A stretch of 64,000 nt of DNA, from positions 15,057,117 to 15,121,116 of the forward strand of contig OZ007583.1 in assembly GCA_963931925.1 (NCBI GenBank), written 5' to 3'. The position numbers were made by a program, and so were the translations under genes. Origin of the DNA: Onchidella celtica (lineage: Eukaryota > Mollusca > Gastropoda > Systellommatophora > Onchidiidae). Positions 1 to 64,000 of this stretch are shown one piece after another. Below the pieces are notes generated by a model. It was given only the letters and a program-made list of their open reading frames with translations, did not search any database and was not told where the DNA came from. Numbering within the stretch: position 1 is the first letter of the stretch; every line of letters begins with the position of its first letter.

Positions 1-356
1 ATTAGAATCCACTCTTTCTGTTCGACATCCATTGGATAACGGGTACCCTAGGTCCCTGAGGGCAAGATAAGTCCCACTAGAATTGCCGATAAAAGAATGG
101 TGTCAAACCTCCGGCTCAAGATGCCTAATAGTTTATTCTGAAACTTCAGACATAGGCTGGTTTACATTTGACAGCAATATGATATTTGACAAAAGGGGGT
201 TCTTCGAGTAAAGAACGCGTGTACTGTATAGCTGACATATAAATTCACTTCCAACAACCAAGGGACCATCTATATCAGATATGGCTGCTCAACTTTGGCT
301 ATTTTTTGGCTCATCTGGCCCATGTAAGCCTTTCATAATATTAATAAGCTCGACCT
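1..356. other. Unassigned AT-rich non-coding sequence
   Basis: No repeat, RNA gene or convincing coding frame is visible. All frames are broken by frequent stops. Confidence 0.5.
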
Positions 357-383
357 CCGCCCCCCCCCTCGCCCCCCCCCCCC
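357..383. repeat. Poly(C)/CCCCG-rich low-complexity tract
   Basis: Runs of C broken by single G and T bases. On the minus strand this is a G-rich tract that could form a quadruplex. The next C tract at 604-652 has the same character. Confidence 0.7.
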
Positions 384-1262
384 AATACTTGTCCGACCAT
401 ACAACTGGTAAAAGTCGCTGATAAAATGCTCATATTTATAACCTCTAGTGCCATTTTTGGAGGGGACGAGAGCATGCCTGTTTTCCGGAAACATGATTTT
501 TATACAACCCAACAACTGAATTGTCGAAAACAAAACAAAAAAAGTTCATAAAGCAAACTTCTGTTTTCACCACCATAAACGAAAAACCATTTGTGCGTTC
601 TCCAGACCCCCCCCCCCCCCCCCCAAACCCCACCCCACCCCCACGACCCTTTCCTCAATGCAGGCTTTTCGTTTTCATATCTTGGGGACGACACCTCTAC
701 CCTCCGTTTCCCCCTTGAACCCAGAAGCGTTGTACTTTACGTGTGTCCAACAGTTCAATGTGGTACCCTTTGTCGCAAAGGGCAACTGTTTTCAGACACT
801 CGAATAAAATAACAACAACAACAGAAAAAATAAATCACCGAGTGGAACAGGAAGAGAGAGAGAAAAACACCCCAAAAAAAAAAACACGAACCAGCAACAG
901 GATCAGGGCCAGAGGGGGGAAGCAACCCGTAACCTACAGAGGATTGAGTAAAGGTCCCTGAATATTGGCTAAAGAGTTACCCAAATCTTCCCAAATTTGC
1001 CCTGAGACAGGCCCTCATTGAAAACCGATAGATCCTCCTCCTCCTCCTCGCCTCCTCCTCCTCGTCCTCGTCCGTTCTTTCATCCCTCGTCCAGCTGCTC
1101 CTCCTTTTTCATCTTTGGTTTTCTTTTCTTTTCTTTTCTTTTCTTCACTGCTAAGTTTGTCTGTCCTGTGTCGAAACCAAGAGAAAATGGTCGTACTTCG
1201 GGGAATTTGGACCATTTCCTGGCTGTACATCAAATATTCTTCAATAGAAGCGCATGTGCTTT
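384..1262. repeat. Unassigned sequence with C-rich and CTC/CTTTT tracts
   Basis: Mostly unassigned. It contains a poly(C)/CCCCA tract at about 604-652, a (CTC)n tract at about 1034-1072 and a (CTTTT)n-like tract at 1122-1145. The short open frames here are proline- or glycine-rich translations of these tracts, with no domain. Confidence 0.55.
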
Positions 1263-1594
<332 letters not shown>

Positions 1595-2269
1595 CTATGA
1601 GGAAAGAAAAGCAACGTAGCTAAACATCTCATTAGTAAAATAAACCAACCATTAACAATGATAACATCAAGCCAACAGTAGGGACTTCCCAATAATGAAA
1701 AGTAAAATTTGTCATGTAGAATTGTAGAGATAAAACCCTATGACACAAATATCACGTCTTCATCACTCGACGGAAGACAAACTGGGAGCCTTTCCATTTA
1801 ACCCTAGTTTTTTCCTAACTCCAGCGTGTCAATCCTTGATTTGACGGAAGAGAATTTGCTAGAAGATTTATTTTTTCCCCTTGGTATCCATTTTACACCG
1901 CAGAGAAAAAAAAAAGTGCAATTTTCTGGATGAAATGAGATCATATCTAATGACGTATGATTCTCTGTGTATAAGATGATCCATCTCACATCACGATTCT
2001 GAGTTCTGGATCGCACTTGATAGCCTTTGACCCGAAACTTTTCTAAAGAGGAGAAACAATATTATCAAAACGGATGATGAAAACGGCGTGGGAAGAATAT
2101 TATTTCAATTCATATAATGAGTGATCAGAACAGAAGTGGTGAAAGCCGATAACTTGGAGTCATTTGTGCAAAACTCAAACAATTTTTTTTTTCTTAGGAT
2201 GCTGTTGCTGGGAACATAGTGTCAAGCTAGACATTGTCAGCACCAGCTAGCCTGTTTTTTTCTGAGAAC
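1595..2269. other. Unassigned non-coding sequence
   Basis: AT-rich single-copy-looking sequence with no motif I recognise. Confidence 0.45.
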
Positions 2270-2800
2270 ACACAGATAATAATGATAATTATAATAATAA
2301 TAATAATAATAGCATTTAAAATGGCGCTTCACCCCATTAGCAACCTGGCTCCAAGCGCTTTACAACATTTATATCTTGGAAATCACACACACAATACACT
2401 CAGGAAAAAAAAAAGGCTTGATGGACATTCAGAGTGTAAAAAGATAACTCTTCAGCTGATGTTTAAAGGTCATACAATTTTCAGTTTCTCTCAAAGACAA
2501 AGGCAGAGAAATCCAATTCTGAGGTGTGATTTTTAAAGTTCAGTTTCGATCACCTATGTGTAAACTGAAGTGCAGAATGAATTTCGTCATACTTTCTGAT
2601 TGCATTCGAAGGAAATACATCTTTTTCTCCAGCTCAAAATGTCCTTTGTCCAAATACGTTCTTTTGTTCGACTCAGTTATGGCTCAAAATCTACGAAAGT
2701 ATTAAAAAGATGGAGAACTTCAAGACCTTTTAAAATATGCCCATGTACATCTTTACATATTTCTATGAGTAATAATGATATTTTGTAGAGTTTAAGGCTC
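2270..2800 (-). repeat. Dispersed retroelement-like repeat ending in (ATT)n
   Basis: On the minus strand the sequence ends with a GCTTGGAGC-type hairpin region, a GCGCCATTTTAAATGCT block and an (ATT)n tail at about 2275-2312. That layout matches the 3' ends at 4.7, 18.4 and 50.6 kb, typical of L2-like LINEs and their SINE derivatives. The body up to about 2800 has no recognisable coding frame, and its upstream limit is uncertain. Confidence 0.45.
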
Positions 2801-3239
2801 AGCAGTTACAGGTCATATCCAAAACTTCCGAATCAAGCAAAATTGAATTAGAACAGGCAGGTAAGTGCAAAATACGAAACATTATTTTTTTCATTGGAAA
2901 CATACACACAAATAACCATAATTTATATACACTCACTGAGCAAAAAAAAAAAAAGGTTTTATTGGCGACGGTGTCATCGTCCCCGGTCTAGGTCAAACGG
3001 GAGAACGCAATGACCACAACCTGGAGATGACATCAGGATGACAATAAACACGATTTCTTTTAAGAACATGTGCAAATGAGTTAACATTCAGCCTATTGAT
3101 ACTGGCTGGTTTCCCAATCATCTAATACGTTCTGTCAAAAGAAAATAAAAGGAAGCCGCGGACGAAATCATACGAGCTAGACATTCTCATAAAATCTTGA
3201 CTGGAAAAGGGATCGTACATATAGTATGTGCCCTCAGGT
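2801..3239. other. Unassigned non-coding sequence
   Basis: Includes a 14-base poly(A) run near 2942. No coding or repeat signature recognised. Confidence 0.4.
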
Positions 3240-3840
3240 TTTAACACTTTTTATTTGCATAGCTCCCTCCTCCTCCCCATGTACACTTTTCATTTGCTTG
3301 GCCTCCCCCCCCCCCCCCAATCCCCCACCCTAACGTACGTTGTGTATTTCCTTGCAACCCCCCCCCCCCCACCCCCCAAACCACATGTACACGTTGTATT
3401 TCCTTGCAACCCCCCCCACCCCCCAAACCACATGTACACGTTGTATTTCCTTGCAACCCCCCCCCACCCCCCAAACCACATGTACACGTTGTATTTCCTT
3501 GCAACCCCCCCACCCCCCAAACCACATGTACACGTTGTATTTCCTTGCAACCCCCCCCCACCCCCCAAACCACATGTACACGTTGTATCTCCTTGCAACC
3601 CCCCCCCACCCCCCAAACCACATGTACACGTTGTATTTCCTTGCAACCCCCCCCCACCCCCCAAACCACATGTACACGTTGTATTTCCTTGCAACCCCCC
3701 CCCCACCCCCCAAACCACATGTACACGTTGTATTTGCTTGGGCTATTGGTCGTCCCCCCGTAAGTTGCATCCATTTTATTTGCTTTGTCTCCTAACCCCC
3801 CCCCCCCCCAACTTCCCGCGTACACTTTTCATTTGCTTGT
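3240..3840. repeat. C-rich ~47-bp minisatellite
   Basis: Eight successive copies carry ACATGTACACGTTGTAT at about 3383, 3430, 3478, 3524, 3571, 3619, 3667 and 3716. Copies are separated by 7-10 C, an A, then 6 C and AAACC. Flanking partial copies with TACACTTTTCATTTGCTTG at about 3280 and 3820 look like decayed or related units. Length changes are confined to the C runs. The overlapping proline-rich and glycine-rich frames on both strands are translations of the repeat. Confidence 0.93.
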
Positions 3841-4389
3841 ATGCTTTTCGTACGCTAGAGGCACCACACCCCCTGCCTCTTCCGGAGCACTATCCCCGTT
3901 CTTTAGGGATGGCCCCAAAAGGAAAAATATTCCATCTTCAACATTCGTCAACCCGGGTACAATGGGGTGTATGAAGCGTCGGCACAGAAAAAAAAAAATT
4001 GGAAGAGGAACATTTCTTGATGAAGAGCAAAGGAACGTCGGGCTGGGAATGGACATGCCCTCAGGATATTACATTCACTTGACAGGTCAGCTTGCAAAAT
4101 GCTTCTGTGGACAATGCTTGACCGAAATAGGCACATTCCAAGATGTCTATCATTTCATTCGAAATAACAACACATAGCAAACAGACATCCCCTTTGAAAT
4201 GTGTTATCCTAAGTCTGAAGAAAGGATGTTTTCCACAGTTACATGATTGTCTAATGTTATTTATACTTATTATTATGAGGGCACCACTGCCAAACCACCT
4301 CTCTGGTCGAGAGAGTGGGCTTACCCCTGTGCAACGGCTCAACCACTTTAGTTACATTCTCGCATAGGTCACTCTGCGTAGTCACATAA
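3841..4389. other. Unassigned sequence; one doubtful open frame
   Basis: An open frame on the plus strand runs from about 3785 to 4177 (130 residues). It begins inside the C-rich repeat and shows no domain, signal peptide or splice context that I can defend. I regard it as chance. Confidence 0.4.
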
Positions 4390-4590
4390 CACTTCCAGCA
4401 GACATCCAGTACCCTGTATGCTCACGACTCTGCTTGCCTCAACTTGGACTACGAAGCCATCTCCGCATACACAAATGGTTAATTATCCCACCAAAGACTT
4501 ACTAAGCAAATTCTCTAATTTTCGTTAAAAACGGACTCCTTTCTCGAAGCCCGCAGCACATCGAAACTCAAACATCATCTATTCTCACAG
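4390..4590 (+). pseudogene. Decayed LINE 3' coding remnant
   Basis: A plus-strand frame at about 4405-4480 reads YPVCSRLCLPQLGLRSHLRI, followed by H. This resembles the C2H2-like finger (C..C...LGLRSHLR.H) that ends many RTE-type reverse transcriptases and also the finger at 8113-8175 here. About 80 bp downstream, near 4555-4590, another frame reads STSKLKHHLFSQ, similar to the K-L-K-x-H-L-F end of L2/CR1-type ORF2. There is no continuous frame. The pieces could belong to one decayed element or two. Confidence 0.4.
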
Positions 4591-4606
4591 TGTTTCCAAT
4601 AGGTAT

Positions 4607-4627
4607 TAGAAAAAGAGAGAGTCGGGG

Positions 4628-4659
<32 letters not shown>

Positions 4660-4702
4660 AAGAGAGAGAGAGAAAGAGGAAGGGAGAGAGAGTGAGAGAG
4701 GA
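4607..4702 (+). repeat. (GA)n purine tract
   Basis: GAGAGA with occasional GAAA and GGGA interruptions, directly upstream of an (ATT)-tailed element end. Confidence 0.9.
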
Positions 4703-4706
4703 AGAG

Positions 4707-4785
4707 AGAGTCATGTACGGCGCATTGAGCATTGTTAATGGAAATGCGCCATACAAATGTAATGTATTATTATTATTATTATCTG
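4707..4785 (+). mobile_element. L2-like LINE or SINE 3' end with (ATT)n tail
   Basis: A GGCGCATTGAGC block is followed 12 bases later by a near-complementary ATGCGCCATACAAATG and then (ATT)n. This is the usual hairpin-plus-ATT terminus of L2-type retroelements, also seen at 18.36-18.45 and 50.57-50.65 kb. Confidence 0.6.
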
Positions 4786-5011
4786 AGACAGAATCGCTGT
4801 GTATCCAGAAGCTTGCCTTCCTTTCTCTCCAACCATAACACAGTGTCAAACTAGCAAGGGCACTGGGTCACGTCTGTTTCAATTCGGCTTTGACTCAGAC
4901 TTGAATGCCCTTTGAATCAACTAGCAACACAAACTTGCTTCACTTTCAATAGTGCGCAATGCAACCTTTACCCCTGGAGTCCATAAATTTGACTCAGCGC
5001 CTTCTGGGCCT
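4786..5011. other. Unassigned non-coding sequence
   Basis: No feature recognised. Confidence 0.4.
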
Positions 5012-5186
5012 AAAGCTGGGTTTTCATGTGTACGGGAAAGACAAAGGAAACTTCAAGAACCCTTCAAGTAGTGAAACAGAAAGAACAGAGAACGTCGTTT
5101 CCTTACACATGTACACGCTTTTTAAAAACTACTTCATGCATTTTTGACATTTCCGTTTCCGTTACCGTACACATGAAAACACAACT
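5012..5186. mobile_element. Fold-back element, family B, copy 1
   Basis: The copy starts AAGCTGGGTTTTCATGTGTAC and ends in the inverted counterpart GTACACATGAAAACACAACT. The middle keeps the family's TTCAAGTAGTGAAA and CTACTTCATG pair, which are mutually inverted. Both arms are worn: the GGAAACGG block of the left arm is degraded here. Family members elsewhere: 13758, 14003, 24663, 31930, 32120 and 37300. Confidence 0.75.
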
Positions 5187-5887
5187 GTACACATTTTTTT
5201 TTTCATTTCAAAGCCATATCCATAACAAACAACGTGGGCGCCTGGTGTCCACTTTCTGGTTACAAATCAATTCAGGAATCCGTATTCCTGCGCTCTGTCC
5301 TGGGATTTTCCACAGTGGGCAGAAAGTTTACTCTGTCTCCGTACACCGGGTATAATAAGCCTCATGTATTGACTTGTACCGTGCGAGCCCAGTTGTATGC
5401 GGATCATTAACTCACTGTTCAAATTTGATACATTTTCTCTGTCCGACACGTTTTTTTTTTCCATGTATCGGTATCTTTCCTTCATTGACATCCCAGGACG
5501 TTAATTGTCCCTCCGTCCCCACTATTTCAAAAACAGTATCAGGACAGCGCGTATCGGCACAGCCTGGCGCATCATGATGATACCATGTCGATACGCCCTA
5601 AGCACAAACAACAAGGTCAATATCATTGTTTTTTTCCACACGTGTTTACCAACAGTGGCGACAAAACGCTTCATTGAGTAATGTCACATCATTAAAGATA
5701 TGTGTATTCAAGCAATAGTTCCTCTAAAATAACAATAAAAATAAATATTGATTGAGTACGGACATGTCCCATGTTTCAAACGACTGGGGAAAAGATAAGT
5801 GTATATAGTGTGCGGGTCATATATAATAGCTGGGCATAAAGTATTCCCTCAGAGCAGTTGATGTTAAATTTTGATGTCTAGGGGCAC
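5187..5887. other. Unassigned non-coding sequence
   Basis: Immediately precedes a TCTA array. No coding or mobile-element signature recognised. Confidence 0.4.
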
Positions 5888-6279
<392 letters not shown>

Positions 6280-8320
6280 CTTGCGTCAGATGGTTCAACA
6301 CGCATTGTTGAATTGAATGCCATAATTCAGCGTTGGGCAGAACATTTCGGAGGTGTGCTAAATCGGCCATCAAATATAAATACTGAGTCCATTGACCGCC
6401 TCCCTCAGACTCCTATTAATGCAGCTCTTGCCAAGCCATTCACAGCAAATGAGACCCGAACTGCCACAAATCAGATGTCCTTTAACAAATCACCAGGCGT
6501 GGATTCAATTCCTGCTGAGGTGTATACCTTCGGTGGAGAAAAGCTTATTGAAAGGTTGACCGAGTTGTTCAATCATATGTTGAAAGCAGGGAAGCTGCCA
6601 CAGGACTTCAAAGATGCTTCAATCATCCATCTGTACAAAAACAAAGGGGACAGCCAAGTCTGTGACAACCATCGGGGAATCTCTCTACTTTCAATTGCTG
6701 GCAAAATATTGGCAAGAATGCTTCTGAATCGCCTTCTTGATCACCTCTCGTCAAATGACTTGCTTCTCGAGAGCCAATGTGGCTTTCGTAAAGAGAGGGG
6801 AACGGCGGATATGATTTTTGCTGCCAGACAGATTCAGGAAAAATGCATGGAACAAAATAAAGCGCTGTATATCACATTTGTTGACCTCACAAAAGCGTTT
6901 GACACAGTGTGTCGTGAAGGCCTCTGGAAAATCTTGGCGAAGTTTGGGTGTCCACCCGAATTCATCACAATAGTGCGCCAGTTTCATGATGGCATGCAAG
7001 CTGCAGTCGAAAGCAACGGCAGTGTTTCAGAGCCCTTTGCTGTCACAAATGGGGTAAAACAGGGTTGTGTCTTAGCCCCCACTCTGTTCAGCATCATGTT
7101 CTCTGCAATGCTACAAGAAGCCTTTAGCTCTCCTCCTCAAGGGGTAAGCATCAAGTACCGAACTGATGGCAGTCTATTCAAACTCAGGAGACTTCAGGCA
7201 AAAACCAAAACCAAAAGTACTCAAGTCTGTGACCTACTATTTGCTGATTATTGTGCACTTCTGGCACACGATGAGGATAGCATGCAAAACTGTGTTGATA
7301 AGTTCTCTAGTGCCTGTGACAACTTTGGCCTCACAATAAGCACAAAGAAGACGGAAGTGCTCCATCAGCCTACTCCAGACGACAAGTATCCTGTGACCCC
7401 AAATATCAAAGTCCATGACAGTCTTCTGAAGGTGTCGGAGAACTTCACCTATCTTGGCAGTACACTGTCTTCCGCGGCTCGTGTTGATACTGAAATTCTC
7501 TCAAGAATCAGCAAAGCCAGCTCTGCATTTGGCAGGCTTCGAAAGAGAGTATGGGATGACGCCGGCATTCGCACAGACACTAAGCTGAAAGTGTACAATG
7601 CTGTGGTCCTTCCCACCCTACTCTATGGGGCTGAAACCTGGACAGTGTACCAATCGCATGCCAGAAAGCTAAATCACTTTCATCTGGCCTGCCTTACAAA
7701 GATCCTAAGGATCAAATGGCAGGATAAAATTCCAGACACTGAGGTCCTCAATCGTGCCAAAGAATTGAGCATCTTCTGCCACCTGAAAAAAATTCAGCTA
7801 CGTTGGGCAGGACATGTTGTCAGAATGCCCGACTCCAGACTCCCTAAGCAAATCTTCTTCTCTGAGCTCTCCAATGGAACGAGGAATGTTGGGGCCCCAA
7901 AGAGACGTTACAAAGACACTCTCAAGCAATCACTGAAGGCCTTTGCCATTGATGTGAGTGAGTGGGAAAAGCTCTCGCTTGATCGTGCAAATTGGAGGGC
8001 GGCCCTTACCAGAGGCAGCAAAGAATGGGAAGCTGACAGAGTCCAGCAGGCTATCAAAAAAAGAGAACGGCGCAAGAAAAGGCCCAGTGGTACTGAACCA
8101 ACGGAGCACTCTTGTCATTTATGCGGAAGGGTCTGCAGGGCAAAAATAGGACTTATCAGTCACATGAGAAGCCATAAGTCATGAAAGAACAGTCTTTCCA
8201 TTCTGTCCTCTGTATCCTTTAGTTCTCTTTATTGTCCATGTGTTGAAATTCTCAACAATTTCTGTTCTTTATTCCTCTGGTGTTGTTAAGGTCATCATCA
8301 TACCTGATGGACGAACTATT

Positions 8321-8330
<10 letters not shown>
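6280..8330 (+). mobile_element. 5'-truncated RTE-like non-LTR retrotransposon
   Basis: A 2.05-kb insertion carries reverse-transcriptase coding sequence and a short 3' untranslated region, with no 5' untranslated region or endonuclease domain. The 3' end reads GGTCATCATCATACCTGATGG and so on, then runs into TATC units. It is bracketed by a 32-bp direct duplication. Loss of the 5' part is the usual product of incomplete target-primed reverse transcription. The intact duplication and the open frame suggest a fairly recent insertion. Confidence 0.9.
6313..8184 (+). pseudogene. Reverse transcriptase ORF2 fragment of an RTE-like LINE, catalytic residue altered
   Basis: In a full element this protein copies element RNA into DNA at a nicked genomic site. 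The frame (623 residues to the TGA at 8182-8184) is open back to the insertion junction. It has no native start; its first ATG is at 6475. Visible in order, numbering from 6313: a SPGVDSIPAE block near residue 60; NKGDSQVCDNHRGISLL near 113; ESQCGFRKERGT; motif A FVDLTKAFD with Asp191; NGVKQGCVLAPTLFS near 250; motif C LLFADY at 308-313; the thumb-region FTYLGSTLS; PTLLYGAETWT; RWAGHVVRM; and a C-terminal finger C601-x2-C604-x12-H617-x3-H621. Motif C normally reads FADD: Asp312 is present but residue 313 is Tyr (TAT at 7249-7251). The N-terminal endonuclease is missing. The fold and order fit the RTE clade; the exact subfamily is not certain. Confidence 0.93.
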
Positions 8331-8650
<320 letters not shown>

Positions 8651-8726
8651 CTCCGCCCCTCCCCCCCCCCTTTTCATCATCACCCCACCCTGTCTGTCTC
8701 CACCTACACTCATTCCTATCACCCTG

Positions 8727-8830
8727 GTACGTCAATACCCCACACATCCCCAGTACTTCAATACCCCACACCTCACCAGTACGTCAATACCCCACACCTC
8801 ACCAGTACGACAATACCCCACACCTCACCA
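8727..8830 (+). repeat. 26-bp minisatellite, four copies
   Basis: GTACGTCAATACCCCACACC and its continuation repeats at 8727, 8753, 8779 and 8805 with one or two substitutions per copy. It lies just downstream of the TCTA array and a poly(C) tract. Confidence 0.9.
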
Positions 8831-9266
8831 GACAACTAGAGTGGGGGGATATAAAATTGGGAACGACTCCCTGAAGGAACATCAAGAGCTGTCTGCCCCC
8901 TTGATTGGTACTTAGAACTACTTTTCTGGTGATCCCTTGCACTGGTACTGTGGATGCGGCAGGCTAACTTTGCCCTCTAATTTCATTACACAAACATTCG
9001 TACACTTGGAACTCAGTATAGTGCAATTTTAATGCATCAATGGAAACCTATGGGGAATCGAAAGAGAGACAAATTTCCCAGTATTACAGTTTCTTTAAAA
9101 GCAATTTAAAAGAAAAAAAGCTAGCATGTGTTTATTGCTTTATTTCATGTGTCGTCATAGAATTTGGGCTCCCAAAAGAACAAAATGAACTTTATTTTGT
9201 CTTTCGTCGGAAATTCCAAAGCCTGTCTGTTTGCCTGTCCGTCGGTCAGTCTGTCTGACTGCTTAG
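8831..9266. other. Unassigned non-coding sequence
   Basis: Ends in a short TCTG/TCCG-rich stretch (9220-9260) resembling the degenerate edges of the TCTA arrays. Otherwise nothing recognised. Confidence 0.4.
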
Positions 9267-9728
9267 GGGGACACTGTGGTCTAGGGGCAAGGTGCTCACC
9301 TCTCACGCCGAAGGTACGGGTTTCAAATCCCGGCCGGTGCAGGCATGCTGGAATTTTGGGATTTTCCCATATTTTCCTGTCCCTGATCCTTTGGGAGGTA
9401 GGATCAAACATCTATTCTAGTCTTCTCGGATAAGGACGAAAAATTTGGAGGGCGCACGTTAAAGATACCTTGGCCGTTGGAAATCGAAAACAGCAGGCCG
9501 AACACCCCGCATGCCGGGTCAAAATTAAATGAAATGCACCCCTACCACTCCCACCCCCTCACCCCCACCCCCCTCCCTAAAAAAAAAACAAAAAACGCCA
9601 ACCGACGCTGCACTGCGGCGACGGCGTGCCTGCCCCAGTTGAAACTGGGCTGCAATGACACGAAAGCAGATTTCCCAAATATGATTAAAGAAGTATACAA
9701 AACACAAAAATTCAAAAATACAAAAATT
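9267..9728 (+). mobile_element. tRNA-derived SINE, alpha tail, copy a
   Basis: The tRNA-like head has an A-box-like TGGTCTAGGGGCAAGG near 9278 and a B-box-like GGGTTTCAAATCCCGG near 9317; these are internal RNA polymerase III promoter elements. The body contains TTCTCGGATAAGGACGAAAA and AGATACCTTGGCCGTTGG. A C-rich linker and the alpha tail follow, with a CCAGTTGAAACTGGGCTGCA hairpin and GAAGTATACAAA. The same architecture recurs at 16930, 20376 and 31231. Mobilisation would need a LINE in trans. Confidence 0.88.
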
Positions 9729-10422
9729 ATATGTTTCTGTCTGTCTGGTCCTTCTTTCTCTTACTGTTCATTATAATCCAATCAAGGAGTTTTGCCGAAA
9801 ATCAAAGCAATGTCTTGAACGTTTTATATTTAATTAGGGCCAATTACGACCGTGACTGTGACTTGGCCAAGCATAAATAACGGTGTTGGCCAATATTTAC
9901 CCCACAGTGGCAATGCTGAGCACAGTCCACACTTATGAGTACATAAATTGGCCATAGCTTTGTAGCAAGTACCAGCGTTTTTACCAGGGTCCCGGCACTG
10001 CTGTGTTACCTCAAGCGTAGTTTCGATCCATGCCATTCCCCTTAAGCGGCAAAACTGTTATTAATTGCTTTACAAATTTACCCAAGTTTTAATTATACCA
10101 TAATTGTTAGTCGTCTCCCTCGGGCCAAGGACTAAATATAGACACACTGAAGTGGGGAATGACTTGCTACAAACTACACCAATTATCAGTTAACTTTCGT
10201 TTCAAAGCCGGGGTTTACATGATTATTTTTTTCTTCCCTGTAGGGTACTTCATCTACAGTGATTCGAGACAAATGGGAATTGTTCTTCTATTGGAATCAT
10301 ACATGTTTGTTTTCCTGGCGTCCAAGAATTGTTGATAGGAATTTCTTAATTAGGGAAAGTATTAGCAAATATGTTTGAAACAAAATATGGGAGTTTGTTA
10401 AAAGCTTTAGGCATAGGATATT
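9729..10422. other. Unassigned sequence with a segment repeated at 11.05 kb
   Basis: Bases 9764-9826 (CATTATAATCCAATCAAGGA and onward) recur in diverged form at 11045-11105, each just after TCTG/TCTC microsatellite sequence. The remainder is unassigned. Confidence 0.5.
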
Positions 10423-10990
<568 letters not shown>

Positions 10991-12192
10991 GACTGCTTGC
11001 CTGTCTGTTAGTCTGTATGTCTGTCTATGTTTCATTCCCTCTACTGGTTAATCATAATCCAACCAAGGAATTTTGTACAAAAGTCAAACAATGTCATGAA
11101 GTTTTTCAATTAACTCTCCAAAAAATTACCCCTGGGGATGATGGGGAAACATTGTGATCAACTTTGTTGTTCTGAAGGCAAACTGGGACATAACTGGGAG
11201 GAACTGAACATAGCCATAGTATCTTAATTCCTCTCTGATAGCCACAGGTAAACTGTTGAATGTCAGGGTTTTCATAAAATTAATGTCCCCTCCTGTAACT
11301 TTCAGCCAAGATGGGCAATCACTCCCGAACAGTGCAGTTGACGGCTAGCCACATACTCACAGCCCTTGGGGGTTCTAGGAATGTTCTAGCCTGAAGCCTG
11401 GTCTCAGCGAGGTGAGTGCTGACATGAAGACTTTACTGTTAGTACGTCTTGATAAACCTCAAAAAAAGCCGTCTGTGTGGATGAGACATTTGGAGAGGGA
11501 AGGGGGTGTCAGTGAAAACCATAATAAGTATGGTCTCACCAGAGCGGATATTTCAGAATTTGGAGCAATTGTAAAGGTGTACTATGTTCTATTTGTAAAT
11601 ATTCAGCGTTTTTTTCCAACTAGCTGTCAAGAATTGACTACATTTTTTTGGGACAAGACTTAACACACAGGAAACATAGATGGAGAGAGGGGGGATAGAA
11701 AGAGAGAAAGACGGTGAGGCAGAGGAAGACAGACAGACATAAAGCGGAGGAACGTGTGTATGTGAGAGAGAGGGAGAGACAGACAGATATACAGACAGAC
11801 AGACAGACAGAGAAAGAGAAAAGGGGGAGAGAGAAACATACAAGAAAGAAGCGATGTATAATAACGTAATAACTAGACAGACAGAGCCAATAAAAACACA
11901 ACAACAACAACAACAAATTAATGAAATTGTTGAGACAAAAAACAACAACAACGATAAGCGACAGACTAGTTAAGAGCCGGCTGAGAGAACGAGAGAACGT
12001 AAGATATAACAGGAACAGGAGAGGGCGTGGGAGACCAGGACTATAATGTTATAATTTCGGGTCACCATGTTGTGTAGAGCCGCGAGGGAAACCTATCTAA
12101 TTAGCTCTTGGTAAACGGCGACTTTGCTAATGACCACTTTTGCTCGTCAGCATGAAGCCTGTTTGGAGCCGGGCTACCCTCATACTAAGTGG
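10991..12192. other. Unassigned sequence with a purine/GACA tract
   Basis: Contains the diverged repeat at 11045-11105 (partner at 9764), a GA/GACA-rich tract at about 11678-11845 and a short (CAA)n tract near 11898-11955. No gene recognised. Confidence 0.5.
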
Positions 12193-12198
12193 GTGTGT

Positions 12199-12239
<41 letters not shown>

Positions 12240-12240
12240 C
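12193..12240 (+). repeat. (TG)n dinucleotide repeat
   Basis: GTGTGT run with GGGTGGG edge. Confidence 0.95.
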
Positions 12241-12299
12241 CCTCCTGCAGGAGTGTGTGTGTTAGGTGAGTAGAGATGGGGAAAATAAAAGACCTTGTC

Positions 12300-12705
12300 A
12301 CCTTAGCACCCATTCTAAGACAGAAGACTTCTTCAAGTGCCGGATCTGGAACAGATATCGACGATCACGGTTCGCCACTCATTCCTCTGCTCGGATACTC
12401 TCAAAAAGCCCATATTGTCCTGGTTTTTTTTCACCTCTTGCCCATCTGTTCAAATTATGTGGACATGTAATTCTTTGTCTACCTCTGCTTTTTTTTTTGC
12501 CCTCTATTTTTCCAGTTAGAGCAAGGGGTTCAAGACCCTTGTGTCGATTCAGGTGTCCCATGAACTGCAATTGTCTTCTCCTAATTGTTTTTATTAATGA
12601 TCGCTCCGTCTTGGCCTCTTCCATCACCATTTCATTCAATTTCCTTTCCTTCCATGAAATATTTAGGAAGACACTGCTGGTTAAAAAAGACAGGACGAAA
12701 ATCAC
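12300..12705 (-). pseudogene. LINE reverse-transcriptase C-terminal relic, GKIEG type
   Basis: A minus-strand frame (12705 down to 12379) reads SLIKTIRRRQLQFMGHLNRH, later LTGKIEGKKKSRGRQR, then NLNRWA. This is the conserved region downstream of the polymerase domain in many non-LTR reverse transcriptases. After a frameshift near 12375 the next frame continues EWRTVIVDICSRSGT, where such proteins usually have W-R-x-x-V-x-D. The catalytic domain is absent and the frame is broken, so it is a dead fragment. A second fragment with the same block lies at 56325-56449. The relic abuts MITE A1. Confidence 0.75.
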
Positions 12706-12775
12706 CTATCAACGCTTTTCGTGTCTTATTATAATACTCCAGATCTTTTGGTCCTCTTCCACTGAAAAAACCAAG

Positions 12776-13225
12776 ACCTGAGTTCTTATTTGTTCCAACT
12801 CCACGTATTGCACAACTGAGAAATTCGACGTTAAACGTTTGGGACTTTAGTAGTAGAATAAGGAAATGGAAGAAATCAGAACTGAACTGTGAAACAGCTT
12901 GGTATAAGTGCCGAAAGGCATGTTAAACAAATGTCAAAATGGGCATTTATTAGGGTAGCCACACAAAGGCCACCGAATTCGGTCACCGAGCCACTAGGCG
13001 CTTTAGGTGAGAAGAATTGCACTACATAAACGGACCGATTCTAGGTGGGCTCTGTGTGCAGTTGTTGAAATTATATAGTGCAATTCTTCTCACCTAAAGC
13101 GCCTAGTGGCTCGGTGACCGAATTCGGTGGCTTTTGTGTGGCTGCCCTTATATCTCTTCTACATACTAAAATATCTCCCCTTTTTTTTTTTAGAAAATGG
13201 AGATAGAACAAACAAGGACTAAGGT
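12776..13225. mobile_element. MITE family A, copy 1 (split by a nested MITE)
   Basis: The left end reads CTGAGTTCTTATTTGTTCCA and the right end is the inverted form GAACAAACAAGGACTAAGG. The inside carries the family markers CACAACTGAGAAATTCGACG, TGTGAAACAGCTTG and CTTCTACATACTAAAA. Removing 12953-13150 restores the order seen in copies at 42531 and 63122, with a length of about 250 bp. There is no coding capacity. Confidence 0.85.
12953..13147. mobile_element. Nested 195-bp MITE with ~72-bp terminal inverted repeats
   Basis: Bases 12953-13024 are the reverse complement of the right end with only two or three mismatches. The termini are GGGTAGCCACACAAAG and its inverted partner, and each arm contains the palindrome CCGAATTCGG. 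TTA flanks both sides (12950-12952 and 13148-13150); the uninterrupted family A copies have a single TTA there. A TTA duplication and GGG termini fit PIF/Harbinger-type MITEs, but the superfamily is an inference. Confidence 0.9.
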
Positions 13226-13419
13226 TTCGTGTATCTTTATAATTGCATTAATTGGAAAGAACTCACTAAGGTCTTTGTTGCTTTTATCGTTCTCTGATTA
13301 CTTTAATCAAGGTCTTTTTGCTATAACTTTGCTGTCTCTTTACTAGCTCAAAACTGCGACTATTTGTGCTAGCCGCTCATTTCTTATACAACGTTATTGT
13401 TACTATAATCGTTGTTGCT

Positions 13420-13450
<31 letters not shown>

Positions 13451-13757
13451 GGTTGATGCTCTTGGCTTTTGTCAACAAGCTATTGAAACCGTTGCTTTTC
13501 CCCGAAGTTCAAGTATTCAATTAGCTAATCCACTGGCACAGGCTTGATAACAAAGATAGCACAAACTGGCAAGTATCGACCTCCAGTGCAGTAGGTACGG
13601 TCTGCTGACATTTAATTTTCAAATGCCTCCTGAAATGTGATCTTCGTGTTTTCTTCGCGTTTATTATTCGTCACGGGCACCAAGTGCAAAATGAAATGCG
13701 GTCAGAATTTACCAGCGATGAAAGTTTCACGGTTAAAAACGATGAATGTGACACCCT
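13226..13757. other. Unassigned sequence with a (TTG)n tract
   Basis: A (GTT)n trinucleotide tract occupies 13411-13450. The rest shows no gene. Confidence 0.5.
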
Positions 13758-13993
13758 AAAGCTGTGTTCTCATGTGTACGGAAACGGAAACAGATATGTC
13801 GAAAACCCGTTTTCTGGGTTCTCATGTGTACGGAAACGGAAACGGCAAAAAAATCACTCATATGATAAAATGAAAGAGTGTTTCCATGTGTACGGAAACG
13901 GCGTGCGGAAACGTTCTTTATATTTCACTACTTGAATGCTCTTTGGCGTTTCCGTTGCCGTTTCCGTTTCCGTATACATGAGAACCCAGCTTA
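13758..13993. mobile_element. Fold-back element, family B, copy 2
   Basis: The left arm is AAGCTGTGTTCTCATGTGTA followed by GGAAACGGAAAC. The right arm is the inverted GTTTCCGTTTCCGTATACAT followed by GAGAACCCAGCTT. The left-arm module is present twice (13760 and 13815), so this copy is longer than the others. An internal GTTTCCATGTGTACGGAAAC also belongs to the family. Confidence 0.85.
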
Positions 13994-14002
13994 AGTACTA
14001 AA

Positions 14003-14119
14003 CCCTTAATGTGTACGGAAACGGCCATGAAAATATTCTTTTGATTTCACTACTTGAGGGTTTTTGACTTTTCTGTTGCCGTTTCCGTTTCCCTCCATAT
14101 GAAAACACAGCTTAAGGGT
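14003..14119. mobile_element. Fold-back element, family B, copy 3 (partial)
   Basis: A shortened copy. The left part starts CCCTTAATGTGTACGGAAAC and the right arm ends GAAAACACAGCTTAAGGG, so the extreme ends AACCCTTA and TAAGGGTT are also inverted. It lies 9 bp from copy 2. Confidence 0.75.
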
Positions 14120-14149
14120 TATTGGAGTTTCTTGATTGTGGGCAGGACC

Positions 14150-14660
14150 AGATTACTATTTTGAAGGCCTCTGGGCTACAGATGTTGTGAGGCCCTCACT
14201 ATTGATTTATAAAAGCACGAATTTGGGGATTCTCGAAGTCAGTTTTTGCAACTTCTACGACATAATGCCAAAGAAACTATTACATAATAAATACCCGCCC
14301 ACATTTTCAGAAAAATGATCCTATATTTTTTAAGGAGGGCGACCTGCAGTAAAAACTAAAAAAAATAAGGTTTGATATTTATAATTTCACTTAATCCCTG
14401 GCGGCCTTCAACTGGCGGAAGCCTCCAGGCTACAGATACTATGAGCCCCCTCCCCCTGTAATAATAATTAGGGCCTATAAACATGAATTTCGAATTCTTG
14501 AAATCAGTTTATTCAAGTTCTACAACATAAGGTCAACATTTAGCCCGCAAAGATGGGTATAAGTGTAACATAACAAACAGAGAAGGAATATTTATGATTT
14601 CACTTAATCTCTGGAGGCCCTTAGCTGGCAGAGACCCAAAAGGCACATACCTTCGACCAG
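14150..14660 (+). repeat. Diverged direct repeats, ~240-bp spacing
   Basis: GAAGGCCTCTGGGCTACAGA near 14160 recurs as GAAGCCTCCAGGCTACAGAT near 14418. Downstream, GGGATTCTCGAAGTCAGTTT and AACTTCTACGACATAATG recur as CGAATTCTTGAAATCAGTTT and AGTTCTACAACATAAGG. A third partial copy follows TTTCACTTAATCTCTGGAGG near 14597. This is an old tandem duplication of unknown origin. Confidence 0.65.
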
Positions 14661-15636
14661 CACTGGTTCCGGAGTCTTGAGACCTGGAGGAGTTGAAAGT
14701 GGGGTTGTCACAGTGCAGGCCAGAGGGTCACGTGAAAACGAATGACCGGCTATCAATCAACGTCTCTCCTTTTAATCAGCGCTCGTTCCTTCGATCCGGG
14801 AGTGCTCATCTGGCCGCAGTACGCATTTGGCAGGACTTACGGCAAATTTATAGTCGTCTTAACCTCGCTGTAGGCTATCCCAGGCAATCTTTTATGTGTC
14901 AAAAAAATCCGATTTGAGTTCTCGGGTAAAGCTAATCTTGTTTAACCCCAGCCAAAGAAAGATTATTTACCAATAAATGTACATGACCCTTAGAGTTTCT
15001 CCCTTCAGTGCAGTCCTAAGAATTATCCAAATCATTGACATTTATTAAGATGCGGCTAAGCTAATCTTCCATTAACATTGGTTTTACCGTAATTATCCAC
15101 TGTTCCCATTATACAAGGATAGCTGACTAAGAAGAATCCGTGGCTCTGAGATACGAAATTATAGCAATTTTGTTTCAGCGATACGAGTTTGTAGTGAATG
15201 TGGTGGGGCATCATTTGTGTACACTCACGGGCATCTGATCTGGTGTTAAAGCAGAAAGTACACATTGGTGCCCGGACATTCAACCCTATTTCTTATTGGA
15301 AACTGACGGGAAATAACATTTATTTGGCCAAATCATGATGTCGGATTTTGTTTGAACAAGGTTTTTTTTTTTCTATCTTTATTTGTTTGTTTATTTTGTT
15401 TTTGTTGCTTTGTTCTGTTTTTACAGGAATTACCACGGTTTGTTCAAAGTTTGATTTAGCAATTTGGCTACAGTAACAATTTTAATGGCGAAGTGACAAA
15501 AATAACTTCTTGGGAAAGTGCCACAAACTGTATTGAACCCATTGGGTACAAAAAAAAATAATTGGTCATAACTTTTTTTTCTTCCACTTCTTCTCTTCCT
15601 TCTTCCTCTTCTGGGTCGTATTTGTGTTATTTAATA
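14661..15636. other. Unassigned non-coding sequence
   Basis: No domain, repeat family or RNA gene recognised. Pyrimidine-rich near 15580-15615. Confidence 0.4.
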
Positions 15637-16166
15637 TTACTAGCTGAGTTGCCCGGCCCTGCCCGGGAGAAATCGATTTATTAGTTTCAGTTCTGGGTGA
15701 TTATTATGGACCTGCTTTCTTTAGCTTTATTTTATTTTTGTTTGTTTGTTTGTTTTTAGATAAGGTTTACTGCTCTTCCTTTGCGCGTTGACATCCTGCG
15801 CCTTCCGTCAGCATCCGTCAAATGGCTATGATTTGCGCACGGGTTAGTTTGTTTGTTAGTGAACACATCGCAGGAAGTGATAACGTCATGTGTAGGCGGA
15901 AGTGGTCTATTATTAGAAACATACATCAATATCATATTGATCGTAAATTTCGGATCAAACGCTCTCGTGAATTTAGTCTTTAATTATAACCGCTTTTACC
16001 GATTAACTCAGAAATAACAAACGGTTTTGTTTCTGTATAGAGATAGGAACAATGTTCGCTATCCCATAATTCTTTGTGTCAAATTTCAGGTCGGTGAGTT
16101 GTGTAGTTTCCGAGTCCATAGGGCTATTAGGGGTTTTGTTGTAGCTTTATTATATAGATATATTGA
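15637..16166 (+). mobile_element. Dispersed element with TAGCTGAGTTGCCCGG head
   Basis: It begins ACTAGCTGAGTTGCCCGGCC then CTGCCCGGG. It ends TCAAATTTCAGGTCGGTGAG, then GAGTCCATAGGG, and finally TTATATAGATA, followed by (AAT)n. This head and tail resemble a widespread invertebrate repeat that starts with a CCCGGC block and ends in TTATATATATAGA. The class is unresolved. Related heads occur near 44490 and, inverted, near 59880-59920. Confidence 0.5.
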
Positions 16167-16929
16167 TAATAATAATAATAATAATGATAACAATAATGTA
16201 GCAGATCTATGTAGCGAGCTGGTCACTAAACTCAGTAACAAGCATACAGGAAGTGGCGTAGTGAAATGTGGCACACATCTAGCTAAACCGATCTTCTGTA
16301 TCTTTCTCGGTTTGTCTTCATGTGTATTATTCTGTTGTTCTTGGATGATCTAGAAATTTGATGAAACAGGGGATGGTGGCTGTCATTTAGGATGGATATG
16401 AATCTCTAGCTCTTCACACATGCATTTGAGTACAGACGGTTAAAACTGAAAAATGAAAGAGGAGAGTTTAAAATATTAACATGTTTTTAACATGGTGAAC
16501 AAGTTATGATCAACAGATACCATTGTACCGGAAGAAATCCGAATCTGTCAAATTTACCCTCCCGGATAGCCGAAATTTACCCCGGGGTAAGAATCTTTGG
16601 CTTAGTCGTTTACCCAACGTTAGGAGGCGTGGTGCTGGCAGTGCCTACTGTCTAGTGTGATGCAAAATTTATGGGCGGGGTGCCACCGGTCTGTAGCTTA
16701 CGCCAACCTTTGTCTGTTTCACCCTTTAACCTTGTAGGCTCTGCCCCCATCGCTGTTTATGGGAAAATTCTGATTTTTTTTGTTAGAATTTGTTCTAAAG
16801 GGCATTATTAAGGGGTGTTCGTGTTCATTTGGGTGATTAAGTGTATAATTATTGTAGAAATTACCAAAATAACTTTTCTGGCCACGAGTTCTTGTGAGAA
16901 CTGCAGCTGAGAGATAAACTTTTGTGTAC
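16167..16929. other. Unassigned sequence beginning with (AAT)n
   Basis: An (AAT)n tract at 16167-16190 is followed by unassigned sequence. Near 16560-16590 a small CCCGG-rich segment (CCGAAATTTACCCCGGGG) is present. Confidence 0.4.
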
Positions 16930-17380
16930 CACAGGTAATATTTGTTTGTATTTGTATACTTCTTTAATCCCATTTGGGAAATTTGCTTTTGTGGCATTGC
17001 AGCCCAGTTAAATAACTGGAGCAGGCACGTCGTCGCCACAGTGCAACGCGGGTTATTTTTTTCGAGGGGGGGGATGAGGGACTGAGGGGGAGGGAATGGT
17101 AGGGATGCCCGGACAGCGGCCTGTTCGGCCTGCTCTTTACGATTTCCGACTCCCAAGGTATGTTTAACGTGCGCAATGTGCACACGGATCCTCCGAATTT
17201 TTTCGTCCTTATCCGAGAAAACTAGGTACTCGATCCTCCCCCCCCCCCCCCCCAAATGGGATCATTTACACGAAAGTATGAGAAAAATCCCAACTTCCAA
17301 CATGCCTGCACCGCCCGGGTTTTGAACCCGGGATCCTTGGCGTGAGAGGCGAGCACCTTGCCTCTAGACCATCTTATAGG
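16930..17380 (-). mobile_element. tRNA-derived SINE, alpha tail, copy b
   Basis: Reading on the minus strand: A-box-like GGTCTAGAGGCAAGGTGCTC near 17350-17370, B-box-like GATCCCGGGTTCAAAACCCG near 17315-17333, body TTTTCTCGGATAAGGACGAA near 17205, C-rich linker, then the alpha tail with TTATTTAACTGGGCTGCAAT and AAGTATACAAATAC. A 16-base C run on the plus strand at 17236-17253 lies inside the body and is a copy-specific expansion. Confidence 0.88.
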
Positions 17381-17818
17381 GCTTAGAAGGTTAAGAAGAG
17401 TGTTCTGACAGTATCATGAAACTTGAAAAAGCGCCTCTGTAATAATAATATCTCTTCTTGCCGAATTGATTCGTTATGATATTTTGTGTTCTTTTTCTTT
17501 TTTTGATGATCAGCGTACGTCGTTCACTAGTGTACATCTATGGCGTACGTCATGACCGAATCGTGAAGTTTCAAATATCACCACAGTAATATTTCTCTCT
17601 ACCACATCGATTCCTTGTGTTATTTTTGACAATGATCATTTGGGTTTTCTTAAAGATTTGACATTTTCAACAATACAAGAATTCAGAGTTATTCAACTGT
17701 GCTAAGCATTTTCGTCAATATCTCTAACACATATCTCATGGCGTATGTTGCTATCATTATTTTATTGTGCCATCGTTGAGGTTTTTCTGAAAAAACAACA
17801 GAAAAAAGGAAACAAAAA
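17381..17818. other. Unassigned non-coding sequence
   Basis: Nothing recognised. Flanked by a SINE and a MITE. Confidence 0.4.
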
Positions 17819-18014
17819 CGACTGAAGATCTTTTAGTATGTAGAAAGGCTATAACAATCCTTACTTTGACACTTACTTAATATGTATTATAGCATTTATC
17901 AAGCTGTTCTCGGTTCCGATTTATTCTAACTCCTTACGGTAACTGCTATCGTTTAACGTCGAATTTCTCAGTTATACAAAAAGTGGAGTTGGAACAAAAG
18001 AACTAAGATCTCGA
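17819..18014 (-). mobile_element. MITE family A, copy 2
   Basis: The minus strand reads CTTAGTTCTTTTGTTCCAAC, then AACTGAGAAATTCGACGTTA, GGAGTTAGAATAAATCGGAA, and ends near CTACATACTAAAAGATCTTC. It is shorter than other copies because the section before the terminal repeat is worn. Confidence 0.75.
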
Positions 18015-18355
18015 AATGTCATTTCTCGATGCCCACCCCTGGGTTAAATTGAGAACCCTGCAAATGTGGGCGTGACGAGGAATGAACGCACCCACAAGTC
18101 ATGTGGCCAATTTAACTTGACTTCGACTTTTTCCATTGCTAAAGAGGATACCACATCAAAATATCAGCGAGAAATAATTTGGAGTTATTGCGTTGAAATA
18201 ATTTGGAGTTATTGCGTTGCAATGAACTTTGAAGCACAATATTACAGGGGTTATAATGGTGGGGGAAATTTGAATTCATACTGAGACAGAAAATAATGAG
18301 AATAACAATGAAATAATAATTTTAAAAAACCTGTAAGGGCAGCGTATATAGTATG
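18015..18355. other. Unassigned sequence, small direct duplication
   Basis: GAAATAATTTGGAGTTATTG occurs twice in tandem at 18171-18220. Nothing else recognised. Confidence 0.45.
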
Positions 18356-19060
18356 TTATGTTATAATAATAATAATAATATATACATTTATATAGCGCCA
18401 GGACTAAAACATTAAAAGCTCTAGGCGCTGTACACAGTAAAAAATCATAAAAGCACATTCAAATAAACTTACACACACACAGACAAACTAGTTTTATACA
18501 TCCATAGCAAGCTATAAAATTCAGTTTTTAAAAAGAAATGTTTTTAACCTGTTTTTAAATATGTTTAGAGAGGCAGAATTTCGAACCTCTTGTGGTAAAA
18601 ACTTCCACACACAGGGACCAAAACAACTAAAAGCTCTATCTCCATAATTTGATGTTTTACACCTGGGAACAACCAGTTTGTTTTCTGTAGTAGATCTTAA
18701 AAATCTATCAGACTCATGTTTTTTCAAAAGTTCCGAAAGATAGGAGGGAGCTGAACCTTCAAGACATTTGTAAACCAAAACTGCAGCTTTAAATTTTATT
18801 CTGTTTTCAACAGTAAGCCAGTGAAGTTGGTCAATAAGGCTTGAGGCAGATTCTCTTTTTGATTTTCTAAAAATCAGTCTAGCTGCATTATTCTGAATTA
18901 TCTGAAGGCGTTTTATTTTGTTGCTCGGAATAGACTTGTGTAGACATGCACACAAGTCATACATCTTGAAGTCGTGTTGCAGTCCTGTTTTGGTTTCATG
19001 TTGGCGCTGATTGTATAAAATGTGCCCGTGTTTCCATTGTATGCGCATCTCAATTCATTT
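18356..19060 (-). mobile_element. 5'-truncated L2/CR1-like LINE 3' end
   Basis: On the minus strand a coding fragment is followed by an untranslated region containing GCGCCTAGAGCTTTTAATG and GGCGCTATATAAATG, then the (ATT)n tail at about 18363-18385. Everything upstream of the last ~175 codons is missing, the typical truncated product of LINE retrotransposition. Confidence 0.85.
18521..19048 (-). pseudogene. LINE ORF2 C-terminal fragment (L2/CR1-like)
   Basis: The 175-residue frame carries the tail domain found downstream of the polymerase in L2/CR1-type proteins. It reads IKRLQIIQNNAARLIFRK, then LHWLTVENRIKFKAAVLVYK, then APSYLSELL, PRCKTSNYGDRAFSCFGP, VWKFLPQEVRNS and a final FKNRLKTFLFKN before the stop. 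There are no internal stops, but the catalytic domain is absent, so no activity is expected. The ATG at the frame start is not a native start. Family placement rests on these motifs plus the (ATT)n 3' end. Confidence 0.87.
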
Positions 19061-20375
19061 ATCTAGACTTTATAAAAATGCCACGAGACTAACAGAATTT
19101 TTTTTTTTTCAAAATGAAGGGGAGAAGAAGTCACATGTACGCGCTTAGATTCACTAACAGGCCATGATATTGCAGAAGTCACAATAGTATTGTACGCCGG
19201 TTGATTCCTTCGGTCTTGCTAAATCTCTAACCCGGATTATGTTACTGAAGCAATACATACATTAATTATCCGTAGTCATGGCTGACAAATTTTTTGTTGT
19301 TGTTTTTTATTTGGTCTTGTGGTCATTAATTTGTACTTTCAACAAGACTAATTATTATCGCTGTAAAGTATCTGAAAAAAGAATCGGGACATTATGAAAA
19401 TCTAAATAATGAGATTCATTAGCGTTTCACAATGTTCCGTAAATTGGCTCTTGTCTGTGAAACAGAAGATAGTACAATGTATATTCCTGGTCAGTAGTTA
19501 GCCTGGAGCCACAGGGCAGTGTCCCTTGCCGTTAGGGTACAATTACATGAATAACTTCATTCTAAACCATGAACTTCCTGTAACTGATCAATGAACACGA
19601 CAGAAACAGCAACGTTCAATTAGCCGAGAAGTTTTTAGATGACACCATTACAAAGTCAGGGGGTGGGCAGGGGTGCAAGGGGTGGGGAAGGGGAGAAGTT
19701 AATGATTGATATTAATAATTCCCATTCATTAATTAGAAACGCTACCAGGGCCATAACTGAAGTATAATTATGTTGGACATAGGAAGAAATGTAAAGTCAA
19801 CGATTTGTGGCTAATCATCTGCGTTATAACTCCTGGACAGTATTTTTCTTTCTCCAGTGCCAAAGACCGTTATCTCCATATTCTGGCTATGTTAGAACTT
19901 ATCTTATTATACAGTACACTTTTGATGTTCTTAAATATCATTCATAAAGGTGGAAAATCGTTTCATTACCTTAATCGGTTGTATAGTCTGAGGAATAATT
20001 AGTTTGTTGTATCTCCTCAGTTCTTCATAATTATCAAGGGAATTATCCAGCATCCTTGGAGAGGCGCTATTGCTTTGTAGCATGAATAGGAGCAAGAAAT
20101 GTCTCGGTCTTGTTATTGTAACGTGCGGGCTCTCTCAATACTCCGCAATATCTACCCGGAGTAGATTAAGCTTAAATTAATCCGGTAATGCCTAGACAAA
20201 AGACTCTGTCATCCAAAACCTCTGAATCAAACGAAAGGTTTTAACATGGTATTTAAAAAAAATAAAAAAATAAGACGTGCAAATATATCGACATCTTTCT
20301 GGATTATTGTTTGTTGATGATGCACAGCAACCGTTCCAAAAATAGAACATTGGTCACCAGGCCTGGTGACGTTTC
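19061..20375. other. Unassigned non-coding sequence
   Basis: About 1.3 kb without recognised features, apart from a short G-rich stretch at 19658-19698 (GGGGGTGGGCAGGGG) with quadruplex potential. Confidence 0.4.
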
Positions 20376-20840
20376 TTCAACTATGGAACATTGGCTAGAG
20401 ACATGGGGCTCGCCTGCCCAGGTGAAGGTACCTTGATCGAAAACCCCGTCGGTATTTTGGCGGGGGTGGGCGGGGGGGGGGCGTTGGAGGGCAAGAACCT
20501 GTCCCTGATCCTATGGTGAGAAGTATCGAGCACCTAGTCTTCTCCGATAAGCACCAAAAAAAAATACGTGGATGGCCCGTGTGCACGTTGCGCACGCACG
20601 TTAAAGATATCGTGGCAAATGGAAATCGACATGGGCAGGTAGGACATGGTACTTCCCGAGACAAATAATAAAAACAAAAAACTAATCCCTACCACATACA
20701 CACACAAAAAAACACGATGACCGCCGTTGCATCGTGGGGACGACGTGTCTGTTCCAGTTATTACTGGGCAACCATGACACAAAGGCAAAAGTTCCCAAAA
20801 AGGATTTTAAAAAAGTATACAGAATACAAAACAAATGCAA
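20376..20840 (+). mobile_element. tRNA-derived SINE, alpha tail, copy c (diverged)
   Basis: The head is worn (TTGGCTAGAGACATGGGGCT and CTTGATCGAAAACCC as degraded A and B boxes). The body is clear: CCTGATCCTATGG, AGTCTTCTCCGATAAG, GCCCGTGTGCACGTTGCGCA and ATCGTGGCAAATGGAAATCG. The alpha tail follows, with CCAGTTATTACTGGGCAACC and AAGTATACAGAATAC. The oldest-looking of the eight copies. Confidence 0.8.
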
Positions 20841-21147
20841 AATACATCACTATTTGCTATTGCGACATTTCAGTCTGAACCAGTTCATGAATCTGACAGT
20901 CACCGTAAAAACGAACATTTAGACAACATCGTAACTGGTTAGTAGAAATCATTCATCTCCTTTCCTCCACCTCCCCCCCCCCCGCCCACCCCCCTCCTCC
21001 CTCCCCCCTTTTTGTTTTTTCGGTTGTTAATTTCGAATTCCTCTAGTCAGCCCTCGGGAGAAATCGTTCCAAATCCGAGCAAACCCCAGTAAAGCTGTAA
21101 ATGGAGCCAACAGGATCTTTGTATAAAGCACCCATGACAGTTTATGA
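20841..21147. other. Unassigned sequence with C-rich tract
   Basis: Contains a C/T-rich tract at 20957-21012 with several C runs (G4 potential on the minus strand). Confidence 0.5.
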
Positions 21148-21193
21148 TCGTGTGTGTGTGTGTGTATGTTCATTTGTGTGTGTGTGTGTGTAT
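21148..21193 (+). repeat. (TG)n dinucleotide repeat
   Basis: Two GTGTGT runs separated by TATGTTCATT. Confidence 0.9.
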
Positions 21194-21907
21194 ACACAGC
21201 ATCTTGCACTGACAGTTGGATCTGGAGGTGTCCCCAGAATTCTGAGAGTGGAACTGCAACATCATTTTCAGAAACAGAGGGGGGGGGGGGGGGGGCGAGC
21301 CTGCTCACTTTTGCTTCCGGTGAATCTTAGTTCCATTCTCAGCAAAATTGATGGCATCTAAAATTTGACAGAGGCGAATCGTTTTGTCAGACTTGGTGAG
21401 GGAGTGGTTATTGAGTTTAAAAGTGGGGGGATAATGGTTTGGATGGGGGACTGGTGGAGGGGAAGGGGGAGGGAAGTGTGGGAGGGGAATGAGTTACGGG
21501 TGGCGGGGTGAAATATGGGTAGATGTGATACAATAAAAAAAAAAAAATCACATACACACCTACACACCTACACCTACACAAACACACCTTGCATCTCTGT
21601 TATACAAACACAGATACTTGAAACACACATGCATAGTCTTTTTCCAACTTTTTCCTTTCTTTTGCCAACTAGTGAATTCCTTGTTGGTCTGGTCATTACT
21701 ATCTTTGCAAGTTTTTTGTCTCTCAATAATAATAATCAAATAAATTGATATTATGCGTAATAGATCAAGATATTTTTCACTTCTGAAATAACAGCACAGA
21801 AAAAAAAGACAAATAAATGTAAGAATAAATAAAAAGAGAAAGAAAAAAAGGGAATGAATAACTAAACAATAACAATAAATAAATGATGACACAGATGAAT
21901 ACATGCC
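21194..21907. other. Unassigned sequence with poly(G) and purine tracts
   Basis: Includes a G run at 21279-21295, a G-rich block at 21424-21500 and an ACAC-rich stretch at 21550-21592. No gene. Confidence 0.45.
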
Positions 21908-21977
21908 TGAATAAATAAATGAATAAATGAATGAATGAATGAATGAATGAATGAATGAATGAATGAATGAATGAATA
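21908..21977 (+). repeat. (GAAT)n tetranucleotide repeat
   Basis: AATAAATG units pass into pure GAAT repeats. Confidence 0.95.
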
Positions 21978-22944
21978 CGATTTGAAATCTTGAGAGAGTG
22001 CATGAGATTCGAGGCGATGTTTGATGGAAGACAATTCTAGTCAAACAAGTGTTGCAGCCCTTGACTTGCTGACGTGACACCCTAATGAGGCAGTGCCACA
22101 CCCAGATCATTACCCTGAGTACTCTCCTGGCCTGGGTGTTCTCCTAGCGTCTTAAGATATAGATTGGTGTAGTTTTTTGGTTTTTTTTTAAGTGACAGAA
22201 GAACTCACCTCATAAGTGGGGAATTTGTACAAGAGCTTCATTCTAGTGATATCTTCAATTGTAGTAAATTCACAACAGATGAAGGTGAGGAAAGATCGGT
22301 TGTGGAGAGGGGGGGGGGGGATTGACGAAAATGATGACTGTTGCTGGCAATTACAGGTTGTATTTTATTGTATACTATAGTAAGTAAGTGTATAAATGCT
22401 GCAGGCAGCAGGGAACGGAGAGAATGATCGTGCATTTTGTCTGTTTGTTTGTTTGTTTTTAATGTTTTCAAAGATTGTTTACATGATTCTTCTTTTGAAT
22501 TGGCCGCCAGGCCTACAATAAACTAAAATTGAAATTTGAAACCTGAAACTCTTTCGATCTGCAAACCGAATGAAAACTAGTCCGGTTAATTCGAGCGTGT
22601 ATTTTTATTTCATTGTTACACTATTTTAATGGCATTTTGATGAGGGAAAACATATTATAAACTCCCAAAACTGTTTTTTTTCTCTTACTGTCGGCTGTGG
22701 TAGAGAATATCTTATCAAGAAACAAAAGCAGTCCAAAGATGTTTGCTGACGGGCCATCTACAAAATAAATACAATCGATTTTGGCTAGTTCTGGCCCCTC
22801 CTTTCTGCCCCCCCCCCAACCTTTCGAGGCTTTTCATAGAATTGGTCTTAACCCCAACTCCTTCCGGACTTGTACGAGCGAATGGCTGTTCGAGTGGTAA
22901 TCGCTTATGATCAAGTCAGATCATCACGTGGTGAAAAAGGTTTT
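21978..22944. other. Unassigned non-coding sequence
   Basis: Short G run at 22309-22320, C run at 22809-22817. No gene or known repeat recognised. Confidence 0.4.
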
Positions 22945-23245
22945 TTTCTATTGGTCTGCCTTAAATTGTGGCACAACATCAGCGTTGACACCAGGAAAAG
23001 TGAAATCATACATAAACAGGCTCCCCAAAAACCTGAATTGTTCAGGACTGTTTTTTTTTTCTGGAATTGAATGAAGTCCCTTTTTGGTCTCAGAGGTTTG
23101 AGGATGAGAGTAGATCAAGTGTTTGTTAATGTGTGTGAGTGGGAGCATGGAGAACTGATCTTTTGTCAATCTTGTTTCTAATTTTCTTTCAACGCCTTAG
23201 AGCAAATCATTTATTGTGGATTTGAGCGCTATAAAGTCTATAATA
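22945..23245 (+). mobile_element. LINE 3' end fragment, same family as 49750-50110
   Basis: A short coding end reads LWHNISVDTRKSEII and finishes KPELFRTVFF. The untranslated region contains GAGAGTAGATCAAGTGTTTG and TTAATGTGTGTGAGTGGGAG. The same stretch, inverted and slightly diverged, is found at 49810-49890. The end carries CGCCTTAGAGC and GAGCGCTATAAAG, the L2-style terminal hairpin. Confidence 0.7.
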
Positions 23246-24662
23246 AGGCAGGCCTTGATATTTGAAAACGTTAAATGGCATTTTGCAAGAGCTTTAAAAA
23301 TTTTGACTGTTTCCTTCAACACTATCATGGTTTTTCTATAATCTAACAATTTAAGTTCCTGAAAAGAAACAATCCACGTAGCCAAAGCTAAACTTTTTAA
23401 TTGTTTGCCATAACTGAAAACCGTAAACTTACCATCCACATACCCTCTCCCCCTCGGTCCCATGTAGCCATTTAACCCCACCCCTACCTCTCTCCGATAA
23501 CTTTATGGATGCCTACTAAGATCATTGAGAACAGTCCCCTTAAAAACTGAAATTGGCTGTTTGTTAGGGAACCGTAGTGTAATTACGGTGCCGAATAGAG
23601 ACAAATGCTGAACTGTTCAGCTACAACTTTCTCTGTAAAATACCATAGAGCTCTAATTAACAGACAGATTGAATAAACATGTCTCCAATTCGCTCGCTCT
23701 GGAAAGCTCGAGTCTTCTCAATGATATTTTTTGCATTTAGCAATTGCTTGCAAATTGACTAACATTAACCGTTCAGTCAAAACTTAAACTCCATTGCTTG
23801 AAGGCTACGTGACAAATTGGAAAGGCTTAATAATACACCTTTATAAAGCCATTCAGGCAGCAATTTAACAAATACATGCAAAACAAAAAAAAATACCAAA
23901 AAAGGGCACACGTATGCATTCTGTATTTTACATAAATGTGTAGAGAAAACAATAATCATATATTGCCCCTATTTGTTTCCATTTTCATGGTCTAGAAGTG
24001 CTAAATGATCAATTTTGACATTTGAAGACAACGTTACATGAGAATATTGTATTGATCTCACTTTAACATCGTCGCAGTTGCGCCAATTTCACATTGATCT
24101 CTTTTATTTCTTCTTCCCCTCGTTTACATTTCTTTCTTCGTCTTTTGCCGTATTCCCAAGTCTGACTAAAGACATACATCATGAAAAAAAATAGTTCCTG
24201 ACAAAAGATAGAATAAAATTCAATTCGATACGACGAGATCTGGATATGTTAAATTGCACCATTTGTTTCTTACAATATTAAACAAAGTCCAAAAATAGAT
24301 TTGAACATGCCCCAATGATGCCAGTGAATGCCAGGGTAACTGTCAAAAAATTTTACCAGACAATCACGAAGTATTATAGTCGATGTAGTCCCTGGCCCGA
24401 AGAACTCCTCTCCCAAACTCAAATGTACTTGACGCAAAATGTCCCCCCATTTGTACACTTGACATTCTGATGACGAGTTCCATGTCCTCAGTGATGAGAC
24501 ACTTACACACAAATCGGTATGCACTTGTGATGCTTCACCTTGCCGTTTTCGGCCACCCGAAATCAGTTACGTGTACAGCCTAGCAATTTAGTTTGAAACT
24601 ACAAAAATTTACCAAAAAAAAAAAACCCAACAACTTCTGTGTTGATTTTTCTGTTCTGAGGT
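23246..24662. other. Unassigned non-coding sequence
   Basis: About 1.4 kb, AT-rich. Open frames of up to 94 residues have no recognisable domain. Confidence 0.4.
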
Positions 24663-24860
24663 AAGGCTGTGTTTTTATGTGTACGGAAACAGAAACGGCA
24701 ACGGAAACGTCAGAAACCCGTTAATTAATGAAATAGCAAGAATGTTTCCAGGTCAACGGAAACGGCGTTTTCGTACACATGGAAACACTCTTTCTTTTTA
24801 ATACTAGATACAGTTTTGAAGTTTTCCTTGCCGTTTCCGTTTCTGCCAGTCGAAAAGCAA
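24663..24860. mobile_element. Fold-back element, family B, copy 4
   Basis: The left arm is AAGGCTGTGTTTTTATGTGT then ACGGAAACAGAAACGGCAAC. The centre contains ACGGAAACGGCGTTTTCGTA and ACACATGGAAACACTCTTT. The right arm is TTGCCGTTTCCGTTTCTGCC. The right terminus is more diverged than the left. Confidence 0.8.
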
Positions 24861-25522
24861 AATTGTGCTAGTACAATGCAAAACCTTGAGTTCGGATAGG
24901 TTGCTGCAAGAGTGGAGAAAGTAATAAAAAAGAAAGAAAAAATATCCACGAAAAGAGCATTAATGATTGAGTTTGAGTTCGGAATTTGGGTTTTACTGCT
25001 CGTTGGTACCACAACAGCCACTTTGCGACATTCATCGTTTTTGCTTGGGTAGCCTAATACATTATTTTGGTATTCAGAGTTTCATCAAGTTTACGTTTCA
25101 CAAGCAGAAGTAATAGTTCCCTTACAACACAGGTAAAATTCTCAAAAAAATTGTTTTGAAATGATTTGAAAAAAATGTTGTAAACATGTTGTAGATCCAA
25201 AATCTATTATAAATGGGGAAGGATCGAGGGTGTGGTAAGAAAGTGGAGTAGTCGGCCCAAGGTTCACTGGCCTACTTCTCTTCATGCAGAGCTCGATTTT
25301 TTAAATAAGGTAATTATATTATTCGATATAGCATCAACATGTATATTTATAAATGGTTACCGCCATGTCGATATGAAAGAGAGAGAGAATGTTCATTGAC
25401 ACTCGTCACGATTCGATTGAAGATCAGCAGGTTGGTCATGCGTGGGTAGGATTGACTAAGTACTTACCGGTATCGATTTGCTTGCTGTAACTGTAAATAC
25501 TGAGAAAACTGCAAACTTCATG

Positions 25523-25524
<2 letters not shown>
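24861..25524. other. Unassigned sequence with a 41.74-kb family fragment
   Basis: Bases about 24966-25030 (GAGTTTGAGTTCGG and, further on, CAGCCACTTTGCGACATTCA) resemble segments at 41740-41820 and 43398-43465. The rest is unassigned. Confidence 0.45.
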
Positions 25525-25603
<79 letters not shown>

Positions 25604-25637
25604 CTCTCTCTCTGTCTCTCTCTCTCTCACCTCTCTT
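25525..25637 (+). repeat. (TC)n dinucleotide repeat
   Basis: CTCTCT with three TCTG or CGCT interruptions. Frames reading LSLSLS or RERERE across it are artefacts. Confidence 0.97.
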
Positions 25638-25782
25638 TCGGTCTTTGTTATAGGAGCCAGTTCTGATGGTGATATCAAGACATTGAGATCCGATGAGCAA
25701 ATCACCATTTAGGTGGTGAGTCAGGTGTCAATAAAACTCAGTTTCATCATATCACCATCTAAATAATCTACCTATCAAAATC

Positions 25783-26250
25783 GGCTGGTGCACCTCTGGT
25801 CTGAGCCGTGTGTGCTGGTGCACCTCTGGTCTAAGTCGTGTGCTGGTGCACCTCTGGTCTAAGTCGTGCGCTGGTGAACCGCTGGCTAAGTCGTGTGCTG
25901 GTGCACCTCTGGTCTAAGTCGTGTGCTGGTGCACCTCTGGTCTAAGTCGTGCGCTGGTGCACCGCTGGCTAAGTCGTGTGCTGGTGCACCTCGGGCCTAA
26001 GACATGCTCTGACCTCAGTCATGGGCTGGTGCACCTCTAGCCTAAGATGTGCGCTAGTGCAACTCTAACCCAAGACGTGCGCTGGTGCAACTCTAGCCTA
26101 AGACGTGTGCTGGTGCACGTCTGGCCTAAGGCGTGTGCTGGTGCGCATCTGGCCTAAGTAGTGTGATGTGCACCTTTGGCCTAAGTCGTGTGCTTGTGCA
26201 CCACTGCTCTACGATGTGCGATGGTACACCTCTAGCCAAAGACGTGCACT
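25783..26250 (+). repeat. 28-bp minisatellite, ~16-17 copies
   Basis: The unit is TGCTGGTGCACCTCTGGTCT plus AAGTCGTG. Early copies are nearly identical. Some lack two bases (ACCGCTGGCTAAG) and the later ones drift to CTCTAGCCTAAGACGTGCGC. The gradual divergence from left to right suggests recent expansion of the left part. Confidence 0.93.
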
Positions 26251-27060
26251 TCTTTCTACATGGCATCCTGTGAAATCGTTAAGCTCATACAGTTCTCCGT
26301 CAAGAACTATAACAAAGCCTGCAGAGAGAATAAAAGTTGCTATGGGCAAAACAGTGCTATGCACACAATAACGGGCCCTGGAAACATGACAGGCTACCAT
26401 TGATCTGGTACGTAACATGTAAATATACAGTTTTTCTTCTATCTTGTTTCGATGCTTTGTATTGTTTCTCTAAGCTTTGTGGACATGCCATCTTCGATCG
26501 ATAGACATCTAGGCGGTCCTGCCTTCGTTTGAAATACCCAGAACTCTAATAATATTGCACACCACAGGTTTCATGAACACGTAGATAACAACATCTGAGC
26601 AACAAAAAAAAGCGAACGCTTTACTTATCTGAACGAAGGAGGGGCGAATGGAGCCAAATTTGAGATGTTTACTCTTCTGTGGTTATCGAAAGTATATTGC
26701 ACGGGGCTTTACCGAACACTAACAATTTTGTTAAACCTCATTTAGTTTTTGTGTAAATTTTGGGATTAAAGCTCTGGCGAAATCGAGCATGAGAGTTGCT
26801 AAAATTTTCCAAACTGAATTTCTCGCAACACTGATTTGGCAGTTCGCCCCTTCGTCAAACAGAGAAGTTAAAGGTTCACATATTCGTTGTGCAGCTGTTC
26901 TTATCCTTTCGTTCCTTCGTCATGAAGCAGACAGTTTGGTCACACACCTTGCATTGTGAGCAATATAAGAGCCTCCAAAGATAATAATTATGAAACCGTT
27001 TTCCAAAGATGTGAGAGGGTATGGTGTCACTGATGAAGAAGACATTGGATGGCCCATCGC
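26251..27060. other. Unassigned non-coding sequence
   Basis: No gene, repeat family or RNA recognised. Confidence 0.4.
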
Positions 27061-27728
27061 GACTCTGGTTCTTCTTTGTTTCAACTCATCTTTTGTTTGC
27101 ACAACTGAGGAAATAGACGATAAACCTTCGCAGCTGAAGTATTATGATAAGGAGTTAGAATAAATCGGAAGTGTGAAACAGCTTGATAAGTGCCACAATG
27201 CATTTTAAACAATTTTTTTTTTTTTAGATGTATATCTTTTTTATTATGGACTTTTGCAACATAGCAATAACTGCTTAGAAATAAAATGAATGGAGAATCT
27301 CTAAATCTGTAAATAAAAGAGTTCTTGGGTTTTGTTGTTGTTTTGTTGCATTAATGGGAAAAAAAATTAACCCAACATATAGGAAAAAATATGAATACAA
27401 CTTTGTTCCTTTGACAGGAGAATATGGAATAGTATATCTAGACATTGCGTCTCGAAGCCTCAAATACTTGAATGTTCGTTGTATTTTCTGTGATCTGGCT
27501 GTTATCGACATTTTTTTCAAGCGACAAAATTTGATTTGCATTCTGTTGCAAAGTGACACATTATAAAAGAAAAATAGTCTAGAAAACTCGGACACAAAAA
27601 TATGAGAAAAACAAGCTGGTAGAAAAGTAAACAATTATTAACTCGTGCATTTATTATACCTCTCCTACATACTAAAAGATCTCCAGTTTTTCAGGAAATG
27701 GAGAAAAAAACAAACAAGAACTAAGGTC
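27061..27728. mobile_element. MITE family A, copy 3 (split by a retrocopy)
   Basis: The left half (27061-27214) has TTTGCACAACTGAGG, AAGGAGTTAGAATAAATCGG and CAGCTTGATAAGTGCCACAA. The right half (27637-27728) has CATTTATTATACCTCTCCTA, CATACTAAAAGATCTCCAGT and ends CAAACAAGAACTAAGG. Removing the insertion at 27215-27627 and one duplicate restores a ~246-bp family member. Confidence 0.85.
27215..27627 (-). pseudogene. Poly(A) retrocopy (5'-truncated mRNA or SINE-like) in MITE A3
   Basis: On the minus strand the 413-bp insert ends CATAATAAAAAAGATATACA, a few bases and then a poly(A) run, so an AATAAA signal sits about 15-20 bases before the tail as in a polyadenylated transcript. TAAACAATT flanks it at 27206-27214 and 27628-27636. 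This is the footprint of LINE-mediated reverse transcription. The sequence has no recognised coding homology; a 119-residue minus-strand frame through it lacks known domains. It could be a copied 3' untranslated region or an unknown short retroelement. Confidence 0.75.
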
Positions 27729-27878
27729 CCGCCATATTTGGGCATGAAATCGCGCTCTATCGAAATCTACATGTAACTAAGTCTGTCACACAGTCAGCCC
27801 TATGGGTTGGGGTAAGATTGGCATTTGAGGTGGGGGCACAGAGTAACTATTACCAAAAAACCTACCCATGGGGCGTCC
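27729..27878. other. Unassigned spacer before a TCTA array
   Basis: No feature recognised. Confidence 0.4.
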
Positions 27879-29862
<1,984 letters not shown>

Positions 29863-30442
29863 CCATCACCCACGTAGCTGGGTTACACCCATAAATACCA
29901 TCCTTTAAGTTTTCATTGGCTTCTCTCTGAAGAGTACACAAGCAACTTCTTTATACCTCTCCTCCTATACTCTTTCGCCATGCACGCATACTGAAATACT
30001 GCTTTTCTCCTACTTAAGCTTTGGCTTTGGTTAACGCTAACACTCAATCTTGTTACACATGAGCAAAACACTATCGTAGACACGCACGCATACACACAAT
30101 TATACAAGAATACACGAACACACGCACAAACGCTCACGGACAAAGGCGCAGCAGACACGCACACGAACACCCACTCACACGCACATACACAAATACTCAC
30201 ACAAACAACATCTCTAAGCGGGGTGAGACGTTGTCTTGACTCGGGGGCTCCAATAACAGAACCAAAGGCGATAATTTGATTGAGCAGAGCGGCCATTAAA
30301 ATCCTCTGCCCTGTGAAATTGGGGAGTTAGACCGTTAGGTACTCACTCGTCGTCTGTTGGGCTGCTGGTTCACAGGCCAATACTCGTCCAATATCACAGA
30401 TAGGCTGATCTAGCTTATTGTACGGCCTATTTGTGTTGTTTC
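29863..30442. other. Unassigned sequence with an ACAC/CGCA-rich tract
   Basis: Bases 30075-30205 are rich in ACAC and CACGC words, a decayed CA-type repeat. Otherwise nothing recognised. Confidence 0.5.
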
Positions 30443-30893
<451 letters not shown>

Positions 30894-31230
30894 GCACATG
30901 GCTACGTTCTTTCTTTGTCAGCTCGCCTACTAAAAGACAAAAACGGGAACTAATTGGTTCTACTCCCCTTAAGTAAACACACAAAAACACACGCAGCTAA
31001 AATCCTACGCACAGGCAGATACGCATACATCCACCGCGCCCAGTGAGGCTTTAGACCCCTGGTTTCAGTCCATCGTTTACTCGAGGACAAGTCACGTGTA
31101 GATGGAACCCTAAGCCAGGACCCTGAGAAGATCGGTGCACAGACTTACACGCTTATCTTCCACTTAACCTTCGCTTTGTCTATCTCATCCCTTACCCCGT
31201 TCTTTTCTGTCTTTCCAAGTACTTTCAGTG
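30894..31230. other. Unassigned non-coding sequence
   Basis: No feature recognised. Confidence 0.4.
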
Positions 31231-31655
31231 GAGACGCTGGTCTAGAGGCAAGGTACCCGCCTCTCATCCCGGAGGTGCAGAGTTTGAGTCCCGGTCGTAT
31301 CAGACACATTGGAGTTTGGGGATTTTTCCTCATATTTCCTGTCCTTGATGCCTAAGCACCCAGTTTTCTCGTAGGGATTGTTTGCAGGTTGCGCCCATCA
31401 AAGACACCTTGGCAGTTGGATATCGAGTAGAGCAGACCGGGCCAGGCCGCTGCCTGGGCAAAATTAAAGAAAAAAACTAATCCCTACCACCCCCCCCCAC
31501 CCCCTCCCCCTTCCGAAAATTTTTTTTTTAATTCTGACCATCACTGCACAGTGGCGACGACGTCTCTACTCCAGCTTTAACAGGGCTGCAATGACACCAA
31601 GACAAATTTCACACATTTGGGATCAAAGAAGTATATAACTACAAATACAGAGAGA
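31231..31655 (+). mobile_element. tRNA-derived SINE, alpha tail, copy d
   Basis: A-box-like TGGTCTAGAGGCAAGGTACC near 31240, B-box-like GAGTTTGAGTCCCGG near 31280. The body has CACCCAGTTTTCTCG and ACACCTTGGCAGTTGGATAT. A C-rich linker at 31490-31512 leads to the alpha tail with CTTTAACAGGGCTGCAATGA and GAAGTATATAAC. Confidence 0.88.
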
Positions 31656-31929
31656 AAAAAATCCTCACCTCTAGCAAATTACGTAACAGATTTTATACTT
31701 CACACAGGCTCTGCGGCAAAACAACTGGCCTATTAGAGTGCTCTGTTACCAATGAAATTTAAAAAAAGATACGCTGAGACTCTATGGAGTCGCCATCAAA
31801 GCGACTGTAACTAATCTAGCCACGTCATCTCACCAATAAAATGCAGGTCAAGACAAACAGAACTCCCACTGTGTCTGGGAATTCGAAAGAAATGGTTTTC
31901 CATTGTCTTTTGTTTTTCTAATAATTGTT
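31656..31929. other. Unassigned non-coding sequence
   Basis: No feature recognised. Confidence 0.4.
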
Positions 31930-32120
31930 AGGCCGTGTTTTCATGGGTACAGAGACGGACACGGCAACAGAATTGCCGAAAATCCATCAAGTAGTAAAAA
32001 GAAAGACTGTTTTCATGTGTAAGGAAACGGCATGAAATAAAGTTTTCTGTTTCACTACTTGAAGAGTTTTTGCCGTTTCTTTTGCCCTTGGAGTTTCCAC
32101 GCACATGAAAACCCAGCTTT
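31930..32120. mobile_element. Fold-back element, family B, copy 5
   Basis: The left arm reads GGCCGTGTTTTCATGGGTAC then a diverged GGACACGGCAAC. The right arm reads GTTTCCACGCACATGAAAAC then CCAGCTT. The inner pair ATCAAGTAGTAAAA and TTTCACTACTTGAAG is conserved. It directly abuts copy 6. Confidence 0.8.
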
Positions 32121-32315
32121 AAGCTGTGTTTTCATATGTACGGAAACGGAAACGGCAATTGAAACGTCAGAAACTCTCCGAGTAGCGAAATTAAGCATGT
32201 TTTCATTTGTACGTGAACTCCGTTTCCGTACACATGGAAATATCCTTTCCTTTTACAACTTGATAGATTTTGACGTTTCCGTTGCCATTTCCTCACATAT
32301 GGAAACACAGCTTAA
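32120..32315. mobile_element. Fold-back element, family B, copy 6
   Basis: The left arm AAGCTGTGTTTTCATATGTA plus CGGAAACGGAAACGGCAATT and the right arm GACGTTTCCGTTGCCATTTC plus CATATGGAAACACAGCTT. The two termini are nearly perfect inverted repeats. It shares its left boundary with copy 5, so the pair is a back-to-back dimer. Confidence 0.87.
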
Positions 32316-33428
32316 GACTTTTTAAATTCTGTTTCAGTTTTACTCTTTTTCGCTTGTGCCTAAATCCAGCCCTGATTAAGTATAAAAGATTTTCAGTATA
32401 GTTCTCAACAAAAACAAAAAAAAAAACTCTCTGGGAAGGAACTATTATTCAAATTCAATATTACGTGACAATTAAGGACAGTCGTACTTCTCACAAAGCC
32501 ACGCGTTTGAAAAATACAGTAAGAAACAAATAATTATACGGTAAAATCTAGATGAATGAAATGCTTGGAGGAAAATTCTTTTTTTTTGTTTAAACTATGA
32601 ATAGAATTTATTTAATCTGTCTAGCTACCGATCTATCAATCTATCTGTCTCTCTGTGTCTGTCTGCCTGCCTGCTTGTTTATCTATTTATCTCTGTCTGC
32701 ATTTTGCTGCATAAATATCCGTATTTAAAAGTCCATTCTTTACGCATTTATCGTTCTGCCCATCTAGCCGTCTCCGTGTGTCTGTGTCCTGCTCTGTATT
32801 CAGATTACAAAACATCGGATTTGCTAACATTTTGTTTGACACTTTGTTTTTCTCTCTCTCTGTCTCTCTCTCTCTCTTTTATGTCTGTGTGTCTGGGTGG
32901 CAACTGACCAAACTACCGGATCTGTTTACACAAACCAGCATGAAATCTGTCTGTCCAGACTTAGCGTTTGTCTGTGAGGAACAAATTCTATGACAATATC
33001 AGTGTTTGGTTGTAGATTTTCCTAACGAACTTCCCCCTCAAGAACAACAACAAATATCTAAATCAACAAAACGGCAAATTAAATACGCCGGGAAAAACCC
33101 AAGCCAAACATAAAAAAACATTTAAATAATGAATTTATACGGCAATTTTTCCTTGCTACTCAAACGGACTCTCCTGGCTGGCCTTTGATCATTTTCCATT
33201 TTCCCAGGCTCCAGGTAGGAAAATCAATTTCCAGGGATTTGACAGAATAATAGCAATGTGACGAGATAGTTCGGCCAAATGTCATCAACATTTCTAGAGC
33301 GGAAAATATCGGTTCTCATACACAAGCGAGTCAAATTGAAATCCTAGTGGGGAAAGTGCGAATTGATGACTTGGAATTCAGCGGTAGGATGTTCGTGTAT
33401 TCATTGTCGGTGAGAAGTGATGGTCCGC

Positions 33429-33429
<1 letters not shown>
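32316..33429. other. Unassigned sequence with minor TCTG/TCTC patches
   Basis: Decayed TCTA/TCTG sequence at 32610-32700 and a CTCTCT patch at 32850-32880. No gene recognised. Confidence 0.45.
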
Positions 33430-33524
<95 letters not shown>

Positions 33525-33539
33525 GTAGATAGATAGATG
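33430..33539 (+). repeat. (GATA)n array, left of SINE e
   Basis: About 27 GATA units ending directly at the SINE head. Another GATA array starts directly at the SINE's 3' end, so the SINE probably entered one array. Confidence 0.97.
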
Positions 33540-34005
33540 GGGACAAGGTGGTCTAGAGGCAAGGTGCTCGCCTCTCATGCCAAGGGTCCCGGGTTCTAAA
33601 CCCGGGCAGTGCAGGCATGTTGGAAAGTGGATTTTTCTCATATTTTCAAGTCCCTGGTCCTATTGGGGGGTAGGATCGAGTAGTTCTTGGAAATTGGATT
33701 TTTCTCATATTTTCAAGTCCCTGGTCCTATTGGGGGGTAGGATCGAGTACTTAGTCTTCTCGGATAAGGACGAAAAAATTCGGAGGGCCCGTGTGCACGT
33801 TGCGCAGGCTAAAGATACCTTGGCAGTTGGAAATCGTAAAGAGCAGGCCGAAAGGCCGCTGCCCGGGCAAAATTGATATTAATAGATTAAAATTTATCCA
33901 TATCATCTCCCCCCCCCCCCCTGCCAGAACAAGAAATAATAAAACAAGTAAAGTGAGGTGTAAATGCCAAGGGCAGCGAACCTCCTAAAATAAAGACCTC
34001 AAATA
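33538..34005 (+). mobile_element. tRNA-derived SINE, beta tail, copy e, with internal 67-bp duplication
   Basis: A-box-like TGGTCTAGAGGCAAGGTGCT near 33550 and B-box-like CCCGGGTTCTAAACCCGGG near 33587, the best-preserved head here. Bases 33621-33687 are repeated at 33688 onward with few changes, doubling part of the body. After AGATACCTTGGCAGTTGG and GCCGCTGCCCGGGCAAAATT comes a C-rich linker, then the beta tail with GTGAGGTGTAAATGCCAAGG and GCGAACCTCCTAAAATAAAG. Confidence 0.92.
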
Positions 34006-34255
<250 letters not shown>

Positions 34256-34274
34256 GCATACATACATACATACA

Positions 34275-34306
<32 letters not shown>

Positions 34307-34322
34307 CACATACACACATACA

Positions 34323-34354
<32 letters not shown>

Positions 34355-34415
34355 CACACACACCCATGCATACATACATATACACTTACACACATACATA
34401 TACACACACACCCAC

Positions 34416-34448
<33 letters not shown>

Positions 34449-34585
34449 GGCACACCCACACACACACTCACCCACACACACACCTACCCACACAAACACC
34501 CAGCTACACACACACACACACTCACGCACACACACACGTACACACATACATACATACATTCATACATACATACATACATACATAG
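34256..34585 (+). repeat. (CATA)n and CA/ACGC-rich repeat
   Basis: The GATA array switches at 34256 to CATA units, then mixed CACACA, CGCACG (34420-34448) and back to CATA by 34545. Overlapping frames reading YVCMYVCM or THIHTYIH are artefacts of the repeat. Confidence 0.95.
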
Positions 34586-35199
34586 ATAATTCCTGTGTCT
34601 GTGTGACAGAGAAACAGAGACACAGAAAGACATACAATTGCAGACAGAATGAAAGAGAGAAAGAGAAAGAAAGCTCGTTTTAAAGTGAGAAAGAGAAAGA
34701 AAGCTACCCCCACCACTAATCTTCCTTTGTAGTCCTTTTTATTTAAACTATATTCTCAAATTAAGTACTATGAGCAATCTTTCTCTCTCTATAGCATAAT
34801 GGTCAAGAGAACTGGCATTTTGGAGTCTTAGCAGAAACATAAAGAAAACAGTAATCGGTGGTTCCTTTCTAACAAACATCGATATTGCCGCGGCTCAGCC
34901 GGGAATATGAAAGAAAAGCAGAAATGTTCAGTGCTAGCAGATCGATGTCAGAACGATACGATATTCCAGGTCAGTTAGCATTTCCACGTGATCGGCATTG
35001 TGGGCACGTTTGAGTCGATTCTTTCCAGGTTCTACGAGTACACGCAGGTAGAGTTCTGTCTTGTTTAGGTTGAACTAAAGAACACTAGCAGCTGCAGCAG
35101 CGACAACAACAACAAGAACAATACAATCACAGCAGCAATAACAACGACACACCAAGAACAGCAACAAGAAAGATAACATGATGCCAAGGTTTAAGCTTA
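34586..35199. other. Unassigned sequence with A/G-rich and CAA-rich patches
   Basis: A/G-rich at 34608-34700 (GAGAAAGAGAAAGAAAGCT occurs twice) and a CAA/CAG-rich patch at 35090-35170. No gene. Confidence 0.45.
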
Positions 35200-35310
35200 T
35201 AACAACCTGGTTCGGATATCATGGATCATGGATGTTGGATGGCATATATATAGCGCGTATCCATTTAAAATGCTCTATGCGCTTTACAGAAGCAACATTT
35301 CAACCACAGA
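35200..35310 (-). repeat. Fragment of a GCGC-hairpin retroelement end
   Basis: CATATATATAGCGCGTATCC then GCTCTATGCGCTTTACAG matches, inverted, the layout of the retroelement ends at 2.3 and 18.4 kb. No (ATT) tail survives. Confidence 0.4.
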
Positions 35311-36179
35311 GCAGAATGGAGCGCCTGCTAAACGCTCAACATACTACACTGCTTCTCTCTCTCTCCCTGTCTCGCTCACTCTCTCTCTCTCTCTACCTCT
35401 CTCTATCTCAGAGCAAATTGTAGAGCAGCCTGTTAGGCGCAGTTCACCACTCACAACAGTTCACTACTCACAACTCACATAATATTTGAATATTCCTATG
35501 AGACGTCTCGTCTTCAAAAACAGTAATGACCGTTTGTTTGTTGTTTTTTTTTCCACTGAGTGAAAGTTAAAATGCAGTAACGCTACTTCAAAAGAGATCA
35601 TTTGGTTCAGTACTGATTGAACTAGACAAAGTTCAGCCATTCCACGGTAATAAAAATCTTGAAGGAAACAGGTCTCATGTTATTTGAGTGCTGTTTTATA
35701 TGGGCGAAACAGTGCATTGTTTATTGTTCTCGCACGAATTGTGAATTTTAATACAACCGGAAGTTACTTCCAGTGAATTCCGAACTTTATCGGTATGCTC
35801 TTCTGGTTTCCGAAATATTATGAAAATCACCAAAAAACTGTTGGGTCATTTTTGCCATATTTTGTCTTCCGGTTTGAGGTTCATTCCGGAAGAGGATAAG
35901 ATGATATTGCTTGTGGACTCACCAATCTGCTTACTGTAGAATGTTAAGCATGGACTGCCAGTGTTTATGTTGACAATCTAGGCACGCCATCCTTGGTTGC
36001 CATGGGCGTTTCCATGTGTTTATCTCCCTGGCCCATCACTGACCAGGGTCCATCAGCTGTATCCCGTGTAATATACTCACTGGCACCAGGAAGCACGCAT
36101 GGAATTACCGATTGGTAATATATATACAATGTATGTTATCAGTGCTCTACGGGGTCAAGACATTCCATAGGCTCATAGG
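35311..36179. other. Unassigned sequence with a CTCT tract
   Basis: A CTCTCT-rich tract at 35352-35410, then unassigned sequence. Confidence 0.4.
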
Positions 36180-36612
<433 letters not shown>

Positions 36613-37299
36613 ACTACAACTAAATCAGTGTGGACGTCGTGTCACCCAGTCAAAGTTCTCGCCTAAGAACGCAAACTACCTGTCCATCGGGTCTCAGTTT
36701 TTTCAGAATTCACTCACATTACCGTTTGCTCAAGTTCCATCTCCTAACCAGGTTCCCAAACTGGAGCAGTTTGACCTGTGGCTCGGGACTTTCGTAAAAT
36801 AAAAACCAAAAATTCCTCACAAGGTTTTCACATCTCTTTATTCTATTATACACAACATCCCACACAAATCAATCTGTCAATCAGTCACGTTTTTTTCTTT
36901 CATATTTTGGTCGTTTTTCATTGTTTTCTGAATGTCGTTTTATAGAAGGTTACGTTCCGCTTACTTGGTCTTGTGGTAAACCAAAGGTGGATGATAAAAT
37001 AAGACAGGACAGGTCCTTCTCCACGCCATCAAAAAGAGCGTGCACACAGTTCTCGCGCTGATCGGGGGCATGGCCCATGACCCACTGTATGAAACATAGT
37101 CCTTGGCATACAGATAAATTATTGACACGAAAAAATGGCCCGAGTTCTCCTACGGTGACTGTAAGCTACTTCTACAAAGGCCTAGAGCAATAGCTGAAAC
37201 GTATGATTCCTCTGCTGTATGGCGAGGTTCAGTGCGCAGAAAGGATTTATTTCACTGAACACGAACGTCGCTGTGCCCCTCTGCTAGTAACATGTCGCC
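36613..37299. other. Unassigned non-coding sequence
   Basis: No feature recognised. Confidence 0.4.
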
Positions 37300-37468
37300 T
37301 AAAGATGGGTTTTCGTATGTACGGAAACGGAAGCGGAGAAGAGCAAAAGATCCATCAAGTAGCAAACCGAAATACATGTAGTGTTTCCATGTGTTCGGAA
37401 ATTTTTCGTTTTCTAATTTTCTTTTCTGATCTATGCAAGGTTTCGTTATTGTCACTTAAGCTGGGCTT
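37300..37468. mobile_element. Fold-back element, family B, copy 7 (worn)
   Basis: The left arm TAAAGATGGGTTTTCGTATG then TACGGAAACGGAAGCGGAGA and the inner ATCAAGTAGCAAA are clear. TTTCCATGTGTTCGGAAA marks the centre. The right arm survives only as TTTCGTTATTGTCACTTAAG then CTGGGCTTTG. Confidence 0.65.
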
Positions 37469-37980
37469 TGTAACACACAATCGTGTTCACCATTTCTTTG
37501 CCATATTAATTAATATGTCGTTGGGTATTTGCCATATAAATGTATGTGCATTTTGGCCTTTTCGAGAAAATGGAGATTTAAGTTTGGTCGGCAAATTAAC
37601 CAGAACACATAAAACATGACATCGCTAACACGGAGACGTTTTTAATTGATTGGAATAACACTAAAATTTACACATCATAAATTTTGGAGTGAGTGAATCA
37701 CTTTCATGACAAAAACCTCAAAATCGCATACAACAATTTGCCAAATATGCCTTCATATGACCATTAAAAAAAAACAACTCTTAAAAACACTATTTCCTGC
37801 ATTTCACACATTCTCCACATCAGGACAGTTGATGTAAGAACTTGAACACGTTTACCGAGCGCATGTCAAGTGACCAAGTGGTGGGTCATTCCGACCCGCT
37901 CCATTGTCTGACAGACAGCCAAATCCATGCCAAGATAAGACATACCGACAAACAGGTCTGAGACTTTCCAGGTGATGGGA
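37469..37980. other. Unassigned non-coding sequence
   Basis: No feature recognised. Confidence 0.4.
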
Positions 37981-38625
37981 ACTATTTCATAAGGTTTATC
38001 TATTCGAGACGTTGCTCTATCCTAGCAAGTTTCTGAGATTGTCCATGTTAGATATTTCCTAAGACACGAGATCTTTTCTAGGAGTAACTCTATTCTGCTG
38101 GTTTTTGAGACAGTCTATCTGACGTGTGTTTAGGCCCTTAATTTAGGAGGTTCGCTGATCTTGCCATTTACACCGTACTTTTTTTCTTTGTTTCATTTTT
38201 CTTGTTTCTGTGTGTTTTTGTTGTAGGAATTAGTTTTCTGGGTTTTTTAAAGAATTTTTACCAGGGCAGCGGCCTTGCTCGGCCTGCTCTTCTCGACTTT
38301 CAACTGCCAGGAGATATCTTTAATGTGGGCAACTTGCACACGGGCCCTCCCAATTTATCGTCATTATCTGAGGAGCCAAGGCGCTCGATCCTACCTACCA
38401 TAGGATCAGGTACAGGAAGCCCCCCCCCCCCCCTCACAAAAAAAAAATTCCAACATGCCTACCCCGACCGAAGCTCAAACCCGATACCTTCGGCATGAGA
38501 GGCAAGCACCTTGTCTCTGGAAAAACGTGTCACCTCGGTCCATCTGGCGTAAAGTATTTCATAAGACACAATCATGTAGTCGAGGAGTGGCTCCATTCTG
38601 GTTAGATTCTGGAAACTCGGACATT
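37981..38625 (+). repeat. ~70-bp diverged tandem repeat split by a SINE
   Basis: Units start at about 37984 (ATTTCATAAGG), 38054 (ATTTCCTAAGACACGAG) and 38550 (ATTTCATAAGACACAATC). Each continues with GAG.AG...CT.TATTC and TTTCTGAGA or TTCTGGAAACT. The first two are 70 bp apart. The third lies beyond SINE h, which therefore entered a pre-existing array. Confidence 0.6.
38128..38533 (-). mobile_element. tRNA-derived SINE, beta tail, copy h
   Basis: Minus strand: head CCAGAGACAAGGTGCTTGCC near 38510, worn B box TATCGGGTTTGAGC near 38478, body CCTATGGTAGGTAGGATCGA and ATATCTCCTGGCAGTTGAAA. After GCCGCTGCCCTGG comes the beta tail with GTGTAAATGGCAAGATCAGC and GAACCTCCTAAATTAAG near 38145. The poly(C) run at 38420-38432 lies in the body. 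Confidence 0.85.
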
Positions 38626-40194
38626 GCTGGTCTAGCAATGGTCATTAAGTAGCAATCCAAGACCATTACAAGGGGAAACTATTTCCGCCGTCCTTACCTC
38701 ACCCTACTTACAGACACACCCTCTGATCACCTCTCTGTAACATGTGAAGGGGGGGGGGGGCTTAGAGGCAGGGGAAGGCCGTAGATGGTAACCATGGCAA
38801 CAGACACGCTTTCTGACGCCACTGGCCTAAAATGATACCAATAAAGTTATCGGTTATCAGTCTGGAAGAACAGTTTTGTCATACAACACACGCTGTTGTT
38901 GTTCCACTGCCAATGTCCACATTATGTTAAACCCCTCAAATTAAGGCTCATTGCATGAAGTTAACAACAATTGTTACGTCGACAATATTTTGTTTTTCAG
39001 TAAACAGTAAGTTGTAGCTTGGAAACGAGAGGCGCGTTGGTTTGAGAAAGGAAAACACATTAAGAAAAAAAACACAATCTTCCAGCGTTGGAGATCTGTT
39101 CTGAGCCGTCGGTAGGAATGCCCCAAACTGGAGGAGAGAGAAAGAGCCATTTTATTTGTCTCGAATTTTTTTGGGCAACTTTAAAGTATCATTACTGAAA
39201 ATGACCGTATTCATCTTTAAAACGTCTCGTCTTGTCGGCCTAAACGGCAAGAATCGTCTCTTCCCGAACAATCTCAATAGTTGCTCGCAGAACGCAAATT
39301 CTCATTTCATCAAAGTGGCGAGACGTAGAAGGAAATAATACATCCGAACGAGGGTCAGAACTTAGACTAAAATATCAAGCATACAGAGACGCATACACAA
39401 ATTCGTCTGATAAGGCAGTCATATCTCTATATATGAAGAACGGGAATTACAATAGTTAAAGAAATATATGTGTTTTTATAGCATTGGTTTTGTGTATGTT
39501 ATGGCGTTTGATTGTCCGTAGGAAGAAAGGTTCATTTAACACAGACACTTGTTTATTTGGACGCATTAAGGATATAACTCATTCTTGCACAATTCTTAGG
39601 GCATTTCAGAATATAAAACCCTACACGACTTTTGACTCGTTGACGCCAGTAAGTGTGATGTGCGAAATCGTTTTAATCACCAGTCAGTGGTCGTGCTTGG
39701 AGAGCGTGTAGTGTCTAACCCTTTGTGATGGAAATGTTGTGATTGGTGTGGAAAAGGGCGATATATCGTGGTATTTCAGGGCTGTACAATGGCAGTGCAA
39801 ACATTACGGGTATCTTCGGCATAGGAATTGGCCCTCTTGGGGTACCATAAATGGCGTGTGCTAGTTGTTGTCACAATCCGCATCTAGCCTGGTTGGCACC
39901 AGCGATAAAGAACGTCTCCTGTCTCCACTGACCGGCCGCAAGAAAACATCTTGTGTGTGCAGAGCGGACCCAAATCTGATTGCTCCTCGAGAGGGAGAGA
40001 GGGAGGGAGGAAGAGAGGGATTGTGATAGTGAACGCATAAAGAAAGAAAGAAAGAACGAAAGAAAATATCACAATCAGTGGTCAGTCAGTGGTGATCGAG
40101 ATCTGTTGTGAGTGAGGAATGGAAGCGTGGCTGAAATGAATGAGAGACGAGGAAAGATTTTATTGGCCTTAAATTTTGCTATAAAAGGAAAGAG
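38626..40194. other. Unassigned non-coding sequence
   Basis: About 1.5 kb. CATTGCTGGTCTAGCAATG at 38621-38639 is a short palindrome, and a 10-base G run lies near 38750. No gene recognised. Confidence 0.4.
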
Positions 40195-40384
40195 AGGAGA
40201 GAGAGAGAGAGAGGGAAAGAAAGAGAGAGAAATGGAGAGAGAGAGGGAAAGAGAGACGGAGAAAGAAAGAGAGAGAGGGAGAGAGAAAGAAGGAGGGAGA
40301 GAGAAAGGCAGATCGACAGAGAGAGAGAGAGAGTGAGGAGTAGAGAGAAAGAGCGAAAGCGAGGGACAGAGAGAGAGAGAGAAA
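40195..40384 (+). repeat. (GA)n purine tract
   Basis: GAGAGA with GAAA, GGGA and GACA variants. Confidence 0.95.
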
Positions 40385-41458
40385 ATGCACTGTTTGACCT
40401 CGGCCATAGACAATAACGTTATTCAGACATTTATTGCTGTCCTACATTGCGGTTCTATAATTAACGACCACAGTAGGCCAACGTAACTACTGGGGTTATA
40501 AGAATGTAATATATACCGGAAAGAACTGCCAAACTACCAACAAAATCTCAACAGAAGAAGAAATTTGTCTGCAAGACACAGACGCGAAGAGCCAGGAATG
40601 TTCGGCCATAAAGAGACGATGTGGGAAATGCACGGTTGAATTTCGAGAATTATCCTCAATGAGAATAATAAGAATGGGTACTCACAATTTTATGTACACT
40701 CATTCGATTATCGCAAACGGCATTATTTCAAAGGCAATTATCTGAAAACCGCATGTTCTGCGGTTGTCTCGCAGTTTTCGGTGTAGGTATTGCAACTAAC
40801 TTTTATAATTTGTACAGATGTTCGACTTTTGGAAATCATGTGAAATGAAGCAGCATGTGAACAGCCACGAGTCACAGCTTTGAGGTCACTTCAACCTAAG
40901 TACACAGACATGAGAAAAACCAAAAGAAAAGCAAAAAACAACAAGATTGACCACTAGTGACGTAACCGCCTGGTACAGACTATACCCCCCTGCGGTATCC
41001 ATTCACTGACGTACGATTAAACCCTCGTATCTTTTCCCTCGTAAACAAATTATCCTTGGCAGACAGTTGAACGAAACAGATGTAACGCAGAGATAGAGTA
41101 ACGTTTGTAACACACTTATCTCCGAAAACTCAAAACTTATTTATGCCGAGACCAGCTTCTTTGGCTTCATTGTGTCTGGCACGAGAATAGGCGATTTTGC
41201 CCCAGACACAAGCAGATCTTTAACCCTAAGTGCTCGGGAATTGTCCATGCTGAGAGGGACGGAAGGCCTTGATATATTTTGAATGTCAAGAGGTAGACAA
41301 ATATAGGGCCAAGCTTTTGTGTCCGGCTTGCGTGGGAATAGCGTGAGGCAGTTTAGGAAATAAGGGGGGAGTTGAGATGGATTTGTGGACTGGAAAGGGC
41401 GGGGGAGGGGATGGACTGAAGCAGTTTCACTAACCTAACAAAAAAGAGAGGACGAAGG
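40385..41458. other. Unassigned non-coding sequence
   Basis: No gene, repeat family or RNA recognised. Confidence 0.4.
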
Positions 41459-41515
41459 CAGAGAGAGAGAGGGGGGTAGGAAGAGAAAGGAGAGAGGCAA
41501 TGTGAGGAATGAGAG

Positions 41516-41557
<42 letters not shown>

Positions 41558-41738
41558 GAGACATAGAAAGAGAAGGAGCCAGAAAGAGAGGGAGAGAAAG
41601 AGGAGACAGAGGGGAGTCAAAGAAAGGCGACACAGGGGGAGGAAACAGAACGAGAGAGAGAGAGAGAGAAAGAAGGAGACAGAAAGAGAGAAAGAGAGAA
41701 AAAGAGTGAGAGAGAGAGAGAGAGAGAAAGAGGAAGAC
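41459..41738 (+). repeat. GA-rich purine tract
   Basis: Purine-only stretches of GAGA and AAAGA, ending just before a TTTGAGTTTGAG repeat. RERERE and SLSLSL frames are artefacts. Confidence 0.95.
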
Positions 41739-41830
41739 AGTTTGAGTTTGAGTTTGAGTTTTACGGGGTGTCGGCACGATAAGGGCCACTTTGCGCCCAT
41801 TACGGTCTATTTGGGTACACTGTCTTTATT
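41739..41830 (+). repeat. Dispersed repeat with CGGCACGATAAGGGCCACTT core
   Basis: TTTGAGTTTGAGTTTTACGG, GTGTCGGCACGATAAGGG and CCACTTTGCGCCCATTACGG. Related copies are at 43398-43465 and, weaker, 24966-25030. Class unknown. Confidence 0.6.
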
Positions 41831-42530
41831 TATATTTCGCATTCAGAGCTGTCAATCCAACACAGAACCAAATTTTAATACATTCATATAATTTTAATAT
41901 TTATTATTGTTAAAAAATAAAAAAGGATAAACTCATAATTATCTGGAGGAGAGAAAAAGAAAAAGAGGGAATGGAAAAGAAAGAGGAGAGAGAGAGAGAG
42001 AGAGAGAGAATGAGACAGTGGGAGGGTCTGTAACATTCGTTCGGAAAGTGTGGACAATTAGAAATGGAATACGGACACTGGTTGAAGGTGCTATGAAAAT
42101 AACATTAGCAAAAATGCAAATAAATAACATGTCTGGCTGATAACAGTCTTTCAATACCCAGCAGTTTATAGGGCCTTCACAACGGACACGCCTTTGTCGT
42201 AATGGACAAGGAGCATTAACTTACATCAATTAACCGACCAACAAATAAATCATGATTCTAGAACAATATCCAAATAGGACTGATACTGCCGTAGGCGTAG
42301 ACAGCACAATTTAATCACGATATTACGGTAACTGTTTTATCGTTCAATCGTTGTTTATCGCTAGCAGTCTTTGCTATCATATTCATTGTGCTGGCTGCTG
42401 GGGTTATATGAGGACAGCACATTAATAAACACACACGCGCACACATAGACATACACACTAATGCACTTCCGACGTTCTCCTCCCTTCCTGTTTTGCGGAG
42501 AGATCATATTTTGCCCAAAGGAGGTTTTCT
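41831..42530. other. Unassigned sequence with a short GA tract
   Basis: A (GA)n tract at 41985-42010. Otherwise no feature recognised. Confidence 0.4.
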
Positions 42531-42770
42531 CGACTTTAGTTCTTGTCTGTTCCAACTCCGCTTTTTGCACAACTGACAATTTCTACATTAAAATTTGTGG
42601 CTTTGGTACTATGATAAGGAATTAGAATAACTCGGAACTGTGAAACGGCTTGATAAATGCCACAACACATTTTAAACAAGTGTCAAATTGTGTATTTGTT
42701 ATACCTCTCCTACATATTTAAAGATTTCCAGTTTTTTTCAGAAAATGCAGATAGAACAAATAAGAAAGGT
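42531..42770. mobile_element. MITE family A, copy 4 (uninterrupted)
   Basis: Left end CGACTTTAGTTCTTGTCTGT and right end GATAGAACAAATAAGAAAGG. Inside: GCACAACTGACAATTTCTAC, GGAATTAGAATAACTCGGAA, CACAACACATTTTAAACAAG and TTGTTATACCTCTCCTACAT. This and copy 6 show the layout without insertions. Confidence 0.85.
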
Positions 42771-43397
42771 CACAATAATTCACAAGAGAATCTTAACAAA
42801 AGTGCTTGTTTTGCAATATGCATTTTTTTCCTTGCCACATTCAATGTGCTGATTCTAAGCCCTGCATTTTTATATTATGTAATATGTATATAATATATAA
42901 ATCGTCACTATGGTAGTTTAATATCTAGTGCAGTTTGTTTCAAACCAAAGACTTGATATTGAATACAGATCTCGTTCCTTTCTTGTGACAGTCGAGAATA
43001 GGAGATGGACCCGGTGGAGTTTGAAGCTATTAGTAAGTTGACCCTTATCGTCAGCCCAATCGTCGGCCAAATTATTTCACAGCAAACAAGACGATAGGCC
43101 GATCATCAGCCTGACTATATTATTAGTGAAAAACGACGAACACGTTGATTATCGGCCCATTGAGGAAGTAGTTCTGATTATCATGTTAAGGCCTCAAATG
43201 CTTGTTTCATAAAATCTATGGATCTGTATAATAAATATATCAATGGCAGACCTTCCTGCCGTTCCAAACACATTATCGTTTTTTATCCCGCGAACCCCGC
43301 TCTTTCTATACGGATAGCATTCAAAATACTCAGGTCTCCAAAAGGGTTAAATAGATAGTCATTAAAATAGATGGTTAGGAGGAAAATATAAATGACA
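42771..43397. other. Unassigned non-coding sequence
   Basis: Nothing recognised. Confidence 0.4.
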
Positions 43398-43465
43398 GCT
43401 AGAGTTTCAGTTTGACTTTGGCTTTAACGGCACACCGGCACGATAATGGCCGCTTTGCATTTTCA
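43398..43465 (+). repeat. Dispersed repeat, second copy of the 41.74-kb family
   Basis: GAGTTTCAGTTTGACTTTGG then ACCGGCACGATAATGGCCGC and TTTGCATTTTCACGGTTT, aligning with 41742-41815. Confidence 0.6.
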
Positions 43466-44225
43466 CGGTTTCTTGTGTATCTTACTTCCAGTCGAATTAC
43501 AGTGCAATAGAATACAAATGAAATTAAAAATCTCACGGGGAAAAAGGCCAGTGTTATAATGTATGGTCTATCTGCATTGTATAGATTTACATTCACAGGA
43601 CCATGACACTGTTTCTTGCCACTGTTACGACTAAGAAATGTCGCCCCCCCCCCCCACACACACACTTTTTGCTCGCGTAGAACATTCACAAGGAGATGAT
43701 CTAAATTTTTCCTATTAAAACTATTGATCCAAGGTATTAGGGTATTGATTAAACATTTTTCAAGGTGGGTTGGTGCATTTTTAAATGTTGGTGCATATGT
43801 GACAATTTCTGGTCGACCATTTCAGAATGGCTCAAATACGTTAATAATCTCTGAAATCAATCTGTAGATTTCGGCCTCTTTCTGAAAGAACAAGGATGCG
43901 CTGCGAGCATAGGCCAGAAAGTAATTCTTTCACGACAGATAGAAAATATATCATTTATGATTTCATGATAAACACCACCAGTATTTTTCCCTGTCTTGTG
44001 TTCCTTTCTTCTTGTATTATAGTGTGTAATGGCTGATATACCCAACCACTGAATCAAAATGCATCAGATTTGACGGTCAAAATGTTTGCTTAGCTGGTCC
44101 TCGTTAGGGTAGAATTTGATTGCAAATAGCGATGGTTTGGGGTGAGAGACAGTAATTTTTTAACGCACGTCCCGACGTGAGACTATTTTGCGCAAGTGTG
44201 GTCGTATTTTTTATAATGAGATGAA
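43466..44225. other. Unassigned non-coding sequence
   Basis: Poly(C) run at 43639-43653. Nothing else recognised. Confidence 0.4.
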
Positions 44226-44485
44226 GGTGAGAGGGACAGACAGAGAAAGAGGGAGAGAACGAGAGTGACATAGACAGAGAATGAGAGAGAGAGAGAGTGA
44301 GTGAGTGTGAGAGAGAGAGTGACAGAAAGAGGTGAGTGAGAGGGACAGAGTGGGAGGGTGAGTGTGAGAGTGAGTAAAAGAAAGAGAGTGAGTGAGAGAG
44401 AGAGAGAGAAAGAGAATGGGAGGGTGAGTAAAAGAGAGAGAAGTGACTGAGAGACAAAGAGAGATGAGACAGGAAAGAGTGCAAG
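44226..44485 (+). repeat. GA/GAGTGA-rich tract
   Basis: Mixed GAGA, GTGAGTGA and GGGAGGGTGAG words. A CCCGGGCAAAGCCGGGGG segment follows at 44495-44515, resembling the CCCGG head at 15637. Confidence 0.9.
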
Positions 44486-45085
44486 CAAGCTTGTCCCGGG
44501 CAAAGCCGGGGGTTGGGGATGGGTGGATTGGAGGGAGTAATTATGGCTGACACCTATACTGCAGTATAATATTGATGGGATGTCCATGAAGCGACAGAGG
44601 TCTCGGAATCCCTGTCGTAATAGTTTTTACAAGGACTTTTTCCTATCTTAAACGATTCCGAATAAGGGGGAGACAACTGGCAAAGACTAAAGACGGCTTA
44701 TATAGATTAAGTGAAACAATTGGCTCTATACCATCTATTCTCCCGTGAAAGAGTCGGCCAATCCCCCCTCACACTGATTCAGCCTCCAGAAAAATTATGG
44801 CTTCTCTTATTTCGTGACAAAGGGAGGTAAATCAGGAGGCTGGAATTGCCTGATTGCGGCCATATACTCGGGCCTTCCTGCCGCCTGAGTAATGTCCCCT
44901 GTATAGTATCAATGTCGAGTCGTTGGCGCTCGCTGACGTAATGACGAATGGGGCAAGAAACGCTAGGCATGATAAGGGAAACGGGATAGCAGCCCTTTAA
45001 ACTCCACCTATCAGTTTTCACATGATAAAAACTTTGAAAAAATATCCAGTTCGTCCGGCCCATCACTCATAGGTAAATCAATAAT
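44486..45085. other. Unassigned sequence; doubtful minus-strand frame
   Basis: A 95-residue minus-strand frame (45066 to 44779) is open but has no recognised domain, and no splice or promoter context supports it. Confidence 0.4.
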
Positions 45086-45211
45086 AGTTGGCTAGCAAGG
45101 GGGACAATGTGAAGGTACAAGTATAATAGTTGGCAGGCAAGGGGGACAATGTGAAGGTACAAGTATAGTAGTTGGGTAGCAAGGGGGACAATGTAAAGAT
45201 ACAAGTATAGC
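45086..45211 (+). repeat. 42-bp tandem repeat, three copies
   Basis: AGTTGG starts the unit at 45086, 45128 and 45170. Each unit contains GCAAGGGGGACAATGT and GTACAAGTATA, with few substitutions. Confidence 0.93.
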
Positions 45212-45290
45212 AAAGACTATACACCCACAATTTGTTTGAGAAAATGTGAATGTGTTGTTACATTTTATTTGCTGTGGGTGTTAATGGCGA

Positions 45291-45547
45291 CCTTAGTTTT
45301 GTTTGTTCCATTTCCACTTTTCGCACAACTGAGAAAGTCGACATTAAATAATGTTATCGACTTTAGCATTACGATATGGAGTTAGAATAAATCGGGACTG
45401 TGAAACACTTTGATAAGTGCCACCACACATTTTAAACACGTGTCAAGGTGTGCATGCGTTATACCTCTTCTACGTAATAAAAGGTCTCCAGTTGTTTGAA
45501 GAAAATGGAGAGAGGGAGAGAGAGCAAACACGTAGGCCTACTAAGAC
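45291..45547. mobile_element. MITE family A, copy 5
   Basis: Left end CCTTAGTTTTGTTTGTTCCA. Internal markers CGCACAACTGAGAAAGTCGA, GGAGTTAGAATAAATCGGGA and GTTATACCTCTTCTACG. The right terminal repeat is disrupted (GAGAGAGCAAACACGTAGGC, then CTACTAAGAC), so only the outermost few bases still pair with the left end. Confidence 0.8.
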
Positions 45548-46109
45548 TTCCCGTTATAGCCCTGTCGTTGTTAATTCTGGAAGGAGCTGTGCTTGTGAGG
45601 AAAGAAGACGCCAGACCTAAATAAACCCTGGACTTTATACCTTGATGTTTTCAAAATGTAATCTGGAAAATGATAATTACGATTTTGATTCAAAAATGAA
45701 TACGAAGTAATGCCGACAGCGTCAGTCTAATGACATGATCAAGGAATATGTTTCCTTCAGCATTCTCGGTATACGTTCGCCTACATCCCACACAGCGCTG
45801 GGGATAAACATTTAAATGGCATTCAGGGTAATTTAAATGCTTTAAAAAGGGAAGATAATGAGTAAATTTCCCTGCAATTGTCGTTGGTATTTGTCGGTGT
45901 TTGTGTCTAAATTGAATGTTTTGTGTTAGTCTCGAGCGTGTCTGTATGATGTCTCACAATTTCCGGCAGATAATTTAAAATACGTTAAGATAAATGTAAT
46001 TTCCGGTAAAATTTCAACGGTAATAAATATGTATTTTTTGTATGTCCCACGATCAACATTATGATTGTATATGGAACGGGATTGAATGACACAGTTACTA
46101 TATTTAGAT
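45548..46109. other. Unassigned non-coding sequence
   Basis: No feature recognised. Confidence 0.4.
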
Positions 46110-46281
46110 TCACGTCATGGGACATTCGAAAGTTCTGTTCAACGCGGCGGTTAAGCACAGTAATGGACTTTGTACACACTTTTTATGTGCAGTTGATCTT
46201 TGTGCCTCGAATCGCCCTTACAAAGTCTATAACAAACTGCTTAACCACCGCGTTGAATAGTTCGAATGTGCCCTGACGTCA
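46110..46281. mobile_element. 172-bp inverted-repeat element with CRE-like ends
   Basis: The left arm TCACGTCATGGGACATTCGA and on to TTCAACGCGGCGGTTAAGC is matched by the inverted right arm, whose complement reads TGACGTCAGGGCACATTCGA and TTCAACGCGGTGGTTAAGC. Each arm extends about 65 bp, to GACTTTGTA. No coding capacity. No clean target-site duplication seen. Confidence 0.8.
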
Positions 46282-47106
46282 TCGGTAAATTTACATATAG
46301 AAACTATGTCATTGAATGCCGTTCCCTATTGAACGAGATGGCTCTGATGATGAATACTGTATCCATCTGTGTCCTTTTGACTGTGAGAGTGGTTTTTACC
46401 TTTAACAAAGACTATAGTAGATGCGTAATGGAAGAGCGTTTTTCCCAAACTGGATAAATCCAATTTTGCATGAGTTATGGCCTCCTTCAGATAGTCGTTC
46501 ACAATTAGTGGCTTCAATTAAGCTCTTCGGTTTCTTTCAGGAAATGTGTATGGAGTGGTGATATAGAGTATATAGAATGAAGCATTAGGCTTGCAGCACA
46601 GTGAGTCAAGCCTATCTCCCACCCCCCCCCCCTTTTTCAGTGTGAGCCGTGAACTGCAGATTTAAACTGGATCGTGTACACTGGTGAGACCGTAAAGAAA
46701 AAAAAAATAATAAAGAAAAGTCAATGAAGAACAGGGAGCCAACAGCACTAGGCTGAGGCTCTCGAGAAAACCAACGGATCTCAGAGTGGTGAAACGGAAA
46801 CAAGTCTGTCTCACTTACTCGGGTGCGTCAAAAATGTCTTGGGTCAGCTGGTGGACTAAGACACCTCGCTCACTGATTCAAAACAGACAGGAAAGAGTCT
46901 TGACGCCATGAGTCATCAGCCTAATGCTTATACATTTCTACAATTCATATTGGCTGAAATTGTATACCATGTAACCTGTGGCAGTACTGGCAGAGTGGAC
47001 AAGACACCTGCAACAAAAACCAGCGGTACCGGTTCGAATCCAAAGAAATACCTGGCGACGAAAACAAAAACAAACAGACAAAAAATGTGGGTGACGAACG
47101 CCCCGA
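46282..47106 (+). other. Unassigned sequence with two worn tRNA-like heads
   Basis: At 46978-47042 TACTGGCAGAGTGGACAAGA and CCGGTTCGAATCC sit 30 bp apart, like the A and B boxes of another SINE. A weaker TCAGCTGGTGGACTAAGACA with GATTCAAAAC lies near 46848-46885. Neither folds into a complete tRNA by eye. Confidence 0.4.
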
Positions 47107-47916
47107 GTCATGTCCTCGTTGTGGCCGGGGTTCTAGAAGATGTCATGTCCTCGTTGTGGCCGGGGTTCTAGAAGATGTCATGTCCTCGTTGTGGCCGGGG
47201 TTCTAGAAGATGTCATGTCCTCGTTGTGGCCGGGGTTCTAGAAGATGTCATGTCCTCGTTGTGGCCGGGGTTCTAGAAGATGTCATGTCCTCGTTGTGGC
47301 CGGGGTTCTAGAAGATGTCATGTCCTCGTTGTGGCCGGGGTTCTAGAAGATGTCATGTCCTCGTTGTGGCCGGGGTTCTAGAAGATGTCATGTCCTCGTT
47401 GTGGCCGGGGTTCTAGAAGATGTCATGTCCTCGTTGTGGCCGGGGTTCTAGAAGATGTCATGTCCTCGTTGTGGCCGGGGGTTCTAGAAGATGTCATGTC
47501 CTCGTTGTGGCCGGGGTTCTAGAAGATGTCATGTCCTCGTTGTGGCCGGGGTTCTAGAAGATGTCATGTCCTCGTTGTGGCCGGGGTTCTAGAAGATGTC
47601 ATGTCCTCGTTGTGGCCGGGGTTCTAGAAGATGTCATGTCCTCGTTGTGGCCGGGGTTCTAGAAGATGTCATGTCCTCGTTGTGGCCGGGGTTCTAGAAG
47701 ATGTCATGTCCTCGTTGTGGCCGGGGTTCTAGAAGATGTCATGTCCTCGTTGTGGCCGGGGTTCTAGAAGATGTCATGTCCTCGTTGTGGCCGGGGTTCT
47801 AGAAGATGTCATGTCCTCGTTGTGGCCGGGGTTCTAGAAGATGTCATGTCCTCGTTGTGGCCGGGGTTCTAGAAGATGTCATGTCCTCGTTGTGGCCGGG
47901 GTTCTAGAAGATGCCA
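47107..47916 (+). repeat. 35-bp satellite-like tandem array, 23 copies
   Basis: The unit TGTCCTCGTTGTGGCCGGGG plus TTCTAGAAGATGTCA begins at 47111 and repeats exactly every 35 bp to 47882. The only differences are one extra G near 47480 and a changed base in the last unit (ATGCCA). There are no spacers. A 35-base unit shifts frame at each copy and contains TAG, so the array does not encode a repeat protein. Confidence 0.98.
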
Positions 47917-49749
47917 GGAAGTTCAAGGAATGTAATGGAAGAATCGACTCTTCCCCTGAAGTTCGTCATCTGTCTCGCTCCATCTGAGGGGCTTCTTACC
48001 ACAGCTCGACCCACCTGTTCATTGTCACACTGCGATCCCCATTTACCTCTTCACTGCTCAACATGAACACTCTGCAGTTATGAATACGGGAAATACTAAA
48101 ATTATGTCTTTTAATATTTTGCTCATTTGGCGTTGTCCCAAATCCTTCCAATAATGAAGAAAAAAAAACGGAAGCTATAAAGTGAACATTACTGGAATCT
48201 GAACATTTGATAATGCGTAGTAACTGTCATTTGTCGCAGATTCCAAATCAGTAAGTGCTAAAAATAGAACTCCATTTATTTCATTCATGTTTCCTGATGG
48301 AATAGATTCTGTAGAGGATTAAAGAAGGAATATGCTGCATTTGCAGACTAAATAATTCACCGAGGACATATTCACTGCATGTGAATAATTCATTGAGTGT
48401 AAAATGTGCACGCGTGCTCAGAAAACGGACACATTTTGAAAGACGCCGAAAAGAACCAAAGAAAAATTGATATCATGTACATCGAGCGAGCGAGCGTTTG
48501 AGTCGTCAGGCTGCCCGAGCACATGAGGCTTTTTTTTTTCTTTTTCTTCAGTCTGCGCGAATGAATGGAGACACCCATACGTGCGAGATATTGGTATATT
48601 GCAGAATCGACAGGAACTTGAAACTAAGATATGTCTGCAACATCACAGTAAGTGGTGCTTGATTGTGTACTTGCCCTTATTCCTGTGCAGAACTGACATG
48701 AACTCTATTGACTATTGGCTCTCCTGTTCATTAAGCCAAAAATTAAACCACATCATTAACCCTAACTTCGACATCTAACCCTTTTCTAGGCTATGTGCTA
48801 TGTTTTTCAGTATTGTCGGAAACAGATGTTGCTCGTTTTTTGTTTTTTTTATCATTTGATCTATATTATATCAGAACAGTATAGAGCAAGCCCTTTAATT
48901 ATTTGAAACTATAACGCAAAATCTAATTATCTTATTACAGTAAAAGAAAAGGATAATATAATATTTTTGTTTTAGTTTTCTTTTTAACAGGTAAAATCCA
49001 ACATGGCCATTAAAGATTTCAGATGTAATTTTACGGCAAGTCAAAGCTACAAAAATTGACCGATTTCCCATTCAACAGTTTACCAGAAAATATCCGGCGA
49101 CTTATGGCTAGGTTAATTAGTTTGTGGTTGATCCCATTACCCTGGTGGAAGTGTGTGTATGTGTGTGTCGGGGACTTTTTTTTCCGGGGGGTGGGGGAGG
49201 GGGCAACCCGACAGTACAGCATGTTTTCTGGTGAGTATTGGAGGAAGGTGCTGCTGTTGTTGTAAGTAGGCTAAGTAAAAAATATCTGCTAGGGCGCCCA
49301 AATCCACAAAAATGTGTAGCCACCCTACAAAATGAGGGACTTCGTGCATTTTGGTGATATAGAGATACTGGTATCAACAAATAAGACTTAGTTATTCAAA
49401 GTCCTTTCATTTGGTAAAGAAAAAAATATTGCTGCATTTTAATTAGCAGACAAGATAATGGCCTCTCAAAGACAGGAAGTGACACAACCACAGTTTTGAG
49501 AAAAATCTTCTTAATGTTTCAGCTTTTTACATGTAGTCAAAATTATTGATGATGACTCGATTCAAAGTCAAGTTTTGAGGTATTTACCCTTCTAAAACAG
49601 GATTATCATTTGGAAATGGAGTAACAAAGAGGTTAAACTTTTTTAAAATACTGAAAACGCATATGCGATAAAATTGACCCTTTGTTGCTTTTCGACGATT
49701 TTCTCGAATCGGATAGTGCCAAATTGTGCCGAAATGTGTCGGGTGGCTA
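47917..49749. other. Unassigned non-coding sequence
   Basis: About 1.8 kb. Small notes: GAGCGAGCGAGCG at 48484-48496, a G-rich stretch at 49184-49202 and a CTGCTGTTGTTG patch at 49250. No gene recognised. Confidence 0.4.
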
Positions 49750-50110
49750 CACACATTATGTGCTCTAAAGCGCTGGATTAAAATTAGAAACAGGATTAAC
49801 ATATTAAGCCCATCATGCTCGCACTCACACACATTAACGAACACTTGATCCACTCTCATCTTCAAAGCTCGGAGACCAGAAAGAGACATCATTCAGTTTC
49901 AAAGAAAACAGTCTTTAACAATTCAGTTTTGAGCCTATTTGTAAATGTGGCGATGTTTCCATTTTTCCTGGTGTCATATAAAATCTGACGTTGTTCCACC
50001 ATTTAGGCTCACCAATGGAAAAAGACCTTTTACAAAGAGACAGTCTGACTGTTGTTGTAGTAGTTGCTATTCTTTTTGTTCTTCTAACAATATCAGTTCC
50101 CCTCTTTCTT
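49750..50110 (-). mobile_element. LINE 3' end fragment, same family as 22945-23245
   Basis: On the minus strand a coding end reads LCKRSFSIGEPKWWNNV, then, after a frameshift, FTNRLKTELLKTVFFETE and a stop. This is the F-K-x-x-L-K-T-x-L-F end of L2-type ORF2. The untranslated region contains GAGAGTGGATCAAGTGTTCG and TTAATGTGTGTGAGTGCGAG, matching 23105-23150, and CCAGCGCTTTAGAGC. It is head-to-head with the next fragment. Confidence 0.75.
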
Positions 50111-50164
50111 GGTGTCTGCATAAATTATGAAAACCGCCCTTTGCGTTGCGTGAACGAACAGAAT

Positions 50165-50617
50165 AATTATATATTCTCCAAAGCCTTCATTGGTTGCCTG
50201 TTAGAGAGCGCATTCAGTTTAAGATTTTATGCATTGTGTTTAAATGCCTCAACCAAAGCTCACCAGAATATCTTTCAGAGCTCATTGAAAAATACATTCC
50301 ACCCAAAAAATGGAGATCAGCAGAAGCAAATTTATTAGTAGTGCCCAGATCAAGAACAATCATGGGAGAAAGCTTTTTCGGCGTGTGCACCTAAAATGTG
50401 GAATGACTTGACTGATCATGTGAAACATTCGAACAGCTTGATCCAATTCAAAAGAAAACTTAAAACAGCATTGTTTACAAAAGCGTATAGGCAGGGTATG
50501 TAACATTCTTGAGACAGTGATTATGTATAGGTTGATGAAAATGTGTGTTGTGTGACTGAGAGAAATGTTAGGCGCTTTAGAGCACTCTTCTGTGGAATCA
50601 GGCGCTATAGAAATGAC

Positions 50618-50653
<36 letters not shown>

Positions 50654-50655
50654 TC
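50165..50655 (+). mobile_element. 5'-truncated L2/CR1-like LINE 3' end
   Basis: Coding remnant, then a 3' untranslated region with TTAGGCGCTTTAGAGCACTC and CAGGCGCTATAGAAATGACT, then (ATT)n at 50620-50651. The adjacent fragment at 49750-50110 is in the opposite orientation. Confidence 0.85.
50185..50495 (+). pseudogene. LINE ORF2 C-terminal remnant with frameshift
   Basis: Reads HWLPVRERIQFKILCIVFKC, SSPEYLSELIEKYIPPKKWR, LLVVPRSRT, then a frame change near 50385. It continues PKMWNDLTDHV and SNSLIQFKRKLKTALFTKAY to the stop. Block order matches the 18.5-19.0 kb fragment, so both belong to L2/CR1-like elements, of different subfamilies judging by their divergence. Not functional. Confidence 0.85.
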
Positions 50656-50747
50656 AGTGCCTCGCACATTTATTTACATTTTCTTATAAAATTCTTTAAA
50701 AAAAACAAAAAATGTGCAACTTTCGAAATTACAACATAGGTTATACG

Positions 50748-51120
50748 AGGGCACATTGGTCTAGAGGCAAAGTGCTCGACCCTAATGTCGAAGGTATCGG
50801 GTTCGATCCCCGGTCGGTGAGGGCATGTTGGAATTTATTTTTTTTTCGGGAAAAAATTCCTGTCCTTGATCTGTACTAGGAAAGATCGAGCACCTACTCT
50901 TCTCGGATAAGGACGGAAAAACTCCGTGTACCCGTGTGCACGTTAAATACACCTTGGCGGTTGAACATCGAGAAGAGCAGGCCGAACAAGGCCGCTGCCC
51001 GGGCAAAATTCTAAAAAACAAATCCCTACCACAAGAACCCACTGAAACAAGAAAACTAAAACGAAGAAAATTGAAGTGTAAATGTCAAGAGCAGGCAACC
51101 TCCTAAAATAAAGATTTAAA
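50748..51120 (+). mobile_element. tRNA-derived SINE, beta tail, copy f
   Basis: A-box-like TTGGTCTAGAGGCAAAGTGC, B-box-like ATCGGGTTCGATCCCCGG near 50796, body TACTCTTCTCGGATAAGGAC and CACCTTGGCGGTTGAACATC, GCCGCTGCCCGGGCAAAATT, then the beta tail GTGTAAATGTCAAGAGCAGG and CAACCTCCTAAAATAAAG. Confidence 0.9.
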
Positions 51121-51353
51121 CACAATGACTGTCATTAAAATTGTGATTGAAACCTGCACCAGAACTTGGATGTAAAAAACAACAACAGATTTTCCTTCTG
51201 GGATGAGTAAGGAAATGACATGTTGCAGTTTTGGCCCCATGTCTTACTAATTTTGCTTTTTTCTCCTGCCAGTTGTTAAGGGATCCTACTCCAAATACAA
51301 CGCCGGACAGAAAAAATAAGGACTTGTATTCGCTGTCCAGCTATACCTAAAAA

Positions 51354-51868
51354 CAGGGGCGGCCTAACTTGCTTAATCTAAGAGCCACATACGATTAATT
51401 CCAGATGTTCGAGAGCGACCAGATATGACAAAATTTACACAAACGTTTTTATTGTTACGTACATCTTTTGTTACCTAAATTTTATATAAAGATTAAGAAA
51501 TACATGTATGCAACAACAATCTTTACTCATGTATGCTATTTTTTTTTTAACTGTTAATTTGTATTCGTTTCAGTAATCACATAGTACATAATAATTATGC
51601 AAAACCAAATAATTTCAAAATCTTGACTGAGGAATGTTTGAATTATACTGAACATATTAAACACGGTAATGAGATACGAGAACATCGAAGAAAAACGTGC
51701 GAATTTTAATTCCAGTGACAAAATTACACTGCCAAAAATGAAACTAAACAGGTAAAAATGAGATAATTTCACTGATATACATTTGTCAGCCAACGTGTTT
51801 CCACGAGCCACATACTGAAGGCCAAAGAGCCGCATGTGGCTCAAGACACTGTGGTTTGGCCACCCCTG
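51354..51868. mobile_element. Non-autonomous hAT-like DNA transposon
   Basis: The left terminus CAGGGGCGGCCTAAC and the inverted right terminus (complement CAGGGGTGGCCAAAC) pair closely, and AGAGCCACATACG on the left pairs with AGAGCCGCATGTG on the right. CCTAAAAA at 51346-51353 and CCTCAAAA at 51869-51876 form an 8-bp duplication with one change. CAGGGGTGGCC ends and 8-bp duplications are hallmarks of hAT elements. The 515-bp body is AT-rich without a transposase frame. Confidence 0.87.
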
Positions 51869-51876
51869 CCTCAAAA

Positions 51877-52328
51877 TGTAACATACTGTGGTCCTTTAAC
51901 AAGAGCCCCCTCCCCCCCCCCCACCCCCACCTTAACGATGGCCTATCAATCATACCAGTCCGGAACCCACCGGACGTGAGAAGGGATTGCTGCAACAAAC
52001 CATTTCGCACTCTTTTTATTATGTCACGCAGCGTTTCCGTAAGTCCTGATACAAATTTTGGCAAGCGTCCAGATAGAGCTTCGTGCTCTGTAAGGACAAA
52101 ATATGGCAAAAAGAGGGGGGGGGGGGTGTATTTTTTTGCAATTCCCGGAGTTGATAACGATGAATAATGCTATCATAGACTTCAAAATGATTTTTTTTTT
52201 TTTTCAAAAAGGTAACTAAAAACCTCCTCAGGAAAAATTCAAAAAAAAACAAAACGAAATTAAGCGGTTCTGACGACAGATGTCACTATAATGTGCTGGT
52301 AGTTCCTAGACATAAAAGGAGGTCTGTC
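51877..52328. other. Unassigned sequence with poly(C), poly(G) and poly(T) runs
   Basis: C run near 51911-51921, G run near 52117-52127, T run at 52191-52204. No gene recognised. Confidence 0.4.
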
Positions 52329-52712
52329 ACAGGGACACGTTGGTCTAGAGTCAAAGTGCTCGTCTCTTATGCCGAAAGTACCGGGTTCTATTCCAGGCCG
52401 GTGCAGGAGTGATGGAAGTTTAGGGGGAAAAGTCCTGTCCCGGATCCTATGGTAGGTAGGATCGAGCACCTGTTCTTCTCGGATAAGGATGAAAGACTCG
52501 GAGGCATGTTGCTCACGTGAAAGATACCTTGGCAGTTGAAATTCGAGAAGGGCAGGCCTAACAAGGCCGATTCCCGGGCAAAATTCTAAAAAAAACAACA
52601 AAAAAACTAATCCCTACCGCAAAAACACAGAAACAAGGACAAGAAATATGAAGAAACAAGAAAAGTGACGTGTAAATCCCAAGAGCAGCGAACCTCATAA
52701 AAAAGGACCTAA
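52329..52712 (+). mobile_element. tRNA-derived SINE, beta tail, copy g
   Basis: A-box-like TTGGTCTAGAGTCAAAGTGC, worn B box CCGGGTTCTATTCCAGG near 52381, body GGTAGGTAGGATCGAGCACC and TTCTTCTCGGATAAGGATGA, CTTGGCAGTTGAAATTCGAG, then the beta tail GACGTGTAAATCCCAAGAGC and AGCGAACCTCATAAAAAAGG. Confidence 0.9.
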
Positions 52713-53588
52713 ACACTGAGATTAAGGAAAGAAATTGTGACCATTCTAGGCTGACACCCTATTGAACTAAGTCCGTTCTTCTCGGGTTTTAGTTGATATA
52801 TGAACTATAGAGGTAAACGGAACCTCGCGCATTGCCAGCACGGAAACTGGCCTGTCTCAATGGTTCCAGCCAATAGTCAAGACTGTCTTGAGTTGACCCA
52901 GCTGGCGGGAAGCGTTTTTGCCGATTTGCAGTGCAGACCAGAAAATTCAGGAGCGGGACAGCAATACACCCACATCCCAGGGATTTTCGCTGACGTTCAG
53001 AGTCATTTTAGAGATAGGGTGCACAGTCCAGAGTTTGTAGCACCCATGGCAGTTTTCGATAGGACCAGAAATCCTTTAGCTGATGACCTGTGTTTGGGGG
53101 TGTGTTATTGCCCCGTACCTGAATTTGCTGGTCTGCCCTGCAATCGGCAAACACGCTGGCGGGCAAGGACCCCCCCCCCCCCCGGGTGCTGAGTCCAAAC
53201 AGATGCAGTAAGCGAGCTACTAGATTGTCATCTAAAGGGCTATTTGTATAATGTCTAGCTTACTACAATGAATATATATTTGTTTATTTCATATAATGTG
53301 TCTTTGCATAGTCAAATTCATTTGATTCATATTTTTGTGCTTAAGATGACATTCCTAATTGAATACATACGAGATGAAAAGTGACGGATACTTTTCCGTG
53401 TGAAGGGTAATTTCCCCTGATGACATTCTTTCTGGATTATTCGCTCTTGGATGCCGCTAAGGAAGTGGGGGTGGCCTGACTTGGAAAAATATCATGACTT
53501 TCTATATGTGTTTGTGCTGTAACTTCTAAGCGAATACTGTGTGCATTTATTTCATTCTCCACCATATAAAATTGTGTCTTCTCGAAAA
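52713..53588. other. Unassigned sequence; one 130-residue open frame
   Basis: A plus-strand frame with an ATG runs from 52800 to 53192. It is cysteine- and proline-containing but has no domain I recognise, ends in translated poly(C), and has no supporting context. It is the least repeat-like open frame in the window; a coding role is unproven. Confidence 0.3.
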
Positions 53589-53621
53589 GCGTGTGTATGT
53601 GTGTGTGTGTGTGTGTGGTGA
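53589..53621 (+). repeat. (TG)n dinucleotide repeat
   Basis: GTGTGT run ahead of the GATA array. Confidence 0.9.
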
Positions 53622-53639
53622 ATGTCAGTGTGTTAACAG

Positions 53640-54326
<687 letters not shown>

Positions 54327-54546
54327 ACATTACGTGGCTAAATAACGTTCGCCAAAAGAACACGTCATGTAAGGAAATGAAACCGTTAGTAAACACATCA
54401 TTAACTTCTCATTGCAGGTCAGTGGTGGTTACATCTGTATTGATTGTCGAGCTTCACTGCACATCATTTTGAATTAATGCTCGGTGAATTGAGGTTGTCT
54501 GATCGGCCTGGGATAATGCCCGATTTTACCGTGTTTGTTCTAATGA
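54327..54546. other. Unassigned non-coding sequence
   Basis: No feature recognised. Confidence 0.4.
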
Positions 54547-54862
54547 AAGCCCATGCATGGGGCGGTTACTGAAGACAGATTAGTCTAGCTTGTTGAACAT
54601 TTTGTATGAGAAAAAAAATTATCAGCGGGGAAACGTAAAGTGTACATTACTGACGAATGAATGATGAGGTATTTGCTATGTGGGGTAGGATACCTCAGTT
54701 TCAAGAAGCCCGTGCATGTGCCAGTTACAACACAGATTAGTCTAGCTTGTTGAACACTTTATATGAGAAAGCCATGAAAAAAGTTCTCAGTGGGACAACA
54801 AAGTGTGCATATTACTGACGAACGATGAGCTACTCGAAATGCGTTGTGGGATACGATACCAG
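54547..54862 (+). repeat. 159-bp tandem duplication
   Basis: AAGCCCATGCATG at 54547 recurs at 54706 as AAGCCCGTGCATG. ACAGATTAGTCTAGCTTGTT, TATGAGAAA, TTACTGACGAA and GATGAG follow in the same order in both copies. Diverged by many substitutions and short indels. Confidence 0.85.
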
Positions 54863-56324
54863 ATTTTCCAGAAATGTTTATTTAAATGTATTTATTTATT
54901 TATTTATATGTTTATTTACTTATATACTGACTGGCTAACCCCATTTGAACAATACAATTAAAATGTCCGTGCATACGTTTGACGCAATAATCTGCTAATT
55001 GGCCAATTCAATGGCTACTCTGAGCTGAATATAAACAGGGCAGTACCACAGACTATGAAATAACGCTATGAATCAATTCAAGGTTTGTATGAACAACCGG
55101 CGGGTCGCTGAAAGACAGGAAATTTCATTCTGAATCTCAATTTACGAAACATAGATCAAGATATGCCCCACCTGGGCATATGACAAAAACGGAGTATCAT
55201 CCAGCGCATAGCATGCGTTTATGGCGTATCCATATCTTTTGGCAGGTAGATCTCCCTGCCTGACCGTGGGACATTATTAGTCGGGTATGCCAGCATCTCG
55301 AAACTAGATCTTTGGCCATACGCCGGCTCCTCATACAGACAGCAAATTACAGTACAGACCTTGCAATACGTTCCGTAATCGTAGATATTCGCTTTCAATG
55401 TTTATTTTCGATTACTTATTTTAATAGCATCCGACCACATCCGCACTTGGTGACTTTAAAAGACTTGTCATGTCGTCGCGAAATGATGTCGGGATAAGCG
55501 ATATTTTATCTCCATGACTTTTTTCCATAAATGCACAAACACAACCAATCCCAACTGAAAATATTTTCAAATTCCTCCCTTTCCCAGGAACATCAAAGGA
55601 AAAACGCAATTTCTTCATTTCCTCCACAGATCCCTACTCAAACATTACACTCATAAACAGCGGGACAAATCTAATACCCATAAACAGCAGGGACAAAATC
55701 ACACGGCGCAATTTTTCCCCGTCAATAAAATCAATAATGACTTGCACCGATAGGAAAGATAACGTCTTGTTCAGGCCTAAAATTGTTCCATGCATTTCGA
55801 TCCATTAAGTGGTGCAATTTTTGTATAATTTTTGTTGTTGTTATTTTGGATTTTTTATTTCATTTCACTTTTTTTTTTCTGTTATTCTTGTTTTTGTTTC
55901 CCATGGTACGATAAGGAAAGTGTAGATTTCTGTAGTTCAAATTGTCAAAGAATAGTGATCATTTTTAATGAAACAAAGAGCTCAAGCGTTTGGGTTGTTA
56001 ATTAAGTTTTCCTTTAATCAGGAAAGAGATCATGCTTGAACAATGCTGCAAAAGCAATAAAACGCTTTTGTTTCTTTATTGCTTGTGTTTCGCGGCGTTT
56101 TGTCACTGATCTTCTCTATTATTCATGAAATAAAGCGTTTTTATCACTTAAAATCACAAAGTGAATGCATCTTTTTTGTTTTCTGTTTTTTTTTATTCTC
56201 ATAGTCTTATCGAAATAATTCAATTTTATCGAGAGTGTTTCACTGCTGAAAGGCGGTCGCTGGTGGCGAGAGTTTCATCTGTTTATTTACAGAACTTTTT
56301 TGCTGGGTATTATTGTCTTGTCGC
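54863..56324. other. Unassigned sequence with a short ATTT tract
   Basis: (ATTT)n-like tract at 54883-54922. About 1.4 kb otherwise unassigned. Confidence 0.4.
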
Positions 56325-56449
56325 CCCAGGAGCCTCGAACCTCTAGCAGTCACAGGGAAGATCGAAGGCAGGAAAAGCAGGGGTAGACAAAGAAAAATTT
56401 TCACTGACAGTCTAAATTCATGGACAACAAATAAACGTCATCAGGGCAA
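56325..56449 (+). pseudogene. LINE reverse-transcriptase C-terminal relic, GKIEG type
   Basis: A frame starting near 56332 reads SLEPLAVTGKIEGRKSRGRQ, continuing RKIFTDSLNSW, then THQ-type residues and a TGA near 56449. The LxxLAxTGKIEGxxSRGRQR and DSLxxW blocks match the minus-strand relic at 12379-12705. (GAT)n follows the stop, possibly the element's simple 3' tail. Only about 40 codons remain. Confidence 0.72.
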
Positions 56450-57251
56450 CTGATGATGATGATAATTATTGTCTTATTAAGCTTAGAAGCTGAGGTAAAA
56501 CGAGAATATTCTGAAACTGGAGTACTATACTAATTGGTGTAGCCATGGGTCTATGAGCTTGAGAGGGACAGACTCCACCTGGTAAAGGGGGGAGGGGGGG
56601 GACGGAGGGGGTGGAGGTGGTGGTAAAGCGCATTGATATTATAGAGAGATTATTATATCATATTCGCTACAGAAAGCCGAATATTCGGCTTAAGTGGACA
56701 CCGATTTTCCAACACTAATGACTACGCTAACTTCTCCAAATACTGAATCCCATCCTGGTTCATTGATTTTCTTTTACTTTGTTGTCTAATGTATTTTGTC
56801 TTGTGCTTATACTGAGTGAAAGCAAAAAATATCTTTGAACTATGTCTAAATTTCAAACTGGGCAGTGTTGAGAGTTCCCGTCCACACTCACAACAGTTAC
56901 CGCACAGAATGAGTTAAGGGGTCAGCACAGCTTGTTCAATTTTTAAACAAGATTCATGAAAAATTAACACACAATAAATATAGATAAATAAACTGTCTAT
57001 TTAGCACTGATTACTCACAAACATACTATATGGGCATTTTGAAATTGGGGCCTACATTAATTCTCATCTGACCTGGGTCTGTTACCAGCTTTGTATGGGT
57101 CGGGTGTCAGTCATGGTCAGGTATCACCTTGCTAGAGATATCTGACAGGAATCTTAAAAAACTTGCACTGAATTTCACTTTTGTTTGCTTGAATGAATCA
57201 TTGACTATGTGTGTGGATGTTGAAACATTGATTTGCTTCAGCAAATAGGTG
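56450..57251. other. Unassigned sequence with a G-rich tract
   Basis: G-rich at 56586-56622 (GGGGGGAGGGG). No gene recognised. Confidence 0.4.
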
Positions 57252-57640
57252 AATGACAGGGTGAGTGGGTGAGTGAGTGAGTGAGTGAGTGAGTGAGTGA
57301 GTGAGTGAGTGAGTGAGTGAGTGAGTGAGTGAGTGAGTGAGTGAGTGAGTGAGTGAGTGAGTGAACGAGCGAGTGAGTGACTGAGTGACTGAGTAAGTGA
57401 GTGAGTGAGCAAGTGAGTGAGTGGGTGAGCGAGAGAGTGAGTGAGTGAGTGAGTGAATGAGTGAGTAAGTGAGTGAGTGAGGTTTGAATGAGTAAGTGAG
57501 TGGATCAGTGAGCGAGTGATTGACTGAGTAATTGAATGAGTGAATGGGTAACTAAGTGAGTGAGTGAGTTGGTGAGCCAGTGATTGAATGATTGAGTGAG
57601 TGAATGAGTGAGTGAGTGAGTGAGTGAGTGAATATAACAA
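57252..57640 (+). repeat. (GAGT)n tetranucleotide array
   Basis: Pure GAGT at 57260-57362, increasingly mixed with GAAT, GACT, GAGC and TAAG variants to the right. The long minus-strand frame (SLTHSLTH) is an artefact. Confidence 0.97.
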
Positions 57641-58789
57641 CGTTAATCAATTAGTGCATGGGTGACTGAGTGAGAGAGTAAGCGAATTAGTGAGTGACAC
57701 ATGACTGATTGAAAAATTCTATGACTGACATCACATCAATGGTCTAGTATGCTACTCCAAAAATTGGTTCGGGGATGAGACCCAAGTCCTGTCGTCCCAC
57801 TCCGTCTCTGAACTGATGTAATGTGACATAAATACGGTACAGGGGACTCTGTCAGCACGCATTTGGACCATTTGTCTAACAGCATCAGACGTACTTGAGA
57901 GAAGTGCGAACCCTTTTACTGACACTAATACGGTACTTCATCAGCGTATTTGTACCGTACTTAAACAGTCCAAAAACAAATGGGGAAAAAAGGAATAAAG
58001 TGACCGATGGATTTTTCTTATTTTTTTTTTCCATTATTTTAATTTCAGAATAGAAAGTTAGACAGACACGGCCGTTAAAATAGCCAGGTGCAATTTTCAC
58101 ATTTTATACGACTTTGAGGACATAGGTCTACAAATATTTAGGATTGGTAATGGTCTCATTCTCTGTTATCTCACAGCCAGATCAGTATCTTATTATAATT
58201 GAGCTAGAGGGTGAACCTGTAAGCAACCAGAACTTCACGACTACGCCATCAAAAATTATGAAACTTGGTGTACTGCATCAATTCTTGACAAAGAGTTACG
58301 TGGAAACATTCATTTTGAACAAAAATCAGTCTTTACTGTTATCTATATTAAAATGTTTTGAGCCGCGAAAACAGATGCATTTTCGACGAGTAGAATCAAA
58401 AAGCATGATAGGAAATTTCGTCTTTGACCTCTCTTTACACATTGGTGGTCAAAAATCAACGTAATCACCTGTGTGTATTTCTACGTAAGTTCTGTTAGTC
58501 ATTGCATCGAATCCAAATGCTGCTTTTAATGTTGCCCAAATCTAGATACACGGTTGGGCTTTCTACAAAGAATCTGCAAGATTTATCTTGCCCAGGTCGG
58601 CTAGTTAAATTAATGATGGTAATAGACAATTTAAAGCCCAGCTTAACTTTCGGATTCTTACACCTAGGTGGCCGTACGCACTGCTGGGCCTGGACTGTGG
58701 TGCAAAACGGGCGGATTTACAGCAAGTTCCTGCATACGATCACTGGCCCGCATAGTGATTGTTTTAGTACTATTTTATTTCCGTATTAC
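57641..58789. other. Unassigned non-coding sequence
   Basis: Two plus-strand frames (58144-58464 and 58502-58864) have no recognised domain. The second overlaps the LINE remnant below in another frame. Confidence 0.4.
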
Positions 58790-58990
58790 GGTCCGTATCC
58801 CGTCCTACGTTATCGAATTACAGAATCTTTATGTTCCATCACGCCAGCTTCGATGTTCACATGATATATCAAAAGTAAAATTTCCAACTATGTCTCCGGG
58901 ACTACTGGGAGAACGATCGCTTTCTTTTTGTGGCCAAAAGCTCTTTAATTCACTGCATTCAACGCTTGTAAAATACAACACTGAAATAGT
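58790..58990 (+). pseudogene. LINE ORF2 C-terminal remnant (YVPSRQLRC type)
   Basis: A plus-strand frame reads VRIPSYVIELQNLYVPSRQL, then RCSHDISKVKFPTMSPGLLG and ERSLSFCGQKLFNSLHSTLV. This matches the P-S-Y-L-x-E-L / Y-x-P-x-R-x-L-R-S / G-E-R-S-F-S-F-x-G-P-K-L-W-N-S-L-P series of L2/CR1-like C-termini. Expected Pro and Trp residues are substituted (GQKLFNSLH), consistent with decay. Confidence 0.7.
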
Positions 58991-59463
58991 TAAGACTAGC
59001 TGGGAAACAGTCCCTTTGTCCCATGTTTTGTATGTTTTTCTGTGTTGCTGAATGCAATGTTGAAATCGTGTAGCAGTGTATTTGACGGGGTGGAGCGTTA
59101 TCTTACTCTAAAATAAAATAGTGGCTGGAGTAATTCATGGTGGTGCAATTTTGGCCATATATTTGCTCATCGCTACAGCCTGAATGACAGTTTCAAAAAT
59201 TGTTAAATTAATTATTTTTCTCATGTGTCAATTAATCCAATCCATTCGCTTTTGTATCGGCCTGTTGCGTTTATTCAGGTTTCAGGCATTATTTTTTTTT
59301 AAGTTGTTAATATGTAATACAGTGATGTCTTTTTGTGGTCCCTTTGATAAGCCCACAGCACGGGAAGACTTGTATTCGATAGGCGTTCAGCTGGTGCGTA
59401 GAGCCCTGCCGCGCATGAGTTCTGAAGCTAGACTTTGGATTATTATGGGGAATTGTCCAGAAC
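58991..59463. other. Unassigned non-coding sequence
   Basis: No feature recognised. It ends with the 8-bp target duplicate at 59456-59463. Confidence 0.4.
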
Positions 59464-59504
59464 CACAGACTAATAAAATACACAGACTGGATGATCCCAT
59501 TGTG

Positions 59505-59550
59505 TGACGTCACAAAACAGCGAAAGGTCATGAACCATCCGCCATTTTAG
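59505..59550 (+). promoter_or_regulatory. CRE-like and YY1-like sites inside the MITE
   Basis: TGACGTCA at 59505-59512 is a full consensus CREB/ATF palindrome. CCGCCATTTTAG at 59539-59550 resembles a YY1 site. Binding is inference. Confidence 0.4.
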
Positions 59551-59713
59551 CTTTAAGGTAGCGACCGATGCTTCAGCATAGCTACAATTTTGAATGATAC
59601 CATTTTGACGCGCCTACTGAACGCGGAAGTTGGTTCCGCACCAAGAAATTAATACATGTACAACCAATCTTGACAAATAAAAAGAAATTTCTACTGCGGA
59701 TAGAACTAGAATC

Positions 59714-59768
59714 GGAATTTCCCGAGCGGCGGCCATGTTGGTTATACAGTCGCCGCTCGGGAAATTCC
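59714..59768. repeat. Perfect 18-bp inverted repeat (hairpin)
   Basis: GGAATTTCCCGAGCGGCG at 59714-59731 and its exact reverse complement at 59751-59768, separated by 19 bases. It could extrude as a cruciform or fold in RNA. Confidence 0.93.
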
Positions 59769-59835
59769 GTAAAAAACGACACAGCCCGAAGCTCATGTTT
59801 CCAGTCTGGTTAATTTATTAGTCTGTGTCCAGAAC

Positions 59836-60635
59836 AGATCAGAGAGGGAGAGAGAGAGACAGAGAAGGGTGAGAACGCAGGTTTATCCCGGGTAATGCTG
59901 GGTACCTCATCTAGTATTATAAATTAATTTATTGTTATTATTATTATTATTATTATTCTCCTATAATTTTACGCTGTGTCACAAACTGTCTAATAATCGC
60001 ATCGTCTTCTCCTAATATGTTTGACCATGGAGGAACCTCAATGAATAGTTTCTCTGTTCTCACAATTATTCCACTGGGTATTTCTGCATGACGTACACTG
60101 AGCGCTTGAGCAGGGCCAGCTGTCAGGCAATGCAAATCAATGAATATGGAGGGGTCAGTCAGGCACACCAACCGGGCAATTTGCATGGAAATCACGCCAA
60201 GGCGTATTATAAACTGATGTGCGTGAAAGGGGGCCGCGTGATGAGCCCAGTCCCAGCGGCGTATATGAAATATCTTGGGCTCCATTTGAAAGGGGGGGGG
60301 GGGGGGGAGGGACCGTTAACCATTTTTCTGTTAAAGTCCGACAAGCCATTCTGGGATATTGGGAAAAAAACAAAACCATTTTTTTCTAGAGATGAAAAGA
60401 GGCTGAGGTCGTGATTTTCATGACTTGGCGTAATTTGTTCATTAAAAGATTAATCAGCTCGCTTTGTATTTTTGATTTGCTAGAATGGCAAACGTATTTA
60501 ATAGATGGATGTAAGATGTTTGGACAGGGGTGCGTTTTCAATACTTGACAAAAGCGTTGTTTTGCTTAGATACGCCTCTGCTCAATCGAGCAATTTCGTG
60601 GCCAGTATGTTCTCTTTGTTTGTGGCACAATAAAA
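59836..60635. other. Unassigned sequence with fragments of known types
   Basis: A GA tract at 59843-59866; an inverted CCCGG-type head (see 15637) at 59880-59920; a (TTA)n tract at 59932-59957; a G run at 60290-60307. No gene. Confidence 0.45.
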
Positions 60636-60868
60636 AAGACAGAGAGAGAGAGAGAGAGTGAGAGAGGAGAGACAGACAGACAAACAGACAGACAGACACA
60701 GAAAGAGGGAGAGACAGACAGACAGACACAGACATAGAGAAAGAGCCAGAGAGGGAGAGAGAGACAGACAAACCGACAGACAGACACAGAAAGAGAGAGA
60801 CAGACAAACAGACAGAGACAAGAGAGAGAGAAAGAGAGAGAGAGAGACATACATGCATAAAAACACAC
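60636..60868 (+). repeat. GA/GACA-rich repeat tract
   Basis: Alternating GAGAGA and GACAGACA blocks. The longer module GAGAGACAGACAGACAGACA and the words AGACAGACACAGAAAGAGGG and AGACAGACACAGAAAGAGAG recur, so part of it is a higher-order repeat. Confidence 0.95.
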
Positions 60869-61949
60869 ACACACACAGAAACAAGTGAAATTCTAATGAG
60901 ACACATTTTGAACGTACGGTCGTTTATCTCCTTAACTTTGACCAATGTCCCCATGTCTCAATGTCGTCCATCTCATGTAATGGTGCGTCAATACTTTTCT
61001 CATTTTACAGGAGTGCGTTTTTCAAAGTTTGATCATCTTTGTGTTGTTCTTGGATGTAGCAACAACATTTTCTGCTTATAACTTCAAAACTCTTGAAGAT
61101 ACCATGCGTCATTCTGGGGATTGTAAATGTCATCACGAACAATTATTCTGAGATAGTCGTAACCCAAAACCACCAAAACTCTCGATACGCCAGTAAAGTA
61201 CGTCAGATGGGACTCCAAACTGCATTCAAACAAACGTTAGGTGAATGGAACTGAAAGCATCTAAGACGTGTCTCTGTCTGTAAAGAAAGGTAGTAAAGAA
61301 ATGTTTCAGTGAAATAGTTGGGAACTGCCATGCTAGGGTAACATGTCAGACGACAGCCTAGCCATTATAATCATCTGAAACCTACAATGCAATACCTTCC
61401 ACATTTGCATTGAAATTGACGGCTTTGCAGCCCATCATTATCAAAGATATCGTATCTTACCATTTTCCTATTACAATCTCCCCTGGTGTTAGAACGACAT
61501 TGCTCACTTCGACAAAGCGGACTCTTCCGTGCTGTTTCTCTGGATCGCTACCGTTCTTGTCATTTCTGGTACCGTCGCAATGGTTTCATAACTTATTCAG
61601 ATTTCACGATTTTGTCTTCATGTAAGCTTAACTATTCATACGTTTCCACAAAATTTAGCGTAATATTCTTTATTATTTCAGGCACAATTTCATATTAGGG
61701 AAAGGTTTGACTGGCCAAAGAATAGTTATACTGATAATAAATGGAAAAAAGAAAAAAAAGGCAGAATCCTTGTTCCACTCGATCGAGATCACATATCCAT
61801 GCTCAAGCTCGCACAGACAAACCAGAACAGAAATACATACACACTAACGGACAGACAGAATCGAATTTCCTCACACACCAATGAAGAAAGTAAAAGGGGG
61901 AAGGAACGGGGAGGTTAAAGATGGCTCCGGTGTTTCCAGTTCCCACTAT
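60869..61949. other. Unassigned non-coding sequence
   Basis: No gene, RNA or repeat family recognised. Confidence 0.4.
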
Positions 61950-62075
61950 CTAATTGGCTGTCACCGATTGACAGGACGGCAGCCTCGCTAAGCCAGGGAT
62001 TTGATTGGTCTTCTATTGGCATTGCTTTCATTTGATTGGCTGGGTGTCGGGATTGTTGACTTTTGATTGGTGGGC
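61950..62075. promoter_or_regulatory. Cluster of five inverted CCAAT boxes
   Basis: ATTGG occurs at 61953, 62004, 62015, 62035 and 62066, all in the same orientation; on the minus strand these are five CCAAT boxes. Four have the TGATTGG or AATTGGC context favoured by NF-Y. No TATA box, initiator or adjacent gene is evident, so promoter function is a hypothesis. Confidence 0.4.
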
Positions 62076-62544
62076 TATCGGAAATCTTCGGTTGTGGCAC
62101 TAAGTAGTTCTGGGGGACTATTTGGCATGGGCCCAGGACACTAATCTCGTACCCATAATGGAATGAAATGAAACCATTGTTTCTCCCACGAAGACTGTCC
62201 ACCCATTTTCAACTTCTCTGAATGCGAAATAGATCTCCCGGTTAAGTGGTAAAGGTTAAGCGAGAAGATTCGTCTTCCAAATGAGGGTAAAATCTGAGGG
62301 GGCAAGAGGGGCGGTGATGGGAATCTGGAAATACCCCGAAAATTACAAATAAACAGATCTACTGTAAGCCAGACTGACAACCACATATTGACCAGATCTA
62401 AATAGGGGATTAGCAGAGAGTCAGGTCAAAGGTATTAACAAACAATGGCAGCCATTGGCGTGCTATGCCAAAATATCTTCATTTGAACAACTCCATGGAA
62501 AATGTCAGAAATAAAATTCACCACCCTCATGAATGTAATTATGG
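62076..62544. other. Unassigned non-coding sequence
   Basis: No feature recognised. It lies immediately beside the CCAAT cluster and would be its upstream or downstream region depending on direction. Confidence 0.4.
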
Positions 62545-62841
62545 CCTCCACATAAATAAATAGATAGATAAATAAATAAATAAATTAATTAAAAAGTAAA
62601 TAAATAAATAGGCAATAAATAGATTAATGGATGGGTTTAGAATTGAAGGGGTCTGAGTGACAATTGCATTTAGATCTCTTCTAATTCTACACACCACTTC
62701 AAATTGAGGGATATAGAACTACAAGAAATCTAAGTGCAATGGGCACTTAGACCACTTCTAATTCTAACCCCTTCAAGTGATTAATAAACAGATAAATAGA
62801 TAAACAGATAAGTAAATAAATAAATAAATAAATAACTAAAG
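62545..62841. repeat. Two (AAAT)n arrays around a palindrome
   Basis: AAAT-type repeats at 62553-62625 and 62784-62836. Between them, 62651-62689 is the inverted match of 62715-62753 (32 of 39 positions), and GAAGGGGT at 62645 pairs with ACCCCTTC at 62767. The centre is 62690-62714. Probably a fold-back element that entered an AAAT array, or an inverted duplication. Confidence 0.8.
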
Positions 62842-63121
62842 ACGGAGAAGATTATTCCAGATTAAAAATTTTGGTATACGATAAACTTTGCCAATTCCAA
62901 CATAATGCATTAGACACAGTCATTGTTCTGCATTTCATATTAATCTTTCTTGAAGTCCTATCACTACTCACGTCTTTCAGAGAACGGTGTGACGTACGTA
63001 CCAGCACGTAATAATTATGCCCTACAACCATCGAACTATTGAACTATGACTGTGACCAGCGGCAGCTGCACAATCGTGTGAAATTCAAACTCAAAAAAAC
63101 ACGGTCAGTTATAATAACGCC
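62842..63121. other. Unassigned non-coding sequence
   Basis: No feature recognised. Confidence 0.4.
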
Positions 63122-63383
63122 ACCTTAGCTTTTGTTTCTTCCAATTCCACTTTTGCACAACTGAGGAATTCAACGTTAAACATTAATTTGCAGCTTTAGT
63201 TATTACAATAAGGAGTTAGAGTAAATCGAAAATGTGAAGCTTGATAAGTGTCACAACGAACTTTTAAACTAGTGTCAACGTGTGTATTTGTTATACCTCT
63301 TCTACATACTGATAGATCTCCAGTTGTTGTTTTTTTAATGTTTTTTTCAGAAAATGGAGATAGAACGAATAAAAACTAAGATT
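63122..63383. mobile_element. MITE family A, copy 6 (uninterrupted)
   Basis: Left end CCTTAGCTTTTGTTTCTTCC and right end GATAGAACGAATAAAAACTA then AG. Inside: GCACAACTGAGGAATTCAAC, AAGGAGTTAGAGTAAATCGA, TTTGTTATACCTCTTCTACA. A short T-rich stretch precedes the right terminal repeat. Confidence 0.85.
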
Positions 63384-63428
63384 GCCTTTGGGAACTGCAA
63401 TTCAATGTAGTTGAGCACTGCTTTCACA

Positions 63429-63429
<1 letters not shown>

Positions 63430-63464
<35 letters not shown>

Positions 63465-63486
63465 GCTCCCTCTCTCTCTCTCTCTT
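63430..63486 (+). repeat. (TC)n dinucleotide repeat
   Basis: CTCTCT with TA and CG interruptions. Confidence 0.95.
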
Positions 63487-64000
63487 ACCTGGAACTGTTA
63501 GTTGCCCACCCCCCTCCACACACACACCCTTTACTTCCACCATTTGCATTGTTCCTCGTTGCTTTCATTTAGGCAGTGTCTTACTTCCCGTCACCCACTG
63601 TCCATAGATAACGAAAGTTTCGAGTAACAAACTGGATCCTGCCGTACTTCACGCCCCCTTATCACCTTGTTCTGTTTTGAACCTCCCAAAAAAAAACAAT
63701 TTGGCCTCTCCTTCACCAGTTTTTGTTCCATCACTGGAAATAGAAACTGGCAGGCAATCTCTTACGGAAGGGACTTTAACTGGGCCCAGGAGAGACATTG
63801 ACCTAATATTCCACGGTACAAGTCCATCGACCTCCCAGACAGCTGAAAACATTACAGCGAACGACAGCAGACAGTGAGTAAAGTAGAGCCCTTGGCCAGG
63901 GGTCCCTAGAAAGTATCGTGTTCTATGAACATAAAGCACATGTCAGAAGACCACATGTTTGGAAATTGCCTTCACAGAACTATATTTTTTATTGTTTAGT
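63487..64000. other. Unassigned non-coding sequence
   Basis: Two overlapping opposite-strand frames (63649-63939 minus, 63677-63877 plus) have no recognised domain. Nothing else seen before the window ends. Confidence 0.4.

Follow-up and report, generated by a model that had tools for sequence, protein, structure and literature searches.

The analysed window is a 64-kb stretch of Onchidella celtica contig OZ007583.1, which holds a dispersed palindromic family represented by seven related elements. These were read from eight matches to a profile built from 60 genomic copies, as follows:

5014..5186, + strand: full-length copy (profile match), flanks TAA / GTA
13760..13810, strand not assigned (best profile match on +): single arm of an older copy, with TAA on its outer side
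13812..13991, − strand: full copy inside the older one (profile match), flanks GTT / TAA
14009..14112, − strand: remainder of the older copy, lacking about 18 model positions, with TAA on its outer side
24666..24845, + strand: 5' end intact (flank TAA), 3' end decayed or lost, model positions 2–162
31931..32118, − strand: full copy, with TTA on either side as read on the + strand
32122..32312, + strand: full copy directly adjoining the preceding one, flanks TTA / TAA
37304..37413, − strand: truncated or decayed copy, model positions 94–178

The pieces at 13760–13810 and 14009–14112 were read together as one older element on the − strand, and the TAA following position 14112 is the same as the TAA preceding 13760. 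The junctions of the copy at 13812–13991 are not clean, and its two outermost bases on the low side are altered. The sequence at 13758–13993 is as given in the initial annotation; the interval, regarded there as a single copy, actually spans an arm of the older copy plus the complete inner copy. At 31931–32312, two MITE copies lie in opposite orientation with a single TTA common to both, as if one copy had been inserted into the duplication of the other.

Fuzzy matching of the TIR within the window (up to four errors) placed TIR-like ends starting at 5015, 13761, 24666, 32123 and 37304 on the + strand and finishing at 5185, 13990, 14111, 32117 and 32311 on the − strand. At this threshold the left end of the copy at 31930 was missed, and inner motifs were matched as well, each with four errors, at 32195 and 37378 on the + strand and at 24790 on the − strand. 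Counting all combinations of inverted ends in the window, 17 end pairs 60–420 bp apart were observed versus 0 in each of eight dinucleotide shuffles; together with the seven elements found by the profile, this shows that the previously noted seven-copy family is real. The inverted ends said to be shared by all copies are consistent in the family, but the copies noted at 24663, 37300 and 14003 are without two good ends. Exact matches to the inner motif TTCAAGTAGTGAAA or its complement lie at 5063, 13923 and 32050, and three further places in the window, two of them outside any copy, match with two errors. The core TTTCCATGTGTACGGAAACGG occurs without error at 13881 and 32220.

The window also carries a 769-codon open frame (5875–8184) that runs in from a CTAT microsatellite and which we take to resemble a reverse transcriptase with a C2H2-like end, as well as a 35-bp unit repeated in 23 copies (47107–47913, 99% matching). 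Another dispersed repeat, with pieces such as CGCACGTTAAAGATACCTTGG, is found at 9262, 31223, 33534, 50742 and 52326 (D17) and at 9453, 20595, 31392, 33803, 50937 and 52512 (D18). The stretch 9267–9725, belonging to the D17/D18 repeat, has relatives in L001, L086, L093 and other loci.

Structure and abundance of the family

The genome searched was the 1.14-Gb assembly of 43 contigs. The 60 end pairs, obtained out of 86 records (30 of the 86 were without an acceptable pair), delimit full copies of 109–234 bp, mostly 150–206 bp. Full copies are near-palindromes starting with A-GCTG[G/T]GTT[C/T]TCATGTGTACGG. The 60-copy consensus has 179 nt and starts with AGCTGGGTTTTCATGTGTACGGAAACGGAAACGGCAACGGAAACGTC, the opposite end being nearly its inverse, and nearly the full sequence folds back on itself (−110.8 kcal/mol with RNA parameters). 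The consensus of 90 full copies, kept from 159, folds at −97.6 kcal/mol, and the ten single copies shown range from −47.6 to −94.7 kcal/mol. GGAAAC/GTTTCC hexamers occur 5.0 times per copy on average (range 2–9) versus 0.07 in shuffles in a set of 67 copies, which are the full-length ones among 111 matches; the initial annotation was right about GGAAAC repeats inside the copies and about their ability to form nested hairpins. The palindromic motif GTTTYC-N8-GGAAAC was read from the sequences at both ends and again near the centre. The elements diverge from the consensus by 6–25%, with a median of 11.6%.

The strong folding of the consensus and of single copies would be expected if the palindrome were maintained for the function of a hairpin RNA or cruciform, as a small-RNA source or a structural element, and compensatory double changes taken altogether (47 versus 39.1, sd 5.7, in shuffles) point the same way. 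However, 19 of these 47 are one subfamily change, and private doubles, present in at most two copies, number 28 versus 27.1 expected, with 4,687 paired cells versus 4,670 (sd 12.6) over 90 copies and 73 pairs. The arms mutate and decay independently, so that selection on a hairpin RNA is not supported, and Rfam gave no match in the window at gathering thresholds. A functional hairpin is therefore regarded as very improbable; the fold-back shape would follow from arms made of putative binding sites, with no RNA function.

The exact arm GGAAACGGAAACGG occurs 2,612 times in the genome (1,279 + 1,333) versus 77 (64 + 13) for the pattern read backwards, as could be anticipated from the high abundance implied by the initial annotation, and GCTGTGTTTTCATGTGTACGGAAACGG occurs 118 + 120 times versus 0 for its control. 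The family is dispersed through the genome in hundreds to thousands of copies, and a rough extrapolation from one 200-kb neighbourhood gives some tens of thousands. This neighbourhood, the 200 kb beside the window (22.7 kb of it N), has six profile matches versus seven elements in the 64-kb window, which is thus copy-rich relative to its surroundings.

Target-site duplication and classification

T-N-A abuts both ends in 69 of the 90 full copies; in this set, T stands first in 91% of left and 92% of right flanks, and A stands third in 97% of left and 90% of right flanks. Flanks match over exactly 3 bp in 23 of 60 copies and over 4 to 10 bp in none of the 60. In the search for paralogous empty sites, flanks shorter than 25 bases were skipped and eight joined flanks matched across the junction. 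The copies at 13811 and 31930 of the window and L035 were dropped from the set, since their joined flanks matched other family copies. A single TNA was read at the empty sites of L013 and L029, each from two paralogues, and of L019, for which one of three paralogues is clean and the other two have gaps at the site. The single TNA at empty sites and the T-N-A flanks together indicate that insertion duplicates 3 bp, and the duplications, which it had been suggested to map, read TNA, mostly TTA or TAA.

We consider it highly likely that the family consists of non-autonomous MITEs of the PIF/Harbinger type (PHIS superfamily). The features this explains best were all observed: inverted ends, the 3-bp TNA duplication, high copy number, near-palindromy, hexamer-rich arms and a longer relative. 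In the available part of PMC4482050, a 3-bp duplication is given as the mark of PIF/Harbinger-type transposons, with TWA as the rule, and the 3-bp TNA duplication leads to the present assignment. Membership is based on the TIRs and the target-site duplication as read from sequence. Terminal inverted repeats are present, and TWA duplication was seen at the empty sites of three copies and in the matching classes of exact-ended copies (219 of 330, odds ratio 4.2), while 111 of the 330 mismatch.

An alternative, which we think unlikely, is membership of the family in NuwaII, a group of the PHIS superfamily, rather than in PIF/Harbinger proper; NuwaII targets are C|TNA|G and those of PIF/Harbinger proper TWA, as stated in the accessible text of PMC4482050. 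In the 67-copy set, C adjoins TNA on the outside in 29 of 67 left flanks and (as complement) in 28 of 67 right flanks, and TGA and TCA flanks occur. However, C is favoured and not fixed, and T or A occupies the middle position of 62 left and 56 right flanks out of 67 each, as in PIF/Harbinger. The long inverted arms with short internal repeats, able to form nested hairpins, also recall a Foldback (FB/MULE-type) transposon, but FB/MULE duplications are about 9 bp long and none of the 60 copies matches over 4–10 bp, so this identity was rejected as extremely improbable.

Two other assignments were rejected as well. ISL2EU duplicates the dinucleotide AT, while the flank triplet here is T-N-A and empty sites show one TNA. 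The piggyBac and Kolobok duplication is TTAA, while only 10 of 67 left flanks and 16 of 67 right flanks here have T as their fourth base, and 0 of 60 copies match over 4 bp.

The initial annotation recognised no named family, and none was found in the literature; the kind of element is nevertheless recognisable as a PIF/Harbinger-type MITE. No literature match was obtained to four 15-base words of the element, and the available part of PMC10294476 contains no description of this MITE family. Judged against the literature only, the family is new, with an unusual, all-palindrome and hexamer-rich build. It matters mainly for the annotation of this genome.

Longer relative and possible source of transposase

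A longer element with the 5' end of the MITE occurs at four loci (L006, L018, L020 and L055). Two of its copies were read to both ends, one running from C1:19545763 for about 2.56 kb, the other downward from C1:10776830 for about 2.25 kb. Aligned with each other, they are 92.6% and 90.5% identical in the two main blocks. The element has AGCTGTGTTCTC as its 5' end and the inverse of AGGGGTGTTCTC as its 3' end. Both read copies are flanked by TAA/TTA; on their left side, the two remaining loci have TAA and TGA. Of 217 candidates, 40 were scored, and all 40 are 95–100% identical to nearly the whole 323-base query; as the MITE stands at a median of 11.6% from its consensus, the longer relative looks younger. 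Two matches to it, C1:10776393 and C1:10778540 (L006 at about 1605), lie on the same strand 2,147 bp apart and are apparently a tandem pair with one common flank, one end running ...CACCCCTTAAAGCTG... into the next.

An exon-like frame near the 5' end of the longer relative reads ...RERRWWVNDYF..., and its RRWWV peptide resembles the start of Harbinger transposases. A Pfam search with the 69-aa exon-like peptide gave nothing at E values up to 10, nor was any long transposase-like frame recognised in the 2.25–2.56 kb. Searching for DDE_Tnp_4 (PF13359) gave 1,393 first-look candidates in the genome, and all 150 that were scored exceeded the cut-off; among control genomes, a match was found in 1 of 14. 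When the 40 scored copies of the longer relative (of 217) were compared by eye with the coordinates of the 150 scored PF13359 matches (of 1,393), none lay within 10 kb of one. PF13359 frames of 523 aa with identical scores are present on many contigs, some of them in rows with a spacing of 6,302 and 6,316 bp (C16:42125804, 42132106 and 42138408; C1:24408903 and 24415219), a pattern suggestive of a recent expansion of Harbinger elements, partly in tandem.

No transposase is tied to the MITE ends, and among the loci read the autonomous partner with the same termini that had been proposed was not identified, the only relative being the 2.25–2.56 kb element without a recognised transposase frame. 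The MITE may be moved in trans by the DDE_Tnp_4 transposase of another element in the genome, probably assisted by a Myb-like partner, and the hexamer arrays and the GTTTYC-N8-GGAAAC motif are probably binding sites of the mobilising proteins.

Middle bases of the flanking triplets

Although the duplication is real, another base frequently stands at its middle position, the outer T and A being retained. Genome-wide, copies with exact ends (AGCTGGGTT...AACCCAGCT, 172–202 bp with flanks, T or A middle bases only) fall into 114 TTA/TTA, 105 TAA/TAA, 40 TTA/TAA and 71 TAA/TTA, and the reversed-pattern control gave 0 each time. The middle bases of these 330 copies agree more often than by chance (odds ratio 4.2, p 7e-10), and the 34% that are unequal (111/330) compare with about 5% expected from mutation (p 7e-60) and 50% if the two sides were independent (p 1e-9). 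TAA/TTA also exceeds TTA/TAA (p 0.004). Among the 69 sampled copies with TNA on both sides, 31 match, 21 are T/A mismatches and 17 are of other kinds; agreement in this sample is not clearly above chance (about 26 expected, permutation p 0.12), while a smaller sample gave 30/55 (permutation p 0.017); for the 23 full copies obtained with another TIR pattern, agreement was seen in a single one of 14. In two mismatched copies, L072 (TTA/TAA) and L073 (TCA/TAA), the empty sites mostly read TTA: the single paralogue of L072 (83% over 59 bases) has TTA, and those of L073 vary, most having TTA. One flank of each copy thus carries a base, A, that is not the target's.

Two explanations remain, ectopic conversion between copies and carry-over of an overhang at transposition. 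The first is quite possible, though we stop short of calling it probable: conversion tracts would leave the TIR through the shared TNA. The copies are numerous and similar, and the outer T and A are common to them, so that a tract could stop just past the middle base. Ectopic conversion predicts the same four-class table as donor carry-over, and nothing speaks directly against it, as the test on the arms bears on conversion within a copy and not between copies.

Tentatively, we propose as the other explanation that the element leaves with 3-nt TNA 5' overhangs, which would often be annealed and ligated at the new site and not trimmed. An overhang from the old site would then sometimes be retained, giving flanks with unequal middle bases. 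Each junction would keep either the donor's or the target's middle base, and part of the 'duplication' would be coupling sequence from the previous site. Tn916-like elements offer a comparison, as they bring coupling sequence from their previous site. Under a simple model of our own, m = f/(1+f), which assumes that T and A are equally common, donor-base junctions would amount to about 0.4 to 0.5 (0.51 uncorrected). For mPing, an excision model has 3-nt 5' overhangs at the target-site duplication, and TAA/TTA was repaired better than TTA/TAA (PMC4561436, available part); by analogy, the two mismatches may be processed differently here, which would account for the 71:40 excess of TAA/TTA. The same portion of that study gives, for a TCA/TCA donor, 46 insertions of mPing, 45 to TTA or TAA and 1 to TCA, which disfavours frequent carry-over of the donor triplet in mPing.

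Plain mutation of old duplications is refuted as the whole explanation and has hardly any likelihood left. Copies are indeed 6–25% off the consensus, and in the first 60 copies the ratio of same to inverted triplets hints at a trend across divergence thirds, least diverged first (11:3, 7:6, 5:6). In the 90-copy set, however, the thirds show no clear trend (matches 12/24, 11/22 and 8/23; T/A mismatches 7, 6 and 8). Moreover, the family's own substitution spectrum predicts about 80% matches, 4–5% T/A and 15–17% other, against the 31, 21 and 17 found in 69 sampled copies (T/A excess, p 4e-12), the genome-wide proportion is far above the 5% expected, and the outer T and A stay at 90–97%.

Hairpin-driven correction within a copy was rejected as the cause of the T/A mismatches, there being no excess of private compensatory changes. 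A subfamily-specific mismatch was also set aside: in the 69 sampled copies the CTC type has 11 matches, 1 T/A and 4 others, and the rest 20, 20 and 13, while by eye the CTC type makes up 14 of the 19 TTA/TAA places shown with letters (of 40), so subfamily specificity is not relied on.

The mismatch pattern merits follow-up, the family itself being ordinary. If overhang carry-over were true, the pattern would provide natural, genome-scale evidence on the cut position and the fate of the overhang in PIF/Harbinger, and non-matching flanks would not exclude a true insertion in this superfamily. The existing evidence on this step of transposition, as far as the available part of PMC4561436 describes it, is a yeast assay with mPing.

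Several known systems share features with the family. FB elements have long inverted arms with internal repeats. Tetris resembles the family in the same way (PMC4079207, as far as its available text goes), but the length of the duplication studied here fits neither. The NuwaII group shares the TNA duplication with C favoured before and G after it (PMC4482050, in the portion available), unlike the present family, in which that C stands outside TNA in less than half of the flanks. The closest likeness is with Tourist-like MITEs such as mPing, which are likewise short and non-coding, with TIRs and a 3-bp TTA/TAA duplication; in the accessible parts of PMC2836001 and PMC4561436, mPing is moved in trans by ORF1 (Myb-like) and a transposase. 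Unlike mPing, the present family is almost wholly palindromic and built of hexamers, and unequal TTA/TAA flanks are common in it, whereas carry-over of the donor triplet looks rare in mPing.
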